A DNA stretch of 64,000 nt, taken from contig NZ_CP018787.1 in assembly GCF_002127965.1 (NCBI RefSeq), positions 1,984,001 to 2,048,000 on the forward strand, read 5' to 3'. The translations under genes were made by a program, and so were the position numbers. The DNA comes from Oxalobacter formigenes. GTDB lineage: Bacteria > Pseudomonadota > Gammaproteobacteria > Burkholderiales > Burkholderiaceae_D. Within the stretch, counting starts at the first letter, position 1. Every line of letters starts with the position of its first letter. Shown in pieces: positions 1 to 64,000 of this stretch. The notes beneath the pieces are model-generated. The model searched no databases. It worked only from the letters and a program-made list of their open reading frames with translations, and was not told where the DNA came from.

Positions 1-792
1 ATCATCGGACTGGCCGAACAGGGCGTGAAAGAAATCACCCTGCTGGGCCAGAACGTCAATGCATACCGTGGCGCAATGGCTGGCGGAGAAATCGCCGACT
101 TCGCCCTTTTGATCGAAACCGTCGCCGACATCCCCGGTATCGAACGCATCCGCTTCGTCACCAGCCATCCGAAAGAATTCACCCAGCGACTGATCGACGT
201 ATACGAACGCGTACCGCAACTCGTCAGCCACCTGTACCTGCCGGCCCAGCACGGTTCCGACCGCATACTGGCGGCCATGAAGCGGGGCTACACCGTACTT
301 GAATACAAATCCATCATCCGGCGGCTGAAAGCCATCCGGCCCGACCTGCTCGTCTCGAGCGACTTCATCGTCGGCTTCCCCGGCGAAACCGATGCGGATT
401 TCGACGCCATGATGAAGCTGATCGACGACATCGACTTCGACAACAGTTTTTCCTTTTTATACAGTCCGCGTCCCGGAACGCCTGCCGCCGCCCTGCCGAT
501 CGACATTCCGCTGGATGTCCGCAAAGACCGCCTGCAACGCCTCCAGACCCGGATCGAGGAACAGACGCGCCAGCACAACATGGCAATGGTCGGGAAAACC
601 GAACGTGTCCTGATCGAAGGCCTGTCCCAGAGAAACCCGGGCCAGATTCAGGGCAGGACTGAAAACAACCGCGTCGTGCACATCCCCGGCGGCGACGATC
701 CGAAACAGTGGATTGGCAAAATAATCGACGTCGACATCACCGAAACCCTTAACTTCGCGTTACGCGGGATATTGACCGATGCCGGAAAATAA
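1..792 (+). CDS. miaB: tRNA-2-methylthio-N6-dimethylallyladenosine synthase MiaB, C-terminal part (5' end outside window)
   Basis: Radical-SAM methylthiotransferase that adds the methylthio group to i6A37 of tRNAs reading UNN codons. The frame is open from base 1, so the N-terminal UPF0004 domain and probably the CxxxCxxC cluster motif lie outside the window. Visible are the radical-SAM core ([50 protein letters not shown]) and a C-terminal TRAM domain (about the last 65 residues, from [10 protein letters not shown]). These motifs are characteristic of MiaB rather than RimO. It is followed by phoH and ybeY on the same strand, a common order in beta- and gammaproteobacteria. Product assignment is secure; only the 5' end is missing. 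Confidence 0.95.
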
Positions 793-879
793 GCTTTTTT
801 TCAACGAGAAAAGACAAAACAAAAACGGTTTGCGAGCTTACAATAAAGACTATCCTTCACGTCAACAAACGGAGCGACT

Positions 880-2064
880 GTGAAAAGCAAAAACAAAGAC
901 AACCCCGATATCCTCTACTACACCCCTGAACCGGTCGACAACACCCGGCTCTCGAACCTGTGCGGAGCACTCGACGAAAACCTGCGCCAGATCTCGGCAG
1001 CGCTGGATATCGAAATCGCCCGTCGTGGCGGCAATTTCATCATCAGCGGCAAAAACGCCTCCCTTGGCCTGCAAGTCATCGAGGATTTCTATGCCGCTGC
1101 CGATAAACCCGTTTCGATCAACGACATCCAGCTCGCTCTCGTCGAACAGCGCGCGATCAACAACAATCTCGCGGCTGGCGTGCCTGCCGCCGTACTGGTC
1201 GAATCCGAAATGACCAATCCGGTGCTGAAAACCCGTCGCAACGACTTGCGCGGCCGTACCCCCCGTCAGGTCGATTACCTGAAAGCCATTCTCGAACACG
1301 ACATCACCTTCGGCATCGGCCCTGCCGGTACCGGCAAAACCTATCTTGCCGTGGCCTGCGCCGTCGATGCGATGGAACGTGACGCCGTCCAGCGCATCAT
1401 CCTGACGCGCCCCGCCGTTGAAGCAGGTGAACGGCTGGGCTTTTTGCCGGGCGACCTTGCCCAGAAAGTCGATCCCTATCTGCGTCCGCTATACGACGCC
1501 TTATACGACCTCCTCGGTTTCGAACGTGTCCAGAAACTGTTCGAAAAACAGGCCATCGAAATCGCTCCTCTTGCCTACATGCGTGGCCGTACCTTAAACC
1601 ACGCGTTCGTCATTCTGGACGAAGCCCAGAACACGACGCCCGAACAGATGAAAATGTTTCTGACCCGTATCGGTTTCGGCAGCAAGGCTGTCATCACCGG
1701 CGACGTGACCCAGATCGACTTGCAACGCAACCAGAAAAGCGGCCTGATCGATGCCCTGAACGTGCTGAAAAACGTGCGCGGCATATCCTTCTGCCAGTTC
1801 ACCAGTGCCGACGTCGTGCGCCATCCGCTGGTCGCCCGCATCGTTGACGCTTACGAAAGCTCGGACAAGCGCAAGAATAACGACGAACGCATGAAAGAAG
1901 CTGAAATCGCCATTACCGAAGCCGTCAAGGCGGAGGAAGCCGCGAAAGCAGGCGAAACAAAAGCGAAAACGGCAGCAAAATCCGCAGAAGCCAAAGAAAC
2001 GGCAAAGGCAAAAGAAACCGCTCCGGCCAAAAAGAAAGAAGCCGTGAAAGCAGAAAAGAAATGA
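880..2064 (+). CDS. PhoH family ATPase (YbeZ-like)
   Basis: Cytoplasmic P-loop ATPase of the PhoH/YbeZ family, thought to act with YbeY in rRNA maturation. The chosen start is a GTG at 880 with GGAG about 8 bases upstream. Walker A is GPAGTGKT at about residues 147-154; the Walker B region reads VILDEAQN near residue 245, followed by the family motif TGDVTQIDL. The first ~130 residues form the usual N-terminal region. The last ~60 residues are an Ala/Lys/Glu-rich low-complexity tail, longer than in many homologues and probably disordered. Its TGA overlaps the ybeY ATG (ATGA), suggesting translational coupling. The length of 394 aa includes this tail. Confidence 0.93.
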
Positions 2065-2579
2065 GTTCAAAACAGTCGTTGTCACTCTCCGTCCAGTATC
2101 CGGACGAACGCCTGAAAACCACCCTGACGCGTCCGAAACTGCGCCGCTGGGTACAGGCTGCCCTCCAAATGCCAGCCGTCATCACCCTGCGCTTTGTCGA
2201 TGCCGAAGAAGGCCGCACCCTGAACCGTGAATACCGCGAAAAGGATTACGCCACCAACGTGCTGACCTTCCCCTATGACGACATGGACGAATTCGACCTC
2301 ACAGACGCCGTTCCATCCCGGCCCGAACCGGAAGCGGATCGGGACGACATCCCGGAACAAATGGCACAGGCCGACATCGTCCTGTGTACCGACGTTTTGG
2401 AAAAGGAAGCGAAAGAACAGGGCAAATCGCTCGAAGCCCATGCCGCCCATCTCGTCGTTCACGGTACCCTGCATGCACAGGGTTACGACCATTTGAACGA
2501 CGAGGAAGCGGAAGAAATGGAAACGCTTGAAAAACAGATCCTTGCAAAACTGGGAATCGCCAACCCTTACGAGGATTGA
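2061..2579 (+). CDS. ybeY: endoribonuclease / 16S rRNA maturation factor YbeY
   Basis: Metal-dependent single-strand RNase needed for 16S rRNA 3'-end maturation and 70S quality control. The family signature [11 protein letters not shown] is present, with zinc-ligand histidines at about residues 134, 138 and 144. The conserved [18 protein letters not shown] stretch is also present. At 172 aa it is slightly longer than the E. coli protein, because of an acidic insert around residues 75-100 ([12 protein letters not shown]). The start overlaps phoH by 4 bases. A rho-independent terminator follows 22 bases after the stop, closing the miaB-phoH-ybeY unit. Confidence 0.95.
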
Positions 2580-2601
2580 CTGCCGCCAGATTCACATCTT
2601 C

Positions 2602-2631
2602 AAAAAACGCCGTTTTCCGGCGTTTTTTTAT
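2602..2631 (+). terminator. rho-independent terminator after ybeY
   Basis: Stem ACGCCG / CGGCGT with a TTTTC loop, preceded by an A-run and followed by seven Ts. It would work in both directions because of the flanking A-run. Confidence 0.85.
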
Positions 2632-2801
2632 TTCCGGCTTCATCAATCAACAAAAAAGGTAAATCGGCCGGACCAACTCAACATGTATTAAAAAATTCCA
2701 GACAGGAATTTCCTGCTGGAAAAAGGCATTTATTCCGTTTATTATCAAATTCCGGAAAGAATATTTAATCCTGCCAAAAGCAGCCAACTGGAAACGCGCG
2801 T

Positions 2802-4988
2802 ATGGACAGACTGCATCTGACCGATCTTTTAGACGTTGAAACCCTTCAACGATTCCAGAGCAGTTTTTCCGATATGACCGGAATTGCGGCGGTCATTGCT
2901 GATGCCAACGGCATTCCCGTCACGGAGCCCACCTGCTTTACACACTTTTGCATGGACATCATCCGGCAATCGCCCGAAGGACGAAAGCGTTGCGAGGAAT
3001 GCGACAAACTGGGCGGACAACAGGCCATGGAAACCGGGAAACCGGCCATCTATACCTGTCACGGCGGACTCGTCGATTTTGCGGCACCGCTGATTGTCGA
3101 CGGGCATTTCATCGGCTCTGTCATGGGCGGACAGGTGTTGGGACAGGCGCCGGAAGAAAAACAGTTCAGGGACATTGCCGCCAGCCTGGGCATCGATGCC
3201 GACAGTTGCCTTGCGGCAGCCAAAAACATCAACGTCGTTTCCAGGGAAAGAATGGATGCGCTCGCCAACTTCCTCTACATGCAGGCACAACTCCTGTCCG
3301 ATCTGGCCTTCAACAATTACAAAATCCGGCTGGCCAACCACGAGCTGGAAAAAACGTCGCAACAGAAAACGGAATGGCTCAATACACTCGAACAGCAATA
3401 TAACGAAAACCAGAACTTTTTGAATGCACTGGCGGAAACCTATCTGACCGTCTATGCCATCGATCTGGAAACGGACCAGTACAAAACCGTCAAAAATGAC
3501 ATCACCGATCTGTCCATCCTTCCCGATTCAGCGCCATTTTCTCCCACATTCAGAAAATACTGCGATACATTCGTCCATCCCGAAGACCGTGAACGTCTCA
3601 TACAATCCATCGATCCGGACATCATTGCCCGTTCCATTTCGTCACAGAATTCATTTTACGAACTGGAATACAGAAGACGCTACGATAATGAATACCAGTG
3701 GCTGCGATTGCAATTCATCCCGATGGAAACCAGAAACGGCATTCCTTCCAAAGTGATTCTGGCCACCCAGAATATCCACCAGCAGAAAAAACAGGAAGCC
3801 CTCGAACGACAGGCCTTGAGAGACGCCTGCGATGCCGCCAACAAGGCCAATGCCGCCAAAAGCCGTTTCCTGTCCTGCATGTCCCACGATATCCGCACGC
3901 CGTTGAACGTCATTCTCGGCATGAACCAGATGGCCAACCGGAACATCGAGGACAACGAACGCGTCAGAAAATGCCTCGAATCCATTTCCGTTTCCTCCAG
4001 GCATCTGCTGACACTGGTCAATGAAATACTGGACATGTCGCGAATCGAAAGCGGCAATCTGATCCTGGCAGAACAGGCATTCGACTTTGAAGAGCTGGTC
4101 AAAAACGCCATCGAAATGATCGGGCCGTTCATCGTGCAAAAACATCACCGTTTCACCATCAATACCGATAATCTCGTCCATAAAAACGTCATCGGAGATG
4201 CTCCCCATCTTCAGCAAATCCTGCAAAACCTCTTGTCCAATGCCGTGAAGTACACACCGTCCAACGGCAAAATCGACCTGAACATACGAGACAAAATCGG
4301 GGCTCCGACCGGATACACCACTATCGAAATACGGATTGCCGACAACGGTTACGGGATGAGCAAAGACGTGCAGGCCAGAATCTTCGACCCTTTCGAGCGC
4401 GGCAACGATACCCGCATCAACAAGATACAGGGAACCGGCCTGGGGCTGACCATCACCCAGAACCTCGTCCAGCTCATGAATGGCGACATCCAGCTCGAAA
4501 GCGAACCCGGCAAGGGAACCACCTTTACCATCACCATCCCTTTCAAAATCATGGAAGGCGACATCGAAGCAAAAACAGCCGTTTCCCCATCATGTGCCAG
4601 ACGGACATTCGAAGGCAAACGTGCCCTGCTGGTTGAAGACAACGAACTGAACATGGAAATCGCCGTCGAATTCCTGAAACTGACCGGAATCGACATCGAT
4701 ACAGCTGAAAACGGACAAATCGCGCTCGACAAAATACTGGGCACGCCGGAAAACCATTACGACATCATCTTCATGGACATCCAGATGCCCGTCATGAACG
4801 GCCACGAGGCGAGCCGTGCCATCCGTGACCTTGCCAGAGCTGACACTGCCAGAATCCCCATCATCGCCCTGACTGCCAACGCCTTCATCGAAGACATTGC
4901 CAAATCCACCCGGGCGGGAATGACCGGCCACATCGCCAAACCGCTCGACCCCGACAAAATATACGAAGTCATGAATCAGGTGCTTTGA
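2802..4988 (+). CDS. hybrid sensor histidine kinase with PocR sensory domain and receiver domain
   Basis: Signal-transducing hybrid kinase, 728 aa. Residues ~1-165 form a PocR-type ligand-sensing domain with a conserved Cys cluster (CRRCEECDK-like: RKRCEECDKLGG, YTCHGGL). A coiled segment follows, then a PAS/PAC region (~200-330). The HisKA dimerisation box MSHDIRTPLN carries phospho-acceptor H362. The HATPase_c domain shows the N box (LLSNAVKYTP) and G boxes (DNGYGMS, GTGLGLTI). The C-terminal receiver has phospho-acceptor D659 (FMDIQMPVMNG) and the KP motif (HIAKPLD). There is no membrane segment, so it is probably cytosolic. No response-regulator gene is adjacent, so the output is unknown. 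PocR domains are associated with small organic ligands in other systems. Confidence 0.9.
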   Translation: MDRLHLTDLLDVETLQRFQSSFSDMTGIAAVIADANGIPVTEPTCFTHFCMDIIRQSPEGRKRCEECDKLGGQQAMETGKPAIYTCHGGLVDFAAPLIVDGHFIGSVMGGQVLGQAPEEKQFRDIAASLGIDADSCLAAAKNINVVSRERMDALANFLYMQAQLLSDLAFNNYKIRLANHELEKTSQQKTEWLNTLEQQYNENQNFLNALAETYLTVYAIDLETDQYKTVKNDITDLSILPDSAPFSPTFRKYCDTFVHPEDRERLIQSIDPDIIARSISSQNSFYELEYRRRYDNEYQWLRLQFIPMETRNGIPSKVILATQNIHQQKKQEALERQALRDACDAANKANAAKSRFLSCMSHDIRTPLNVILGMNQMANRNIEDNERVRKCLESISVSSRHLLTLVNEILDMSRIESGNLILAEQAFDFEELVKNAIEMIGPFIVQKHHRFTINTDNLVHKNVIGDAPHLQQILQNLLSNAVKYTPSNGKIDLNIRDKIGAPTGYTTIEIRIADNGYGMSKDVQARIFDPFERGNDTRINKIQGTGLGLTITQNLVQLMNGDIQLESEPGKGTTFTITIPFKIMEGDIEAKTAVSPSCARRTFEGKRALLVEDNELNMEIAVEFLKLTGIDIDTAENGQIALDKILGTPENHYDIIFMDIQMPVMNGHEASRAIRDLARADTARIPIIALTANAFIEDIAKSTRAGMTGHIAKPLDPDKIYEVMNQVL

Positions 4989-5145
4989 AAACAGCTGTAT
5001 AAAACATCGCACCAGACTTCAGTCCGTTCAAGCAGAAAATTCTCTGCCTTATCCATCTATCAAACGATAAAACCGTATACCTTCATCTCATCTTGACTGA
5101 CCTTCAAAAATGCACCCCATTAAAAAAGTTATAAAAAACAATGAG

Positions 5146-5232
5146 TTGAAAATTTGTAAAAAAACGAAGGTCAAAGCAGTCCAATTCGCTTAAAATACTG
5201 AATAAACAAGTAGTTATCAAATTATTTGTCTA
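5146..5232 (+). promoter_or_regulatory. leader of CRISPR array 1
   Basis: AT-rich 87-bp segment abutting the first repeat. It shares ordered blocks with the leader of array 2 (14241-14326): TTGAAAATT, then ACGAAGGTCAAA (ending 57 bases before the first repeat here and 56 bases before it in array 2), then AATAAACAAG, and TTGTCTA touching the first repeat. Co-linear conservation in two leaders indicates transcription or integration signals. This orients the array left to right. Confidence 0.8.
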
Positions 5233-6039
5233 GTGATCCACCGTGTAGGTGGTTTAGAAGAGGCCGCGCAGTAGTGAAATAATCTTTTTCCCGTGATCCA
5301 CCGTGTAGGTGGTTTAGAAGGGTAGGGTAGAGGTAGCCCATATTCATCGACTGTGATCCACCGTGTAGGTGGTTTAGAAGTTCTTCCAGCAATTCAAGTG
5401 TATCGATATCAAGTGATCCACCGTGTAGGTGGTTTAGAAGATCAAGGAAATGGCGAAAATCGTTTTTCGCACGTGATCCACCGTGTAGGTGGTTTAGAAG
5501 CGAATAACCAGATAGGACAAGACCATCATGTCGTGATCCACCGTGTAGGTGGTTTAGAAGACACCGCAAGATTATCTATCTTATGTAATACCGTGATCCA
5601 CCGTGTAGGTGGTTTAGAAGGGAATACGATTCATCGCTACCCGAAAGAAATCGTGATCCACCGTGCAGGTGGTTTAGAAGTGCTGCCAGTTCCGTTTCTT
5701 CATTACGTTTCGGTGATCCACCGTGCAGGTGGTTTAGAAGGAAAGCCGTATGCGTTGGTTCGCTTGTGTCTCGTGATCCACCGTGCAGGTGGTTTAGAAG
5801 AAATACATACCAGCAACAGGCAATGAGATACAGTGACCCACCGAGCAGGTGGCTTAGAAGGGTAGCTGACGGTGTTTAGCTCCTTCCCGCATGTGATCCA
5901 CCGCACAGGTGGCTTGTAAGCTCAAATTTCTTTTCAAGAATTGCCCTGGCAAGGTGATCCACCGTAAGTGGCTCAGAATTTCGGCATTGCATACGTTTAT
6001 GCCGAATGTTAGTGATCCCCTGTGCAGCTGGCTTTCGCA
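5233..6039 (+). CRISPR. type I-F CRISPR array 1 (12 repeats plus 2 degenerate copies)
   Basis: Repeats of 28 bp start every 60 bp at 5233, 5293 and so on to 5893, giving 32-bp spacers. The repeat begins GTGATCCACC, has the hairpin CCACC-GTGTA-GGTGG expected for Cas6f, and ends TTTAGAAG. The first seven copies are identical. Copies 8-10 (5653, 5713, 5773) carry GTGCAGG in place of GTGTAGG. Copies 11-12 have further changes. Two strongly decayed copies begin near 5954 (shortened) and 6012. Decay increases away from the leader, as expected for the old end. Repeats differ at two positions from array 2. Reading frames across the array are artefacts. Confidence 0.97.
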
Positions 6040-6172
6040 ATGAAACTGAATGAATTTATAAAAAAACGTATTCTGCTGATAAATTTCCACAATCAATCTT
6101 TCATTGCCCGTCTGTTTTCTCCAACAAAAAAACACATTTACACGTAAATATCTGTTTTTTCTTTCCCGCAAG

Positions 6173-6201
6173 CAATGAACCCGAATGTGTCATTTTATAA
6201 T
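6173..6201 (+). promoter_or_regulatory. possible promoter of the cas operon
   Basis: A perfect TATAAT lies at 6196-6201, about 78 bases upstream of the cas2-3 start. The hexamer 17 bases upstream (CAATGA) is a poor -35, so the promoter may need an activator. Position and lack of any other gene support it. Confidence 0.4.
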
Positions 6202-6246
6202 GAACCTGTCTCGGCAGTTTCATCAACCAATCGGATGTAAACGATA

Positions 6247-6262
6247 CCGGTTTTCAAACCGG
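6247..6262. promoter_or_regulatory. perfect inverted repeat upstream of cas2-3 (candidate operator)
   Basis: CCGGTTT-TC-AAACCGG, 7-bp arms with a 2-base centre, 17 bases upstream of the cas2-3 ATG and downstream of the TATAAT. The placement fits a repressor site or an mRNA hairpin near the ribosome binding region. No regulator gene is nearby. Confidence 0.4.
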
Positions 6263-6279
6263 CCTGAACTGGACGACAT

Positions 6280-6447
6280 ATGCACATTCTGCTTGTCTCG
6301 GCATGTGAAAAAAGGGCTATCAAAAAAACAAGGGCCCTGCTGGACAGTTATGCGCTGCGTGTCGGTGAAAAAACATGGTCGACCCCGATCACGCAGGAAG
6401 CCCTGACCGAACTCCGTACGGCACTCAAAAAAACCGCTACCCGCTAG
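6280..6447 (+). pseudogene. Cas2 domain of Cas2-3, N-terminal fragment ended by an in-frame TAG
   Basis: The frame from ATG 6280 encodes MHILLVSACEKRAIKKTRAL and continues with GEKTWSTPITQEAL. This is the start expected of type I-F Cas2-3 fusions as in Pseudomonas, which begin with an MNILLVSQCEKRAL-like segment. After 55 codons it meets TAG at 6445-6447. The same frame continues without a gap into TAVACYRNDGR and LLWTVGSRSTFG, again matching the family, and on to the Cas3 part. So the lesion is a single nonsense codon, not a frameshift. The Cas2 fold would be cut at roughly two thirds. Consequences: no complete Cas2 unless the codon is read through or suppressed, and adaptation is probably lost or reduced. 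A sequencing error is possible. Confidence 0.85.
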
Positions 6448-6486
6448 ACTGCCGTTGCCTGTTACCGTAACGATGGCCGCAGGCGC

Positions 6487-9400
6487 ATGAAACTGCTCTG
6501 GACTGTCGGGTCCCGTTCCACTTTCGGTCCGAACGGACATTTTCCGTCAGGAACCAAAGCAAAATCCACAAAGACGTCTGTTTTCACGCCTTTATGGGCC
6601 CGTACGGCTTCCCTGCTGGCGCAGGCTGCCGGTCAAACTCACGATATCGGAAAAAGTTCCCGCCGTTTTCAGGACAAACTGAACCAGCAGGCACCATTGA
6701 AAGACGATGTCCGGCACGAATGGATTTCAGTCAAACTGTTGCAAGCTCTTCGCCAAAACGGGGGCGACTGGGTAAAAAGCTGGGAAGCGCTGAAAACGCG
6801 GATCGGCGACTTCGTCCTTGCCTCCCGCAAAATCGCTCCGGATTCCAGCGAAGCGATTTCATCCGCGACCGAAGCTATCGATTTCCTGATCCTGAGCCAC
6901 CACAACCTTCCATTGAACGATGACAACGGAAATACGAACGGTCCGAGTATACCGACATCAGGAGAATGGCTTGTCAGAACACCCGATCCGTGCATCGAAC
7001 AGATCAGCCCGGCCGGATTTTTTTCTCCGGCTATCCTCGACGATTACATAAAACTGGAAAAGAAACTGCTTGAAAAATACGATAGTGACGATACGCTTTT
7101 CTGGCGCGCCATTCTCGTTTATGCTCGCGCTGCCCTGATCTTTGCAGATCACGTCGTTTCAGCCGAACGTGAAAAACAGCCCGGAAAAAACGATGGAACG
7201 CTGTACGCCAATACGGACTGGTTTGAATCCGGGAAAAAAGACCTCAACCAGCCGCTGGAAAAACACCTGAAAGAGGTTGGAAAACGTGCAGCCGAGGCTG
7301 TCTGGCATATGGCTCAATTGACCGCCTTGCAGCAGAAACGCCTGCACAGCCGGAATCTTTCTGGCCTCTCGGAAGAAAGCGTCGAAAAGATCATGGCGAG
7401 CGCCGATCCGGATGGGCGTTTCGCCTGGCAAAACCGATGCGCACAATCGCTTGCCGATATGCGCGAGAAACATCCGGATTGCCCTGTTCTTGTCCTGAAT
7501 ATGGCGGGAACCGGATCAGGGAAAACCCGGATGAATGCCCGGATCGGCTGCCTCCTCTCTCGTGAAGAACAGCCACGCCTGTCCATCGCCTTGAACCTCA
7601 GAAGCCTGACCCTGCAAACAGGCGCGGCCCTGTCTGCCGATCTCGGAATCGGGCCTGATGAACTGGCAACCGTCATCGGTGACAGGACGACACAGGAATT
7701 GTTCAACAAGGCCAATGCACTGAAAAACGGCCGGCCATCGCTGGACGATCCGGACAATACTGACGAAAACCTCCCGGAAAGCGACTTCATTTGCGTTGGC
7801 AATACCCATCTGACTCCTGAATGGATGGATGCCTTTCTAAAAAAAGGTTCCGAAAAATTGCTGATCGGCTCACCCCTTCTGGTATCGACTGTCGATTTCA
7901 TTATCGCAGCAGGTACACCGGGTTCACAGGGACACCACGTCAAGGCGCTGATGCGACTCATGAGTTCGGATCTGGTACTGGATGAAATCGACGGATACGA
8001 ACCGGAAGCCATGGTCGCCGTCCTGCGTCTTGTCCAGCTGGCCGCCCTGTTCCGCAGAAACGTCATCTGTTCCTCCGCCACCCTGTCGCTGCCCGTCGCG
8101 ACGGCAATCGAACGTGCCTTCCGTTCCGGTGTGGACATGCTCAACCGGCTTGAATTACACAAAAAAGAGGGACAACTTTCCCTGGGTTTCATTCGTGCCA
8201 TGATCGACGATGAACTGCCACCTCAAACTGATTATATCGAAGGCGAAAACGCCGGTTTCAGCCAGACTTATCAGGCACGCCTGAACGATATTGCCAGGAG
8301 CGTCAGCCAGAAACCGGCTTACCGCAAAGCCATGCTGCACCCGGTTGCCATACAGACCCGGACAGGATGGTTCAATGCCGTATATGACGCCGCTTGTACC
8401 ATGCACCGCTTCCAGCGATGGCCGTTCGGTCAAAGCGGAAAATATGTGTCTTTCGGACTGATACGCGTCGCCAATGTCTCCACCGCCATCGATCTGGCCC
8501 GTTTTCTGGCAAGGCAGATGCCCAACGCCTGTCTAGCCTGCTACCATTCGCAGGAATTTCTGATGGCCCGTTTTCACAAGGAACGACGGCTTGACCAGCT
8601 CCTCTCACGCAAAAACGGAAACACGGCCATATTAAATGATCCGGAAATCATTCGTTTTATCGCCGACACCCCGGCGGAGGATATTCCTTTTATCGTTGTG
8701 GCGACTCCGGTGGAAGAAATCGGACGGGATCACGATTTTGACTGGGGCGTCATCGAACCGTCCAGCTCGCCATCCATCGTCCAGACAGCCGGTCGCATCA
8801 ACCGTCACAGGCTGGTCATCAACCCGTCGCCCAATGTCGCCATCCTCCAGTTCAACCTGAAACACTGCATCAATGCCGAAAACGACCGGGCTGAAATGGC
8901 CGCTTTCATTTACCCGGGATATGAAAAACAGGGCAAACGAAAGGGAGGCTTCAAAACCCACGATCTCGCCGAACTGCTCCCATGGACTGTCGAGAACGAT
9001 GTCCCGGTCCTGAAAATCGATGCCCGATTGCGATTCGATACCGATACCTGCCTGCTGGCAGGAGAAGATGACAAAACCATCACAGCCCGTCTGGCGCCAT
9101 ACTATGGCACTGACGGACACTTCGTCAGACAACCGGTTCATAGCTGGCTGCTGACGAAAGGCCCATACGACAGGACGCCACTTCGCGACCGGAGCACGCA
9201 AAAACAGCAATGGAAAGTCGTTTACGACGACGGACAAACTGATTTCTACAAACTGGAACGGGTTATCGACCCGAAAACCGGCCGCGTCATCGATGACTGG
9301 AGACGACAGACAAGGACATCGATATGCCAGACCGCTGCCCTGCCGAATGCATGGCTGGATGCATCCCCTGAAAAAATGATGGCGCTCTGTGCCGAAATGG

Positions 9401-9504
9401 ATATACCACAGGAGCGGGGCATGCAGGCCGAACTGTTAAGCTATCGTCCGGACGCCAGATTCGACTATGATTTGGGATTCGGCATCAAACGGATCAAAAC
9501 CTGA
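6487..9504 (+). CDS. cas3f: Cas3 (Cas3f) HD nuclease-helicase part of the interrupted Cas2-3
   Basis: Interference nuclease-helicase of type I-F, recruited by the Csy complex to degrade target DNA. Counting from ATG 6487, the HD motif is HDIGKS (residues 52-53). Helicase motifs are Walker A AGTGSGKT (~340-347), the DEID box (~499-502), SSATL, and motif VI QTAGRINRHR (~766). The C-terminal domain runs to residue 1005. Coding in this frame extends upstream through the TAG at 6445 to ATG 6280, so the native gene is 6280-9504. 6487 is the first internal ATG after the stop and lies within the Cas2 remnant; it has only a weak upstream purine stretch (GCAGGCGC). If restart works, Cas3 would be made without Cas2. 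Csy1 begins 37 bases downstream. Confidence 0.9.
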   Translation: MKLLWTVGSRSTFGPNGHFPSGTKAKSTKTSVFTPLWARTASLLAQAAGQTHDIGKSSRRFQDKLNQQAPLKDDVRHEWISVKLLQALRQNGGDWVKSWEALKTRIGDFVLASRKIAPDSSEAISSATEAIDFLILSHHNLPLNDDNGNTNGPSIPTSGEWLVRTPDPCIEQISPAGFFSPAILDDYIKLEKKLLEKYDSDDTLFWRAILVYARAALIFADHVVSAEREKQPGKNDGTLYANTDWFESGKKDLNQPLEKHLKEVGKRAAEAVWHMAQLTALQQKRLHSRNLSGLSEESVEKIMASADPDGRFAWQNRCAQSLADMREKHPDCPVLVLNMAGTGSGKTRMNARIGCLLSREEQPRLSIALNLRSLTLQTGAALSADLGIGPDELATVIGDRTTQELFNKANALKNGRPSLDDPDNTDENLPESDFICVGNTHLTPEWMDAFLKKGSEKLLIGSPLLVSTVDFIIAAGTPGSQGHHVKALMRLMSSDLVLDEIDGYEPEAMVAVLRLVQLAALFRRNVICSSATLSLPVATAIERAFRSGVDMLNRLELHKKEGQLSLGFIRAMIDDELPPQTDYIEGENAGFSQTYQARLNDIARSVSQKPAYRKAMLHPVAIQTRTGWFNAVYDAACTMHRFQRWPFGQSGKYVSFGLIRVANVSTAIDLARFLARQMPNACLACYHSQEFLMARFHKERRLDQLLSRKNGNTAILNDPEIIRFIADTPAEDIPFIVVATPVEEIGRDHDFDWGVIEPSSSPSIVQTAGRINRHRLVINPSPNVAILQFNLKHCINAENDRAEMAAFIYPGYEKQGKRKGGFKTHDLAELLPWTVENDVPVLKIDARLRFDTDTCLLAGEDDKTITARLAPYYGTDGHFVRQPVHSWLLTKGPYDRTPLRDRSTQKQQWKVVYDDGQTDFYKLERVIDPKTGRVIDDWRRQTRTSICQTAALPNAWLDASPEKMMALCAEMDIPQERGMQAELLSYRPDARFDYDLGFGIKRIKT

Positions 9505-9541
9505 GTTATTTTTTCAACCCTGTTGATGGAAAGGACAAACC

Positions 9542-10804
9542 GTGCAGGAATCGACTGAACCGATAGAAGAAAGCGACGAAGCACCTTCTACATCGACCAC
9601 AAAAAAACAGGCTGCAAATCCCTGGAAACACCAGAGTGAAGAAACTTACCGGAAAACGGCTGAAAAACTGGTACATTTCAGTTCCAAGACCGTCAATTCC
9701 AACGCCTCGGCTGCCGGCATCCGGCTGACCGCAGGCGACGGACTGGATCTGCCTTACGTCAGCGCGCGAACGCTGATAAACGCCGGTGTCGAACTGGAAC
9801 TGGACTACGCCGAAGGGGGCGCAGCACAGGCAGGCATCATCAAACAACTCATGGCTTGCCAGACAAACGATCCGTTCGCCGATGCAGCCACCGCCGAAGA
9901 AAAGGCGTGCATCCGGCCACTTCTTGAAAAAATTCGTGACGAACGCTTCGAACTCGGTACCGGCAAGGTCGATCTTCGCCTGAGACAGTTGCTGATCCCG
10001 AAAGAAAACGCCCCCGGCGGATACGTGGCCGTCACACCGATCACGTCCGGAAGTGTCTGCCATATCCTGTTCAATAACGAGGACGGTCTCGTTTTGGAAC
10101 ATAACCGGAAAGCATCCGACGCCGCAAAGACCAAAAAAACGTCCCCATTTTCCTTTATCCGGCAGGCTCGCATGGGGATTGGCGGAGCCAACCCGCAAAA
10201 TGTGGGTCGTCTGACGCGAAACATGCAGCAACCCATTCTGGTTTCCGCTCCGCCACAGGATGCTCGTCTGAGACATGCCCTCTCGATTTATCACAAAGGC
10301 CTGACATTCGACTTCAGCCGATACGGCCCTTACTGGGATGCGCTGATCCGTTACAGCATCTATCGTGATGAACTGACCGACAAAGAAAAAAACACCATGC
10401 AAACGAACATGAAAAACCGCGCTGGTGAAACGACGCATTTTCATGGTCTCGGCGCACTGGTCGAAGCTCAGGCTCAACAAGCCTTTTCCCTGCTCTGGAA
10501 ACATCGGGAAAATCTGCCGCAGGAACACCTTTTCGAAACGGGAATCGAGCCGGAATATGAACTCGTTTCGCGGAAGGTCCACGGTGTTATCCGTGGCCTC
10601 ATCGACCCGCGCCTGAGAAAAACAGACTACAAAAAAGACAGGACAGGGCGTGAAATGAACTGGCCCCGCGAAATGGCTGAATATATCGCCGATGCCATCG
10701 TCAACGTCCGCCATGTCAAAGACGGGGAATCCATTCTCCTCTTTCCGCTGGACGACGTCGCCAAAATGGACCTGACAAACCAGCTGGAGGATTATTTCAG
10801 ATGA
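9542..10804 (+). CDS. csy1: type I-F Cas8f (Csy1), large subunit of the Csy complex
   Basis: Subunit of the Csy surveillance complex that binds the crRNA 5' handle together with Cas5f and takes part in PAM recognition. The start is GTG at 9542 with AAGGA about 9 bases upstream; the length of 420 aa is typical of Csy1. It is recognised by operon position and by sequence patterns such as KTVNSNASAAGIRL and GGANPQNVG near the middle, close to the Csy1 signature. Its stop overlaps the csy2 ATG (ATGA). There are no sign of truncation or frameshift. Assignment depends partly on context, but the full I-F gene set makes it firm. Confidence 0.92.
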   Translation: MQESTEPIEESDEAPSTSTTKKQAANPWKHQSEETYRKTAEKLVHFSSKTVNSNASAAGIRLTAGDGLDLPYVSARTLINAGVELELDYAEGGAAQAGIIKQLMACQTNDPFADAATAEEKACIRPLLEKIRDERFELGTGKVDLRLRQLLIPKENAPGGYVAVTPITSGSVCHILFNNEDGLVLEHNRKASDAAKTKKTSPFSFIRQARMGIGGANPQNVGRLTRNMQQPILVSAPPQDARLRHALSIYHKGLTFDFSRYGPYWDALIRYSIYRDELTDKEKNTMQTNMKNRAGETTHFHGLGALVEAQAQQAFSLLWKHRENLPQEHLFETGIEPEYELVSRKVHGVIRGLIDPRLRKTDYKKDRTGREMNWPREMAEYIADAIVNVRHVKDGESILLFPLDDVAKMDLTNQLEDYFR

Positions 10805-11616
10805 GTTACCTGTTAATTCCCGACATGCGTGTCCAGACAGCCAATATCCATCACAGCTCGTTTTTGCTGGGTGGGCCTCCTGTCATGGCCGCTTTCTTTT
10901 TCGCCCATGCCATGGGACGGCAACTGGGCAAAAACGTCCGTGTCAATGGAACGGCCTACATTCATCATCATATGGATGTACTGGGTCAATCGTTTTATGG
11001 AAGACTGTCGCTCCAGCAACGACGGGGCGCCGCCTTCACCTTTTCCAACAAGCCCAAAAAGGATTACTCATCCAAAAACGAACATGCCCTGTCCCTCCAG
11101 CCCGTAGCCAATGCCCATTTGCGGCTCAGCCTGATTATCGACATCGACAATCTGGAATCCATGGCTGGCGTCAACCGGTTCCTGCACAAGGCCCGCTTTT
11201 CCGGTGGCCATATCATTTCCCATGGCGAACCCGGGCAATACGACGACCTTGACGAGGCCATTGACGACCTGCCCGCCGGATTTTTCGTCATGGACAGAAG
11301 CGATCTCATGAAAACCGGTACTTCAGACAATCCCGCCCAAACCTTCATAGACCGGTTGGGTACGCGATATGAAAGCGAAACAGGCAACACATGGCTTTCG
11401 GCCGCCTGCCTCGGGTACGCCATGCTGACCCCCTACGCATCCCGCGAAGGTGCACGGGAAGGCTACGAACATGCCTTTGCCGAACCGCTTGTCGGGCTGG
11501 TCCAGTACCGCTCGTCACGCCAGTTCGACAAGGACTATGAAACCGTCCTCTGGAAACCCGAATGGGTAAAAGACGACGTCTACCGACTGCATCAGGATAG
11601 TGAAAATCTCGACTAA
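10801..11616 (+). CDS. csy2: type I-F Cas5f (Csy2)
   Basis: Cas5-type RAMP protein that caps the 5' handle of the crRNA with Csy1. Its 271 aa is a little shorter than the Pseudomonas aeruginosa protein. Features include LLIPDMRVQTANIHHSSFLLGGPPVMA-like opening (first 30 residues, typical of Csy2: NAN-like segment and GxP) and a C-terminal region with LWKPEWVKDDVYRLH. The start overlaps csy1 by 4 bases. It is separated from csy3 by 24 bases that carry AAAGGA. Confidence 0.92.
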   Translation: MSYLLIPDMRVQTANIHHSSFLLGGPPVMAAFFFAHAMGRQLGKNVRVNGTAYIHHHMDVLGQSFYGRLSLQQRRGAAFTFSNKPKKDYSSKNEHALSLQPVANAHLRLSLIIDIDNLESMAGVNRFLHKARFSGGHIISHGEPGQYDDLDEAIDDLPAGFFVMDRSDLMKTGTSDNPAQTFIDRLGTRYESETGNTWLSAACLGYAMLTPYASREGAREGYEHAFAEPLVGLVQYRSSRQFDKDYETVLWKPEWVKDDVYRLHQDSENLD

Positions 11617-11640
11617 TTATTTGAAAGGAATTCATCCATC

Positions 11641-12726
11641 ATGGCTACCCGAATGAAAAAACTGCCCGGAGTTCTCTCGTTTCAGCGCTGCATGTTTCCA
11701 ACCGATGCTCTCTTTTACAATCTGTATTCCGGAAAAGACAAAACGGCTCTGCCCGTCATCCGTCACGGTATCCGCGGCACCCAGAACATCAACAAGACCT
11801 GGTCTGAAAAAGCGACCGAAGCGACCGTCGCCAGCGCCAAACGGGACGAAGTCAGCAATATCCAGACAACCGACTCGGCCAAACTGGATGTCAGCGCAAA
11901 TGCCCTCTCCGTGCAGTTCGACCTCCGTTTCATTGACCTCTCCGATGCCCTCTTTGCCTGTGCTGCCGGAAAAGGCGATTCCATGGACGACATCAAAACC
12001 TTCCGTGACAATGTCGCCCAATTCATCGACAAGGCCAAAAACGGCAAAGGCATTGTCGAAGTGGCTTGCCGCTATGCCCGCAATATCGCCAACGGCCGTT
12101 TCCTCTGGCGCAACCGGACCATTGCCGAATCCATCCAGATCAGGGTAGACGACAGCGATGAAAAATCCGCTTCCGGTTTTTCCGTCACTTTCAATGCACT
12201 GGACGTTCCCCTGAATACTTTCGACAATATCAGTGAAGACGAGAAAAAACTGGCTGACGTCATCGTCAAAGGCCTGAAAGGCGACCGGCAGGCACGCCTG
12301 AGAATCAGCGCCCGCGTCGACTTCGGCATGCAAGGCCCGCTGGAAGTCTTCCCATCACAAAACTATCTGGAAAACAAATCCAGGGGATTTGCCCGCTCCC
12401 TGTATTTCGTTGGCGGTATCCCGTCAAAACAGGAAGCCCATACCATCGAATACCTCGGTCAGGCCGCCATCCGCGATCAGAAAATCAGCAATGCCCTGCG
12501 CACCATCGATACCTGGTATCCCGGCTTTGAAAACCGTAACATCCCCATTCCGGTCGAACCGAACGGTGCCAGCCTCGATGCACAGCAATTCTTCAGGGCA
12601 GACAACAAGTCATCCGGTTTCCGCCTGATGGAAAAAATCACCGATCTCGATCCGGATACCGAAGACGGCATGTTCCTTCTTGCCTGCATCATCCGTGGCG
12701 GCGTCTATTCAGGGAGCGACAACTGA
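11641..12726 (+). CDS. csy3: type I-F Cas7f (Csy3), backbone subunit
   Basis: Backbone RAMP subunit, six copies of which line the crRNA spacer in the Csy complex. At 361 aa it has the usual length (about 340-360). The N-terminus LPGVLSFQRCMFPTDALFYN and the segment VVRHGIRGTQN-like (PVIRHGIRGTQNINKTWS) are diagnostic of Csy3. The chosen ATG has AAAGGA 12 bases upstream. The TGA overlaps the cas6f ATG by one base (TGATG), so translation is probably coupled. No defects are seen. Confidence 0.95.
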   Translation: MATRMKKLPGVLSFQRCMFPTDALFYNLYSGKDKTALPVIRHGIRGTQNINKTWSEKATEATVASAKRDEVSNIQTTDSAKLDVSANALSVQFDLRFIDLSDALFACAAGKGDSMDDIKTFRDNVAQFIDKAKNGKGIVEVACRYARNIANGRFLWRNRTIAESIQIRVDDSDEKSASGFSVTFNALDVPLNTFDNISEDEKKLADVIVKGLKGDRQARLRISARVDFGMQGPLEVFPSQNYLENKSRGFARSLYFVGGIPSKQEAHTIEYLGQAAIRDQKISNALRTIDTWYPGFENRNIPIPVEPNGASLDAQQFFRADNKSSGFRLMEKITDLDPDTEDGMFLLACIIRGGVYSGSDN

Positions 12727-13283
12727 TGAAACCGAACTGGTATTTCGAACTCGACATGCCGGAAGGAGGAAGAGACGAATTCAGTCCGGCACCGGCCATG
12801 CGAAACCGGTTGCTTGGCATCCTGCATGCCTTCTTCAGCCAGAATCCGCACAACTATGCCGTTGCCTTGCCCAAAGAACGAAACCGGCTGCGCGTATTCG
12901 CGTCCTCCCGCGACGATCTGGACAAGCTCGTCGCATACCTGACGCCCAATCGATGGATACGCGACTACGTCCGGCTGAGCTATCCCGTCAGCGTCGAAAC
13001 CCTTTCCGTCAAAAAATGGCAATCATATTGCCGCTATCGCATCCCCACGGACAAGTCCGACCGGAAAACGGGAGAAGAAAAAGGGCTTCTTCGCCAGAGA
13101 CGAATGAAAGAAGCTCGTGACAAAGGTATGGAATTCTTCATCGTCCATAGCAAGAGCACCGGGCAAAGCTATTCCTTCTTCATCAACCGGATCGACGGCC
13201 TACCATCCGGGGAAGAATGCCTGCCGAACAGCTACGGCTTTTCAACGACAGACAAGCCATTTTACCTGCCGGAACCATCATGA
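12726..13283 (+). CDS. cas6f: type I-F Cas6f (Csy4) crRNA endoribonuclease
   Basis: Cuts pre-crRNA at the 3' base of the repeat hairpin and stays bound to it. Its 185 aa is typical. The region LGILHAFF places H34 where the Pseudomonas catalytic His29 lies (FGKLHQAL context). KSTGQSYSFFI matches the catalytic-Ser region (SQSTGQ), and the C-terminus SYGFSTTDKPFYLPEP matches the family end. The substrate hairpin CCACC-GTGTA-GGTGG is present in both arrays. The stop overlaps the cas1 ATG (ATGA at 13280), a placement unusual for I-F systems. Confidence 0.93.
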   Translation: MKPNWYFELDMPEGGRDEFSPAPAMRNRLLGILHAFFSQNPHNYAVALPKERNRLRVFASSRDDLDKLVAYLTPNRWIRDYVRLSYPVSVETLSVKKWQSYCRYRIPTDKSDRKTGEEKGLLRQRRMKEARDKGMEFFIVHSKSTGQSYSFFINRIDGLPSGEECLPNSYGFSTTDKPFYLPEPS

Positions 13284-14230
13284 ACGCGCCAGCGAAGGGA
13301 AAGCCCCAAATCAACCCGCGAGCCGTCATGCTCTCGAAAAGAGCCAACGTCTTCTATCTGGAACACGCCAAGGTCATCCAGATGGACAACCGGATCGTCT
13401 ATCTGACACAGGATGGAACGGACGTTGAAAAATACTTCAACATCCCGGAACGCAATACGGCTTTCCTTTTGCTCGGCAAGGGAACCTCCATCACCGACGC
13501 TGCCGTGAGACGACTGGCCGAATCCAACGTCATGGTCGGCTTTTGCGGATCGGGCGGTTCTCCGCTGTTCGGTGCACTGGACATGACCATGCTCGCACCA
13601 CAAAGCGAATACATGCAGACATGGGTCAGACACTGGTTCGATGAAGAAAAAAGAACACAACTGGCTCGACATCTGCTCATCACCCGGGCCGATCTGACCG
13701 GACGATACTGGAAAGACAACATCGAACTTGTCAAACGTGGCATCCAGCTTCCCGATACGTACATCGATACCTTCAAAAAAGACATCGAAAATGCCAAAAA
13801 CGCCGAAGCGCTTCTACTCATCGAAGCCCGCTGGGCCAGAACTTTGTACGCCTTGCTGGCACAGGGTTTCAAAATCGAATTCAGCCGCAAGGAAGGCGAA
13901 CGAAAAAACGACACCCTCGCCGATATCGTCAATGGATACCTCGATCACGGCAACTACATCGCCTACGGCTATGCTTCCGTTGCCCTGTGCGGCATGGGCA
14001 TCAGCTTCTCACTTCCCCTTCTCCACGGAAAAACCCGCCGGGGCGCCCTCGTCTTCGACATCGCCGACCTGATCAAGGACGCCTGCGTCATGCCACTGGC
14101 CTTTCTCAGTGCCAAACGGGGCGACAACCAGAAAGATTTCCGAAATTCCCTGATTGAATACTGTCAGGACAAGGAAGTGCTTGACCTTCTTTTTACCTTC
14201 ATTTCTGAGGCATGCAATAAAGTCGTTTAA
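13280..14230 (+). CDS. cas1: type I-F Cas1 adaptation integrase, placed at the distal end of the operon
   Basis: Integrase that, with Cas2-3, inserts new spacers at the leader end. The chosen start, ATG 13280, overlaps the cas6f stop by 4 bases and gives 316 aa; an in-frame ATG at 13217 lies inside cas6f and is rejected. I-F Cas1 features are SKRANVFYLEHAKV, YFNIPERNTAFLLLGKGTSIT, VGFCGSGGSPLF and WFDEEKR. The catalytic region includes Glu in LIEARWARTLY and His/Asp in PLLHGKTRRGALVFDIADLIKD. In the usual I-F1 order cas1 comes first, before cas2-3; here it is last and abuts the leader of array 2. Confidence 0.94.
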   Translation: MNAPAKGKPQINPRAVMLSKRANVFYLEHAKVIQMDNRIVYLTQDGTDVEKYFNIPERNTAFLLLGKGTSITDAAVRRLAESNVMVGFCGSGGSPLFGALDMTMLAPQSEYMQTWVRHWFDEEKRTQLARHLLITRADLTGRYWKDNIELVKRGIQLPDTYIDTFKKDIENAKNAEALLLIEARWARTLYALLAQGFKIEFSRKEGERKNDTLADIVNGYLDHGNYIAYGYASVALCGMGISFSLPLLHGKTRRGALVFDIADLIKDACVMPLAFLSAKRGDNQKDFRNSLIEYCQDKEVLDLLFTFISEACNKVV

Positions 14231-14240
14231 AATCAACTAC

Positions 14241-14326
14241 TTGAAAATTCATGAAAAAACGAAGGTCAAACGGTGAAAAAGGAGACAAGTCAATAATAAA
14301 CAAGGATTTTTTCAAAAAATTGTCTA
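14241..14326 (+). promoter_or_regulatory. leader of CRISPR array 2
   Basis: 86-bp AT-rich segment between the cas1 stop (14230) and the first repeat. It shares with leader 1 the blocks TTGAAAATT, AAAACGAAGGTCAAA, AATAAACAAG and TTGTCTA, the last touching the repeat. Confidence 0.8.
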
Positions 14327-15194
14327 GTGAACCACCGTGTAGGTGGCTTAGAAGAAAAGGGTCTTTCTGGATGATGAAACGATTAAGTGAACCACCGTGT
14401 AGGTGGCTTAGAAGCCGGTGAAGACACTGAGAACAAGCAGCCTGTTGTGAACCACCGTGTAGGTGGCTTAGAAGGAAGGAGGCGGTTGAAGATCAGCCGT
14501 GGCATCGTGAACCACCGTGTAGGTGGCTTAGAAGAGCTTCGCCAGAAGTTTTAGCCCTTCTCAAACGTGAACCACCGTGTAGGTGGCTTAGAAGGTCAAT
14601 CGCTGCTGTTGAACTTTTTGCATTGGGTGAACCACCGTGTAGGTGGCTTAGAAGGAATGCATCGGCAGCCGCCCGGATCTCTCCGCGTGAACCACCGTGT
14701 AGGTGGCTTAGAAGAAAAGAACTGAGGCGTGAACCATGACATTAAAGTGAACCACCGTGTAGGTGGCTTAGAAGTTGTCATAAAATACTATTCCTTTATC
14801 GAGACTGTGAACCACCGTGTAGGTGGCTTAGAAGTGATTTGCGCCGCCGGGAATGCCCGACAATAAGTGAACCACCGTGTAGGTGGCTTAGAAGATCGCC
14901 TGAACCTGTTTCTAAAGAGAAGAAATGTGAACCACCGTGTAGGTGGCTTAGAAGACGCATCGCCGGACACCCGCGCATTTCCGTACGTGAACCACCGTGT
15001 AGGTGGCTTAGAAGTTGAAGATATCGACCAATGTCGAGGTGTTCTCGTGAACCACCGTGTAGGTGGCTTAGAAGATTCTGGAAGAATTGATCAGAAGATT
15101 TGTACGGTGAACCACCGTGTAGGTGACTTAGAAGATCATGGCACCTTTTTGTTAGTCATAATCGCCGTGAACCACCGTACAGGTGGCTTGGAAA
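14327..15194 (+). CRISPR. type I-F CRISPR array 2 (15 repeats, 14 spacers)
   Basis: 28-bp repeats start every 60 bp from 14327 to 15167, with 32-bp spacers. The repeat begins GTGAACCACC, has the CCACC-GTGTA-GGTGG hairpin and ends CTTAGAAG. The first 13 copies are identical; copy 14 (15107) has one change and copy 15 (15167) has four. A trace of a further copy (GATGAACCATTCAGC, about 15226-15240) follows. Decay is again at the leader-distal end. Uniform repeats suggest this array grew more recently or is better maintained than array 1. Confidence 0.98.
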
Positions 15195-15375
15195 CGTTAA
15201 TAGGACGAATAAAGAAACTTCGCTGGATGAACCATTCAGCAAATAGCAAGTGCCATGTATATTTTATAAAATATTCATTCGGTTTTCCTGAATGGAACGA
15301 ACTCCCGTTAACTGATAAACTTGCCATCCGGAATGTCTGACCTGTACAAAAACGGTCGCCTCTTCAAGCTATGCT

Positions 15376-15975
15376 ATGGGAAAATTGATCATTAAAGCGG
15401 CGTTGTCCGTTTTCATCTGTTGCCTGATATACGAATTCTTCGATATCGGCACAGGTATCCCCTTTTATTCGGGCATTGCAGCGATCATCTGCCTGCAGCC
15501 GGAAATCAAAAGCACCTTCCGGATCGGCATGAACCGGACGATCGGTACCTTGATCGGCGGTTTTACGGGAATGGCGATCCTCTTCATTCTGCGGGAATTC
15601 TCCCTGTTTTCCTTTCCGACCCTTAAAAACTTCCTGATTTCCCTGTGCATCATTCCCCTGATGTTTCTGGCCGAATCCTTCAAAAGAGGCCCTCTTTCAC
15701 ACCTTCTTGAAAAGGCCCGGCAAAACAACCTCTTCAGTATCGCCCCATTGATCGTTTTTGCCGATTTCATGCGCAAAAGCGCCCTGACCAATATCACCTG
15801 CGTCGCCTTTTTGAGCGTGACAATCACGCACGGCGCAGATTCCAGCATTTCAGGGTTTGCATTGAACCGCATATTCGATACCCTGATCGGCGTATTTGTT
15901 TCCTTTTTCGTCAATATCATCCCGATGGGCGCCGAAGCGAATGCCACCGGACGCGAAACGCATGACGTGGAGTAG
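15376..15975 (+). CDS. FUSC/ArAE-like inner-membrane protein, copy 1
   Basis: Membrane protein of 199 aa resembling the N-terminal membrane half of the aromatic-acid-exporter (ArAE/FUSC, DUF939-like) family. It has several hydrophobic segments: IIKAALSVFICCLIYEFF, IAAIICLQ, TIGTLIGGFTGMAILFI, and a C-terminal one ending FVSFFVNIIPMG. The family-like motif ICLQPEIKSTFRIGMNRTIG is conserved in copy 2 directly downstream. It lacks the cytoplasmic half of longer family members. The start has a weak ribosome site. Substrate is unknown. Confidence 0.7.
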   Translation: MGKLIIKAALSVFICCLIYEFFDIGTGIPFYSGIAAIICLQPEIKSTFRIGMNRTIGTLIGGFTGMAILFILREFSLFSFPTLKNFLISLCIIPLMFLAESFKRGPLSHLLEKARQNNLFSIAPLIVFADFMRKSALTNITCVAFLSVTITHGADSSISGFALNRIFDTLIGVFVSFFVNIIPMGAEANATGRETHDVE

Positions 15976-16148
15976 AAAACAATTCTCCCTCCATACGACC
16001 GGTTTGCCTGTTTTTCCCCTCTCTTCTCTCTTTATTTGCCCAAAGGCGGCAAAATCCCGCGTCAATTTCACGAAAGAAAAACATAGGTCAAGAACTTTGG
16101 CAATTCTTTTGGCTAAGATATGAAAACTGTCTTTATTATCAACTTGAT

Positions 16149-16928
16149 ATGGGAATCGTCATCATCAAGGCAGCGATATCGGTCTTTATCTGCTGTCTGA
16201 TCTATCTTTTTTTTGATATCGGAACCGGTGCGCCGTTTTATTCGGCCATCGCGGCGGTGATTTGCCTGCAACCTGAAATCAAGAGTACGTTCCGTATCGG
16301 GCTGAACCGGACAATCGGCACCCTTATCGGCGGTTTCACCGGCATGTTCGTGCTTTTCCTGATCCGGGGCATTGAACTCGAGTCGCATCCCGTCTTTGCC
16401 TATTTGTTGATCTCGTTTTGCATCATTCCACTCATGTTTCTTGCCGAGATCGTCAAAAAACCGCCCCATTTCAAAATCACCAGCCCCAAACAGGAAGAAA
16501 AACACCCTTTTGCACTTGCGCCCTTCAAATATCTCGTCGATTTCATGCGCAAGAACGCATTGACGAACATTACCTGCATCGCTTTTCTGAGTGTGACCGT
16601 CACACACGGAACCGACACCAGTATTTCCGGTTTTGCCTTGAACCGCATGCTCGACACCCTGATCGGGGTATTCGTTTCTTTCTTCGTCAATATCATCCCG
16701 ATCCGTTCGCAAGAGTCTTTAAAGCATGACATGCAGGCAGCCACCGACGCTGCCTGTCATTGCAAATGTCACCAAAAAGACATACCTCCCTCACCTGCAC
16801 GCGACCCGCGAAAACGCTACATTGCCCTTTCCGGCCATGTGGAAACTGAAAAGGAAATCAAAATCCACTCTGCACCGTCCACGAAACGTATTCCGCGTCC
16901 CCATGACAGGAATCACGACGACGCCTGA
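16149..16928 (+). CDS. FUSC/ArAE-like inner-membrane protein, copy 2
   Basis: Paralogue of the preceding gene. The first ~195 residues align nearly throughout, for example the start IIKAAISVFICCLIYLFFDI and the shared ICLQPEIKSTFRIG block. It differs by a loop insert (HFKITSPKQEEKHPF, ~residue 105-120) and a C-terminal extension of ~60 hydrophilic residues with a His/Cys cluster (CHCKCHQKD). The extension has no counterpart in copy 1 and could bind metal or be recent read-out past an older stop. A tandem duplication is the simplest origin. Function by family only: possible efflux of small organic acids. Confidence 0.7.
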   Translation: MGIVIIKAAISVFICCLIYLFFDIGTGAPFYSAIAAVICLQPEIKSTFRIGLNRTIGTLIGGFTGMFVLFLIRGIELESHPVFAYLLISFCIIPLMFLAEIVKKPPHFKITSPKQEEKHPFALAPFKYLVDFMRKNALTNITCIAFLSVTVTHGTDTSISGFALNRMLDTLIGVFVSFFVNIIPIRSQESLKHDMQAATDAACHCKCHQKDIPPSPARDPRKRYIALSGHVETEKEIKIHSAPSTKRIPRPHDRNHDDA

Positions 16929-17182
16929 AGATTCCTTTTGACAGTCCAGCCCTGTTTTTCCCGCCCCAAAACGTAAAAACACCCAAACGCCATATAGCCA
17001 AAAAGTTCTCTTTATCCTGCACTATCGTCTTCCCCTTTTATTTTTCCCTGCAAACAATCTTCCGGACCTGTTCCTTTTGAACCGGCGAAAAAGGGTGACT
17101 GGACCAAAGCAATCGCACCGTTATTCATGAAAAAAATTTGATGAATGCTCGAATGATGTAAAAAAACCACCAGCACAGTGCA

Positions 17183-17237
17183 AACCGCTATTACTATTCG
17201 GAATAGCGTATCGTTATTCAAAAATAGAATAGCGGTT
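17183..17237. promoter_or_regulatory. nested inverted repeats upstream of porin gene
   Basis: Outer arms AACCGCTATT (17183-17192) and AATAGCGGTT (17228-17237) enclose a second dyad CTATTC-G-GAATAG (17194-17206). The element lies ~85 bases before the porin ATG. It is a candidate operator or RNA structure. The rest of the 16929-17322 gap is AT-rich with no gene seen. Confidence 0.4.
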
Positions 17238-17322
17238 CGCATACATTATACAAAATGTCTTCTGGCATTTTTCAATCATTAAAGAGGGATTTGCAAATCC
17301 CCTGTCAATTTACGGAGTGATA

Positions 17323-18360
17323 ATGAAGAAAAACCTTTTGGCGCTGGCGCTACTCGGTTCGATTTCGGGACTGGCATGTGCCCAGAGCAACGTCACCATT
17401 TACGGCATTGTCGATACCGGTTTCATCAAGGAAACCGGTTCCGATGGTCGAATGGGAGAAAACATAAACAACCGCATCGGTTTTAGAGGATCGGAAGATC
17501 TCGGAAGCGGTTACAAGGCCACGTTCCAGCTTGAAAAACGTTTCAACCTGAACGATGGCACCATCAGTGGTGTGGACTGGGAAGGCGCGTCCAATCTCGG
17601 CATTTCCAGTCCCTTCGGCGCCGTCCGTTTAGGCCGCTTGAACGAATTGCCTACGGAAACTTTCCGTACCCTCGACCCGTTCAACCAGTTCGGTGTCGGC
17701 AGTATGCTCTTAAGCTCCCAGCGTTCGACCCGACTTTCGAATACGGTTCGCTACGACAGTCCGAACCTGTCCGGCTTCAAACTGGGCGCAACATATTCCC
17801 TGGGTAAAAATACCAACAGCGATTCCATCGCTACCGGTGATATCCCGATGAAAAATCAGGGTGCCGACAACGACGGTTATGCCATATCGGTCAAATACGA
17901 TAACGGAGGCGTGTCGGCACTGGCAAACTGGAGCCGTCTGGCCGATTCGAACGATTCATCCGTCTGGAACCTTGGTGGAGCCTATTCCTTCGGACCGGCG
18001 AAAATTTCGCTCGGCTATGAAAAAACGCATGACAAGGGGTGGAAACTGGGCTCGGTCAAATCCGGAAAACGTTCGTCACAGGATAACTGGCTTCTGGGTC
18101 TCGTTTACCAGCTTGGCGCAGGCCGGATCAATGCCTCGTTCAGTTACATGGACATCGACCATTCCAGCAAATGGAACGGCAGCAAGGACATAAAAAAATA
18201 CTCGCTTGGATATGAGCACAAACTGTCGAAACGGACAACCCTCTACGGCATGGTCTCCTGGTCGGACTTTGAAAACGGACAGGTCGCCGATTTCTATCGC
18301 GGCAGTAGCGCAGACGATAGTGTCACAGGCGTTCAGGTCGGCATTACCCACAAATTCTGA
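17323..18360 (+). CDS. outer-membrane porin (Burkholderiales type), cluster copy 1
   Basis: General diffusion porin of the 16-stranded Gram-negative type, secreted by Sec and inserted by Bam. The start ATG 17323 is chosen over the GTG at 17317 because ACGGAG lies 7 bases upstream of it. There is a signal peptide with cleavage after LACA-Q and mature start QSNVTIYGIVDTGF. The loop-3 region (GAVRLGRLNELPTETFRTLD) and the C-terminal strand ending GITHKF, with terminal Phe for Bam recognition, are present. It is 345 aa, full length. Three further porins in the window share these features. A strong terminator follows. Confidence 0.93.
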   Translation: MKKNLLALALLGSISGLACAQSNVTIYGIVDTGFIKETGSDGRMGENINNRIGFRGSEDLGSGYKATFQLEKRFNLNDGTISGVDWEGASNLGISSPFGAVRLGRLNELPTETFRTLDPFNQFGVGSMLLSSQRSTRLSNTVRYDSPNLSGFKLGATYSLGKNTNSDSIATGDIPMKNQGADNDGYAISVKYDNGGVSALANWSRLADSNDSSVWNLGGAYSFGPAKISLGYEKTHDKGWKLGSVKSGKRSSQDNWLLGLVYQLGAGRINASFSYMDIDHSSKWNGSKDIKKYSLGYEHKLSKRTTLYGMVSWSDFENGQVADFYRGSSADDSVTGVQVGITHKF

Positions 18361-18418
18361 GCCTGAAAAACGGTTTCATTTGCCTTGAAAAACAAAAACA
18401 ACGTTGTCGTCATTTTCT

Positions 18419-18446
18419 GCGTACCCCTTCGGGGTACGCTTTTTTA
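18419..18446 (+). terminator. terminator after porin copy 1
   Basis: Stem GCGTACCCC / GGGGTACGC with TTC loop followed by six Ts. The remaining bases to 18684 are AT-rich with no gene seen. Confidence 0.9.
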
Positions 18447-18684
18447 ACACGAATGATCAAAAAAGCCTCATTCAATCCTTTTTTTCTTTCTTTCGCAGGG
18501 GATATATGTCCCTTTTTTGATGAAAATCCGCTTAACGTCCCTTATCTTTCCCTGACTTGCAAATAATTGCCCCAAATCGATAGTCAGGAAAAATTATGTG
18601 TGATAAATTGTAAGAATAAAGGTTGTAAACGTAAAAAAATCATAAAATTTCATTGTCTTAGAGCCTTTACCTGGAGTTGTATCG

Positions 18685-19638
18685 ATGAGAAATGCAATAT
18701 CTTGTCCTGTAACACCTCCTGCCACCCGTTTCAGTACAAAATGGCTGGTATCGGGTATGCTCGGCCTTATTGCTGCACTCCTTTGCGTTTCCCCTCATGC
18801 TGCCGTCAACAAAACCGACTCCGGCAAGCAGACTCCGGTCAAATCCGGAAAAGGCAAAACCCGCAAGGCCACCACTCGAAACAGAAAAACAGAAGATGCC
18901 AGTCACTGGCAGAAAAAACAGCCCTTCGCTGCATTGTCAAACGATAAAAAAAGTCAGACTCCAGTCAAACAATCCTCGCGGAATGCAAAAAAGAATTTTG
19001 CCGATTACCGGTTCGTGAATAATTTGCCTGAAACCGGAAAAACACGGGAAGACAGCCGCAGCGTCAAGCTCGCGTCATCCGTTTTTACACAAAAAGGAAA
19101 CAGTCTGCCGTCCGCATATGTTTCGAAAAACCAGTCGGTTTTCATGACGGATACAAAGGAATCCGGAACCGGTAATGCAGACAACAATGGATATGCAATG
19201 GGGCCTGCGCGTTTCTCCATGAGCTATGAAAAATCGCAAGATCCAACAGAAAGGGTTTCAAGATTTTTGTCCGGAAAAGCCACTCCGGATATCGCCACCA
19301 ATATCGTGGAAACCCGGCAAAACCAGCCCAATCTCCAGCTGGGAATGGAATATGCAACCGGCAATGGCCGTGTCAACGCCTCGGTCAATTATGTCAAACT
19401 GAAAGATACAAAAGGAGCCGCTTCAGGAACAGCAGGAACGAATAACAATAATGATTCGACCGACTTGAAAACCATTGCGATCGGCTATACATACGATGTG
19501 TCAAACAGGACATCATTTTATGGCATGGTCGCCCGTACCGATTATGAAAGGGAAGCCATGGCCGGCTATATGAGAGGCAATGGCTCCGACGAGGACAGCG
19601 TCACCGGCGTACAATTCGGCATGACGCACAAGTTTTAG
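18685..19638 (+). CDS. chimeric half porin: novel N-terminus joined to a porin C-terminal barrel
   Basis: 317 aa. ATG 18685 has TGGAG upstream. Residues ~20-42 are hydrophobic (LVSGMLGLIAALLCVSPHAA), probably a long signal peptide or anchor. Residues ~45-150 are Lys/Ser/Thr-rich and unlike any porin. From ~155 the sequence aligns with the C-terminal part of the neighbouring porins: ADNNGYAM, then GPARFSMSYEK, GRVNASVNYVKLKD, IGYTYDVSNRTSFYGMVA and the terminal VTGVQFGMTHKF. About 30 residues present in the other porins are missing between NNGYAM and GPARF. A full barrel cannot form. It may be a decaying porin remnant fused to new sequence, or a repurposed partial-barrel protein. The frame is intact over 950 bases. 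Confidence 0.7.
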   Translation: MRNAISCPVTPPATRFSTKWLVSGMLGLIAALLCVSPHAAVNKTDSGKQTPVKSGKGKTRKATTRNRKTEDASHWQKKQPFAALSNDKKSQTPVKQSSRNAKKNFADYRFVNNLPETGKTREDSRSVKLASSVFTQKGNSLPSAYVSKNQSVFMTDTKESGTGNADNNGYAMGPARFSMSYEKSQDPTERVSRFLSGKATPDIATNIVETRQNQPNLQLGMEYATGNGRVNASVNYVKLKDTKGAASGTAGTNNNNDSTDLKTIAIGYTYDVSNRTSFYGMVARTDYEREAMAGYMRGNGSDEDSVTGVQFGMTHKF

Positions 19639-19705
19639 GAAAACTGACTGCAGGGAAACACTCTCCGTCCCTTCCGAACAGACCTTCAACTCTGAAACTG
19701 TCCTC

Positions 19706-19742
19706 AAAAAAGGCGTGCAGCGCAATCTGCACGCCTTTTTTC
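19706..19742 (+). terminator. terminator after half-porin gene
   Basis: Stem GGCGTGCAG / CTGCACGCC with loop CGCAAT, flanked by A6 and T6. Confidence 0.9.
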
Positions 19743-19960
19743 CATTTTCCTTCCCCTTCTCCATCCAAAAAAGACATTTTCTGACCTTGCCGCAACAGTT
19801 TGCCCTGTTTTCCCCGGCCGATAATGGAAAAGATGAAAAAGTGGGGATACCATGAAGGTGAGGCTGCTTTAACACCTTCAGTATTGGCAAACCTCCACCG
19901 TCATCAACACCGCCCGTCCTGATTGTCATGTCAGGCCGGACAACACGAAAGGAGGACAAT

Positions 19961-20368
19961 ATGGAAGTCATCGTCCGTTTTTTAAAGGAAAACCCTGTCC
20001 AGTTTCTCGCTACCATCGGTCTTGACGGCAAACCCAAGGTAAGGCCCTTCCACTTCATGATGGAAGACGACGGCAAATTCTGGTTTTGCACCAGCAACCG
20101 GAAAGACGTTTATGCCGAACTGAAAAATGCACCTTACGTCGAGCTCTCCGTCGCCTCGCCGGAACATACCTGGCTGAGGCTGGCGGGAAAAGTGGTCTTC
20201 GAAAACAACATGGCCATCAAAAACAGAATCATGGACGAATGCGAAATGGTTCGTACCGTGTTCAGGACAGCAGACAATCCCGTTTTTGAAGTGTTCTATC
20301 TCGAAGAGGCCATCGCAAGCGTTTCCAACCTGACCGGTTCGCCTGCCAAGAAATATCACCTCGTATAA
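19961..20368 (+). CDS. pyridoxamine 5'-phosphate oxidase-like FMN-binding protein
   Basis: Small (135 aa) split-barrel flavin protein of the PNPOx-like superfamily, such as those acting on flavin or nitro compounds; substrate unknown. ATG 19961 is preceded by a near-ideal AAAGGAGG, so it is preferred over the upstream ATG 19928. Family features are PVQFLATIGLDGKPKVRPF and FHFMMEDDGKFWFCTSNRKDV, then VELSVASPEHTWLRLAGKV and a C-terminal strand ending KKYHLV. It stands alone between porin genes with its own terminator. Confidence 0.85.
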   Translation: MEVIVRFLKENPVQFLATIGLDGKPKVRPFHFMMEDDGKFWFCTSNRKDVYAELKNAPYVELSVASPEHTWLRLAGKVVFENNMAIKNRIMDECEMVRTVFRTADNPVFEVFYLEEAIASVSNLTGSPAKKYHLV

Positions 20369-20383
20369 GACCGATCGTCATGA

Positions 20384-20417
20384 AAAAAACGCGGATTGTT
20401 ACATCCGCGCTTTTTTA
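20384..20417 (+). terminator. terminator after PNPOx-like gene
   Basis: Stem CGCGGAT / ATCCGCG with loop TGTTAC, A-run before and T6 after. Confidence 0.88.
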
Positions 20418-20640
20418 TTATTCACTTTGCCATCAACCATTTTCCTCCTGTCAGCAAAAAAACGGGCCGATGCACATATGCAACGTTTTTTGGGCCGTTT
20501 CCGCTATTTTTCGCGAGACTGCCAACCCGTTATTTCATTGTCACGAAACCGTCACACAAAAGCTTTTAGATGATCATGAGCAAGCAGAAAACAGCGTTTG
20601 TCTCAGCAAAAAAAGACACAAACTACATCTGGAGTGATCA

Positions 20641-21708
20641 ATGAAAAAGCAACTTCTCGCATTGTCCTTATTGGCCGCCTTTGCCGGCATGGCACATGCA
20701 CAATCCAACGTCACGATTTACGGCTTGATGGATACCGGCTTTATCAAGGAAACCGGTTCGGACCTGAAAATGGGTGAATGGAACAGCAGCCGTCTGGGAT
20801 TTAAGGGCACCGAAGATCTCGGAAGCGGATACAAGGCAACCTTCCAGCTGGAAAAACGGTTCTATGTCAATGACGGCGCAAAGAACGGCGACCTTGAATT
20901 TGAAGGGGCATCCAACGTCGGTCTGGCCGGGCCTTTCGGTGCGGTTCGTCTGGGACGTATGAATGAAATCGCAACTGAAAGCTTCCGCCGCCTCGACCCG
21001 TTCAATCAGGAAGGTGTCGGCAGTATGCTTCTGGGCAGCCAGCGTACCAGCCGTGTCAGCAATGCCACCCGTTACGACTCTCCGACTTTTAACGGATTCA
21101 AATTTTCCGCAGCCTATTACCTTGGCAAGAACACCAGGGATTCAGGCAATAACACTCTGACCAGCAATAACGCAGACAACGACGGTTTCGCCCTCGGCCT
21201 GAATTTCGACAACGGTCCTCTCCTTCTGTTGGCCAACTACAGCCGGTTGTCGGACTCCAACGATTCCAATGTCTGGAGTCTGGGCGCATCCTATAAATTC
21301 GGCTCGGTCAAAATCGGTCTGGGCTACGAAAGAACAGATGACAAGGGATGGAAATTCGGTAGTGCCAGTGGCAAACTGAAAGACACAAACATACGTTCAA
21401 AACAGGACAACTGGATTCTGTCGGCCGACTATAAAACCGGAGCACACAGAATTGCCGGTTCGTTCAACTGGATGAAAGTCAAGGATGTCAAAGGCTCGAC
21501 CAATGCATACTGGACAAGGGACGACTCCGGTGATGTCAAGAAATACAGCATCGGTTATTTTTACAGTCTCTCCAAACGGACGACCCTGTACGGTCAGCTG
21601 GCCTATTCCGACTTTGAAGACAAGGCTGTTGCCGAATTTTTCCGTGGCAAAGGCTTCGAGAATGACAGCGTGACTGGCGTTCAGGTCGGTATCAACCACA
21701 AGTTCTGA
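20641..21708 (+). CDS. outer-membrane porin, cluster copy 2
   Basis: Full-length 355-aa porin with signal peptide (AAFAGMAHA-Q), mature start QSNVTIYGLMDTGF, loop-3 segment GAVRLGRMNEIATESFRRLD and Bam-type C-terminus VGINHKF. TGGAG lies 7 bases before the ATG. It is most like copy 1 (GSMLLGSQRTSRVSNATRYD against GSMLLSSQRSTRLSNTVRYD), showing duplication within the cluster. Surface-loop segments differ most. The terminator at 21774-21799 shows it is a separate transcription unit. Confidence 0.94.
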   Translation: MKKQLLALSLLAAFAGMAHAQSNVTIYGLMDTGFIKETGSDLKMGEWNSSRLGFKGTEDLGSGYKATFQLEKRFYVNDGAKNGDLEFEGASNVGLAGPFGAVRLGRMNEIATESFRRLDPFNQEGVGSMLLGSQRTSRVSNATRYDSPTFNGFKFSAAYYLGKNTRDSGNNTLTSNNADNDGFALGLNFDNGPLLLLANYSRLSDSNDSNVWSLGASYKFGSVKIGLGYERTDDKGWKFGSASGKLKDTNIRSKQDNWILSADYKTGAHRIAGSFNWMKVKDVKGSTNAYWTRDDSGDVKKYSIGYFYSLSKRTTLYGQLAYSDFEDKAVAEFFRGKGFENDSVTGVQVGINHKF

Positions 21709-21773
21709 TCACGGTCGGAAAAACTGCCGAAAACGCCTTCCCCTGTTTCGGCAAACCTTCAGGGTTACTTTTT

Positions 21774-21800
21774 GGCACGCAGTAATGCGTGCCTTTTTTA
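21774..21800 (+). terminator. terminator after porin copy 2
   Basis: Stem GGCACGC / GCGTGCC, loop AGTAAT, followed by T6. The bases 21801-22024 are the upstream region of the next porin; no gene seen. Confidence 0.88.
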
Positions 21801-22024
21801 TGGTCTTTTCACCAGCGCGAACCTTTCCCGCATGTTGCCTTTGCAAGACACTTCCACACGACAGGGCAACACTTTCTTCAATAAATTCCATCCATTCGTT
21901 TTTTATCAAAACGCGACAGTCCAACCCGAATGAAGATTGAATCCAGTCGCTCGAATGCAAGCATCAGAACACGAATCAATACAGACATCTCGGTCAATAT
22001 AACGGATAGGGAATCGGAGAAATA

Positions 22025-23122
22025 ATGAAAAAGACACTCTTTGCACTCGCCGCCGCCGGTCTTTTCGCCGGTGTGGCAAACGCCCAGAGCAGCGTCACCA
22101 TTTACGGTATCGCAGACACCGGTATCGTCAAGGAAACCGGCAGTGATGTCCAGATGGGCAATAACCATGAAAGCCGGATCGGTTTCAGGGGCAGCGAAGA
22201 CCTGGGTAACGGATACAAGGCCCTGTTCATGATCGAAAAGCGGATCAACCTCAACGACGGTACCAATCTGGGTGAAGTTGACTGGGACGGTGGAGCCAAC
22301 GTCGGTATCGGTGGCCCGTTCGGTACGGTCCGCCTCGGACGTGTTGACGAAATCCCGACCGAAACCATACGAAAACTGGACCCGTTCGATAACGACAGTA
22401 TCGCCAACATGCCTTATTCCACCCAGCGTTCAAGCCGTATTTCCAATACCATCCGTTACGACAGCCCGAGCCTGTCGGGACTGGTGTTGACGGGAACATA
22501 CAGCCTTGGCAAAAACACCAAAGGCAGCGACGCCACCAATGCATTCGTTCAGGCGGGCGCAGATAACGATGGCTACGCGGCCGCTGCGGTATACGACAAT
22601 GGCCCGATTACCCTGCTGGGAGCATGGAGCCGTCTGACCGATTCGAACGATTCCTACCGTTGGGACGTCGGTGGCGCTTATAGCTGGGGTAACCTGAGAC
22701 TGTCTCTGGCATACGAAAAAACCAAGGACAAGGGCTGGTATGACGGTGGCAAATCCAATAGCGGCATTGCAGACTCGACACTGATCAACGGCGTTGCCGC
22801 CACCATGAACAGCTGGATTCTCGGCCTGAACTACAAACTCGGCCCCGGTACCCTGAAAGCATCCTTCAACTACGTCAAGCTCAAAAACGTCAGTGGCGTC
22901 TCCGCGGCAGACGGTGGAAATTACTGGGCCAACAACAGTTCGGCAGACCTGAAACAATACGGCCTGGGTTATATCTACGACCTGTCGAAGAGAACGTCGT
23001 TGTACGGTATTCTGGCCTACACCGATTTTGAAAATGAAGCCATTTCCAATTTCTTCCGGGGAAGCGGCTTCAATAACGATAGTGTAACCGGTGTACAGGT
23101 CGGCATCACGCATAAATTCTGA
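22025..23122 (+). CDS. outer-membrane porin, cluster copy 3
   Basis: Full-length 365-aa porin. Signal peptide ends GVANA-Q; mature start QSSVTIYGIADTGIV; loop-3 segment GTVRLGRVDEIPTETIRKLD; terminal VGITHKF. CGGAG precedes the ATG by 7 bases. It has longer loops than copies 1 and 2 around residues 165-175 and 240-265 (GKSNSGIADSTLINGVAATM). It is the last gene of the cluster and converges on the kinase gene below, sharing a terminator. Confidence 0.94.
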   Translation: MKKTLFALAAAGLFAGVANAQSSVTIYGIADTGIVKETGSDVQMGNNHESRIGFRGSEDLGNGYKALFMIEKRINLNDGTNLGEVDWDGGANVGIGGPFGTVRLGRVDEIPTETIRKLDPFDNDSIANMPYSTQRSSRISNTIRYDSPSLSGLVLTGTYSLGKNTKGSDATNAFVQAGADNDGYAAAAVYDNGPITLLGAWSRLTDSNDSYRWDVGGAYSWGNLRLSLAYEKTKDKGWYDGGKSNSGIADSTLINGVAATMNSWILGLNYKLGPGTLKASFNYVKLKNVSGVSAADGGNYWANNSSADLKQYGLGYIYDLSKRTSLYGILAYTDFENEAISNFFRGSGFNNDSVTGVQVGITHKF

Positions 23123-23206
23123 CCGTAACAGGTCATAACCGGTTCCAGTGGCTTACGCCACGGAAAAGGGGGCTCCCGCCCGGCTTGCCGGGATTGTGAC
23201 TCCCCA

Positions 23207-23240
23207 AGGGGCGCAGTTCATCTGCGCCCCTAACTATTTT
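23207..23240. terminator. terminator between porin copy 3 and convergent kinase gene
   Basis: Stem AGGGGCGCAG / CTGCGCCCCT with loop TTCAT, then AACTATTTT on the plus strand. It overlaps the 3' end of the minus-strand kinase gene. Confidence 0.7.
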
Positions 23241-24850
23241 GTCCGAAAATTTTCAGGCAGGAAAAGCCATTTTTTGACCAGAGCGATCATTTTGTCAGCA
23301 TCGACCGGCTTGGCCAGATGTCCGTTCATTCCCGCTTTTTTCGCCTTGATGACATCATCCACAAACGCATTGGCCGTCAGCGCCAATACCGGTATTTTTT
23401 TCGCATCCTTGCGGCCCATTGCACGAATGGCGGCACACGCTTCATAGCCATTCATCACCGGCATCTGGATATCCATCAGGATCAGATCGTACCAGCCTTC
23501 TGGCGAAGCCGAAAAAAGATCGACCGCCTGCCGGCCGTTTTGTGCCACATCGACTATCGCCCCTTTCAATTCAAGAAGCTCGCGCGCAATATCGCGATTG
23601 AGATCATTGTCCTCAACCAGCAAAAGGCGCCGGCTGTCAAGATCACCGGAGAAATTGCCTACATCCCCTTTCGATGTTTTTACATTTCTTTTTTCAAGAA
23701 ACTGGCGCAATATCCGGACAAGTTTCGAGCGGAAAAGGGGTTTTGTCATGAAGGCATCTGCCGCCGCTTCTTTCAGTTCCTCCCCGATATCTGAATAGTC
23801 GTAAGCGGACATGATGATCAGTGGCAAATCCGGATCGATTTGCTCGCGTATGGCCCTGACCGTTTCAAAGCCGTTCATTCCAGGCATTTTCCAATCAATG
23901 ATAGCCGCAAAAAAATCCGCGTTTTTTTCATGGGCGATACGGATAACATCGACGGCATCATACCCGTTCAATACCCATTGCACATCGACGCCCAACTCTT
24001 TGAGCAGAGCAGACGCGTTTTCACACACATCCCTGTCGTCATCGACAAGCAGAACGGAAAGTCCTGAAAACTCGTCTGAAACCTTGACCGATTGTTCCTG
24101 TATTTTCAAAGGTACATTCACCCTGAAACAGCTTCCCTCGCCCAAAACGCTGTCAACCGTAATCGTTCCATTCATCATATGCACGATATTCCCGGCAATC
24201 GCCATGCCAAGACCCGTTCCCTGAACATCATTGATCCGGGTATCTTCCGCCCGGACAAAAGGTTCGTAAATATGCTCGACAAACTCTTCAGACATCCCGA
24301 TACCGTTATCGCGGAAAACGAATTCCAGCATCGCGAAATCCATCAGTTCCAGTGGCCTTTCATTGACAGTCCATTCAATCAGGCCGCCGTCTGGCGTATA
24401 TTTGATCGCATTGGACAAAATGTTCAAAAACACTTTCTGGAGACGATCGGCGTCACCGACCAGACTTTCGTGGATCTTCTGGCCAATAGCAATCCGGATT
24501 TCATGATTCTTCTGCATCAGCAGGGGACGACACAATTCAAGCGTATTTTCGACCAGTTCTCCAAGATCGAAATTGTTTTCGCAAATGCCCAGTTTTCCAT
24601 TTTCAATCCTGGACATATCCAGAATCTCGTTGATCAGGGAAAGCAGGTATTTGCTGGACGTCGTGATTTTTTTCAGACAATCACGCACTCGCGCCGGGTT
24701 TTCCGCATGCATATCGGCAATTGCGGTCATGCCCAAAATAGCATTCATCGGCGTACGGATATCGTGCGACATGCTGGAAAGGAAATTCGCCTTCGCATTA
24801 TTCGCCATTCTTGCGGCCTGACAGGCTTCCTCGAGTGCCTTTTGCTGCAA
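23234..24850 (-). pseudogene. hybrid histidine kinase, C-terminal part (HisKA-HATPase-REC-REC) after an in-frame TGA
   Basis: Downstream part of a split hybrid kinase. It carries HisKA (MSHDIRTPMN, His29 of this piece), HATPase_c (N box ILSNAIKYTPDG, GTGLGMAI), a first receiver (LLVDDDRD, IDWKMPGMNG, TKPLF) and a second receiver (LLVEDNDLN, MDIQMPVMNG, AKPVD). It is in the same frame as the PAS part ending at 24857. Only a TGA (24857-24859) and two codons separate that stop from the TTG at 24850. The coiled linker ITEMKA-stop-QALQQKALEEACQAA reads naturally through the stop. Without readthrough or restart, kinase output would be lost; TGA followed by C is a leaky context. Confidence 0.8.
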
Positions 24851-24856
24851 CGCCTG

Positions 24857-25588
24857 TCACGCTTTCATTTCAGTGATATCGACTCCGACGCTGTAGTAGG
24901 AAGGAATCCCGTCTTCGCTGGATTCTCCGTCTTCATAACTCAAGGTGATATTCAAAGTACGGACTTCGCCATTGCGACGGACAATCCTCATTTCATCCAT
25001 AGCCGTTTCGCCGGATATTTTCAGACTTGCCATCAGACCGGCAACTTTCTGACAATCCTCGGGATGGATATACCGGCTTTCACTGTTCAGTTCTTCCCTG
25101 AACTGTTCTGGCGTATAACCGATCATGCGCAGAAAATTCGCCCCATACCAGAGGACCGTTTTCATATCCCGCGCATCGAGACGCGCGATGCCGCCCGGCA
25201 GACTTTTCAGAATGGAATTCCGCTCCTTTTCCTGAATGGCAATCTTCTTCGAATACCCGGATATGTCTGTTGCGAATTCAATCCTCGCTTCCCGACCGTT
25301 CCACATGAATTTCCTGTCTTTGAGCAGATACGTCGTATTCAGCGCATCATTGTGATGTTCCCACTCATAAAAACCGGAATCTTTCAGATGATGGTTGGTA
25401 CAGAAAGGGCACGGTGAGTCACGGCTCTGCAGTACCTCGTAACACTTGCGCTCATGATCCCTGAAGCTTTCTTCATTGACGCCAAACGCTTCACACCCTG
25501 CCCGATTCATATGCAGCAATTCATAGGTCTGCATATCGCTGACATAGACGATTCCGTCATATTCGTTCAGCAGCCAGTTCAATTCCAT
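24857..25588 (-). pseudogene. hybrid histidine kinase, N-terminal PAS-PAS sensory part ended by TGA
   Basis: Two PAS-type domains. The first begins LNWLLNEYDGIVYVSDMQTYELLHMN and contains a Cys motif (CPFCTNHHL). The second is GGIARLDARDMKTVLWYGANFLRMIGYTPEQF, followed by a PAC segment ending SVGVDITEMKA. ATG 25588 is chosen because AAAGGTG lies upstream; an earlier in-frame ATG is at 25636. Alone this piece has no output domain. With the downstream piece it forms one ~800-aa hybrid kinase interrupted by a single TGA at 24857-24859. Confidence 0.8.
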
Positions 25589-25636
25589 CTGTACACCTTT
25601 TCCGGGATATAGGAAATCACAGATCAATATATGCAC

Positions 25637-26113
25637 GCGTCACATCCCAAGGACTCCATCTGGCACTATAAAAATCCGGTTTCTTCGATAATTTGATTCT
25701 TGCCACGAACCATAGTGAGAAATTGTAAAACTTCCCCGAACAAAATTGTCAGAAAGGAATATTTCCGACTGAAAAATTTATCGTGAGAGACAATAGCTGA
25801 GAAAGTGAAAAAACGTCTTTAAACTCAAAACACTCCATATTTGAAATTATTTTCAGGAAAAACGCCTCCCCTTCAAAAAAACAACAGAAAAAATTGAATA
25901 ATTGAAGGCAAAAAACCCCAAACTCCTTACATTTCTGCGACAATCTGCGTTTTTTGATTCCAGCCTTTTCCGTTGACGAAAACAGCTTCGTTTGATGTCG
26001 GAAGAATCACCGTCACAAACATGCATTAAACTGAAAGCGGAAAACCGGAAAAACACAGATAACGTATAATTCCGGAAAGAATCGATGGCACACGAAAGCG
26101 CCAGAAAAATGTG
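25637..26113. other. intergenic region upstream of kinase and decarboxylase
   Basis: About 480 bases of AT-rich sequence between divergent genes. It should hold both promoters, but I see no convincing -35/-10 pair, gene or repeat. The minus-strand open frame through it has no supporting homology. Confidence 0.5.
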
Positions 26114-26140
26114 GCAGAACAATGAGTTGTTCTGCTTTTC
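26114..26140 (+). promoter_or_regulatory. terminator-like hairpin in the 5' leader of the decarboxylase gene
   Basis: Perfect 9-bp stem GCAGAACAA / TTGTTCTGC with loop TGAG, then TTTTCTTCT. It lies 28 bases before the decarboxylase ATG. Its placement inside the probable 5' UTR suggests attenuation or read-through control. Alternatively it ends an upstream transcript. Confidence 0.5.
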
Positions 26141-26167
26141 TTCTATATTGAACAGTGGAGAAACGCG

Positions 26168-28429
26168 ATGAAATTTCGCTTTCCTATAGTCATTATTGAC
26201 GAAGACTACCGTTCCGAAAATTCTTCCGGTCTCGGTATCCGCGCGCTTGCCAAGGCGATGGAAGACGAAGGCATGGAAGTGCTTGGCGTCACCAGCTACG
26301 GCGACCTGTCCCAGTTCGCGCAGCAACAATCCCGCGCTTCCGCATTTGTTTTGTCCATCGATGACGAAGAATTCGGCGAAGGCACCGACGGCGAAATCAA
26401 CGACGCGCTGAAGCCGCTGCGTGAATTCGTCACTGAAATCCGCAGCAAGAATGCCGATATCCCGATCTACCTCTACGGTGAAACACGCACCTCGCGCCAT
26501 ATTCCGAACGACTTGCTGCGCGAGCTGCACGGCTTCATCCACATGTTCGAGGATACGCCTGAATTCGTCGCACGCCATATCATCCGTGAAGCCAAAACCT
26601 ATCTCGACGGGTTGGCTCCGCCGTTTTTCCGCGCCCTGATGCATTACGCGCAGGACGGTTCCTACTCCTGGCACTGTCCCGGCCACTCCGGTGGCGTCGC
26701 TTTTCTGAAATCGCCGATCGGCCAGATGTTCCATCAATTCTTCGGTGAAAACATGCTGCGTGCCGACGTCTGCAATGCCGTTGAGGAACTCGGCCAGCTG
26801 CTTGATCATACCGGCCCGGTAGCCCAGAGCGAACGCAATGCCGCCCGCATTTTCAACGCGGACCACTGCTATTTCGTCACCAACGGTACATCGACTTCCA
26901 ACAAGATCGTCTGGCATTCCAGCATCGCCAGCGGCGACATTGTCGTCGTCGACCGCAATTGCCACAAATCTATTTTGCACGCCATCATCATGACCGGAGC
27001 GATTCCTGTTTTCCTGATGCCGACACGCAACCATTACGGCATCATCGGGCCTATCCCGAAAGCGGAATTCGAACCGGAAAACATCCGGAAAAAAATCGAG
27101 GCCAACCCGTTCGCCCGTGATGCCGTCAACAAAAAACCGCGTATCCTGACGATCACGCAATCGACTTACGACGGCATCGTCTATAACGTCGAAACGATCA
27201 AGACCATGCTCGACGGCGAAATCGACACGCTCCATTTCGATGAAGCCTGGCTGCCGCATGCCTCATTCCACGAGTTTTACAAGGATATGCACGCCATCGG
27301 CAAATACAGCCCGCCGGCCAAAAAATCGCTGATCTTCTCGACCCAGTCCACTCACAAACTGCTGGCTGGTCTCTCGCAGGCCTCGCAAATCCTTGTCAAG
27401 GACTCCGAAGAGGTCAAACTCGACCAGAACATCTTCAACGAAGCGTTCCTGATGCATACCTCCACGTCGCCACAGTACGCCATCATCGCGTCCTGCGACG
27501 TCGCAGCCGCCATGATGGAACCGCCCGGAGGCACCGCCCTTGTCGAGGAATCCATTCTTGAGGCACTGGATTTCCGCCGCGCCATGCGCAAGATCGAAAA
27601 AGAATGGGGCCAGGACTGGTGGTTCGAAGTATGGGGACCGGAAAACTTCGCTGAAAACGGCATCGGAGAACGCGAAGACTGGATACTGAAAGCCGAAGAC
27701 AAATGGCACGGTTTCGGTGATATCGCGCCGGGCTTCAACATGCTCGACCCGATCAAGGCCACCGTCATCACCCCGGGCCTGTCGCTGGAAGGCGAATTCG
27801 AAAAAACCGGGATTCCGGCGTCCATCGTCAAGATGTATCTGGCAGAAAACGGCATCATCGTTGAAAAATGCGGTCTTTACAGCTTCTTCATCATGTTCAC
27901 CATCGGCATTACGAAAGGCCGCTGGAATACGCTTGTCACCTCCCTGCAGCAATTCAAGGACGACTACGACAAGAACCAGCCGATCTGGCGCATCCTGCCG
28001 GAATTCGCGGCCGCCAATCCGCGTTATGAACGGCTTGGCCTGCGCGATTTGTGCCAGAAAATCCACGATTTCTATCGTGAATACGACGTGGCACGCCTGA
28101 CGACGGAAATGTACCTCTCCGACATGAGTCCGGCCATGAAACCGTCCGATGCCTATGCCCGCATGACGCACCGTGAAATCGAACGTGTGCCCATCGACGA
28201 ACTGGAAGGCCGTGTCACCGCCATCCTGCTGACGCCGTATCCGCCTGGCATTCCGCTGTTGATCCCGGGCGAACGTTTCAACAAGACCATTGTCGATTAC
28301 CTGAAATTCGCCCGCGATTTCAACGACCGTTTCCCCGGTTTCGAAACCGACGTTCACGGTCTGATCCGTCAGGAAGAGAACGGCAAATGGGAATACTACG
28401 TCGATTGCGTGAAACAGGAATTCGTCTGA
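26168..28429 (+). CDS. Orn/Lys/Arg decarboxylase (group III PLP-dependent, arginine-decarboxylase-like)
   Basis: Large PLP-dependent amino-acid decarboxylase of the AdiA/CadA/SpeF class, 753 aa. It converts a basic amino acid to its amine with CO2 release, serving acid resistance or polyamine supply. Domains: N-terminal receiver-like wing (VIIDEDYRSENSSGLGIRAL, ~1-130), PLP core with HCPGHSGGVAF, TNGTSTSNKIV, HFDEAW and STQSTHKLLAGLSQAS, in which K397 is the predicted Schiff-base lysine, and a C-terminal domain with TPYPPGIPLLIPGER. Substrate cannot be fixed by eye; the length is nearest arginine decarboxylase. GGAG lies 9 bases before the ATG. No antiporter gene is adjacent. Confidence 0.9.
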   Translation: MKFRFPIVIIDEDYRSENSSGLGIRALAKAMEDEGMEVLGVTSYGDLSQFAQQQSRASAFVLSIDDEEFGEGTDGEINDALKPLREFVTEIRSKNADIPIYLYGETRTSRHIPNDLLRELHGFIHMFEDTPEFVARHIIREAKTYLDGLAPPFFRALMHYAQDGSYSWHCPGHSGGVAFLKSPIGQMFHQFFGENMLRADVCNAVEELGQLLDHTGPVAQSERNAARIFNADHCYFVTNGTSTSNKIVWHSSIASGDIVVVDRNCHKSILHAIIMTGAIPVFLMPTRNHYGIIGPIPKAEFEPENIRKKIEANPFARDAVNKKPRILTITQSTYDGIVYNVETIKTMLDGEIDTLHFDEAWLPHASFHEFYKDMHAIGKYSPPAKKSLIFSTQSTHKLLAGLSQASQILVKDSEEVKLDQNIFNEAFLMHTSTSPQYAIIASCDVAAAMMEPPGGTALVEESILEALDFRRAMRKIEKEWGQDWWFEVWGPENFAENGIGEREDWILKAEDKWHGFGDIAPGFNMLDPIKATVITPGLSLEGEFEKTGIPASIVKMYLAENGIIVEKCGLYSFFIMFTIGITKGRWNTLVTSLQQFKDDYDKNQPIWRILPEFAAANPRYERLGLRDLCQKIHDFYREYDVARLTTEMYLSDMSPAMKPSDAYARMTHREIERVPIDELEGRVTAILLTPYPPGIPLLIPGERFNKTIVDYLKFARDFNDRFPGFETDVHGLIRQEENGKWEYYVDCVKQEFV

Positions 28430-28452
28430 TATCCAGATAAACCGGCATCATG

Positions 28453-28483
28453 AAAAAAGGGGCGATAAACGCCCCTTTTTTAA
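28453..28483 (+). terminator. terminator after decarboxylase
   Basis: Stem GGGGCG / CGCCCC with loop ATAAA, flanked by A6 and T6. Confidence 0.9.
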
Positions 28484-28544
28484 ACCTGACATATCCGGCA
28501 ACCTGGATCCCTGACTTCGATTTGGTTTCCGGATAAAGGCTCCG

Positions 28545-28775
28545 TCAAATGATCTTCGTTCTGACCCGACGGCCGACAAGACGATTCCCTCTTTCTGCAA
28601 CCGGCAAAGGTTCACTGATCGAGCGGCTGCGGTTGACAAAACGGTTGGCACCACCCGGCATGTCGTGAGTCGGCTGGTGGCTGGAAGGATCGCGGAACAG
28701 GATCATGGCAATCATGCAGGCAGGCAAGCCCCCGAACATGACAGCATGTTGTATCGAATTTTTTATTGTATTCAT
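28545..28775 (-). CDS. small hypothetical protein with one hydrophobic segment
   Basis: 76 aa, not recognised. ATG 28775 is preceded by AAAGGA at proper distance, which supports translation and is preferred over an upstream ATG at 28805. Residues ~10-27 (AVMFGGLPACMIAMILF) are hydrophobic. The remainder is basic, with RSRSISEP and RGNRLVGRRVRTK, so a membrane-anchored protein with a cytoplasmic basic tail is possible. It lies alone between the decarboxylase terminator and a long AT-rich gap. Confidence 0.5.
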   Translation of the reverse strand: MNTIKNSIQHAVMFGGLPACMIAMILFRDPSSHQPTHDMPGGANRFVNRSRSISEPLPVAERGNRLVGRRVRTKII

Positions 28776-29278
28776 GATCGAATCCTTTCTTAAAACATTG
28801 ATCATCGCGCCCGGGCGTTCATCTTTTGGACAAAAGCCCGTCAGCGGGGAACAGATTATATGCCCAATATGAAAATTGTGTTAAAAAAGAGCGACTTATG
28901 TAAAAAAAAGATTATCCGGCATATTATATAGACATGTAAGTTATATAAAAACGTTTAAAAAGTTATAAAAAATGCATTTCAGATAAAGAGCCGTCACTAA
29001 TATTTCCTTGTCAGCTCTCCGGTTTCCCGGGAATTATGCGGAATCTCCGGAGTAATACACATTCAACAGGCAGGGAGAAAATGGCAAACTCTGAATAAAC
29101 ACAATGACAGCCAATGCCTTGAATCATTTCTCCTGAAATCGTAATCTTTTCGAGGCAAATTCAGAAACGCCACGCAATCGTGTCATTGATTGCATGGCGT
29201 ACGAGGAGCTTTCATTCTTTCGCCCGACATCGGTTCAAAAACCATAAAGAATCCTGCCGGGCATCTTCCAGGTCGGTA
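28776..29278. other. AT-rich intergenic region
   Basis: About 500 bases with low GC in the first 200. A possible dyad CTCCGG...CCGGAG lies around 29014-29052. I see no gene or known RNA. The promoter of the small minus-strand gene is probably near 28810-28870. Confidence 0.4.
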
Positions 29279-30028
29279 TCAGTCGGTTTCGACAACGGTT
29301 TCATCAACGGTAACGACATCCCCATCTTTTCCATTTCGGGAGGACATCAGGAAGCGGTAAATGGCTGCGCCAATGACGGCACCGACAATCGGGGCTGCCC
29401 AGAACATCCACAGCTGTTCCAGTGGCCATGACACATTGGCAAAGATCGCCTGCGAAGTGGATCGTGCCGGATTGACGGATGTGTTTGTGACGGGAATGGA
29501 AATCAGGTGGATCAGCGTCAGGCACAGGCCAATGGCCAGTGGCGCAAATTTTACGGGGGCAAGACGGTGGGTAGAGCCCATGATAACGAACAGAAATCCG
29601 GCAGACAAAACCATTTCAATCAGGAAACAGGCCGCCAGACTGTATCCGCCCGGTGAATTTTCGCCGTATCCGTTCGATGCAAAACTGCCCACAAAAGCAT
29701 CGGGACGGCCGGTATAAACCATATACAAAACAAAAGCCGCGATACAGGCCCCGACCAGTTGGGCAATGATATAGGGAATCACATTCTTCCAGGGAAAACG
29801 TCCTCCGACAGCCATGCCGATGGAAATGGCCGGATTCAGATGACATCCCGAAATATGGCCGATCGCATAAGCAATCGTCAGGACAGTCAAGCCGAACGCC
29901 AGCGCCACCCCGTAAAAACCGATTCCCAATTCGGGAAAAGCAGCTGCAAACAGGGCACTTCCGCACCCTCCCAGTACCAGCCAGAACGTGCCGATACATT
30001 CGGCACCCAACGCTTTCGACAAAGACAT
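29279..30028 (-). CDS. aqpZ: aquaporin Z
   Basis: Six-helix water channel of the MIP family, 249 aa. Both NPA motifs are present: HLNPAIS and [27 protein letters not shown] carries the His and Arg of the narrow AqpZ water filter, so water selectivity is likely rather than glycerol. ATG 30028 is chosen because GGAGG lies 7 bases upstream; the frame is open further upstream without support. The C-terminus is an acidic tail ([15 protein letters not shown]), longer than in E. coli. It appears monocistronic. Confidence 0.93.
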
Positions 30029-30165
30029 AAGACCTCCAGAGAGAGATAAACAGGCGTTTGACCCCTCTTCATCCCATAAAATTCCGGGAACGTTGAAGAG
30101 AATCAAGCCGATCTTACCTTCTCTGAAAAAGACGCCCTGAAAACCCGTTTCCTTTCAGCAAATAC

Positions 30166-30510
30166 TCAGTGCCCGCAACAACACTGTCCACCACATGACG
30201 AATCATGGGAATGTTCGTCTTCAAAACCGTTGATTTTTTCGTAAAAACGCTCGAGAAAAGCCATATCGTCCGGATGCAGTCTCTCGATGATACTGGTGTC
30301 GATGAGTGGCAAGGTTCCCAGCCGGAGGAGGACCCGGCTGAACAATATCACAGCAAGATAACCCGGATTACCCTGTACCCTCGGGTCTCTCATTGGCAAA
30401 ATCTCGTCCATTGCCGTAGCCAGTCTCATGACCCCTTCCTTGTGAACCGTTCCATCTGCATCCAAGTACCCATGTGGCAGCGACAATTCAAATTCCGTCA
30501 GAATCGACAT
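30166..30510 (-). CDS. conserved hypothetical protein with Cys/His-rich C-terminus
   Basis: 114 aa with a strong AGGAGG before the ATG. The N-terminal half (FELSLPHGYLDADGTVHKEG, VMRLATAMDEILPMRDPRV, NPGYLAVILFSRVLLRLG) resembles, from memory only, small proteins found beside phage-tail-like or contractile-injection loci. No such genes are next to it here. The last 12 residues (DSSCGGQCCCGH) are Cys/His-rich and could bind metal. It could be an orphan of a lost tail locus. Confidence 0.55.
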   Translation of the reverse strand: MSILTEFELSLPHGYLDADGTVHKEGVMRLATAMDEILPMRDPRVQGNPGYLAVILFSRVLLRLGTLPLIDTSIIERLHPDDMAFLERFYEKINGFEDEHSHDSSCGGQCCCGH

Positions 30511-30630
30511 ATTTCCTCCTTCTTCAACGCTACATCATATCACCTGCCCCCTCATTATCAGGAAACCTGGACTTCACCCGGACAAACCGGAACCCGCTTA
30601 GAAGCTGTTTCATAAAAACGATCCCTGAAT

Positions 30631-30660
30631 AAAAAACTGCGGGCCTTTTAAGCCCGCAGC
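30631..30660 (-). terminator. terminator after amtB
   Basis: On the minus strand, stem CTGCGGGC / GCCCGCAG with loop TTAAAAG, followed by T6. Confidence 0.88.
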
Positions 30661-30715
30661 CAGAAAGTCGCCGGATAGGCGCCATCGTTTTATTTAACCG
30701 CCATCTGTTGAAATA

Positions 30716-32053
30716 TCAGTAACGGTAAGCCGATTCGCCATGAGAGGTATTGTCCAGACCGGCCCTTTCCTCTTCTTCCGAAACACGCAAACCGAAAACC
30801 TTGTCGGAAATCTTGTAAGCGATGAAAGAGACAATACCGGACCATGCAATCGTCACGAGAACGCTCTTGACCTGTATCCAGACCTGCCATCCCATCGAAT
30901 AATCGCCGCCGGAAAGACCCGTTCCACCCAGTGCCGGAGAAACCACCACACCGGTCAGGATCGCACCCACAATACCGCCGACCCCGTGAACCCCGAAAGC
31001 GTCGAACGCATCGTCCACATTCAGGATTTTCTTGAACCAGCTGACACTCCACAAACAGACAATCCCGGAAATCAGCCCCAGTACGATCGAGCCCATCGGA
31101 CCGGCATACCCGGCTGCCGGAGTCACGGCAACCAGTCCCGCAACGGCACCGGAAGCGGCCCCAAGCATCGACGCCTTTCCCTTGTGGAACGCTTCACCCG
31201 CCAGCCATGACAGTGTTGCCGCCGCCGTCGCAACCACTGTGTTAACGAAGGCAAGACCTGCCGTACCGTTGGCGGCTCCGGCCGAACCGGCATTGAAACC
31301 GAACCAGCCCACCCACAGAAGCGATGCGCCTACCATCGTCAGGGTCAGCGAATGCGGCATGAAAGCATCCTTTCCCAGACCGATCCGTTTGCCGACCATA
31401 TAAGCACCAACCAGAGCGGCGATACCGGCATTGATGTGAACGACCGTTCCCCCGGCAAAATCCAGCGCCCCGTCATCGGCAAGGAATCCGCCACCCCAGA
31501 CAATATGGGCCAGAGGGATATAACTGAACGTGAACCACAAGACCATGAAGAGCATCACCGCGGCAAAACGGATACGTTCGGCAAACGCACCGACAATCAG
31601 GGCAGCCGTAATCGCGGCAAACGTCCCCTGAAACGCGACGAAAACATATTCAGGCACCGTTTTCATAGTCGCAGATAACGTGTCCGGTGTTATCCCCAAA
31701 AGGAAAACCTTATCGAAATTACCGATAACCGCCCCGTCTCCGGAAAACGCCAGCGTATACCCGTACATGACCCACAACAGGGAAATCAGGGAAAACACGA
31801 CAAAAACCTGAATCAGGACCGACAACATGTTTTTCGTGCGGGCCAGCCCACCGTAAAAAAGGGCCAGCCCCGGAATGATCATCAAAATGACCAGCATCGT
31901 GGACGTCAGCATCCAGGCCGTATCCCCCGCACTCAACTGTGACACAGGATCGCTCACCATTACGCCATACGACACCGTCATCTCTTCGGCAAAAGCCGAA
32001 CCCGTCAAAACGCCAAGGCCAGCCACCAGCAATATTGAAATCAAGGCTTTCAC
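30716..32053 (-). CDS. amtB: ammonium transporter AmtB
   Basis: Trimeric inner-membrane ammonium channel, 445 aa. The start is a GTG at 32053, with GAGGAG about 7 bases upstream and 13 bases after the glnK stop; the longer open frame upstream overlaps glnK and is rejected. A cleaved signal peptide (ISILLVAGLGVLTGSAFA) is followed by eleven hydrophobic segments. The twin-His pore residues are in HINAGIAAL and DAFGVHGVGG. It sits in an operon with glnK and the TorF-like gene. Paired GlnK binding blocks the channel when nitrogen is plentiful. Confidence 0.96.
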   Translation of the reverse strand: MKALISILLVAGLGVLTGSAFAEEMTVSYGVMVSDPVSQLSAGDTAWMLTSTMLVILMIIPGLALFYGGLARTKNMLSVLIQVFVVFSLISLLWVMYGYTLAFSGDGAVIGNFDKVFLLGITPDTLSATMKTVPEYVFVAFQGTFAAITAALIVGAFAERIRFAAVMLFMVLWFTFSYIPLAHIVWGGGFLADDGALDFAGGTVVHINAGIAALVGAYMVGKRIGLGKDAFMPHSLTLTMVGASLLWVGWFGFNAGSAGAANGTAGLAFVNTVVATAAATLSWLAGEAFHKGKASMLGAASGAVAGLVAVTPAAGYAGPMGSIVLGLISGIVCLWSVSWFKKILNVDDAFDAFGVHGVGGIVGAILTGVVVSPALGGTGLSGGDYSMGWQVWIQVKSVLVTIAWSGIVSFIAYKISDKVFGLRVSEEEERAGLDNTSHGESAYRY

Positions 32054-32066
32054 GACAGTCTCCTCA

Positions 32067-32438
<372 letters not shown>

Positions 32439-33182
32439 CTAAAAAACTTTCCCCACCGAAAAAATGACACGCGCATCCGCATTGGCTTCTTTCTTGTTCG
32501 CAAGATCGGTATCGACGTAATGCAGGCCGAAATCGAATCCCTGCCAATTGAGCGTCGCCCCCAGTTTCCAGTCGTTATAGGAATTGCCCGAACCGGTAAT
32601 GATCTGGCGACCGAAATGGGCATTTAAAGTAAGCTTCTCCGTCAAGGGATAAGCGGCTGAAAAGTCGATGTACTTGCTGTTTTTCGTATCGACCGCCCCG
32701 AACAGATCCGTAAACGAATGGGAATACTTCAATGAAAGAAATTTCCACGAACCGCCGATATAGCCTTCCAGCGTGTGCGGGTCTTTCATATTGTTAGCCT
32801 GTTTCCACGCACTGCTGTAACTGCCCGGATAGAGATACCCCAGCAAACCGACGTCCACGCCGAAATCACCGAACTGGTGCTTGTAGCCGCCATATACATC
32901 CAGTTCCATACTGCTCGAAGGCGCACCACCATCAGACATATCGTGGAGCCATGAAATACTTGAGGCCCAGGTACCGGCATAAAAACCGGAATCATGCTTG
33001 AAATCGAACCCACCCTGAATGGCGGGACGTTCATCCGTCTGGCTGATCCCGCGATAAGCGTAATCGCTCGTCAATGTGACATTGGCAGAAAACGGGTTTT
33101 TAGCTTCCTCGGCATTAACGCTGGAGATGCCCAGAAAGGGCAGACAGGCTAAAGAGGAAAGGGCGATGATTCTACGATCCAT
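32439..33182 (-). CDS. TorF family putative outer-membrane porin
   Basis: 247 aa with signal peptide (ALSSLACLPFLGISSVNA) and alternating beta-strand pattern ending in SVGKVF with terminal Phe. The start of the mature protein, FSANVTLTSDYAYRGISQTDERPAIQGGFDF, is the hallmark of the TorF/TIGR02001 family. It is the first gene of the torF-like/glnK/amtB operon, so it may provide outer-membrane entry for a nitrogen source. AAGGAG lies before the ATG. Confidence 0.88.
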   Translation of the reverse strand: MDRRIIALSSLACLPFLGISSVNAEEAKNPFSANVTLTSDYAYRGISQTDERPAIQGGFDFKHDSGFYAGTWASSISWLHDMSDGGAPSSSMELDVYGGYKHQFGDFGVDVGLLGYLYPGSYSSAWKQANNMKDPHTLEGYIGGSWKFLSLKYSHSFTDLFGAVDTKNSKYIDFSAAYPLTEKLTLNAHFGRQIITGSGNSYNDWKLGATLNWQGFDFGLHYVDTDLANKKEANADARVIFSVGKVF

Positions 33183-33228
33183 GAAATGCTCCTTAAAAAA
33201 GCTTCAATATTTTTATGATTAGACTTAC

Positions 33229-33243
33229 GCATAATGCGTGCCA
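33229..33243 (-). promoter_or_regulatory. sigma-54 (RpoN) promoter of the nitrogen operon
   Basis: On the minus strand TGGCACGCATTATGC matches the -24/-12 consensus TGGCAC-N5-TTGC with one mismatch. It lies ~46 bases before the ATG. The function of the operon supports it. Confidence 0.8.
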
Positions 33244-33430
33244 ACTTTTATAAAGGAATCGATATCAAGATGTCGCCAATATGAAGAGAGTGCCTGTAAA
33301 GAAGCTGTTAACGGCAGGGTTTACTGAATAAAAACCGTATTTGGGCATTATGGAGAGGCATTCTTATGCAGAATAGAAAGACTGGCATGACAGATCCCCC
33401 ATGCCAAAACACCATAAAATCGGAAAAATA

Positions 33431-33447
33431 TGCACCAAATTGGTGAA
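33431..33447. promoter_or_regulatory. NtrC-like binding site
   Basis: TGCACCAAATTGGTGAA matches the NtrC dyad TGCACC-N5-GGTGCA with one mismatch. It is ~190 bases upstream of the sigma-54 element, a usual enhancer distance. Confidence 0.65.
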
Positions 33448-33616
33448 AAAATAAGGTAATGACGGGTATTTTTGTTGGAAAAACAGCATTCAGGGCATTG
33501 CCAGCAAGCTGGACAACTCAATGGGTGAAAAAAGGCTTCCCGAGCTGGCCTTATGCATTTTTTCCAATAAAAATCGTATGAAAAAGGCATTACATGAAAG
33601 AAACAGCACGCCGGTA

Positions 33617-33645
33617 TTAACCTCGGACGATTTTGCTGCTATAAT
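33617..33645 (+). promoter_or_regulatory. promoter of tRNA-Lys
   Basis: TTAACC (33617-33622), 17 bases, then TATAAT (33640-33645), 14 bases before the tRNA. Confidence 0.65.
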
Positions 33646-33658
33646 TTCATCCCTCGAT

Positions 33659-33734
33659 GGGTTGTTAGCTCAGTTGGTAGAGCTGCGGACTCTTAATCCG
33701 TAGGTCGAGCGTTCGAGTCGCTCACAACCCACCA
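33659..33734 (+). tRNA. tRNA-Lys (anticodon CTT)
   Basis: 76-base cloverleaf. Acceptor GGGTTGT pairs with ACAACCC; the D arm is GCTC...GAGC. The anticodon stem GCGGA/TCCGT holds loop CTCTTAA with anticodon CTT. The T arm is GAGCG-TTCGAGT-CGCTC, and CCA is encoded. Confidence 0.97.
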
Positions 33735-33742
33735 ATAAATTC

Positions 33743-33776
33743 AAGGGGTTACGTACTTTTACGTAACCCTTTTTTA
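33743..33776 (+). terminator. terminator after tRNA-Lys
   Basis: Stem GGGTTACGTA / TACGTAACCC, loop CTTT, then T6. Confidence 0.92.
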
Positions 33777-34016
33777 TGCCTTATATAGTTTGAGATTTAC
33801 AGGTCAAAATGTCTTTTTTTGTGCCTCTAATTCAGGCGAAACGCGCATAGGATTTCATCCTTTATTGAGTTTTGCCTCAAGAACGCCTCACAACGCGTCG
33901 ATGTTCCCCGGCAATTTAGATGATCTGCATTCTGTCATTCTGGTTTCCTGAATTCCTGCGGCATTTGCAATCGTTTTTTTCCGACTCATAAGCCTGCCGG
34001 CAATGTTCTTTTTGCC

Positions 34017-34041
34017 AAAAAAAAGCACGTCAATGACGTGC
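34017..34041 (-). terminator. terminator of the phage tail-fibre cassette
   Basis: On the minus strand, stem GCACGTC / GACGTGC with loop ATT followed by eight Ts, 2 bases after the stop of the 42-aa gene. The bases 33777-34016 contain no gene I can support. Confidence 0.92.
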
Positions 34042-34042
34042 A

Positions 34043-34171
34043 TTATGATTTTCCAGCGTCTTTTTTATGCCTTTCCCGCCATGCCCAGCTTGATAAAGTT
34101 TCATCCGCCCATTTACCGATCAATGTATTGGCCAGCTGATCGACTGCAATCAAAACCTGATCAATTCTCAT
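34043..34171 (-). CDS. small phage-type protein (42 aa)
   Basis: Encodes MRIDQVLIAVDQLANTLIGK and then WADETLSSWAWRERHKK. The pattern VDQL-N-L-G-WADE-LSSxAxR is like small proteins seen at the end of prophage tail or lysis modules (recognition from memory). Its ATG overlaps the 3' end of the decayed tail-fibre-assembly gene by 11 bases, and a strong terminator follows directly. It is below usual gene-calling length. Confidence 0.65.
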   Translation of the reverse strand: MRIDQVLIAVDQLANTLIGKWADETLSSWAWRERHKKDAGKS

Positions 34172-34669
34172 CTACGGACACGTTTATGGTGACTTCGATC
34201 GCGTTGACATCATCGATTGTTTCACATATATCCAACCTGTTTTCAAGTGCCTGTCTCTGCCTGATGACGACACCCGACAGAACAGAATAAGCCCCGTGTT
34301 TTTGCATGACACGATTGACCAGATCAGCCAGCGATATCCCTCGCGCACTTGCCAGAGCCGATAACAAAGTTGCATCCGATTTTTTACCGGTTTCTACAAA
34401 ACCTTTGCGTCACTGATCTGCTGGTCGAAAGTCATCATTTCCGTGTCCGTATAGGTTTTGACAGCATCTTTCAAAATGCCGTCACATGCGCCGTTGATTT
34501 CGGCCAGTTTCGCGGCTTTCGCATCTTCTAGCGTCTGTTCCGGAAACGTGACGACTTCGTAATAGCTACCTATCTCTTCAATCCTGAACATGTTGACATT
34601 GCACCAGATCGCCGTATTTCGATAGTCATCCCAGTCGTGTACTGGTTTATGGATTTATTTTCCGATCAT
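34161..34669 (-). pseudogene. phage tail-fibre assembly-like gene (DUF4376 type), two lesions
   Basis: The frame starts at ATG 34669, overlapping the tail-fibre stop (ATGA). It reads MIGK, meets TAA at 34655-34657, and continues in frame as IHKPVHDWDDYRNTAIWCNV and then MFRIEEIGSYYEVVTFPEQ. The DUF4376-like region DAKAAKLAEINGACDGILKD...TFDQQISDA follows. At the four-base A run 34398-34401 (T run on the coding strand) the frame shifts by one. The rest, VETGKKSDATLLSALASARG and ISLADLVNRVMQKHGAYSVL, lies in the next frame to 34161. One nonsense codon and one homopolymer indel mean no full protein. Confidence 0.75.
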
Positions 34670-36120
34670 AATTGGGCTCCTTGTCCACATGCGTACCAAC
34701 GTGAGTACGTATACACGTCCACTTGTGGAGTTAGAGCAGATGTCGCAGTTAAATTGTAAAAAGACACGGCCGCGCTGCTCGGATATCCGCCGTTTACTGT
34801 AGACCCCGTATTTTTCAAAATACAGTATTTATCGTCAGAAAATGGCAATAAAAAGGTGAGCGTTATAATGCCCGTTTGCGCAACAAGCATACCTCCCTGC
34901 TCCAGCCACCCATCCGACCATTTCCGGTACCAGTTCATGCCATCGTTATAAGTTTCCGTGATGTATTTGACGGCTTTGCCATTTACAGATTTATCAAGTT
35001 TGTTTGCTGACAGATCAGCAACATCATTCGCCAATTCCGTAATATCAATCAGGCTGGGATTCGTCGCTGCATCGAAGGCCTTGATACAGGGCAACAAGGT
35101 TAATGCAGGGGGCTGGACGGTATTGGAAGCACCATAAATATGATTGGATCTAGAGGCATCAAATCCCGTTATAAATTGAATTGCAGAAGTGCCAGTATAA
35201 CCGACCTGATTATGATCTTGACCATCACCAACAAAAGCACCTGTCACATTATTTGCATGTAATCTAATTGTTGCGCCAGCAGTAATATTCGGCAACCCCG
35301 CCTCAATCTTCAGCCCCGGCGTAGAACTCCCCTGAGCGAACCGGTCAATCAGGTCCGGCAGGTTGAACGTGGTGGATTCATCACCTTCTCCAAATGCCGT
35401 CCCTATCGCTGCAAAGAGTTCCGGGTATGTCGTACGTCCCACTGCCACCCCATCCGCCTTGAGGTATCCTGCAGGCGGAATCGCTGAGGCAAAGTATTCA
35501 ATGGTTCCAACCGGAACCCCGCTTGACGGGCTGATGCCTTTGGCCGGATTCTGCAGGATCCATTTGTCCAGCGCTTCGTCGTATTGCATTTCCAGCCAGT
35601 GTCCCGCTCCGGCAATATCCCCGATCGCCAGCGGCAGGTTATTGCCTTTGACGATGGCTTTTGCGCCTGTTTCATCGGCATTGAAGGTCGGGATAACCGT
35701 GACATTGATGTCTTTTGCCCGGACATGCACGGGCAGGCCATGCTTCAGTTCTTTCACTTTTGGCGTAAAGCGCGCAATCAATGCGTCAGGTAATCCGTCT
35801 GCGTCAGCAATCAAAAGGGACGAGACACTGCTGATGGCGGTTTCGATTTGTCGGGAAAGCGCACCGATATCACCATTGTCAAAGATATCTTCTCCGGTCT
35901 TTTCCGCCGCAAAACGCGCAACGGCGGCGGCAATGGACGATCCCTGTCGGATGGCCTTGTTGATCTCGGAGGATCTTGCCATTCCTTTTTTGAAGCCTTC
36001 TTTCAGAAAGCCTGATTTTTCATATTCCAGCTGGTCTACTACGTTGGCTCCTTCTCCTGTCGCGAAGGGTTTGAAGTCGTTTCGGACCTGAATTGAATTT
36101 TCTCTTGCCTGTGCTTCCAC
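34666..36120 (-). CDS. phage tail fibre / tail collar protein
   Basis: 484 aa. The middle holds a phage tail-collar domain (PVGTIEYFASAIPPAGYLKADG, GRTTYPELFAAIGTAFGEGDESTTFNLPDLIDRFAQGS), and the C-terminal part is a receptor-tip-like region with Tyr/Trp-rich strands ending YACGQGAQL. The N-terminal ~120 residues are unlike typical baseplate-attachment modules I recognise. Its stop overlaps the next, decayed gene. No capsid, terminase or integrase gene is nearby, so this is a remnant or a stand-alone tail cassette near tRNA-Lys. Confidence 0.85.
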   Translation of the reverse strand: MEAQARENSIQVRNDFKPFATGEGANVVDQLEYEKSGFLKEGFKKGMARSSEINKAIRQGSSIAAAVARFAAEKTGEDIFDNGDIGALSRQIETAISSVSSLLIADADGLPDALIARFTPKVKELKHGLPVHVRAKDINVTVIPTFNADETGAKAIVKGNNLPLAIGDIAGAGHWLEMQYDEALDKWILQNPAKGISPSSGVPVGTIEYFASAIPPAGYLKADGVAVGRTTYPELFAAIGTAFGEGDESTTFNLPDLIDRFAQGSSTPGLKIEAGLPNITAGATIRLHANNVTGAFVGDGQDHNQVGYTGTSAIQFITGFDASRSNHIYGASNTVQPPALTLLPCIKAFDAATNPSLIDITELANDVADLSANKLDKSVNGKAVKYITETYNDGMNWYRKWSDGWLEQGGMLVAQTGIITLTFLLPFSDDKYCILKNTGSTVNGGYPSSAAVSFYNLTATSALTPQVDVYTYSRWYACGQGAQL

Positions 36121-36769
36121 AATACTCTTTCAAAAAATAGACACCGTCTCCGGTAGCGGGTCTGATTGAACAATAAAGCCCAATTGGGAAGCGCGAATAG
36201 TACGTCAGGATTTTTCTTCGGTCAGCTTGCATGACATGAATATGACGTTTGTTACAACATTTTCTGCAGGCACCCTCAGTCTTTTACAACAGAGAGAGGC
36301 ACGAATGCGCTTTTTGATGAAATGTCATGTACTACAGCGTTGTCATGGTATTTGAAAATAAACAAGCAAAATATTTTCCATTTCTCCCGATTTTGCTTCG
36401 GGCAACTCACTCATTATTCGACCATTGTCATCCCTCATCCCGGCTATGTGCTTTTTATTTATCCCCACATCCTGTGGAAAACCCGGTGTATAAAGATGAG
36501 CCAGCCAACAATTCAGGCGCGGCCGGTCATAATTGCCACTTTTTCAGGCAATCAGAATCCCGGCAATTATGACAAATGTAACAAAGTGTGAATATTTCAT
36601 TCTGCGGAGTCTGACCGTCGTATGCTCTTGCCTGTTTTCTATAAGCAAAAAAATATTTCCAGAATTGTCAACAAAAAAATACCGATTCTGTCATAATTTC
36701 GCAACATAATTTCAGGCGCCATAAATAGCAGGCTTTAACGTACCGAACGCATCGACTTCAACCTTCATC
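36121..36769. other. intergenic region upstream of eptA
   Basis: About 650 AT-rich bases. A short hairpin CCACA-TCC-TGTGG lies at 36465-36477. Short open frames here have no ribosome site or recognisable content. It probably holds the eptA promoter; no clear motif seen. Confidence 0.4.
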
Positions 36770-38419
36770 ATGAGACGACTCTCTTTCAGTTCATTCCCTT
36801 ATAAATTCCACATTAAAAGTCACTGGTTAATCCTGTTCTCGGCACTTTACATGACCAGTATCCTGAATCTGAGTCTCTGGCGTTATCTGCTCGTCCATCT
36901 GGAGGTGACTGGCATCAAAATGTTCTTTTTCGGAATCAGCCTTCCGGTCTTTGTCTTCGCTGCCTTATACCTTTTACTGAACATCTTCTGCCTGCCGTAT
37001 CTGACGAAACCATTGCTGACAGGCCTGTTGCTCATATCTTCCGCCACCAATTACTTCATGTTCAATCTGGGTGTTTTCATCGATTCCGACATGATCCGTA
37101 ACGCCTTTGAAACCACAACCCGCGAAGCGATGGACCTGATGTCGCTCTCCGCCATAACATGGATATTCATTACCGGAATCATTCCTGCCGCGCTTCTGGT
37201 ATTCACGAAAATCGAATACAAGAGTTTCTGGAAAGAATTGCGTTTCCGTCTTTTCGCCATAGTCGGTTCCATCGTCACTATCGGCGGCATTGCAGCCCTG
37301 TTTTTCAAGGAATACGCCGCTTTCGGCCGTAACCACCATGAAATGCCACGTCTGATCAATCCCACCAACTACATCTATGCAACCGTCCGGTATTACCATC
37401 ACAAATCGCTGGTCAACCGCCAGTTCGCACGGCTCGATGAAAAGGCAAAGCTGATGCCTTACGAAGACGCCGCTCCGACCGTTTTCATTCTGGTCGTCGG
37501 GGAAACGGCCCGGTCGATGAACTTCTCATTGAATGGATATCCGCGTGAGACCAATCCGATGCTGGCGAAAGAAGATGTGATTTCTTTCAAGGATGTCTAT
37601 TCCTGTGGAACGGCGACAGCCATTTCCGTTCCATGCATGTTCTCGAACATGGGGCGTGAGAAATTCAATGCCGACGATGCGGCTTATTCGGAAAATCTGG
37701 TCGATCTGATGCAGCAGTCGGGTTTTCAGGTTTTGTGGAAAGACAATGATGACGGATGCAAGGGCGTTTGCAACCGGGTTCCCAACGAAGAGATGGTCAA
37801 GAAAAATGACATCCGATACTGTGACGGAAAAAGCTGTTTCGATGAAGTCCTGCTGGAAGACCTCGATGAATATCTGGGCAATGTCACCAAAGACGCTTTC
37901 ATCATCCTGCATACCATGGGCAGTCACGGACCGACTTATTACAAGCGATATCCGGCGACATTCAAAAAGTTCACGCCGACCTGCGATACGGCAGACATTC
38001 AGAAATGTACCCGTGAAGAGGTCGTGAACACATACGACAATACGATTCTCTATACGGACTATGTCGTTGCCAACGCCATCAATATCCTGAAACGTTTCCC
38101 GCATCTGGAGTCCGGCCTGATGTATATATCCGATCATGGCGAATCACTGGGGGAAAACAATATTTACCTGCATGGACTTCCGTATTCCATCGCTCCTTTA
38201 GAGCAGAAAAAAGTCCCGATGGTCCTCTGGATGTCCGAAAACATGAAGAAATTCGACCATCTCGATTACAGCTGTATCGCGAAAGAAGCGGAAAAGAACA
38301 CTTATTCGCACGACAATCTTTTCCACACCCTTTTGGCGCTGATGGAAGTGAAATCATCAACCTACGACAAATCGAAAGACATGTTTGAAAACTGCCGGCT
38401 GAAACCGCTGCCGCACTGA
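36770..38419 (+). CDS. eptA: lipid A phosphoethanolamine transferase (EptA-like)
   Basis: Inner-membrane enzyme that transfers phosphoethanolamine from phosphatidylethanolamine to lipid A on the periplasmic side, lowering negative charge and polymyxin binding. 549 aa. Five N-terminal hydrophobic segments (to ~residue 190) are followed by a sulfatase-fold domain. Motifs: VVGETARSMNFSLNGYPRETNP, the nucleophile Thr in SCGTATAISVPCMFS, TMGSHGPTYYKRYP, and the metal site SDHGESLGENNIYLHGLPY. Paired Cys residues in the soluble domain fit the disulfides of the family. No two-component regulator is adjacent. Confidence 0.94.
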   Translation: MRRLSFSSFPYKFHIKSHWLILFSALYMTSILNLSLWRYLLVHLEVTGIKMFFFGISLPVFVFAALYLLLNIFCLPYLTKPLLTGLLLISSATNYFMFNLGVFIDSDMIRNAFETTTREAMDLMSLSAITWIFITGIIPAALLVFTKIEYKSFWKELRFRLFAIVGSIVTIGGIAALFFKEYAAFGRNHHEMPRLINPTNYIYATVRYYHHKSLVNRQFARLDEKAKLMPYEDAAPTVFILVVGETARSMNFSLNGYPRETNPMLAKEDVISFKDVYSCGTATAISVPCMFSNMGREKFNADDAAYSENLVDLMQQSGFQVLWKDNDDGCKGVCNRVPNEEMVKKNDIRYCDGKSCFDEVLLEDLDEYLGNVTKDAFIILHTMGSHGPTYYKRYPATFKKFTPTCDTADIQKCTREEVVNTYDNTILYTDYVVANAINILKRFPHLESGLMYISDHGESLGENNIYLHGLPYSIAPLEQKKVPMVLWMSENMKKFDHLDYSCIAKEAEKNTYSHDNLFHTLLALMEVKSSTYDKSKDMFENCRLKPLPH

Positions 38420-38444
38420 TTCTGAACTGATCTTGTTTTTTACG

Positions 38445-38475
38445 AAGGACTATCCCGCGCGATAGTCCTTTTTTT
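38445..38475 (+). terminator. terminator after eptA
   Basis: Stem AAGGACTATC / GATAGTCCTT, loop CCGCGC, then T5. Confidence 0.9.
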
Positions 38476-38658
38476 ATAAACCTTTCAGGAAAAGGCAACT
38501 TTTTCTTTTCCGCCAACGTCAAAACATGCTGAGACATTCAGAAAACAGAATATGAAGAGCTCAAGTTTACAGGGCAAAAAAACAGTGGTCTAATAAGCTT
38601 CATCCCCAACCGCACACAGCCTTTAAGGCTACGAACCTATCTTTCAAGGAGATTTCTC

Positions 38659-39216
38659 ATGAATGAGACGATCAACTCCATGCTGACCCGCAGAAGCATC
38701 CGATCGTACAAAACCACCCAGATTGCTGAACGCGACCTCAACTGGATTCTGGAAGCCGCCATTTATGCCGCGACCTCGCGAAACCTGCAATCCTGGGATT
38801 TCACGGTCATCCAGAATAATGACATGCTGAAAAAGCTTTCGAAAGCCGCTGCTGACACACTTCGCAAGATGGGGGATGCCCGTAGTCTGGAAAAAGCGAA
38901 CGACCCGGATTTTTCCCCTTTCTACCATGCCCCGACCGTTATCATCGTTTCCGGAAACGATAATCGCAATGCCCGTATCGATTGCGCCAACGCCACACAG
39001 AACATGTGCGTTGCCGCCAACGCACTGGGACTTGGCTCCTGTTATCTGGCCAGCTTCACGCAAGCGTTCGACGATCCTGCTGTTGCCGCGACACTTATGA
39101 AAGAGCTCGGCATTCCCGATGGCTACAAACCCCAATTTGCCGTTTCATTGGGATATGCGAACGAAAAACCGGCCACCCCTGAACGTCGGCGCGACGTCAT
39201 TCACTTCGTGAAATAA
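38659..39216 (+). CDS. nitroreductase family protein
   Basis: FMN-dependent NAD(P)H oxidoreductase of the nitroreductase fold, 185 aa. The FMN-binding N-terminus is TRRSIRSYKTTQIAERDLNWILEAA. SRNLQSWDFTVIQN and GSCYLASF are family regions. AAGGAG lies 7 bases before the ATG. Substrate unknown. A second gene of the same superfamily follows after 10 bases, so the two probably form an operon. Confidence 0.88.
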   Translation: MNETINSMLTRRSIRSYKTTQIAERDLNWILEAAIYAATSRNLQSWDFTVIQNNDMLKKLSKAAADTLRKMGDARSLEKANDPDFSPFYHAPTVIIVSGNDNRNARIDCANATQNMCVAANALGLGSCYLASFTQAFDDPAVAATLMKELGIPDGYKPQFAVSLGYANEKPATPERRRDVIHFVK

Positions 39217-39226
39217 GGAGAGAGCC

Positions 39227-39844
39227 ATGTTCGACAACCGTAAACGCATCATAAGTGCATTGGCCGCCATGACACTCATCAGTGCGCCTGCATGGGCAGA
39301 CGTTATCCTGCCAGCCCCTAAAACATCCGCAGGCATGGGGGTTTTCGCTGCATTGAACAGCCGCCATTCTGCCAAAGCCGGTGAATTTCCCCTGAAAGAC
39401 ATCTCCAAACAGGAACTGTCCAACCTGTTATGGGCAGCATCGGGGAAAAACCGTTTCGGCAAAGGCTGGACTGTCCCGTTTGCCATGGGAAAAGCGCCGT
39501 ACAATACCATTTATGTACTCGACAACAGCGGTGTATTCAAATACAACTGGAAAGATAACAGGCTGATTGAAATCTCGAAACAGGATGTCAGGGAAAAAGC
39601 CGGGCCGCAACCGATCGTCGGGCTCTCGCCCGTTGTCCTCGTCTTTGTGGCAGACAGCGGCACAAAACCGGATGTCGCCTGGATCGCTTCAGGTGCCATG
39701 ACACAAAATATCTATCTGGCTGCTGAATCTCTGGCGATAGAAGGTCGTTACGTCATTTCAATTGACGAGGCCCAATTGCGTCAGGCACTGAAACTCAAGC
39801 CGGACGAAAAGCCCCTGAACCTGATGTTGATCGGAAAAAAATAA
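39227..39844 (+). CDS. SagB/ThcOx-type nitroreductase-like protein with signal peptide
   Basis: 205 aa. An N-terminal signal peptide (ALAAMTLISAPAWA-D) implies export. The mature part resembles SagB-type oxidoreductases: LNSRHSAKAGEFPLKDISKQELSNLLWAASGKNR, then GAMTQNIYLAAESLAIEG. AGGAGAG precedes the ATG; the gap to the preceding nitroreductase gene is 10 bases. FMN binding in the periplasm would be unusual; it may be a heterodimer partner or a secreted paralogue. Function not fixed. Confidence 0.8.
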   Translation: MFDNRKRIISALAAMTLISAPAWADVILPAPKTSAGMGVFAALNSRHSAKAGEFPLKDISKQELSNLLWAASGKNRFGKGWTVPFAMGKAPYNTIYVLDNSGVFKYNWKDNRLIEISKQDVREKAGPQPIVGLSPVVLVFVADSGTKPDVAWIASGAMTQNIYLAAESLAIEGRYVISIDEAQLRQALKLKPDEKPLNLMLIGKK

Positions 39845-39861
39845 CCACTCCATCATTCATG

Positions 39862-39892
39862 AAAGAGTTTTCAGACTGAAAGCTCTTTTTTT
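39862..39892 (+). terminator. terminator after the nitroreductase pair
   Basis: Imperfect stem AAAGAG-TTTTCAG / CTGAAAG-CTCTTT followed by T-run. The rest of the gap to 40169 shows no gene. Confidence 0.75.
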
Positions 39893-40169
39893 ATTTCCCC
39901 CGGATTCTGATAGTTGATCATGACCAAACGCTTATTCATTAATACTGCCTGTCCCGCAAATTCCTGAACTTAAAAACATGAGGGCTGTCACATTGTCGCA
40001 AGAGCATGTGGGCGCGTTGTCCTGACATGTCTTTCAGGAAAATTGAAACAAATTTGATAAATCGAAGCACTTCCCGTTCTCGCAATGTTACATTTTCACC
40101 TGTGAGAAGAAGTGCCCCATTCTGTCCAGTCCCTGTTTTCGGCTGGCAAAATCATCCCTGGAGAATAAT

Positions 40170-40925
40170 ATGAAGCGTTATCTCTTATCTTTATTGGTAG
40201 CTCCGCTTGTTCTGGTCGGTTGCGCGCAAATGCCCGACTCCAATCCACCCGTTTCGCAAGCGGTCAATTCCCTTGATGCATTTCACTGGCAACTGACCGA
40301 TGCAACCAATCATCGTGGCCAGCGCCTTGACTATCTGTTCGTCCAGCCATCCAAACCGGTACAGGTCGACTTCAAGGTCAACCGCTTTACTATTTCGAAC
40401 ACGTGTAACGTCATGTCCGGCAATTACCTTCTGAACGAAAACATGGTGACGTTTTCCGATATGGTATCGACCCGGATGCTTTGTGCACCACAGCTGAATA
40501 CACTGGAACAGCAGGTCGCTGCCCAGTTCCAGAAAAAAGCCAACATAGACATCTACCTCTCTGCCGCCCCGGTCATGAAACTGCGCTTTACTGACGGCAA
40601 CACCCTGACCTTTACCGGCCGTCCTACAGCCGAAGTCCGTTACGGTGGCACCGGCGAAACCATATTCATGGAAGTCGCTTCATCGACGGTGGCATGCGCC
40701 CTTCCGGGAATGCCATTGAAACAGTGCCTGCAGGTGCGTGACGTCTATTACGACAATAACGGCGTCATCAACGGCACCAGCACATGGCGTCCTTTCTATC
40801 CAAACATTGAAGGTTACAGACACGATGGCATGGGTCACATCCTGCGCCTGAAACGTTATAACGTAACCAACCCGGCCGTCAATGCACCGAATCAGGCCTA
40901 TGTCATGGATATGGTTGTTCAGTAA
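40170..40925 (+). CDS. META/HslJ-like lipoprotein with C-terminal DUF4377 domain
   Basis: Outer- or inner-membrane lipoprotein, 251 aa. Signal peptide ends in lipobox LVGC with Cys17 as the lipid site. Residues ~35-145 resemble the META (HslJ) domain: FHWQLTDATNHRG, FKVNRFTISNTCNVMSGNY, STRMLCAP and KLRFTDGNTLTF. Residues ~150-250 match the DUF4377 pattern: CLQVRDVYYDN, WRPFYPNIEGY, HILRLKRYNV. GGAG lies upstream of ATG. META proteins are linked to stress tolerance; the role here is unknown. Confidence 0.82.
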   Translation: MKRYLLSLLVAPLVLVGCAQMPDSNPPVSQAVNSLDAFHWQLTDATNHRGQRLDYLFVQPSKPVQVDFKVNRFTISNTCNVMSGNYLLNENMVTFSDMVSTRMLCAPQLNTLEQQVAAQFQKKANIDIYLSAAPVMKLRFTDGNTLTFTGRPTAEVRYGGTGETIFMEVASSTVACALPGMPLKQCLQVRDVYYDNNGVINGTSTWRPFYPNIEGYRHDGMGHILRLKRYNVTNPAVNAPNQAYVMDMVVQ

Positions 40926-41052
40926 CGTTTGTCCACCATCTGCTGCCGTTCAGGAAATCCCGATGGACACAAGACTGTCGGGATTTTCCAAATTCCTCTC
41001 CCGCGCAGAAAACCGGCACAAAAAAGCCATTCAATTTCGCCTGCGGCAATCG

Positions 41053-41376
41053 TCACCTTGCTTTCATCGGCACAACATGCACCTTCACCTTCACACAACT
41101 GATCGAGCCGATAGAGTTGCCTTCATACATGATTCCCTGCGGGATTTTTCGTGTCACCGGCAAATCCGGCATCAGGACATAGCACACCACGTCGTCCGAC
41201 GGATCGTACATCTTGTAAATCCCGGCATTCGGGACACCTGCATCGAACTTGCCCAGAAACTTCATCTTCAACGCCCCGCCCTGAGCCACTGTTTTGCCGG
41301 CAGCCGGGTCGGCGAACCCCGGCGACAGGAACAAACCGGCGAATGCCGCCAGCAAAACGCAAACCGTTTTTTTCAT
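41053..41376 (-). CDS. small periplasmic protein of unknown function
   Basis: 107 aa with signal peptide (VCVLLAAFAGLFLSPGFA-D) and GGAAGG before the ATG. The mature part has two Cys residues (VVCYVLMP and ISCVKVKV) that could form a disulfide. Not assigned to a family. It lies between the META lipoprotein (convergent) and the autotransporter, on the same strand as the latter with an 80-base gap. Confidence 0.7.
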   Translation of the reverse strand: MKKTVCVLLAAFAGLFLSPGFADPAAGKTVAQGGALKMKFLGKFDAGVPNAGIYKMYDPSDDVVCYVLMPDLPVTRKIPQGIMYEGNSIGSISCVKVKVHVVPMKAR

Positions 41377-41455
41377 TACACATACCTTCCCGCTTCAATG
41401 CAAAAGGGCCGGCAGTCGCCTGCCAGCCCCTGATGTGCACACTCCTGTTCACCAC

Positions 41456-43321
41456 TTACCAGGAATACGAAACACCGCCACCGAAAGCAACATGACCGTT
41501 TTCAGACGTGCCAAGGGACGCTTTTACAATCGTGTTTTCCGTCACACGTCCACTTGCGCCGATCGCAATAGCCTGATAACCGTTATAGCTGCCGACGCCG
41601 GCGCCAATTGAAAATGACTTGCCCTGTTCGACCTGCGGAATATTGGACATGGCACTCACCGCTGCGATACCGCGAGAGGCCAGTCTTTCAACATCCTGCA
41701 ACTGACCATAGTTGACCGCATCGTAACGGCTGCGACCGTCAGCCACGCCGGAAACCGTAACCGGACCGCCGCTGGCATTCGAAAAATGCGCGCCGGAACT
41801 GCTCAAGGCCATACTGGTACCACCACCTACCAGAGTTGTTGTCGTGGCATTGGCCATCATACCGTTACGGCCCCAGCCACTGTCAGCGGTCATGATCTCT
41901 GCCCTGTTGTCAGCCAGAGCGACAGTAGAAGCCGTATCGGTACCCGATCCGCCACTCAAAGCCGTCGTGTCCGCTGTCGCCGTGTTGACGTCCAGACCCA
42001 TGCCCGTACTTGCCTGCAATGTAGCCCTCGTTCCGGAAAGCGCCATTGTCGCAGAAGCCCCTCCGACCGTACCGGCCAGCGACATGCCGGTCGCCGTACC
42101 TGTCCCGCTCATGGCAATACCGGTTTCCTGATTCGTCCCCAGCGAATTGATGACGACACCTGTACCGCCAGTCTCATCGTTTCCGACAACGACACGGTTA
42201 TTGTCATCCATACTCCGGATGGTATTGGTATCGCCGGTTATACGATTGTAAGTCGCCGTGATATTGTTGGCACCGTTTGCACCTGTCGCCGACAGATTGT
42301 TGCTGCCATTGTCTCCAGTCACAGTGATATTGTTGTTTCCGGCAGCCGTAATGGTGTTTTTGACACCGGCACTCATTGTATTGTCACCCTGCGACAAGAC
42401 CTGGTTATGATTGCCTGCGGAAATAATATTGTTCTGATCCGCCCTCACCGTATTGTTGGTTGCCGACGAAATGGTATTCTGTCCCGTTCCGGTTGCCGTG
42501 ATCGTATTGGTACCGTTGGCCACTGACATGGTATTGGATGCACCTGCGCCGGTTGCTGTAATGATGTTTTTGTTGCCTTCAACCGTATTCGTCTGGCTGG
42601 TAATCAGATTGCTGGTATCACCGTTTATTGTATTGGTCGTGCCGGTAATGGAAGTGGCCCCGTTTTCCGCCTTGATCACGGACGTTCCGGATGTAATCGT
42701 GACAGCACTGCCGCTTGCATTCCCGATAGTCGTTGCACCCGTTCCGGTGGTATTGATACTGGTATTGCCCCTCACGCCCAGCGTCCCGTCAACCGTGGTA
42801 TTCGTCAATGCGGTATCACCTGTCACGCCCAGTGTCCCGCCTACTGTCGCATTACTGGTTACGCCAACACTGTTTAATGTCGCAGCGCCCGTCGTCTGTA
42901 ACGTGTCCGTTTTAACATCACCTGTATTGGTGATTCCAGTCGTCTCCGTCGCTCCCAGTGTACTGGTACCCGAAACATTTAACCCACCCGTGCCAATGAT
43001 CTGACCCGTTCCTGCATTCACGCCTGTACCGGTTATTTGACCGCTTGCATGAATTGTTGTGGCACCACTAATCGCCCCGGCATTGATAATACCTGCATTA
43101 TTGGCATCTAAACCGGCAGTTCCCTTAATCGTTGTCCCTGACACGGCTCCGTTCGATGTCAGCCCTCCCACGGTAATGGTATCAGCCGTCTCGGTACCTG
43201 TCGTGCCTGAAAATGTACGATCCCACCGATCAACTGTTCCGCTATATGAAAAACCAGCTGCATGAACCGCACCCGTAACAAAAACAGAACCAACTGCCAA
43301 AGCAATCCATTTCTTATTCAT
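41456..43321 (-). CDS. trimeric autotransporter adhesin (YadA-like)
   Basis: 621 aa surface adhesin of the type Vc secretion class. Signal peptide (WIALAVGSVFVTGAVHA) is followed by a passenger rich in Thr, Asn, Gly and Ser. Residues ~30-230 contain repeated TTIKGTAG-like and GTLGVxGDT units; ~230-390 contain N-rich short repeats (NTITATGTGQNTI, NNITVTGDNGSNN) suggesting a beta-solenoid stalk or head. The end has a coiled linker (GVADGRSRYDAVNYGQLQDVE) and a YadA anchor ending AFGGGVSYSW. ATG 43321 is chosen because GGAAGAG lies just upstream. The shared upstream region holds tandem repeats. Confidence 0.85.
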   Translation of the reverse strand: MNKKWIALAVGSVFVTGAVHAAGFSYSGTVDRWDRTFSGTTGTETADTITVGGLTSNGAVSGTTIKGTAGLDANNAGIINAGAISGATTIHASGQITGTGVNAGTGQIIGTGGLNVSGTSTLGATETTGITNTGDVKTDTLQTTGAATLNSVGVTSNATVGGTLGVTGDTALTNTTVDGTLGVRGNTSINTTGTGATTIGNASGSAVTITSGTSVIKAENGATSITGTTNTINGDTSNLITSQTNTVEGNKNIITATGAGASNTMSVANGTNTITATGTGQNTISSATNNTVRADQNNIISAGNHNQVLSQGDNTMSAGVKNTITAAGNNNITVTGDNGSNNLSATGANGANNITATYNRITGDTNTIRSMDDNNRVVVGNDETGGTGVVINSLGTNQETGIAMSGTGTATGMSLAGTVGGASATMALSGTRATLQASTGMGLDVNTATADTTALSGGSGTDTASTVALADNRAEIMTADSGWGRNGMMANATTTTLVGGGTSMALSSSGAHFSNASGGPVTVSGVADGRSRYDAVNYGQLQDVERLASRGIAAVSAMSNIPQVEQGKSFSIGAGVGSYNGYQAIAIGASGRVTENTIVKASLGTSENGHVAFGGGVSYSW

Positions 43322-43427
43322 CTCTTCCACCATTATTATTTATTAGACACCGTTTTATCTTTTTAAAACCAAGATAGGATTTAATGATTTCAACATGAAA
43401 GGAAAGGATTTCCCAATAAGAATAAAA

Positions 43428-43492
43428 ACCTAATTTTAGTACCTAATTTTAGTACCTAATTTTAGTACCTAATTTTAGTACCTAATTTTAGT
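43428..43492. repeat. five perfect 13-bp tandem repeats between adhesin and regulator genes
   Basis: Unit ACCTAATTTTAGT repeated exactly five times. Each unit contains the dyad CTAA-TT-TTAG. The block lies 107 bases upstream of the adhesin ATG and 66 bases upstream of the winged-helix gene ATG. It may be an array of binding sites or a length-variable promoter element. Confidence 0.95.
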
Positions 43493-43557
43493 TATTGATT
43501 TCAGATTTTTCTCTTACACTTATATTGTTTTTTCAAATAAAGCCATTGGAAAATCTG

Positions 43558-43950
43558 ATGAATAAAATGTATCTGAAATTGGAAGTGGCATTATTAATAT
43601 CATTAAGGAATGCCATATCTGATCATCTGCCGGTCGGATCCAGTCTTGTCATTCTGGATATCCTGATGTTCGTTCTCACCGAATATCTTCATGAAAGGCC
43701 TCTCACGATGAAAAAGCTCCTTCTCAGCCTGGATTTATCCCATACCGGTTTCAGGTATCATTTCAAAAAACTGGTCGACGACAATTGGATCAACCTATCC
43801 AGGCTCACGGAGAAAAACAGCGATCAGAGACTGCGTTTCATTACACCTTCCAGCAAGCTGGTTACCAAAATAGTATTGATTTCCAATATCATGAATGACC
43901 AGCTTGAAGAAATCAGAAAGCAAAAGGAAACTGTTGGCTTGCCGAATTAA
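43558..43950 (+). CDS. winged-helix (MarR-like) transcriptional regulator
   Basis: 130 aa. ATG 43558 is chosen; an upstream TTG at 43495 would lie against the tandem repeats. ILDILMFVLTEYLHERPLTM, KKLLLSLDLSHTGFRYHFKK, LVDDNWINL and a following basic wing (TEKNSDQRLRFITPSSKLV) fit a MarR-type winged helix. It is divergent from the adhesin gene and separated from it by the 13-bp repeats, so it may regulate the adhesin or itself. Ligand unknown. Confidence 0.7.
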   Translation: MNKMYLKLEVALLISLRNAISDHLPVGSSLVILDILMFVLTEYLHERPLTMKKLLLSLDLSHTGFRYHFKKLVDDNWINLSRLTEKNSDQRLRFITPSSKLVTKIVLISNIMNDQLEEIRKQKETVGLPN

Positions 43951-44561
43951 ATAAATATGGTGAAAACGCTTGCCAATACCGATTGTCCCGTTTATTTAAC
44001 GTCATTAATGAATCGCAAATAATATGTATGGATTAACTACCCGGACTATCAGAGACAGATTCGCCAATACCCTATAAAGTTAAATCCCTTAACGATATCC
44101 ATGCAAGAATTTTGAATTCGTTTATAAATGTATTTAATATAAATGGCGAGTTCCATTTATTTTTATATGCCCTGAAATCATTTATAAAAATGTTTCATCA
44201 TATATATAAATATAAATATGCGGGCAAACCTGCCCGATATCATCCTTCACGTTATTTATCAGCACAGGTTTGGGGCAACTGTTTCGAATCATGATTTTAT
44301 CAACATGATTTCTGAATGGATGAAAACATGGCTTGTTGGCCATGTGTGCATTGGGTTCCGGTTCAATCTTCACGGATGATCCAGAAAAGGTGTACGCAGG
44401 TTTTGCGCAAATAAACCCGTTATCGTTTTACGTGTGTGATTTCTTTTTGATCCGGAACGTCTTGACGCCAGTGGGGCCACTTTTGAAGTCAGGATTCCAG
44501 ACATGCAAAATCATGAAGGCCATCAGGACGAACCGGACAGATGCCTCGTATATCCCGCCCG
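43951..44561. other. AT-rich intergenic region
   Basis: About 610 bases with no gene I can support. A hairpin CGGGC-AAACCT-GCCCG lies at 44221-44236 but has no T-run. Base composition is lower in GC than neighbouring coding sequence. Confidence 0.4.
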
Positions 44562-45167
44562 TCACGGGCAAACCTTGCGTTTGACCGCTTCAAAAGCTTG
44601 TATCGCGCCCAGCAGCAAATCCTGGAGCTGTTCCCTTTCAATGCGTGCCAGCATTTCCAGCCTGCCATCCCGGCTGTCGGAAAGCGTTTTCATATACGTT
44701 ATGGCTTCTTCCAGACACTCGAACCCATAATTGATATCCTGAATCTGAAGTTCTCCAAGAGAGGATTTTTCTGCCAGATCAAGAAAATCGGCTCGCAACC
44801 TTTTGTCACCAAGACGCCAGAAACTGTCCTGCGAAACACTTAATAATTCATTGTCGAAATTATCGGAACACAGGAGTTCGACAGAATCCTGCAGATTGAT
44901 AATCAGGTTGCGTAACTTTCCGTCCAGAACCGAACTGTACATCCAGATCATGACCTGTACATGATTTGCACGCTCTTTTTTCACATAAAACGACAGCCAT
45001 ACCAAACCGGCAATGACGAGAAAAATGAAAATGATTGCAAAAATGCTCATCCAGTCGACATCAGCCCCGGACATTGTCACTTGGGATGCAAAGACGGCAC
45101 GAGGTATCGCAAATATCGAGATAAATGCAATAGAGAACAAATAACGGCATAAATGATTATGTTGCAT
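44562..45167 (-). CDS. membrane protein of unknown function
   Basis: 201 aa. N-terminal signal-like segment (YLFSIAFISIFAIPRAVFA) and a second hydrophobic segment (SIFAIIFIFLVIAGLVWLSFYV), followed by a ~140-residue soluble alpha-helical part rich in Leu and charged residues, ending RKVCP. The helical part may be cytoplasmic. Not recognised. It stands alone. Confidence 0.65.
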   Translation of the reverse strand: MQHNHLCRYLFSIAFISIFAIPRAVFASQVTMSGADVDWMSIFAIIFIFLVIAGLVWLSFYVKKERANHVQVMIWMYSSVLDGKLRNLIINLQDSVELLCSDNFDNELLSVSQDSFWRLGDKRLRADFLDLAEKSSLGELQIQDINYGFECLEEAITYMKTLSDSRDGRLEMLARIEREQLQDLLLGAIQAFEAVKRKVCP

Positions 45168-45413
45168 GCTGGATAGGGCTTCCAGAGATGGAAAGGATAA
45201 TCGTAATAATGAATGAAACCTGTCCAGGAGAACAAGAAAAGTCTGTCAACTCATCGGCAGGAAGCAAAAAAAAACCATATTTGTCTCATTTCAGACGATT
45301 TCCGAAAAGAAAACGGCACTTGTATGCGAACCATATGACAAAAATCGGGCAGGGAAATACAAACCTCTGCCCGATACAGCACCAGCTTCACTCTGCCCTG
45401 CGCCAGCGCACTG

Positions 45414-45767
45414 TCACTCATTATATTTTTTGTCGGAACCCTTTGAACGCATCACTGGATATTTCACAGCATTTTGTGCCATCTTTTTCAGCGCAGCCTG
45501 CTGAAGATCGATTTTTGCGAGAGAAGCAAAACGGATCAGGTAAAGCAGGATATCAGCCACTTCTTCCTCGACGTGCGTTCTGACGCTTTCGTCATCATCG
45601 ATTTCCGACCAGTCATGTTGTCCCCGGGTCCACTGGAAGATTTCCAGCAGTTCGGAAGCTTCAACTGACAGGGCCGACGCGATATTTTTCGGGGTATGGA
45701 ATGGGTCCCAGTCCCTGTCCGTTGAAAAGCGCTGGAGTTTTTCTGCCAGCAAATGATCATCAATCAT
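45414..45767 (-). CDS. MazG-like nucleotide pyrophosphohydrolase
   Basis: 117-aa all-alpha NTP pyrophosphohydrolase of the MazG/dCTPase (RS21-C6-like) group that hydrolyses non-canonical or excess (d)NTPs to NMP and PPi. Metal-binding motifs are EASELLEIFQW and EEVADILLYLIRFA. It has an extended N-terminus with WDPFHTPKNIA and a basic tail. The start overlaps the stop of the MscS gene by 4 bases, so they are co-translated. Confidence 0.88.
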   Translation of the reverse strand: MIDDHLLAEKLQRFSTDRDWDPFHTPKNIASALSVEASELLEIFQWTRGQHDWSEIDDDESVRTHVEEEVADILLYLIRFASLAKIDLQQAALKKMAQNAVKYPVMRSKGSDKKYNE

Positions 45768-47077
45768 CTGGCCTTCTCCTCTGTATCGGGAACCTTGCCC
45801 AATACGATGGCATCATTTTTAAAAACCGTTTCCGTTACGTTTTCCAGAACGCGTATTTTCCGGAAATCGCGTCCGCTCGGCTGTTGATAGGCATAAAGGC
45901 CGAAGCGGGGCAGGATCGAATAAAGATGGTCGAAAATGCCGGACTGGATGGCTTCATAATCATTCCAGACCGTCGTATTGGTAAAGCAATATATTTCAAT
46001 CGGCAAGCCGTTGGCGCCCGGATCAAGCTGCCTGACGAGTACCGTGGCATCCTGAACTATATTGGCGTGGTTTTGCAGATATCGTTCAACATAAATGCGG
46101 AACGTCCCGATATTGGTCATCCGGCGATGGTTGGCATAAGCGTTATCGGCGTCATCAAGCCGCCTGTTCCATTCATCCAGTTCCTTTTCCTTGCCGGCCA
46201 GATAATCCTGAAGCAGGCGGATACGATGAACACTCTGCATTTCCTCATCCGTCATGAAGTGAATGCTCGTCTGGTCAATATATATGGAACGCTTGATCCG
46301 GCGTCCACCCGATTCCTGCATCCCGCGCCAGTTCTTGAACGGATCGGTAATCAGCTTTCTGGTCGGCAGTGTCGTGATCGTCCTGTCCCAGTTCCGGATC
46401 TTGACGGTATGCAAGGCAATATCGATCACTTCCCCGTCCGCATTCTGATTGGGCATTTCAATCCAGTCACCTACCCTGACCATCCCGTTGGCGGAAATCT
46501 GGATACTGGCCACCAGTGACAGCAGCGTATCCTGAAAGACCAGCATCAGAACTGCTGCCATGGCACCCAGACCGGACAAGAGCAGAATCGGCGATTTTTC
46601 GATCAGCGTTGCGATGATCAGAATAGCGGCAATCAGATAAAAACCCAGTTTCAATAACTGAATGTACCCCTTGATCGGCCTGTTGAGCGAAACCGGACGC
46701 TGGTTATAAATTGCCTGAACGACATTCAGAGCCGCTCCGATAGCCATCGCAAAAGTCAGGATGATGAACGAAGCTGCCACATTACGGATAAAGGAAGCGA
46801 GCCCTTCCGGCAAATTCGGAATCCAGAAGACTCCCCGTGTGAACACGAGAGCGGGAACGATATTGGCAAGCCGGGCAATGACTTTTTCAATCAGGTTGTC
46901 ACCGATATTGGCTGCCGGCGTCAAACGTAGCGCCCGGTTGACCAGCCTGAGCAATATTTTCTTGACGATAAAATTCAGGATCGCCGACAAAACGACGAGC
47001 AAGGCCACTGCCGCCAGCGTGTACATGAAAGGCGAACCATCGAAAAAAGCCAGATATTGTTCAATCAGAGATGCCAT
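45764..47077 (-). CDS. MscS family mechanosensitive ion channel (YbdG-like)
   Basis: 437 aa. N-terminal transmembrane segments are followed by the conserved pore helix and beta domain: GLGAMAAVLMLVFQDTLLSLVASIQISANGMVRVGDWIEMP. An insert after the beta domain and the C-terminal vestibule part (VRQLDPGANGLPIEIYCFTNT) match the YbdG miniconductance subgroup more than small MscS. ATG 47077 is chosen from the start of hydrophobic helix context; upstream frame is open to 47146. It gates on membrane tension or osmotic downshock. Its stop overlaps the MazG-like gene. Confidence 0.88.
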   Translation of the reverse strand: MASLIEQYLAFFDGSPFMYTLAAVALLVVLSAILNFIVKKILLRLVNRALRLTPAANIGDNLIEKVIARLANIVPALVFTRGVFWIPNLPEGLASFIRNVAASFIILTFAMAIGAALNVVQAIYNQRPVSLNRPIKGYIQLLKLGFYLIAAILIIATLIEKSPILLLSGLGAMAAVLMLVFQDTLLSLVASIQISANGMVRVGDWIEMPNQNADGEVIDIALHTVKIRNWDRTITTLPTRKLITDPFKNWRGMQESGGRRIKRSIYIDQTSIHFMTDEEMQSVHRIRLLQDYLAGKEKELDEWNRRLDDADNAYANHRRMTNIGTFRIYVERYLQNHANIVQDATVLVRQLDPGANGLPIEIYCFTNTTVWNDYEAIQSGIFDHLYSILPRFGLYAYQQPSGRDFRKIRVLENVTETVFKNDAIVLGKVPDTEEKAR

Positions 47078-47266
47078 AAAAACCCTGTTTTCATATTCAT
47101 TAATCCCGCTGAAATATAGCATATTCCTGACAGAGAGACCGGACACTCAACCGGCTTAACGCTTAATTCGCTTCAACATTTCATGAAAAGAAACTGCCGA
47201 CTTCCATTGAAGTTGGTATGATGGCTTCATATCAATTGAAACGTATCGTCTTTTGAGGATAAAAAA

Positions 47267-48733
47267 ATGAACTCAGGGGAATATCCTTTCAGGGATCTCA
47301 AACCCGCTTCCGTCTGGAAACACTTTGCCGAACTGTGCCGTATTCCACGACAATCCAAGCACGAAGAAGCCGTCAGGGATTTTCTGAAGCAATGGGCAAG
47401 CAGTCAGGGACTGGAAAATCGGGTCGAGGCGGGCGGAAACCTCATCATCAAAAAACCGGCAAGCGCCGGATATGAAAACGCACCCGGTGTCATTTTGCAG
47501 GCGCATCTGGATATGGTCTGCCAGAAAAACGAAGGGGTCGAACACGATTTTTCAAAAGACCCGATAAAGCCCGTCGTACGTGACAACCTCGTTCTCGCCG
47601 AAGACACGACCCTTGGTGCGGACGACGGTATCGGCGTTGCGCTGATACTGGCTGCCTTCGAAGACAAAACGCTTGTCCACGGCCCTCTTGAAGCCCTCCT
47701 TACCGTTGACGAGGAAGAAGGTATGGGCGGCGCCAACAAACTGGAAAAGAACGTCCTTTCCGGAAAAATCCTGTTGAATCTGGACAGTGAAACATGGGGC
47801 GATTTCTGCCTTGGCTGTGCCGGTGGCGCTGACGTCATTGTCCAGCGAACCGGGCGCGCCGAACCTTTCCCGACGGCATGGAAAGCGTTGAAGATCGACA
47901 TCAGCGGATTGCGTGGCGGTCATTCGGGCATCAATATCCATGAAGGCCGCGGCAATGCCATCAAGTTGTTGACGCGCATTTTATGTTCGCTGGAAAGACA
48001 GTTTCCACTCTGCCTGTCCAGTTTCACAGGCGGTACCGCCCGAAACGCCATTCCACGTGAAGCGTCTGCCGTCATTGGCATTCAGGAACAGAACATGATT
48101 TCGGTCAGTGGCCTCTTGCAAAAATGGCAAGACCGTATCATGACAGAACTGGCTGGCGTCGATGAAGCTTGCCAGATCAAATGGAGTACCACCTCCGCAG
48201 ACAAAATCATGTCCTCTTTCGACCAGCGCATCTGGCTGCTTTCCTTGAATGCAGCGCCGCATGGCGTCTGGCGCATGACTGCCGGAACCTGTTCGCCGGA
48301 AACGTCCAACAATCTCGGTACGATCAACCTGCAATCCGACACGGGAACCTGTACCTTCATGGTCCGCTCTACGATCGAAAGCGCATGCAATGCCCTGACA
48401 GGGGAAATCATCAGTCTCTTCATGCTCTCAGGCATCCAGCCGAGACGTGAAAACGCCTATCCCGGATGGGCACCTGATATGAATTCTCCCCTTCTCGCCT
48501 TGTGCCGCCAGATATACAAACGTGAATTCGGCAGCGAACCGGCAACCCACATCATTCATGCCGGGCTGGAATGCGGCATCCTGAAGTCCAAATATCCTGA
48601 ACTGGACATGATCTCTTTTGGCCCGACCATTCACAGCCCGCACGCGCCGGGTGAATCCGTTGAAATCGATACGGTTGAAAAATCCTGGCAATTATTGCAG
48701 GCCTTGCTGAAAGCGATCGCCATCAAAGCCTGA
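47267..48733 (+). CDS. pepD: aminoacyl-histidine dipeptidase (peptidase D, M20)
   Basis: Cytosolic di-zinc dipeptidase of the M20C family, 488 aa, cleaving X-His dipeptides including carnosine. Metal ligands lie in QAHLDMVCQKN, TLGADDGIGVALILAAF and VDEEEGMGGA; the lid domain (GLRGGHSGINIHEGRGNAIKLL) and C-terminal His motif (TIHSPHAPGE) follow. GAGGA is upstream of ATG. A strong terminator ends this single-gene unit. Confidence 0.94.
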   Translation: MNSGEYPFRDLKPASVWKHFAELCRIPRQSKHEEAVRDFLKQWASSQGLENRVEAGGNLIIKKPASAGYENAPGVILQAHLDMVCQKNEGVEHDFSKDPIKPVVRDNLVLAEDTTLGADDGIGVALILAAFEDKTLVHGPLEALLTVDEEEGMGGANKLEKNVLSGKILLNLDSETWGDFCLGCAGGADVIVQRTGRAEPFPTAWKALKIDISGLRGGHSGINIHEGRGNAIKLLTRILCSLERQFPLCLSSFTGGTARNAIPREASAVIGIQEQNMISVSGLLQKWQDRIMTELAGVDEACQIKWSTTSADKIMSSFDQRIWLLSLNAAPHGVWRMTAGTCSPETSNNLGTINLQSDTGTCTFMVRSTIESACNALTGEIISLFMLSGIQPRRENAYPGWAPDMNSPLLALCRQIYKREFGSEPATHIIHAGLECGILKSKYPELDMISFGPTIHSPHAPGESVEIDTVEKSWQLLQALLKAIAIKA

Positions 48734-48750
48734 AAAAACAATTCCATGAA

Positions 48751-48790
48751 AAAGGACTGCACGAAAATAATTCGTGCAGTCCTTTTTTTT
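48751..48790 (+). terminator. terminator after pepD
   Basis: 15-bp stem from AAAGGACTGCACGAA to its complement, loop AATAA, then T-run. Confidence 0.93.
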
Positions 48791-48860
48791 ATTCGTTTAG
48801 CTTCGGTCTCTGGCCATTGGAAAACAGTTACGCTCTTGAAAAACAACTCAAACATCCCGA

Positions 48861-49193
48861 TCACCAGCCCGACCGTCTGGCCGAAAGCGCCCGGTAAAAA
48901 GCGGCTTCATTGTCCCAGAGGGAACCGGAATCGATTTTCCCTTTTTCCAGCTCAGCCAAAAATCCCCGCAAAGCCTGACCGGTTACAAAACGGATGCCAC
49001 TCGTCGTCTCAGGATTCAGCCATGCATCAGGATCGTTCCCGTACCAGCCGATTGCATTATCACCACCCAGCAGACGGGCAACATCCTTGGCAAGATTGTC
49101 CGGATTGTCATACACATGGCAAAAATCGTCGCCGTCATCGGCAACCTGCAACTGGCAATACCCGCTGGCATAAAAAATAACGCAAACCTCCAT
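48861..49193 (-). CDS. conserved-looking hypothetical protein
   Basis: 110 aa, not recognised. CGGAG lies 7 bases before the ATG. Composition is acidic with many aromatic residues (VADDGDDFCHVYDNPDNLAKD, WYGNDPDAWLNPETTSG). The C-terminus is amphipathic helical (GQALRGFLAELEKG). No signal peptide or membrane segment; cytosolic. No neighbour gives context. Confidence 0.6.
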   Translation of the reverse strand: MEVCVIFYASGYCQLQVADDGDDFCHVYDNPDNLAKDVARLLGGDNAIGWYGNDPDAWLNPETTSGIRFVTGQALRGFLAELEKGKIDSGSLWDNEAAFYRALSARRSGW

Positions 49194-49405
49194 AAGCTTC
49201 TCCGACCGTTTTTAAACCATTCATCCATCATATATGAAAACGGGACGGGGAAATAAGATTCGCAAGACGAAACATTGAGGACAGATTTGTGCAACCCCGC
49301 CTGCCTCTGCCTTGCATGGAAAGAAATTCCCCACACAAGAGATACTGTTTTTTCGGTAACCGGTAAAGAAATTTCGTACCGCTTATAGAATAGGGAGCCC
49401 TATCC

Positions 49406-49504
49406 TTACATCACATTCAGGGGAAACTGGGAACAGGCAATTACCACAACAATCGAAGCGATAAAGATCAGTGCATCCATCATTTCGGAAACAAGGTTTT
49501 TCAT
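49406..49504 (-). CDS. 32-aa single-span membrane peptide, candidate SOS-induced peptide
   Basis: Begins MKNLVSEMMDALIFIASIVV and ends VIACSQFPLNVM. The segment ALIFIASIVVVIAC is a clear membrane span. AAAAGGAG lies at good distance before the ATG, so translation is well supported. Just upstream are two LexA-like palindromes overlapping a plausible promoter (-35 TTTACA, 17 bases, -10 CATAAA). This arrangement is like SOS-controlled small membrane toxins such as TisB (29 aa) and DinQ (27 aa) in E. coli, though there is no strong sequence match. It is too short for ordinary gene callers. Function is inferred only. Confidence 0.7.
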   Translation of the reverse strand: MKNLVSEMMDALIFIASIVVVIACSQFPLNVM

Positions 49505-49522
49505 TTTGGATTCTCCTTTTTG

Positions 49523-49542
49523 TACTGTTTATGCATCCAGTA
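49523..49542 (-). promoter_or_regulatory. LexA-like box 2 of the 32-aa peptide gene
   Basis: TACTGGATGCATAAACAGTA on the minus strand: outer arms TACTG/CAGTA are perfect; 15 of 20 positions match the umuD box. It overlaps the presumed -10. Confidence 0.65.
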
Positions 49543-49547
49543 TATCA

Positions 49548-49567
49548 TACTGTAAATAAAAACAGTG
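49548..49567 (-). promoter_or_regulatory. LexA-like box 1 of the 32-aa peptide gene
   Basis: CACTGTTTTTATTTACAGTA on the minus strand; the opposite strand matches the umuD LexA box at 17 of 20 positions. Centre-to-centre distance to box 2 is 25 bases. It overlaps the presumed -35 (TTTACA). Confidence 0.8.
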
Positions 49568-49683
49568 TTTTCTTCATGCAACACAAAAAGAATCACTTTC
49601 AAATGGAAGAAAGTCTGTAAAAACAAAGCGAATCCAATAAAAAGCCCTTGCAGACAAGACAGACGAAAAACCGCGAAGACATA

Positions 49684-49717
49684 AAAAAACCTCCCGTTCG
49701 TTTGAACGGGAGGTTTT
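49684..49717 (-). terminator. terminator after the 255-aa hypothetical gene
   Basis: Stem AACCTCCCGTTC / GAACGGGAGGTT with a 4-base loop, flanked by A- and T-runs. It may act in both directions. Confidence 0.9.
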
Positions 49718-49736
49718 CAATACAGGGCAGCAAGTA

Positions 49737-50504
49737 TCAGTTTTCTGTACTCAACAAACCGGAATAACTGATATAAGCCTTGTCACCGCGATAGATAGGC
49801 AATGGTTTTTCCCCTTCTTTCAGCGGTTCTTTCACATTCTGGTTTTCGTTGGCGAAAGTGACATAGGCAAAGGTACCCTTTGCTTCCTTGGAGGCATAAG
49901 CGTCTTCAATTTCCTTGATGTTATCCGGAATTTTCGCTTCGGCAGGCCAGCGAACGGCCTGTACAACGACCCATTGCGGAAATTCTTCGGTACTGATCCA
50001 GATGGAAGGCTGCAATTCAGGATTGCTGACCCATCCGGCGACGTGTTCGCCTTCATGCATCAGATTCTGACGAACGACCTGAACGGCAAAATCGTGCAGT
50101 TCCCAATCCGTCATTTCGATTTTTTCATCTGTGACCAGATCAGGCGGGTTCACCGGCTTTTTATCGACAGCTGACAAAAGGCCCCAGCCCTTTTCTACTG
50201 GCATCCAGTTTCCGAAAGAGAACCTCATCGGCATGATACAGGCATGACCTTTGCACCCCTCTGCGATTTTGATCAGATTTTCGTCTGTTCCAGGGACTTT
50301 CAGTTCATTGTCAACATCTATAACGCGAACGAAAAACAGCTGGTTACCGAGTCTGAAAGACAGATGTTCCATAAACGGTTCATCCAGTGACGCCCTCATC
50401 CACGTCAGGCCGCCTTCAACCTGACTCTGCAAATGGCGACCGGCAGACTGCCAGCACTGTTTGAAATCATCCGTCACTTTTATTGGTTCTTCCTGATTGG
50501 CCAT
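49737..50504 (-). CDS. hypothetical cytosolic protein (255 aa)
   Basis: Not recognised. Soluble, mixed alpha/beta, Trp-rich (HLQSQVEGGLTWMRASLDEP, NWMPVEKGWGLL, GWVSNPELQPSIWISTEEFPQW). There is no signal peptide. It is followed by a strong terminator and preceded, after 99 bases, by a membrane protein on the same strand; the two may be co-transcribed. The start has only a weak purine stretch (GAATAATC) upstream. Confidence 0.65.
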   Translation of the reverse strand: MANQEEPIKVTDDFKQCWQSAGRHLQSQVEGGLTWMRASLDEPFMEHLSFRLGNQLFFVRVIDVDNELKVPGTDENLIKIAEGCKGHACIMPMRFSFGNWMPVEKGWGLLSAVDKKPVNPPDLVTDEKIEMTDWELHDFAVQVVRQNLMHEGEHVAGWVSNPELQPSIWISTEEFPQWVVVQAVRWPAEAKIPDNIKEIEDAYASKEAKGTFAYVTFANENQNVKEPLKEGEKPLPIYRGDKAYISYSGLLSTEN

Positions 50505-50603
50505 GATTATTCCTGTTCAATGGGATTGGACAAACGTTCATTGTACCGGACATTGTTCTCCGGTATCGGGATAAGACAGAAATATTTGATATTACCAAAA
50601 ATA

Positions 50604-51128
50604 TCACGCCAAAAAACGCCTTGTGACGAGTTCTTCCGGTGAAGTCCCCCGTGTATACTCCGATTCGATCATCTGGATGAACGGCGTCATGCCCCCGCAC
50701 TGGTTGATGACGGGAGTCGGGCGGATGTTTTGTGCGAGTGCCACCTGCACTACCTGAAAATAATACGGCAACATACCCTCGATAAAGTCCCAGCGTTTCG
50801 GCGCGGCGACGGAAAAAAGCCAGCGGTCGACAAAATGGGCAGGCTCTTCTCCCGACTTGTGCGTTTGTGCAATCGTCATGTCATACTTGTCTTTCAACAC
50901 CTGCTTCAGGAGTGTCACCTCGGCGCCCTGACTCAAGAGTTCCCTTTTGATGGCCGCTTCGTATTCCGCTGTGGTGGGATACTTTTCACGGAAATCCTGG
51001 ACTGAGGCGACACCCTCCCTGACTTCATTGACGATTTTGCTTTTCCGGAACCATTTCCTGAAAGCACCGAAGCCAATCATTATCAATGTCGCCAGCACAA
51101 TGGCCCATACAATCATCCATGTTTCCAT
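50604..51128 (-). CDS. hypothetical membrane-anchored protein (174 aa)
   Basis: ATG 51128 is preceded by GGGGAAAA and gives METWMIVWAIVLATLIMIGF, an N-terminal membrane anchor followed by basic residues (RKWFRKSKIV). The soluble part (~150 aa) contains SVQDFREKYPTTAEYEAAIKREL and GGMTPFIQMIESEYTRG. Family unknown. An upstream in-frame ATG at 51176 lacks support. Probably linked with the downstream 255-aa gene. Confidence 0.65.
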   Translation of the reverse strand: METWMIVWAIVLATLIMIGFGAFRKWFRKSKIVNEVREGVASVQDFREKYPTTAEYEAAIKRELLSQGAEVTLLKQVLKDKYDMTIAQTHKSGEEPAHFVDRWLFSVAAPKRWDFIEGMLPYYFQVVQVALAQNIRPTPVINQCGGMTPFIQMIESEYTRGTSPEELVTRRFLA

Positions 51129-51265
51129 CGTTTTCCCCGTCCGTTCATCTTGTTGCGCAATAAGGCATCCCTGCAATCAAACCACCATAACAGAATGGTT
51201 TTTATTCTATCCTATCAGAAGCCATATTCGTGCCCTCGCATGGCCATACAAACCTTCAACACAAA

Positions 51266-51297
51266 AAAACCGGCTTTCATCCTGACCGGTTTGCCAA
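51266..51297 (-). terminator. possible terminator after the minus-strand porin
   Basis: On the minus strand AACCGG...CCGGTT with a 12-base loop followed by a T-run. The long loop makes it weak. Confidence 0.45.
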
Positions 51298-51374
51298 AAC
51301 GGGTTCAGGACAAAAGCCGGATTCTGGCTTCAAGGTTAGGATCATTCACCTGAGCTGCGAACGATCCCGTCATT

Positions 51375-52481
51375 TTAAAATTTATGCGTCATGCCGAGCT
51401 GGACACCCGTCACACTATCCTTCTTCAGGCCACTGTAAAAATTGCCCGTTTCCTTGTCGCCGTAATCCGTATAGGCAAGGAAGCCATAGAGGGAAGTCCT
51501 TTTCGAAAGAAACCAGGTATAACCGACCGAATATTTCCAGGAATCCGCCGTATCCGTCAGAAATGCCGTGTCTTTCAGGCGATTGTACTGGACGGAACCG
51601 TCAAGCCTGCCGGGGCCGACATTCCAGCCAAGCCCTACCAGCAAATTCCTTTCCCTTGCTTTCAGTGCACTGGAATATCCGTCAGGATTGGCCGTCGTGC
51701 CCGAAGCCGCCCCATTGCCGCCCTTCCAGCCCTTGCTGTTGGTGTCTTCATAGGAAGCGGAAAGTCTGAGAGTCGGCAAGACTTTGTACCCAAGCCCGAT
51801 ATTCCAGACAGAGGAATCGTTCGAATCGGCCACACGGCTCCAGTTTGCCGTCGATGAGAACGGACCATTGTTGTATGAAAGATTGATACCGTAGCCGTCA
51901 TTGTCTGCACCGGAGTACGCAGGTGCAATCGCATTTTCTCCCTTTGTATTGCCACCGAGAGAATAGCTTGCGCCAAAGCTGAAACCGCTCCAGTCCGGGC
52001 TGTTATAGCGAACGGTATTATCGATACGGGCATTGCGCTGGACACTGTAAATCTGGGAACCGATACCGATCTGGTTGAAGGGATCGAATTTGCGGATCGT
52101 TTCCGTCGAGAGTTCATTCACACGTCCCAGCTGAACCTTCCCCCAGTTCTCGCTTGCCAGTCCGACAAACGTCGGGCCATCCCAGTCTTTCTGTTTTGCG
52201 TTTTTTGTTCCCTTGTAACTGGCCGTATTCGAATTGCCCGCTGTACCGTCATTCAAATCGAACCGTTTTTCAAGGTTGAAAATGGCTTTGAACCCATTGC
52301 CGAGATCTTCCACTCCCCGAAAGCCCAGACGGTTGTTATCGTTATCGCCCATCCTGATGTCCCGGCCGGTTTCCTTGATATACCCGACATCGACGACACC
52401 ATACAGTGTCACACTGCCTTGCGCATGAGCAAGCGTTCCCGACAAGCCCAGAGCGAGGAGGGCGACTGTTTTTTTATTCAT
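51375..52481 (-). CDS. outer-membrane porin downstream of the ABC/CoA-ligase operon
   Basis: Full-length 368-aa 16-strand porin. Start ATG 52481 has TGGAG 9 bases upstream. The signal peptide ends GTLAHA-Q; the mature start is QGSVTLYGVVDVGYIKETG, with loop-3 region GKVQLGRVNELSTETIRKFD and terminal LGMTHKF. It has a longer early loop (DGTAGNSNTASYKGTKNAKQ) than the porins at 17-23 kb. It lies on the strand of the operon at 52.7-60.2 kb and is separated from it by a cysteine-rich mini-frame and a terminator-like hairpin, which suggests regulated read-through. Confidence 0.93.
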   Translation of the reverse strand: MNKKTVALLALGLSGTLAHAQGSVTLYGVVDVGYIKETGRDIRMGDNDNNRLGFRGVEDLGNGFKAIFNLEKRFDLNDGTAGNSNTASYKGTKNAKQKDWDGPTFVGLASENWGKVQLGRVNELSTETIRKFDPFNQIGIGSQIYSVQRNARIDNTVRYNSPDWSGFSFGASYSLGGNTKGENAIAPAYSGADNDGYGINLSYNNGPFSSTANWSRVADSNDSSVWNIGLGYKVLPTLRLSASYEDTNSKGWKGGNGAASGTTANPDGYSSALKARERNLLVGLGWNVGPGRLDGSVQYNRLKDTAFLTDTADSWKYSVGYTWFLSKRTSLYGFLAYTDYGDKETGNFYSGLKKDSVTGVQLGMTHKF

Positions 52482-52529
52482 AAAATTCTCCATAAGACAA
52501 AACAAACCGGCAAAGCCGAATTAGAAAAA

Positions 52530-52580
52530 GAAAAGAAAAAAGAAAGGGCACGATTTCGGGACACGACGTTTCCCGAGCCC
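52530..52580 (-). terminator. terminator-like hairpin between Cys-rich leader and porin
   Basis: On the minus strand an inner stem CGGGA / TCCCG and outer GGGC / GCCC are followed by TTTCTTTTTTC. Alternative pairings upstream (CCGGC...GCCGG) are possible. It lies 66 bases after the stop of the Cys-rich peptide, as an attenuator would. Confidence 0.6.
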
Positions 52581-52645
52581 GGCAGCAGCACAAGCTAGCG
52601 CCGGTTACAACCCGCCGGATTTTCCAGCCGGACGATCAGGAAAGA

Positions 52646-52693
52646 TCAACAACAGCAGAAACAGCGAGTATCGATGCCATCCAAAAACATCAT
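52646..52693 (-). CDS. cysteine-rich leader peptide upstream of porin (15 aa)
   Basis: MMFLDGIDTRCFCCC then TGA: four Cys codons among the last five. The ATG overlaps the stop of the dipeptidase gene (ATGA), so ribosomes finishing that gene could restart here; AGGACAGGG lies upstream. Followed by a terminator-like hairpin, then the porin. A second Cys-rich mini-frame precedes the whole operon (60450-60485). Cys codon runs fit ribosome stalling under cysteine shortage. Evidence is sequence pattern and context only. Confidence 0.55.
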   Translation of the reverse strand: MMFLDGIDTRCFCCC

Positions 52694-54108
52694 GAAAACA
52701 CCCTGTCCTTCCCGGCCGTCGACTTCATGGAAAACCCGTTTTTCCCGGAAAGCCCGTCGATACGATTCAACGCTTCGGCATAGATATGGGCGGCCTTCTT
52801 CAGGGAATCCACATTCACATACTCGTTTGCCATATGCGCTACAGGTTCTTCTCCCGGAAAGACGATTCCGAACGACACGGAATTGGGCATATCGCGGCAA
52901 TACGTTCCGCCTGCCGTATACAGGGGCTTTGCCTCATCCCCGGTTACCGAGGCATACGAATCCAGCAGGAGACGGACAAAAGGATCACTTTCAGGCATGT
53001 AAAGCGGTTCATTACGGCTATCGACACTGACTGTGGCGCCAAAAACGCCAAACACGTTTTTCAGCTTTGCCACGATGTCGTCACCTTTGACCGTCACCGG
53101 ATGCCGGATATCGATCTTGAGAACGCACTGGCTCTCATCCGCCTCGATAATGGAAAGCGAGCAGAAAAGGCTGCCGGATATACTGTCTTCAGAAGCGATC
53201 TGCAAGGACTTGCCGTCGTACTCCCCCGGGAAAAGAGTATGAAGATCCCGGACATACCGGCCAAGCGGCGTGTCGATCCCGAGCGAGGCAAGATAGGACA
53301 GCAGCTTCAAAATGGCGTTGTCGCCCTTGTCCGGATATTTGACGTGTGCGGCCTTGCCTCTTGAAACGATCTTTTCACCATCGATCCCGATACCCTCTGT
53401 CGCATGATGTGGGAAATCCCCTTTCAACACCGCAAACGCTGCATCCGGAATGATGTTCGTGCGAACTCCTCCGGAAATGCGTTCGATCGCTTTTTCGCCA
53501 TTTTTTCCCGCTTCATCGAAATGCTTTTCAACCGTCAGCCGCAAGATTCCCTTTTCCGCATTGATCAGCGGAAATGCGCCATCGGGCGAAAAACTGTACA
53601 GGGGGATTTCCTCCATTTTCAGGTAACGCTTCATGCAGCGGAAAGCTCCCGTTTCCTCATCCAGCCCGACAATCAGACGGAAACGGCTCTTCAAATTTTG
53701 TGAATCCCGTACCGCCTTCATGGCATGAAGGGCCACGACCGCCGGGCCTTTGTCGTCCAGACTGCCCCGTCCGTAAATCCGTCCGTTTTCCTGTACTCCA
53801 CCATAAGGAGGATGAATCCATTTCGCCCGGTCTCCGGCAGGAACGACGTCCAGATGGCACATCAGTCCATATAGAGGAAGAGATACATCGTCCGACGTAT
53901 CGATATATCCCGCCATATTGTCGATATTCCTGGTAATGAATCCATAACTTCTGGCCATATCGAGGAAAGCGTCCAGTGCCTCCGTCATATGTTTCCCGAA
54001 AGGATGCGCCGCATCCGGATCGTATCCTGACGCCTCCGTCTGATATGAAAGTGTTTTTTGAAGGTCGCTGACCAGTCCGTCAAAACCGTCGTCTATTTTC
54101 TTATGCAT
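52690..54108 (-). CDS. Sapep/PepV-type M20 metallodipeptidase
   Basis: 472-aa Mn- or Zn-dependent dipeptidase of the M20A group. Metal-site motifs are LMCHLDVVPAGD, GRGSLDDKGPAVVALHAMKAV and GLDEETGAF. A lid-domain insertion and a late His motif (TAGGTYCRDMPNSVSFGIVFPGEEPVAHMANEYV) are as in Sapep. Its start overlaps the CoA-ligase stop by 8 bases, so it is the last enzyme of the operon. A dipeptidase is an odd partner for a CoA ligase; it may release an amino acid from an imported conjugate. Confidence 0.9.
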   Translation of the reverse strand: MHKKIDDGFDGLVSDLQKTLSYQTEASGYDPDAAHPFGKHMTEALDAFLDMARSYGFITRNIDNMAGYIDTSDDVSLPLYGLMCHLDVVPAGDRAKWIHPPYGGVQENGRIYGRGSLDDKGPAVVALHAMKAVRDSQNLKSRFRLIVGLDEETGAFRCMKRYLKMEEIPLYSFSPDGAFPLINAEKGILRLTVEKHFDEAGKNGEKAIERISGGVRTNIIPDAAFAVLKGDFPHHATEGIGIDGEKIVSRGKAAHVKYPDKGDNAILKLLSYLASLGIDTPLGRYVRDLHTLFPGEYDGKSLQIASEDSISGSLFCSLSIIEADESQCVLKIDIRHPVTVKGDDIVAKLKNVFGVFGATVSVDSRNEPLYMPESDPFVRLLLDSYASVTGDEAKPLYTAGGTYCRDMPNSVSFGIVFPGEEPVAHMANEYVNVDSLKKAAHIYAEALNRIDGLSGKNGFSMKSTAGKDRVFS

Positions 54109-55531
54109 GTTCTTTCTCCCTCACCCGTTTTTCCGCTTCCGCCATCAATTTCCGTCGGTCGATCTTGTTCGTATCGGTTACCGGAAAACTGTCCAGAAAC
54201 CACACCCTGCGCGGATGGATATGCGGAGCCGCCCGATCCAGTATGTGTTGCCTGAGTTTTTCTTCAGTAACACTTCCATGACGGATGACGAAAGCGACCG
54301 GTTTCGTACCCTTGATCTCGTCATCGACCGGAACCACGCAGGAATTGACGACGTCCGGATGCGTTGCCAGCAAGGTTTCCACCTCGCCGGGATAAATGTT
54401 CTCGCCGCCCGACACGAACATATCATCCGCCCTGCCGACAAAAGCGTAAAAGCCCTTGTCGTCCCGCCTGAAAACATCGCCCGTCACGTAATAGCCGTCT
54501 TCCGTAAAAGGCGACAGTTCGGGACGCTTGTGATAGCCGTTCATCAGGGCAGGAGAACGGATTTCCAGAACGCTGTCGGCATTCAAACGGACATCGACTT
54601 CCGGATGCGGATAACCATAGGAAAGCGACGGCAACGGCACACCGTCCGGATGCGCACCGAACGTCACCGGCCCGGATTCAGTCGTCCCGTAACCGACCAG
54701 AATGGCGGCATAGGGCAGTATCACGGCAATCCGCTGGTAAAGGCCCGGCAAGACCGGAGCCGATCCGAGACGGACAAGCCTGACGGAAGAAAGATCGGCC
54801 AGATGAATGCCATCGTCACGCAATATGGCCTCGATCATCGGAGGAACCGCCGTGATGAACGTGCACCGGTACGTTTCGATCGCGTCAAGATAGGACGCGG
54901 TTGAAAACCGTGGCAATATCACCGCCGTCCCACCCGAAGCCAGCACCCAGAAGGCCAGCGCGAGCGCCTGCATGTGAAAAAGAGGGGCGGCGATCAGCGT
55001 GACCTCATCCTGCAATGACAGGGTTTCCACCCGCGCCAGCGCTGTCCAGACATGGCTTTGGTGAGAGAGGACAACGCCTTTTGGCTTGCCCGTCGAACCT
55101 GACGTATACAGGATCAGCGCGGGCTGCCCGTCGTCCGGAACGACCGTTTCAAACGAACGGTTTCCCGATGTATAAAAGGCGTTGACAGGCAGCGTTTTCG
55201 ACAGGGACGCCTTCAATTCCCCGTCCGCAAATACCTGTTGCGCTCCGGAATCGGCCAGTATGTCGCTGATACGCAAAGGCGGCAGCTTCGGATTGACGGG
55301 CACGGCAACCATTCCCGCTTTCATGACACCAAGCAATGTCGCCACGTAAGCGCCCGAATTGACCCCGACCAGTGCGATTTTCGTGCCTTTTTCAAATTCG
55401 TCCGCCAGATCGGCAGCGACCATATCCGATATCCGCTGCAAGTCGGCATAGGTGTAATGAATGCCGTCTGCAAGGCTCACAAATGCCGTTTTCGACGGCT
55501 CCGTTTTTTCTCCAAGCGTTCCCAGATTCAT
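54101..55531 (-). CDS. AMP-dependent acyl-CoA synthetase/ligase
   Basis: Class I adenylate-forming enzyme (ANL superfamily), 476 aa, activating a carboxylic acid to acyl-AMP and then acyl-CoA. Motifs: P-loop ILYTSGSTGKPKGVVLSHQ, VGYGTTESGP, the A7-like GYYVTGDVFRRDDKGFYAFVGRADDMF and A8 GGENIYPGEVE, and the catalytic Lys in VTDTNKIDRRKLM. Shorter N-terminus than fatty-acyl ligases. Overlaps the VOC gene start by 4 bases. Substrate unknown; neighbours suggest it is the compound brought in by the ABC transporter. Confidence 0.92.
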   Translation of the reverse strand: MNLGTLGEKTEPSKTAFVSLADGIHYTYADLQRISDMVAADLADEFEKGTKIALVGVNSGAYVATLLGVMKAGMVAVPVNPKLPPLRISDILADSGAQQVFADGELKASLSKTLPVNAFYTSGNRSFETVVPDDGQPALILYTSGSTGKPKGVVLSHQSHVWTALARVETLSLQDEVTLIAAPLFHMQALALAFWVLASGGTAVILPRFSTASYLDAIETYRCTFITAVPPMIEAILRDDGIHLADLSSVRLVRLGSAPVLPGLYQRIAVILPYAAILVGYGTTESGPVTFGAHPDGVPLPSLSYGYPHPEVDVRLNADSVLEIRSPALMNGYHKRPELSPFTEDGYYVTGDVFRRDDKGFYAFVGRADDMFVSGGENIYPGEVETLLATHPDVVNSCVVPVDDEIKGTKPVAFVIRHGSVTEEKLRQHILDRAAPHIHPRRVWFLDSFPVTDTNKIDRRKLMAEAEKRVREKEHA

Positions 55532-56289
55532 GATTCAAACTCCAGTACACTTCCGTCCTTCAAAGGAACGAGAAGACTTTCACCGACAAAGAAATACGAT
55601 ACCTTCGCATCCAGCAGGAACCCTGACAGCCGGTGCAAGTCCGCTCCTGTGAACGTGATCGCCAGAAACCGGTCGGGCTGAACGGTTTGCAAACCAAACC
55701 GTTTCCGTGCCTCTTCCAGATCGCAGATATCGAGTTCGATCCCCTTCAATTTTCCGAGTCTGCCGTAAGCCTCGCGGGTCACGTCCGGATCGGCTGCGGC
55801 AATCGTCAGTTTGCCGATTCCGGAAACCCCATTCGGGTGCGTCATATGCCCGGGCTGCCAGACCAGTTCCGGTGTCAGATGACGGCAGAAATACACACGG
55901 CCTTCGGCAAACTGCCCAGGTTCCAGCCTCACGGCAAGGAATTCCGCTTTTTCGCCGTTTTCCAGCAAACGGTTGAACTTTTGCAGAGAAAATGCCAGTA
56001 ATCCTGCCTTTTTCAGCCCGGCCACAACAGCTTCTTCGTCCTGCATCCTCAAAACCAGCCCGTCAATGCCCATCCGGCTTTCCATGATGTCCTTGCGGAC
56101 AGGGCCATCCCGTTCCAGACCGATCAATTCCAGATACGTGTCCTGAAATACAATGAGATGATTCACCGAACCGAGGCTGTGGTGACTCTTTGGCGTTACC
56201 GTAAAACCCAGACGGCTGAAAAACGCCCGGTAAGAATCCAGATTGAACCGGGTATTGATGACAAGATGGTCAAGTGAAAACATATTCAT
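55528..56289 (-). CDS. VOC/glyoxalase-like domain protein
   Basis: 253 aa. The N-terminus FSLDHLVINTRFNLDSYRAFFSRLGFTVTPKSHHSLGSVNHLIVF is typical of the glyoxalase-like (PF13468-type) VOC family; a second half-module follows (GVSGIGKLTIAAADPDVTREAYG). His and Glu residues that could bind metal are present (DHLV, YLELIG). Probably an isomerase, lyase or dioxygenase-like enzyme of the same pathway. ATG overlaps the thioesterase stop by 4 bases. Confidence 0.8.
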   Translation of the reverse strand: MNMFSLDHLVINTRFNLDSYRAFFSRLGFTVTPKSHHSLGSVNHLIVFQDTYLELIGLERDGPVRKDIMESRMGIDGLVLRMQDEEAVVAGLKKAGLLAFSLQKFNRLLENGEKAEFLAVRLEPGQFAEGRVYFCRHLTPELVWQPGHMTHPNGVSGIGKLTIAAADPDVTREAYGRLGKLKGIELDICDLEEARKRFGLQTVQPDRFLAITFTGADLHRLSGFLLDAKVSYFFVGESLLVPLKDGSVLEFES

Positions 56290-56681
56290 TCCCCCGTCTG
56301 GTAAACGCCCCTGCCGGAGGCGACCAGTTTTCCGCTTTCATCGAACACTTTCGCCTCGGCCGAGGAAATCTTTCTGCCGGCTTTCAGTACCGTTCCGACT
56401 ATTCGCAGGTTTCCCCTTGCCGCAGCGTGATAATCGACGCGCAAGTCAATCGTCGGAACCCCGCGTCCGGTATGGGAGAAAAGCGCCCAGTCCGCGCCCA
56501 GATCGACCAGTGAGGCCAGGATGCCGCCATGAATGTAATTGCCTTCGGGATTCACGATCCATTCAGGCCGCCACTGTGCCGTGATTTCCACGTGCCCCTC
56601 GCCCACATCGGTCACTTCCAGCCCGAGCCACTGGTGGAAAGGACGGGATTGGATCAGAGCATTGATTTCGTTTTTCATCAT
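56286..56681 (-). CDS. PaaI-type hotdog thioesterase
   Basis: 131-aa hotdog-fold acyl-CoA thioesterase. The family core reads NPEGNYIHGGILASLVDLGADWALF, followed by TIDLRVDYHAAARGNLRIVGTVLKAGRKISSAEAKVFDESGKLVASG. PaaI-like enzymes hydrolyse aromatic or other acyl-CoAs, which fits the adjacent CoA ligase. It overlaps both flanking genes by 4 bases. Confidence 0.88.
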   Translation of the reverse strand: MMKNEINALIQSRPFHQWLGLEVTDVGEGHVEITAQWRPEWIVNPEGNYIHGGILASLVDLGADWALFSHTGRGVPTIDLRVDYHAAARGNLRIVGTVLKAGRKISSAEAKVFDESGKLVASGRGVYQTGE

Positions 56682-57676
56682 GTCGGGTCCACAATAATTT
56701 TTCCGATGACCTTCCGGTCCCTGATTTGTGCCAGCCCCTCTGACGCCTGTTCCAGAGGAAGAACACTGTCGATGTAGGGATCGAGTTCACCTTTGGCAAC
56801 CATATCGAGCAAATCCGTCAGGTTCTCGTTATAAAAACTGTTCGATCCCCGGATGTTCAGCTCAAACGTCCAGATGTAGCGCAAATCCTCTTTCGGGTCG
56901 TAACCTGCCGTCGCACCGCAAACCAGAATCTGTCCACCACGTTTCACGGCTTTGAGGGATTTCGTCCAGGTATCGCCCCCTGTGAAATTTACGAGCACAT
57001 CCACGCCTCCCTTGTAAACACGGCGTTCCGGCTTGCCGAGATGCTCGTAAACCCATTTGACGAAATCTGTCGTCTGGTAATTGATGACATGGTCTGCGCC
57101 GAGTTTTTTCAGTGCATCGCATTTTTCCTCGCTTCCGCCGCAGGCGATCACCTCGGCACCCAGTTTCTTTGCCAGCAAAACCGACGCCGTTCCAACCCCG
57201 CCACTGGCTCCCAGAATGAGCACCGTATCGCCCGCCTTGACCGTGTTGTGCGTGATGAACATGCGATGTGCCGTTCCATACGCCACGGGCAAGGCAGCTG
57301 CCTGATAAAAGGTCACCGCGTCCGGAATGCGCAAGAGCTGATCGGCACGGGCTACAGCAAACTCCGCCATCCCGCCATCGATCATTTCCCCCATCAGGCC
57401 GATACCGGGACGGACAGGGTTGACCAGAACACGGTCGCCCTTTTTCCACTCGCCTGCATCCTCTTCAACAATACCGGCAATATCCAGCCCGATCACGACC
57501 GGCAATGGAACCTTGATGCCCGGCATACCGGAAACCGTGAACACATCGTGATAATTGAAAGCCGACGCTTTCACCCTGACCAGTACTTCCCCTTCACCGG
57601 CGACAGGAAGCGGCTTGTCATTCACCAGTTCCAGATTTTCCAGGCCACCATGTCCATTCAATATCAATGCTTTCAT
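56678..57676 (-). CDS. zinc-type alcohol dehydrogenase-like / quinone oxidoreductase family protein
   Basis: 332-aa MDR-superfamily NAD(P)H oxidoreductase. GroES-like N-terminal domain (VKASAFNYHDVFTVSGMPGI, VIGLDIAGIVEE) and nucleotide-binding motif GASGGVGTASVLLAKKLGAEVIACGGSEEK are visible. The structural four-Cys zinc lobe is not evident, which favours the quinone-oxidoreductase or enoyl-reductase branch. Start and SBP stop share one base (TAATG). Role in the operon: reduction step on the imported compound, inferred. Confidence 0.88.
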   Translation of the reverse strand: MKALILNGHGGLENLELVNDKPLPVAGEGEVLVRVKASAFNYHDVFTVSGMPGIKVPLPVVIGLDIAGIVEEDAGEWKKGDRVLVNPVRPGIGLMGEMIDGGMAEFAVARADQLLRIPDAVTFYQAAALPVAYGTAHRMFITHNTVKAGDTVLILGASGGVGTASVLLAKKLGAEVIACGGSEEKCDALKKLGADHVINYQTTDFVKWVYEHLGKPERRVYKGGVDVLVNFTGGDTWTKSLKAVKRGGQILVCGATAGYDPKEDLRYIWTFELNIRGSNSFYNENLTDLLDMVAKGELDPYIDSVLPLEQASEGLAQIRDRKVIGKIIVDPT

Positions 57677-58680
57677 TATTGTCCTGTCGCTTTCTTGTAG
57701 GGTTCTGTGACAAAAACAGCTTCGTTAAGCTGGCCTTTGATGACACCGACTTTTTTGAAGGCTTCATGTTCGAGCTTGAGCGTTTTGATCGTCACCGGAT
57801 CAAATGCCGTCCGGTACATGCTGTCCCAGCGGCTGGCAAAGACACGCGCGTCTTTTTCAGGCAGGTTGGCCTTTTTCTCCATAATCGTCGCGACCTGATC
57901 CTTGTTGGCGCTTCCCCATTTCTGGGCTTCGATCAGGCCACGGATGACTCTGGCGGCCGCATCCGGATTCCTGACGGCAAAGTCTGTCGTCGCAGCCACC
58001 GTGCCGATATAGGGAGGCGCATCGTTTTTGGTGATCTTTTTCCATTCATCGCCCAGATTGGCAATCGTCTTCAGTTTCAGCTCCTTGCCGACCTGATCCA
58101 GTGTGACCGTCCTCAAGACACTGGCATCCACCTGTTTCTGCGCCAGAAACTGGACGAGCCTTGATTCGTTACCGGCCACAATCAAAAAGTCTTCCGGCTT
58201 GACGCCGTATCCCTGATCGGCAATCGTGTTCAACAGAACCGAAACCGCCGCAGTCGGATACGTGCCACCCACTTTCTTCCCCTTCAGGTCGGCCAGCGTC
58301 TTGACCGGTGAATCTTCCGGGACGACCACCACTGCGTCAGCAGGCTGAGACGCGCCGATCAGGACAACAGGCACCCCTTCCTCGTCAGCCGCATAGATGG
58401 CAGAGAGAGGCGAACCGAAAGTGACGTCAATCGAACCCGATGCCAGGGCACGAATCTGCGCGGCCAGATCCGGAAAACGGACGAACTCGACGTCCAGCCC
58501 TTCCTTTTCCAGAAATTTCTGTTCTTCCAGAACCGTGCCGAAGCCCAGACTGACCCCGCTCGTCCAGTACCCCACACGTACCTTTTCTTTTGCCGGTGCT
58601 GGCGGCGATGATAGCCAGAAATACCCGGCAGCCGCCGCAGCAATAATCACCAGAACTGAAACCACTATCCATTTACGCAT
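57676..58680 (-). CDS. ABC transporter substrate-binding protein (SsuA/TauA/NMT1-like)
   Basis: 334 aa. N-terminal membrane or signal segment (IVVSVLVIIAAAAAGYFWLSSPPAPA); no clear lipobox. Mature part VRVGYWTSGVSLGFGTVLEEQKFLEKEGLDVEFVRF, GSIDVTFGSPLSAIYAADEEGVPV and VKTLADLKGKKVGG is typical of the sulfonate/taurine/nitrate-type binding proteins. Substrate class therefore likely sulfonates or similar, but this family also binds pyrimidines and aromatics. Lies 18 bases after the permease. Confidence 0.88.
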   Translation of the reverse strand: MRKWIVVSVLVIIAAAAAGYFWLSSPPAPAKEKVRVGYWTSGVSLGFGTVLEEQKFLEKEGLDVEFVRFPDLAAQIRALASGSIDVTFGSPLSAIYAADEEGVPVVLIGASQPADAVVVVPEDSPVKTLADLKGKKVGGTYPTAAVSVLLNTIADQGYGVKPEDFLIVAGNESRLVQFLAQKQVDASVLRTVTLDQVGKELKLKTIANLGDEWKKITKNDAPPYIGTVAATTDFAVRNPDAAARVIRGLIEAQKWGSANKDQVATIMEKKANLPEKDARVFASRWDSMYRTAFDPVTIKTLKLEHEAFKKVGVIKGQLNEAVFVTEPYKKATGQ

Positions 58681-58698
58681 TTTGTTTCTCCTGAATTT

Positions 58699-59451
58699 TT
58701 AAGATAATTTCCAGCGGAAAAGCCACTTTTCCACCGGCTTGATCACACCTGATTCAATCAGCACCATGAAGACGATCAGCAGCACCGTCCATGCAAAAAC
58801 CTGTGCACTCTGGACCATATCCGCTGCCAGACGCAGGCGGTAACCTATCCCGCTTCCCGCGCCGATCGTTTCCGCGACCAGCGAGACACGCCACCCGAAA
58901 CCGAAAGCCAGACGCGACGCGGAAAAAAACGCGGGCAAAATGGTCGGGATATAAATCTTCCGGACAATCTGGAACGTGTTCATCCGGAAACTGCGGGCCA
59001 GTTCAACGTACTGGCGGTCTACCGTCCTGGTCGCGTCCCAGATATTCGTCAGGATCAGGGGCATCGCCGTCATGAAAACGACGGTCACCGTACTGGCGTC
59101 CGAAATGCCGAACCAGATAATCGCGAACACGGCCCAGATTGCCGATGACACCGTATTCAATACCGAAATGACCGGTTCGAAAAAAACGGCCAGTCTCCGG
59201 CTCGCCCCGAACACGACGCCAATTACCGTGCCGACGATCGCGGAAAGAACAAAGCCCAGCAAGACCCTTCTCACCGTCACGGCAACGTCCGTCCAGAACG
59301 TGTCGGTTTTCACCAGCGACACAAACGCGTCGAACACCGCCAGCGGGCCGGGCAAGACGAACGCCTGCAACTGCCGTGAAGACAATTCCCATATGGCCAG
59401 AACAATCGCGGCAAGCAAAAGCCGTTGTCCGATCAGAGAAACGGTTTTCAT
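58699..59451 (-). CDS. ABC transporter permease (SsuC/TauC-like)
   Basis: 250-aa inner-membrane permease with about six hydrophobic segments. The BPD-type coupling motif is the EAA-like loop DATRTVDRQYVELARSFRMNTFQIVRKIYIPTILPAF. IPTILPAFFSASRLAFGFGWRVSLVAETIGAGSGIGYRL is characteristic of the sulfonate/nitrate/taurine permease subgroup. Overlaps the ATPase stop by 4 bases. Confidence 0.9.
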   Translation of the reverse strand: MKTVSLIGQRLLLAAIVLAIWELSSRQLQAFVLPGPLAVFDAFVSLVKTDTFWTDVAVTVRRVLLGFVLSAIVGTVIGVVFGASRRLAVFFEPVISVLNTVSSAIWAVFAIIWFGISDASTVTVVFMTAMPLILTNIWDATRTVDRQYVELARSFRMNTFQIVRKIYIPTILPAFFSASRLAFGFGWRVSLVAETIGAGSGIGYRLRLAADMVQSAQVFAWTVLLIVFMVLIESGVIKPVEKWLFRWKLS

Positions 59452-60230
59452 ATTTTTTTCCTCAGCGTGCGGATCTGTTCCGAGAGGTGGGCATCCGTCA
59501 GCAATCGCGGGCGATCCAGATTCACGTCGACAATTTCTTTCACGCGACCCGGACGGGAAGAAAAAACAGCGACCCGGTCTGCCAGAACGGCAGCCTCTTC
59601 CACATCGTGCGTCACGAAAACAACCGTCATGCCGGTCAGGTCGTGAAGCCGGAGCAACTCACCATGCATCTGCGAGCGGGTCTGGGCATCCAGTTTGGAA
59701 AAAGGCTCGTCCATCAGCAGCACTTCCGGTTCAATCACCAGACTTCTCGCCAGTGCCACACGGCTTCTCATGCCCCCGGATATCTGATGCGGCCAGTAAT
59801 CGGCAAATTCATGCAGGCCGACCAGATCAATGACCTCGTCGATCCGCGCTTTTTTCGCCTGTTTTCCGAGAGAGGTGTTTTCAAGACCGAAAGCGACGTT
59901 ATCCCTGACCGTGCGCCAGGGCAGCAGGCGATCTTCCTGAAACATGTAGGCGATCCGCTTCCAGCCCGAAAACTGGCCGCTGGCTTTTCCCGAAATCCGG
60001 AAAGAGCCACTGTCCTGCTCGAGCAGGCCGGAAATGATGTTCAAAAACGTGCTTTTTCCCGATCCCGACGTACCGATGATGGCGAATATTTCTCCTGCCC
60101 TGATCGCAAAATCGATATTTTCAAGGACTTTGAGCTCACCAAAATTTTTGGAAAGCGATTTCAATTCGATAATATTCGACCGTGCAAAATCGGTAGAATA
60201 AACCGGTTCCAGATAGGCTACGGATCCCAT
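59448..60230 (-). CDS. ABC transporter ATP-binding protein (SsuB/TauB-like)
   Basis: 260-aa ATPase. Walker A GTSGSGKST, Q-loop YMFQEDRLLPWRTV, signature QISGGMRSRVALARSL (SGGM in place of SGGQ), Walker B VLLMDEPFSKLDAQTR, and switch His in VVFVTHDVEEA. LLPWRTV is characteristic of the nitrate/sulfonate/taurine subgroup. AGGAGG lies 7 bases before ATG. It is the first full gene of the operon; a Cys-rich mini-frame lies ~220 bases upstream. Confidence 0.93.
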   Translation of the reverse strand: MGSVAYLEPVYSTDFARSNIIELKSLSKNFGELKVLENIDFAIRAGEIFAIIGTSGSGKSTFLNIISGLLEQDSGSFRISGKASGQFSGWKRIAYMFQEDRLLPWRTVRDNVAFGLENTSLGKQAKKARIDEVIDLVGLHEFADYWPHQISGGMRSRVALARSLVIEPEVLLMDEPFSKLDAQTRSQMHGELLRLHDLTGMTVVFVTHDVEEAAVLADRVAVFSSRPGRVKEIVDVNLDRPRLLTDAHLSEQIRTLRKKI

Positions 60231-60449
60231 GATCCCTCCTTCAAACGCGGATTAAAAAGTTTTGTCACCGGAAAAATCCGGCATCAGGGCAAAAAAATGC
60301 CCACACCAGTTTTTTTGAAAAAAATCGGGGTGCTGATTCGGTCTTTTTCCTGTCCACATCGAAACGGGACAATATGAAAAGAACCTTGAATGGACGCAGC
60401 CTGTAAATTTACAAACCGGTCAGGACAGCACTGTTATTGCAATCGGGGA
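60231..60449 (-). promoter_or_regulatory. leader region of the ABC/CoA-ligase operon
   Basis: Between the Cys-rich mini-frame and the ATPase gene. On the minus strand it contains several hairpins: TGTAAA/TTTACA (centre ~60407), GGGCA-TTTTTT-TGCCC and CCGGA-TTTT-TCCGG near 60270-60305. No single clear terminator is identified. Confidence 0.45.
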
Positions 60450-60485
60450 TCAGCAACAACAGCAGCAGAAGGAGTGGCAACACAT
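60450..60485 (-). CDS. cysteine-rich leader peptide of the ABC/CoA-ligase operon (11 aa)
   Basis: MCCHSFCCCCC then TGA, seven Cys in eleven codons. An in-frame ATG two codons upstream (60491) would add MS. The upstream ribosome site is weak (CGGACA). The same kind of peptide occurs again before the porin at the end of the operon. In other bacteria, Cys-rich upstream frames are known to couple cysteine supply to expression of sulfur genes; here that is inferred. A 40-codon frame on the opposite strand (60484-60606) starts beside it. Confidence 0.55.
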   Translation of the reverse strand: MCCHSFCCCCC

Positions 60486-60811
60486 GGACATTTGTCCGGA
60501 GGAAACAGAAACGTCTGAAAAGAAACGGGACTTTGCGGATACAGACACGCTTGCGAAAGATCGTTTCGCATCGCCCGGAGAGGTATCAAAATTGTCTATT
60601 GAATGATTCATGATATTTCCTGATTTCCATTTTCATATAAATCCTATGGGATTAGTATGTTTTATGGATGCTATTTTCCCTGAATCAAAAAAAATGTCAA
60701 CATTATTTTGATCGGCTATGACATTTTTTTAACACTTCCACTGAAAAAGGCAGGCTTTTCAGGAAAAATTTTCTTGAAGGAAAACATTTTCCCCGGAGTC
60801 AGCCGAAAAAT
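60486..60811. other. intergenic region between the ABC operon leader and umuC
   Basis: About 325 bases. A plus-strand 40-codon frame with AAGGAG exists at 60484-60606, but it has no recognisable content. The rest is AT-rich (60600-60790) and probably holds the ABC-operon promoter and the umuDC 3' region. Confidence 0.4.
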
Positions 60812-62074
60812 TTACTGACATTCCGCCAGCTCATCCCACGATGTCGTATATCGCGGGGAAACCCTGTCCACCTTCGGACGCCAGCGCCGGTGCATCATAT
60901 CGTCCTGCGACAGACGTAATGTCCCGTTCCCGAAACGGTCATTGATCTCGTCCATGACCTGCATGATCTTCCGTCTTTTCGGATCGGTGAACATGTCCGG
61001 ACTGAAAACCGACTCAGGCGACAATTCACTGACACACGCCCCCGCCTTCCTGTATTCGTATCCCGGCCTGAAAATCCGGTGCAACCCCATCATGGCGTAG
61101 CGGTTGATCTCAATCGTACTGTTCGTCGCGTCGATCAGCGGCAAACTGACATGAGGATGATATTGCGGCTTGTCTTTCCTGAACCGGTCAGTCATGAGGA
61201 ATACATGCACCATCCCTGCAATGGAATGCTGCCTGCGGAGCTGCTTGCCTATTTTCGTCGCATGAAAAGCGATGGCGTTTTCCAAATCGTCAATTTCCGT
61301 TATCACCCCGCCAAACGAACGGCTGGAGAGAATCTGTTTTTTGGGTGGACTGACATCGACCATATCGATACAGGAAATCCCCCGGAGTTCGGAAATCAGC
61401 CGTTCCATGACAACCCCGTAGCGTGAGCGCATCGTCCGGATATCCGCTTCCCGCAACTGGTACACCGTTTCAATGCCACGGCTGATCAGCGAGCGGTTCA
61501 GGCGACGGCCGACACCCCAGACTTCATCGATCGGGATCTGTTTCAGCAAGCCGGATTTCTGCTGTTCGGTCAACACATTGTAATGAAACACGCCCTTTGA
61601 CCGGGGGTGTTTCTTCGCGACGTAATTGGCCAGCTTCGCCAGTGTCTTGGTCGGCCCGACACCCACGCAAACCGGTATGCCGATCCTTTTCGCTACCGTT
61701 TCCCGAATGGCGACCATCCGCTCTTTGACATCGTCGAAACCGGTCAGATCCAGAAACGATTCATCGACACTGTACACTTCCTGAACGGGTGAAAAATCCG
61801 CCAGCAGGTATTTCACCCGGTTGCTCAAATCCGAATACAGAGGGAAATTGCTTGAAAACACGACGACATCCCGGTATTTCGGCAAATCCTTCACCTTGAA
61901 CCAGGGTTCCCCCATCCGGATGCCCAGCGCCTTCGCTTCATTGCTGCGCGCAATCGCACACCCGTCATTACTGGACAGGACAATCACCGGTTTCCCCTCC
62001 AGATCGGGACGGAAAACCCGTTCGCACGAGACAAAAAAATTATTGCAATCGACCAGAGCGAGATTCTTTTCCAT
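60812..62074 (-). CDS. umuC: DNA polymerase V catalytic subunit UmuC
   Basis: Y-family translesion polymerase, 420 aa, close to E. coli UmuC (422). Catalytic motifs: LALVDCNNFFVSCERVF with the first Asp, VYSVDESFLDLTG with the SxDE box, and the palm/thumb segment GVGPTKTLAKLANYVAKKHP. The C-terminal little-finger domain and UmuC-specific tail (HRRWRPKVDRVSPRYTTSWDEL) are complete. It follows umuD by 31 bases on the same strand; both are probably under the LexA box at 62543. Confidence 0.95.
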   Translation of the reverse strand: MEKNLALVDCNNFFVSCERVFRPDLEGKPVIVLSSNDGCAIARSNEAKALGIRMGEPWFKVKDLPKYRDVVVFSSNFPLYSDLSNRVKYLLADFSPVQEVYSVDESFLDLTGFDDVKERMVAIRETVAKRIGIPVCVGVGPTKTLAKLANYVAKKHPRSKGVFHYNVLTEQQKSGLLKQIPIDEVWGVGRRLNRSLISRGIETVYQLREADIRTMRSRYGVVMERLISELRGISCIDMVDVSPPKKQILSSRSFGGVITEIDDLENAIAFHATKIGKQLRRQHSIAGMVHVFLMTDRFRKDKPQYHPHVSLPLIDATNSTIEINRYAMMGLHRIFRPGYEYRKAGACVSELSPESVFSPDMFTDPKRRKIMQVMDEINDRFGNGTLRLSQDDMMHRRWRPKVDRVSPRYTTSWDELAECQ

Positions 62075-62105
62075 CGTTTTTCAAATCACCGTATGTTCAC
62101 ACGTT

Positions 62106-62528
62106 TCAAATCAGTTTGCGGATACTGGCCGTAACCACTCCCCATATCTGCAATTCACGTCCTTCCGTCAATTCAAGCGGCCGGTATTTTTCATTTTCCG
62201 GCATCAGGCGAACCGTCCGTCCGCGCTTGTACAAACGCCTTACCAGATACTCCTGATCGGCCACCCCCAGCACGATATGGTTATGCTGTGGATCGATCGA
62301 ACGGTCGACGACAATCGTATCCCCCTCATAAATGCCGATCCCTTCCATCGAATCCCCTTTCATGCGAAACAGGAAAGAAGAACAGGGATTGACCAGCAAT
62401 TGCGCATTCAAATCGACCATCGTATTGGCTGAATCGGTATGCGGAATGGGAAAACCGGCGACAGAAGTATTTTCAATCCGGTTACGGGTAATGGAATCGG
62501 ACAATTCCGGTGCCGGAGAGCGTCTCAT
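62106..62528 (-). CDS. umuD: UmuD, LexA-like self-cleaving subunit of Pol V
   Basis: 140 aa from ATG 62528, chosen because GAGG lies 7 bases upstream; a TTG further upstream is rejected. With this start the cleavage site is Ala24-Gly25 (TSVAGFPI), the same position as in E. coli UmuD. The S24-peptidase Ser is in MKGDSMEG and the catalytic Lys in LVRRLYKRGRTVRL. RecA-stimulated self-cleavage yields UmuD'. Co-transcribed with umuC. Confidence 0.94.
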   Translation of the reverse strand: MRRSPAPELSDSITRNRIENTSVAGFPIPHTDSANTMVDLNAQLLVNPCSSFLFRMKGDSMEGIGIYEGDTIVVDRSIDPQHNHIVLGVADQEYLVRRLYKRGRTVRLMPENEKYRPLELTEGRELQIWGVVTASIRKLI

Positions 62529-62542
62529 AATGAACCTCAAAT

Positions 62543-62562
62543 TACTGTAAATATATACAGTA
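62543..62562 (-). promoter_or_regulatory. LexA (SOS) box upstream of umuDC
   Basis: TACTGTAAATATATACAGTA, an almost perfect match to the proteobacterial LexA consensus, 15 bases before the umuD ATG. It gives the local SOS-box reference for this genome. Confidence 0.92.
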
Positions 62563-62739
62563 AATTACCGCTCTTTTCAAAGATTAGCAAGTCTGCCTGT
62601 CAGTTTTATGCAGGAAAAATAGTTACCGCAACGAAATGAAAACCCGGACTCCATCCATCAGGCAGGTCTTCAGGAATACCTTATTTTCAGGACGGATCGA
62701 ACAAGCGGGTGAAGAAATAATACGAACTTTTTTCTGTAG

Positions 62740-64000
62740 CTAGCAACTGCCTTTTTTCATCACATCACTGAAATCTTCTGACGGCATTGGCCGGGCAAAA
62801 TAAAAGCCCTGTGCGATGGAGCAGCCACAGTTCCTCATCAATTCGACATTTTCGATAAATTCGACGCCTTCCACCACAATCCGGATATTCAACTGCGTTG
62901 CCATCTCCACGATCGTGGAGAAAATAATATTGCGCCGGCTGTTATCTTTTGATTCCTCGAGAAATCCCTTGTCAATTTTGAGCACATCGATCGGAACGTC
63001 TTTCAGCATGTTCAGCGATGAATAGCCCGAACCGAAATCATCCATCGAAATCGAAAAGCCATGAGAATGCATTTTCTCGGTGAAAACGTAAATATTGTCG
63101 ATATTGTCGAAAATGGCGCTTTCCGTCAGCTCGATTTCAATCAGGCTGGCCGGGACATTGTATTCTTCCCGCTTGCGGACAATCTGGTCAAGGAAGTCTT
63201 CATTCAAGAGATGCATGCGGGAGAAATTGACTGAAATCGGCACACAGGCAATACCGGCATCCAGATGAGCTCTCAGGAACTGAAGCACTTTTTCATAGAT
63301 CATCATGTCGATATCGACGATCATGCCCGTCTGTTCGCACATCGGGATAAACACACCGGGCGATATCATTTTTCCTTCCGGGCTACGCCAGCGTGCCAGT
63401 GCTTCACCACCCACCAGTTCACGGGTATCGATATTCACTTTAGGCTGAATGAAAGGAATGAATTCACCATTTTCAATACCCTGCTGCACAGCACGCTTGA
63501 GCTGCTCGTTACGGATATTGGCCTTGTCGAATTCTTCCGTATAGTAAGCGACATACCGGCCTAACGTCCCCTTGATTTCCTGTGCCGCCGTACAGGCCTT
63601 GTCCAGCATCAGGTTGATGCCTTCCGTCTTGTCGGTCACCGCATAAACACCGGCAGAAAAATACAGGATCAGCTCTTCATACTCAATGGAAGACAGCATT
63701 CTTTTAAGCCGTTCCTCACCGGCGTCGCGCAAAAGCGCGACATAATGGTCACTGGAAATCCGCGCGAGAACCTCACCCGGCATCAATTTTCCGGACACAT
63801 TTTCGTAAATATGTTTCAGCACCCGGTCGCCGAATTCAAACCCGTAGAATTTATTGATGTATTTGAAATTGTCGATGTCGAACTTCATGATGAAGAAGTT
63901 CGTCTCGTCCGTCGATTGCATGGCCGCAATGGCATCCACGACAAATTTGTTCACCGTATTGCCGCCGGTGATCGGATCGACAAACGCGATCCTTTCCAGA
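62740..64000 (-). CDS. GGDEF-EAL protein (5' end outside window), likely c-di-GMP phosphodiesterase
   Basis: The frame is open to the window edge; upstream residues read ERIAFVDPITGGNTVNKFVV, so at least the N-terminus is missing. The GGDEF domain has SSDHY (ARISSDHYVALL) in place of GG(D/E)EF, so cyclase activity is unlikely. The EAL domain looks intact: ELVGGEALARW, VNFSRMHL, IELTESAIF, MDDFGSGYSSLNML, DVLKIDKGF and VVEGVE. It probably degrades c-di-GMP. Sensor domains, if any, lie outside. Confidence 0.9.
   Translation of the reverse strand, partial: LERIAFVDPITGGNTVNKFVVDAIAAMQSTDETNFFIMKFDIDNFKYINKFYGFEFGDRVLKHIYENVSGKLMPGEVLARISSDHYVALLRDAGEERLKRMLSSIEYEELILYFSAGVYAVTDKTEGINLMLDKACTAAQEIKGTLGRYVAYYTEEFDKANIRNEQLKRAVQQGIENGEFIPFIQPKVNIDTRELVGGEALARWRSPEGKMISPGVFIPMCEQTGMIVDIDMMIYEKVLQFLRAHLDAGIACVPISVNFSRMHLLNEDFLDQIVRKREEYNVPASLIEIELTESAIFDNIDNIYVFTEKMHSHGFSISMDDFGSGYSSLNMLKDVPIDVLKIDKGFLEESKDNSRRNIIFSTIVEMATQLNIRIVVEGVEFIENVELMRNCGCSIAQGFYFARPMPSEDFSDVMKKGSC

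Follow-up and report, generated by a model that had tools for sequence, protein, structure and literature searches.

A probable LexA-controlled gene of Oxalobacter encodes a single-span membrane peptide, possibly a SidA-like division checkpoint

A 64,000-nucleotide stretch of DNA (the window) from Oxalobacter formigenes, of a genus of oxalate-degrading gut bacteria, very probably contains a genuine SOS gene whose peptide family is confined to the genus. This judgment follows from conserved LexA-type boxes, purifying selection on the frame, a conserved island of promoter and frame, and the presence of LexA. Our preferred reading, to which we give a probability of roughly 0.4, is that of an autonomous LexA-repressed gene whose product, an inner-membrane peptide of 30–32 aa, would dock on the septal complex and delay division in the manner of SidA.

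The genome that contains the window is a single contig of 2.47 Mb. The parts of the locus are as follows.

49406–49504, minus strand: peptide frame, ATG start, 32 aa plus stop, MKNLVSEMMDALIFIASIVVVIACSQFPLNVM; a predicted single-span membrane peptide
49513–49520, minus strand: putative Shine-Dalgarno AAAAGGAG, read from the sequence
49523–49542: LexA box 2, CTG-N10-CAG core at 49525–49540 (CTGGATGCATAAACAG on the minus strand), covering the proposed -10
49548–49567: LexA box 1, CTG-N10-CAG core at 49550–49565 (CTGTTTTTATTTACAG on the minus strand), covering the proposed -35
49528–49556, minus strand: proposed sigma-70 promoter TTTACA-17-CATAAA, a by-eye reading
49685–49718, minus strand: terminator-like hairpin 3' of the upstream gene, from a terminator scan

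The initial annotation had noted the minus-strand frame and placed both boxes at these same coordinates. Read by eye, TTTACA occupies 49556–49551 inside box 1 and CATAAA 49533–49528 inside box 2, with a spacer of 17 bp; this position predicts a transcription start at about 49521, some 17 nt ahead of the ATG. A promoter consensus scan of 49200–49800 listed zero promoters on either strand. The two box cores are 16-bp palindromes whose starts are separated by 25 bp. The upstream gene is on the same strand and ends in the terminator-like hairpin, which separates it from the peptide gene, so the latter appears to stand alone. Downstream lies a 110-aa frame with no Pfam family at E ≤0.001. One of the four neighbor genes scanned encodes an M20 peptidase, and the other three had no Pfam family at the cut-off.

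A LexA domain was detected in 11 of 13 genus genomes, including all seven good assemblies. Because the domain model also matches distant controls, LexA of the window genome was checked separately, and both LexA domains are present. LexA-type boxes were found at recA, between uvrA and ssb (names that we assigned from sequence) and at umuDC. They also lie upstream of lexA at eight of the nine lexA loci scanned (CTGGTTAAATTAACAG in the window genome), the exception being the lexA locus of G003, where the box is absent. The umuD/umuC pair, separated from the peptide gene by about 11 kb, occupies 60812–62560 on the minus strand of the window and has a near-perfect LexA box at 62545–62560; the frames behind this box encode a Peptidase_S24 (UmuD-like) protein and an IMS polymerase (UmuC-like). 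The sequence features of a LexA regulon, namely an operator over the promoter, LexA itself and the same operator at core SOS genes, are therefore all present.

Compared with the umuD 20-mer (62543–62562), box 1 matches at 17 of 20 positions, a value already given in the initial annotation and reproduced on recomputation, and box 2 at 15 of 20. Scanning of the 64 kb with the E. coli LexA consensus, with up to three mismatches allowed, returned two sites, box 1 and the umuD box, versus 0.05 expected. A score matrix was built from 15 hand-picked genus boxes at recA, uvrA/ssb, umuD and lexA; boxes of the peptide gene were kept out of it, as was a weak lexA box from G009. Box 1 ranked second in the window and scored 21.2 bits, within the 16.6–24.6 range of the training boxes, whose scores are favored because the same boxes built the matrix. 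Box 2 ranked fourth and, at 10.8 bits, was weak relative to that range. In every relative the second box scored higher than in the window, at 22.8 (G011), 20.4 (G009), 13.6 (G004) and 15.7 (G010). Close box pairs at the score of box 2 numbered one in the window and zero in each of 30 Markov sequences. Simple motif counts gave a different picture. CTGT-N8-ACAG is barely commoner in the genome than its reversed control (51 versus 46), and a tighter genus-wide box pattern matched 72 places versus 58 for its control. A loose double-box pattern gave 15 matches in nine of 13 genomes; six were the peptide locus in four genomes, and unrelated places were hit in seven of 13, with two matches for the control. 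Single-box counts and loose double boxes thus weaken the motif argument taken alone, and the case for the boxes rests on sequence quality and conservation, not motif count.

Homologous peptides were found in five of the 13 genus genomes, the window's own included, and in three of the seven good assemblies (G000, G010 and G011). The other four genomes match the window peptide at about E 0.005 or better, and a profile search added no genus member below E 0.1. Their records, named by a scan with a pattern built from the five known peptides, are O. paraformigenes HOxBLS, an O. formigenes metagenome bin and two Oxalobacter sp. bins. Identity to the window peptide is 45–60%, and the G004 and G010 peptides are identical. 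All five have aligned starts and lengths of 30–32 aa (G011 with two consecutive ATG codons) and share 12 invariant columns: M1, S6, E7, D10, L12, F14, S17, V20, V21, I22, Q26 and P28. The frame is intact in the four other genomes that have the peptide, and at least two boxes lie upstream at all five loci, which bears out the gene proposed in the initial annotation; no further box of the same grade was found in 2.6–3.1 kb per locus. In the window, as in G011 and G009, the two boxes are spaced by 25 bp. G004 and G010 have a good outer box and, 54 bp away and nearest the gene, a poor box with five mismatches; G004 also has a third, poor box.

In Nei-Gojobori counts over 28 codons, pN was lower than pS for each of the ten pairs, with dS saturated in two. 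Across these codons the closest pair, G004 and G010, differs by six synonymous and zero amino-acid changes. These counts indicate that the frame evolves under purifying selection. Among the window, G011 and G009, identity is 73–76% over the box region and 64–72% over the frame, and only 33–48% over the 60 bp above the boxes and over the 50 bp immediately past the stop. By this measure, promoter and frame form a conserved island amid drifting flanks in these three genomes. The window and G004 are 68% identical in the frame and 45% in the promoter alignment, their boxes being differently spaced. No such contrast can be drawn between G004 and G010, which are too similar, with 91% identity in the frame and up to 89% in neighboring DNA; from -140 to -80, the site of the outer box, they are 77% identical.

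Eight of the 13 genomes lack the peptide. Four of these (G002, G005, G008 and G012) are less than 90% complete, so some absences may be gaps. In G003 (L053:1-1100), two neighbor genes are separated by about 45 bp that hold neither a peptide frame nor a LexA-type box, which we read as an empty site arising through loss or predating gain. The remaining seven peptide-less genomes had no match to the 110-aa neighbor either. Wider searches gave weak matches beyond the five peptides. In a set of 100 genomes, 43 gave something at E ≤10, the best beyond the five being E 0.11. A family survey of 392 genomes drawn evenly from a larger group gave 14 genomes with a match at E ≤0.1, consisting of the five and nine others at E 0.03–0.09, seven of the latter with the match in a frame of at least 75 residues. 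Four short-frame matches (31- and 34-residue frames plus two from the 100-genome search) were rejected as sequences unlike the peptide family, and their loci had no LexA-type box within six mismatches in 1.2 kb. A candidate from the same family (G017, E 1.57) has an internal stop and was dropped as a member. Matches to the window peptide were absent from 50,697 phage and 72,556 plasmid records, and one strict degenerate pattern found no peptide in viral contigs; a phage or plasmid origin is not backed by these searches.

AlphaFold predicts one helix spanning residues 2–31 (mean pLDDT 86, pTM 0.42). The best 17-residue Kyte-Doolittle mean is 2.6 for the window peptide and 2.5–2.7 across the five, in agreement with the one strong membrane span initially described. 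Among 242 ATG frames of 25–45 aa in the window, the peptide alone reaches a mean of at least 2.5, a threshold picked after its own value had been seen. Each peptide has two to four acidic residues; four of the five have no Lys or Arg, and the window peptide has only K2. Conserved positions 7, 14, 21 and 28 share one heptad face with 10, 17 and 24. The helical moment is weak and varies with the angle assumed (p ~0.02, 0.04 and 0.12 at 98, 100 and 102.9 degrees). Nor is the strongest period, 180 degrees, a helical one. No Pfam model matched at cut-off; CydS (E 0.053) and PGG (E 0.059) appeared below it, each for one member. NCBIfam and solved structures gave no match, and PHROGs gave one chance-level match for one member (E 0.15). 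Overall, the gene, its operators, the helix and selection on the frame are supported at the level of sequence.

Known SOS peptides offer several points of comparison. E. coli TisB, a LexA-repressed 29-aa peptide forming one helix (PMC8309996), is similar in size, helix and LexA-type control. It differs in its alternating Asp/Lys strip, absent from the Oxalobacter peptides, and in its control by IstR-1 at a standby site (PMC8309996), none being seen at the Oxalobacter locus. The peptide's Pfam/NCBIfam matches included no TisB model, in libraries that possibly hold none. In E. coli, the promoter of the gene for DinQ, a 27-aa single-span peptide, is overlapped by two LexA operators (PMC3567139), an arrangement shared with the Oxalobacter gene. 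DinQ is, however, subject to the antisense RNA agrB and to mRNA processing, and its predicted frame starts 139 nt from the operator (PMC3567139); its residues include K4, K9 and a patch of E17, R20 and Q24 (PMC8309996); the Oxalobacter gene shows no antisense sign, has a predicted leader of only ~17 nt and in four of five cases encodes no Lys or Arg. No DinQ model was among the peptide's Pfam/NCBIfam matches. The description of type I toxin-antitoxin products (tisB/istR, dinQ/agrB) as small single-span membrane peptides does fit the Oxalobacter peptide.

SidA of Caulobacter crescentus is a 29-aa inner-membrane SOS division inhibitor that acts on FtsW, and the available text on it likewise mentions no antitoxin RNA (PMC4211646). 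Both SidA and the Oxalobacter peptide are single-span molecules of about 30 aa under SOS-type control, as judged for Oxalobacter from its boxes. The likeness is one of size, span and regulation, and the Oxalobacter function proposed here is drawn by analogy. LexA sites of Caulobacter are of a different type from the Oxalobacter boxes. SidA, which the initial annotation had omitted, is an analogue as close as TisB or DinQ. YneA, SosA and ChiZ are also DNA-damage-induced small membrane division inhibitors; YneA targets FtsW, and the division step affected by SosA and ChiZ is a late one (PMC6051672, PMC13396833). The use of small membrane proteins to block a late division step has been described as widespread among SOS responses (PMC13396833), and where a partner of such a small SOS protein has been described, it mostly seems to be a divisome part. 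YneA and ChiZ have a LysM domain and SosA an extended helix, whereas the Oxalobacter peptide has little beyond a span.

In the mechanism that we propose, two LexA dimers would sit on the -35 and -10 and silence the gene until RecA-driven LexA cleavage opens the promoter. The exposed Shine-Dalgarno would permit prompt translation, and the peptide would enter the inner membrane as a single helix. Through invariant side chains (including S6, E7, D10, F14, S17, V21, Q26 and P28) it would then dock on a membrane partner, the likeliest being the septal wall-synthesis complex (FtsW/FtsI/FtsN), and division would be held for the duration of DNA repair, in the manner of SidA. A specific partner is suggested by the fixed S6, E7, D10, S17, Q26 and P28. 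SOS induction, the identity of the partner and the division block are what we infer. SulA (PF03846) was found in none of the 13 genus genomes, with a positive E. coli control, and the window peptide itself did not match PF03846. Together with polar invariance, the lack of SulA in 13/13 favors a SidA-like division-checkpoint peptide over a depolarizing toxin. The same eight genomes lack both the peptide and SulA, so the peptide would not be strictly needed. More tentative still is a narrower proposal, that of a span-only, acid-tipped SOS checkpoint helix of Betaproteobacteria acting on FtsW or a neighbor, under a tandem LexA operator and free of antitoxin, which would mean that the SidA strategy had been invented independently.

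The initial annotation had suggested a TisB/DinQ-like depolarizing toxin, perhaps with an antisense RNA. Such a toxin would act through self-assembled or lipid-perturbing helices that let protons through, thereby reducing ATP and giving rise to dormant survivors; in the version weighed here, the double LexA operator would do the silencing in place of an antisense RNA. Size, single span and LexA-type control agree with this, as do the paired operators over the dinQ promoter (PMC3567139), and nothing beyond size and regulation was found in its support; we regard it as rather unlikely. The peptides without Lys or Arg contrast with TisB, which has D5, K12, D22 and K26 (PMC8309996), and polar positions seem more fixed than a generic pore should need. 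No antitoxin came to light either: Rfam gave no family at gathering score in 48700–50100, the flanking DNA that might harbor an antitoxin gene is unconserved among the window, G011 and G009, and no mRNA-pairing repeat common to the three loci searched was found. An inverted repeat (49506–49521/49622–49637) was taken as chance because it is absent from the relatives searched (L002 and L003). With the promoter scan, these searches gave no sign of the antisense RNA, although one could be encoded elsewhere or read from a non-consensus promoter. The predicted leader is short and folds no better than shuffles, which would set the gene apart from tisB and dinQ, both of which use processing as well as antisense RNA (PMC3567139, PMC8309996).

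Invariant polar residues would suit partner binding equally if the peptide were a small LexA-controlled regulator or subunit belonging to some other membrane complex (a respiratory enzyme, transporter or protease), and one of the five members has a sub-threshold CydS match. That match is far under the cut-off (13.9 bits versus 25) and confined to a single member, on which grounds a CydS-like subunit was rejected, and no linked partner gene was seen among the four neighbors scanned; a partner outside the divisome is in our estimate improbable. Far more so is the idea that the operators are real but the frame is not the product, which would be a small regulatory RNA, or that the frame is fortuitous. 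Although the terminator scan listed none 3' of the frame and the gene is known from sequence alone, codon-level selection, aligned starts and similar lengths in five genomes argue against it, as do an RNA fold no better than shuffles and conservation that ends after the frame. Chance as the origin of frame or boxes was rejected on the consensus scan, the matrix pair test, codon selection, the conserved island and hydrophobicity.

Returning to the division-checkpoint reading, the peptide, at about 30 residues and with five genomes supplying natural variants, offers a compact test object for distinguishing division block from depolarization. Of the earlier claim of a new SOS peptide, SOS-type control of a single-span peptide is well supported by boxes, frame and LexA, and SOS induction is the part that stays conjectural. 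As a sequence family the peptide appears new; as a kind, the SOS single-span peptide was already known. We found no report of SOS peptides in Oxalobacter in open-licence literature, and the main text of the Oxalobacter species revision (PMC9812493) has no word starting with SOS or toxin. Because Oxalobacter is under study for use against kidney stones (PMC9812493), its DNA-damage response is of some practical interest.

Further LexA-controlled short membrane frames were sought in 47 stretches around CTGT-N8-ACAG sites (30 + 17, overlapping), part of the 72 genus-wide pattern places; no other frame of <80 residues with a span-like stretch was found under the filters used. Four peptide-less Oxalobacter genomes carry a 187–188 aa frame that starts 31 bp past the start of a LexA-type palindrome, e.g. 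CTGTAAATATTTACAG, with copies at L112:1454-2048 (G001), L118 and L070 (G006), L106 (G007) and L109 (G012). The G001 copy is a PF12917 YfbR-like 5'-deoxynucleotidase, and the frame is possibly an SOS-controlled nucleotide hydrolase. In G006 (L104), a minus-strand frame starts 23 bp past the start of a LexA-type box, CTGTCTTTTTATACAG (1436–1451 in plus-strand coordinates), and its beginning presumably resembles a YqaJ-type phage recombinase.
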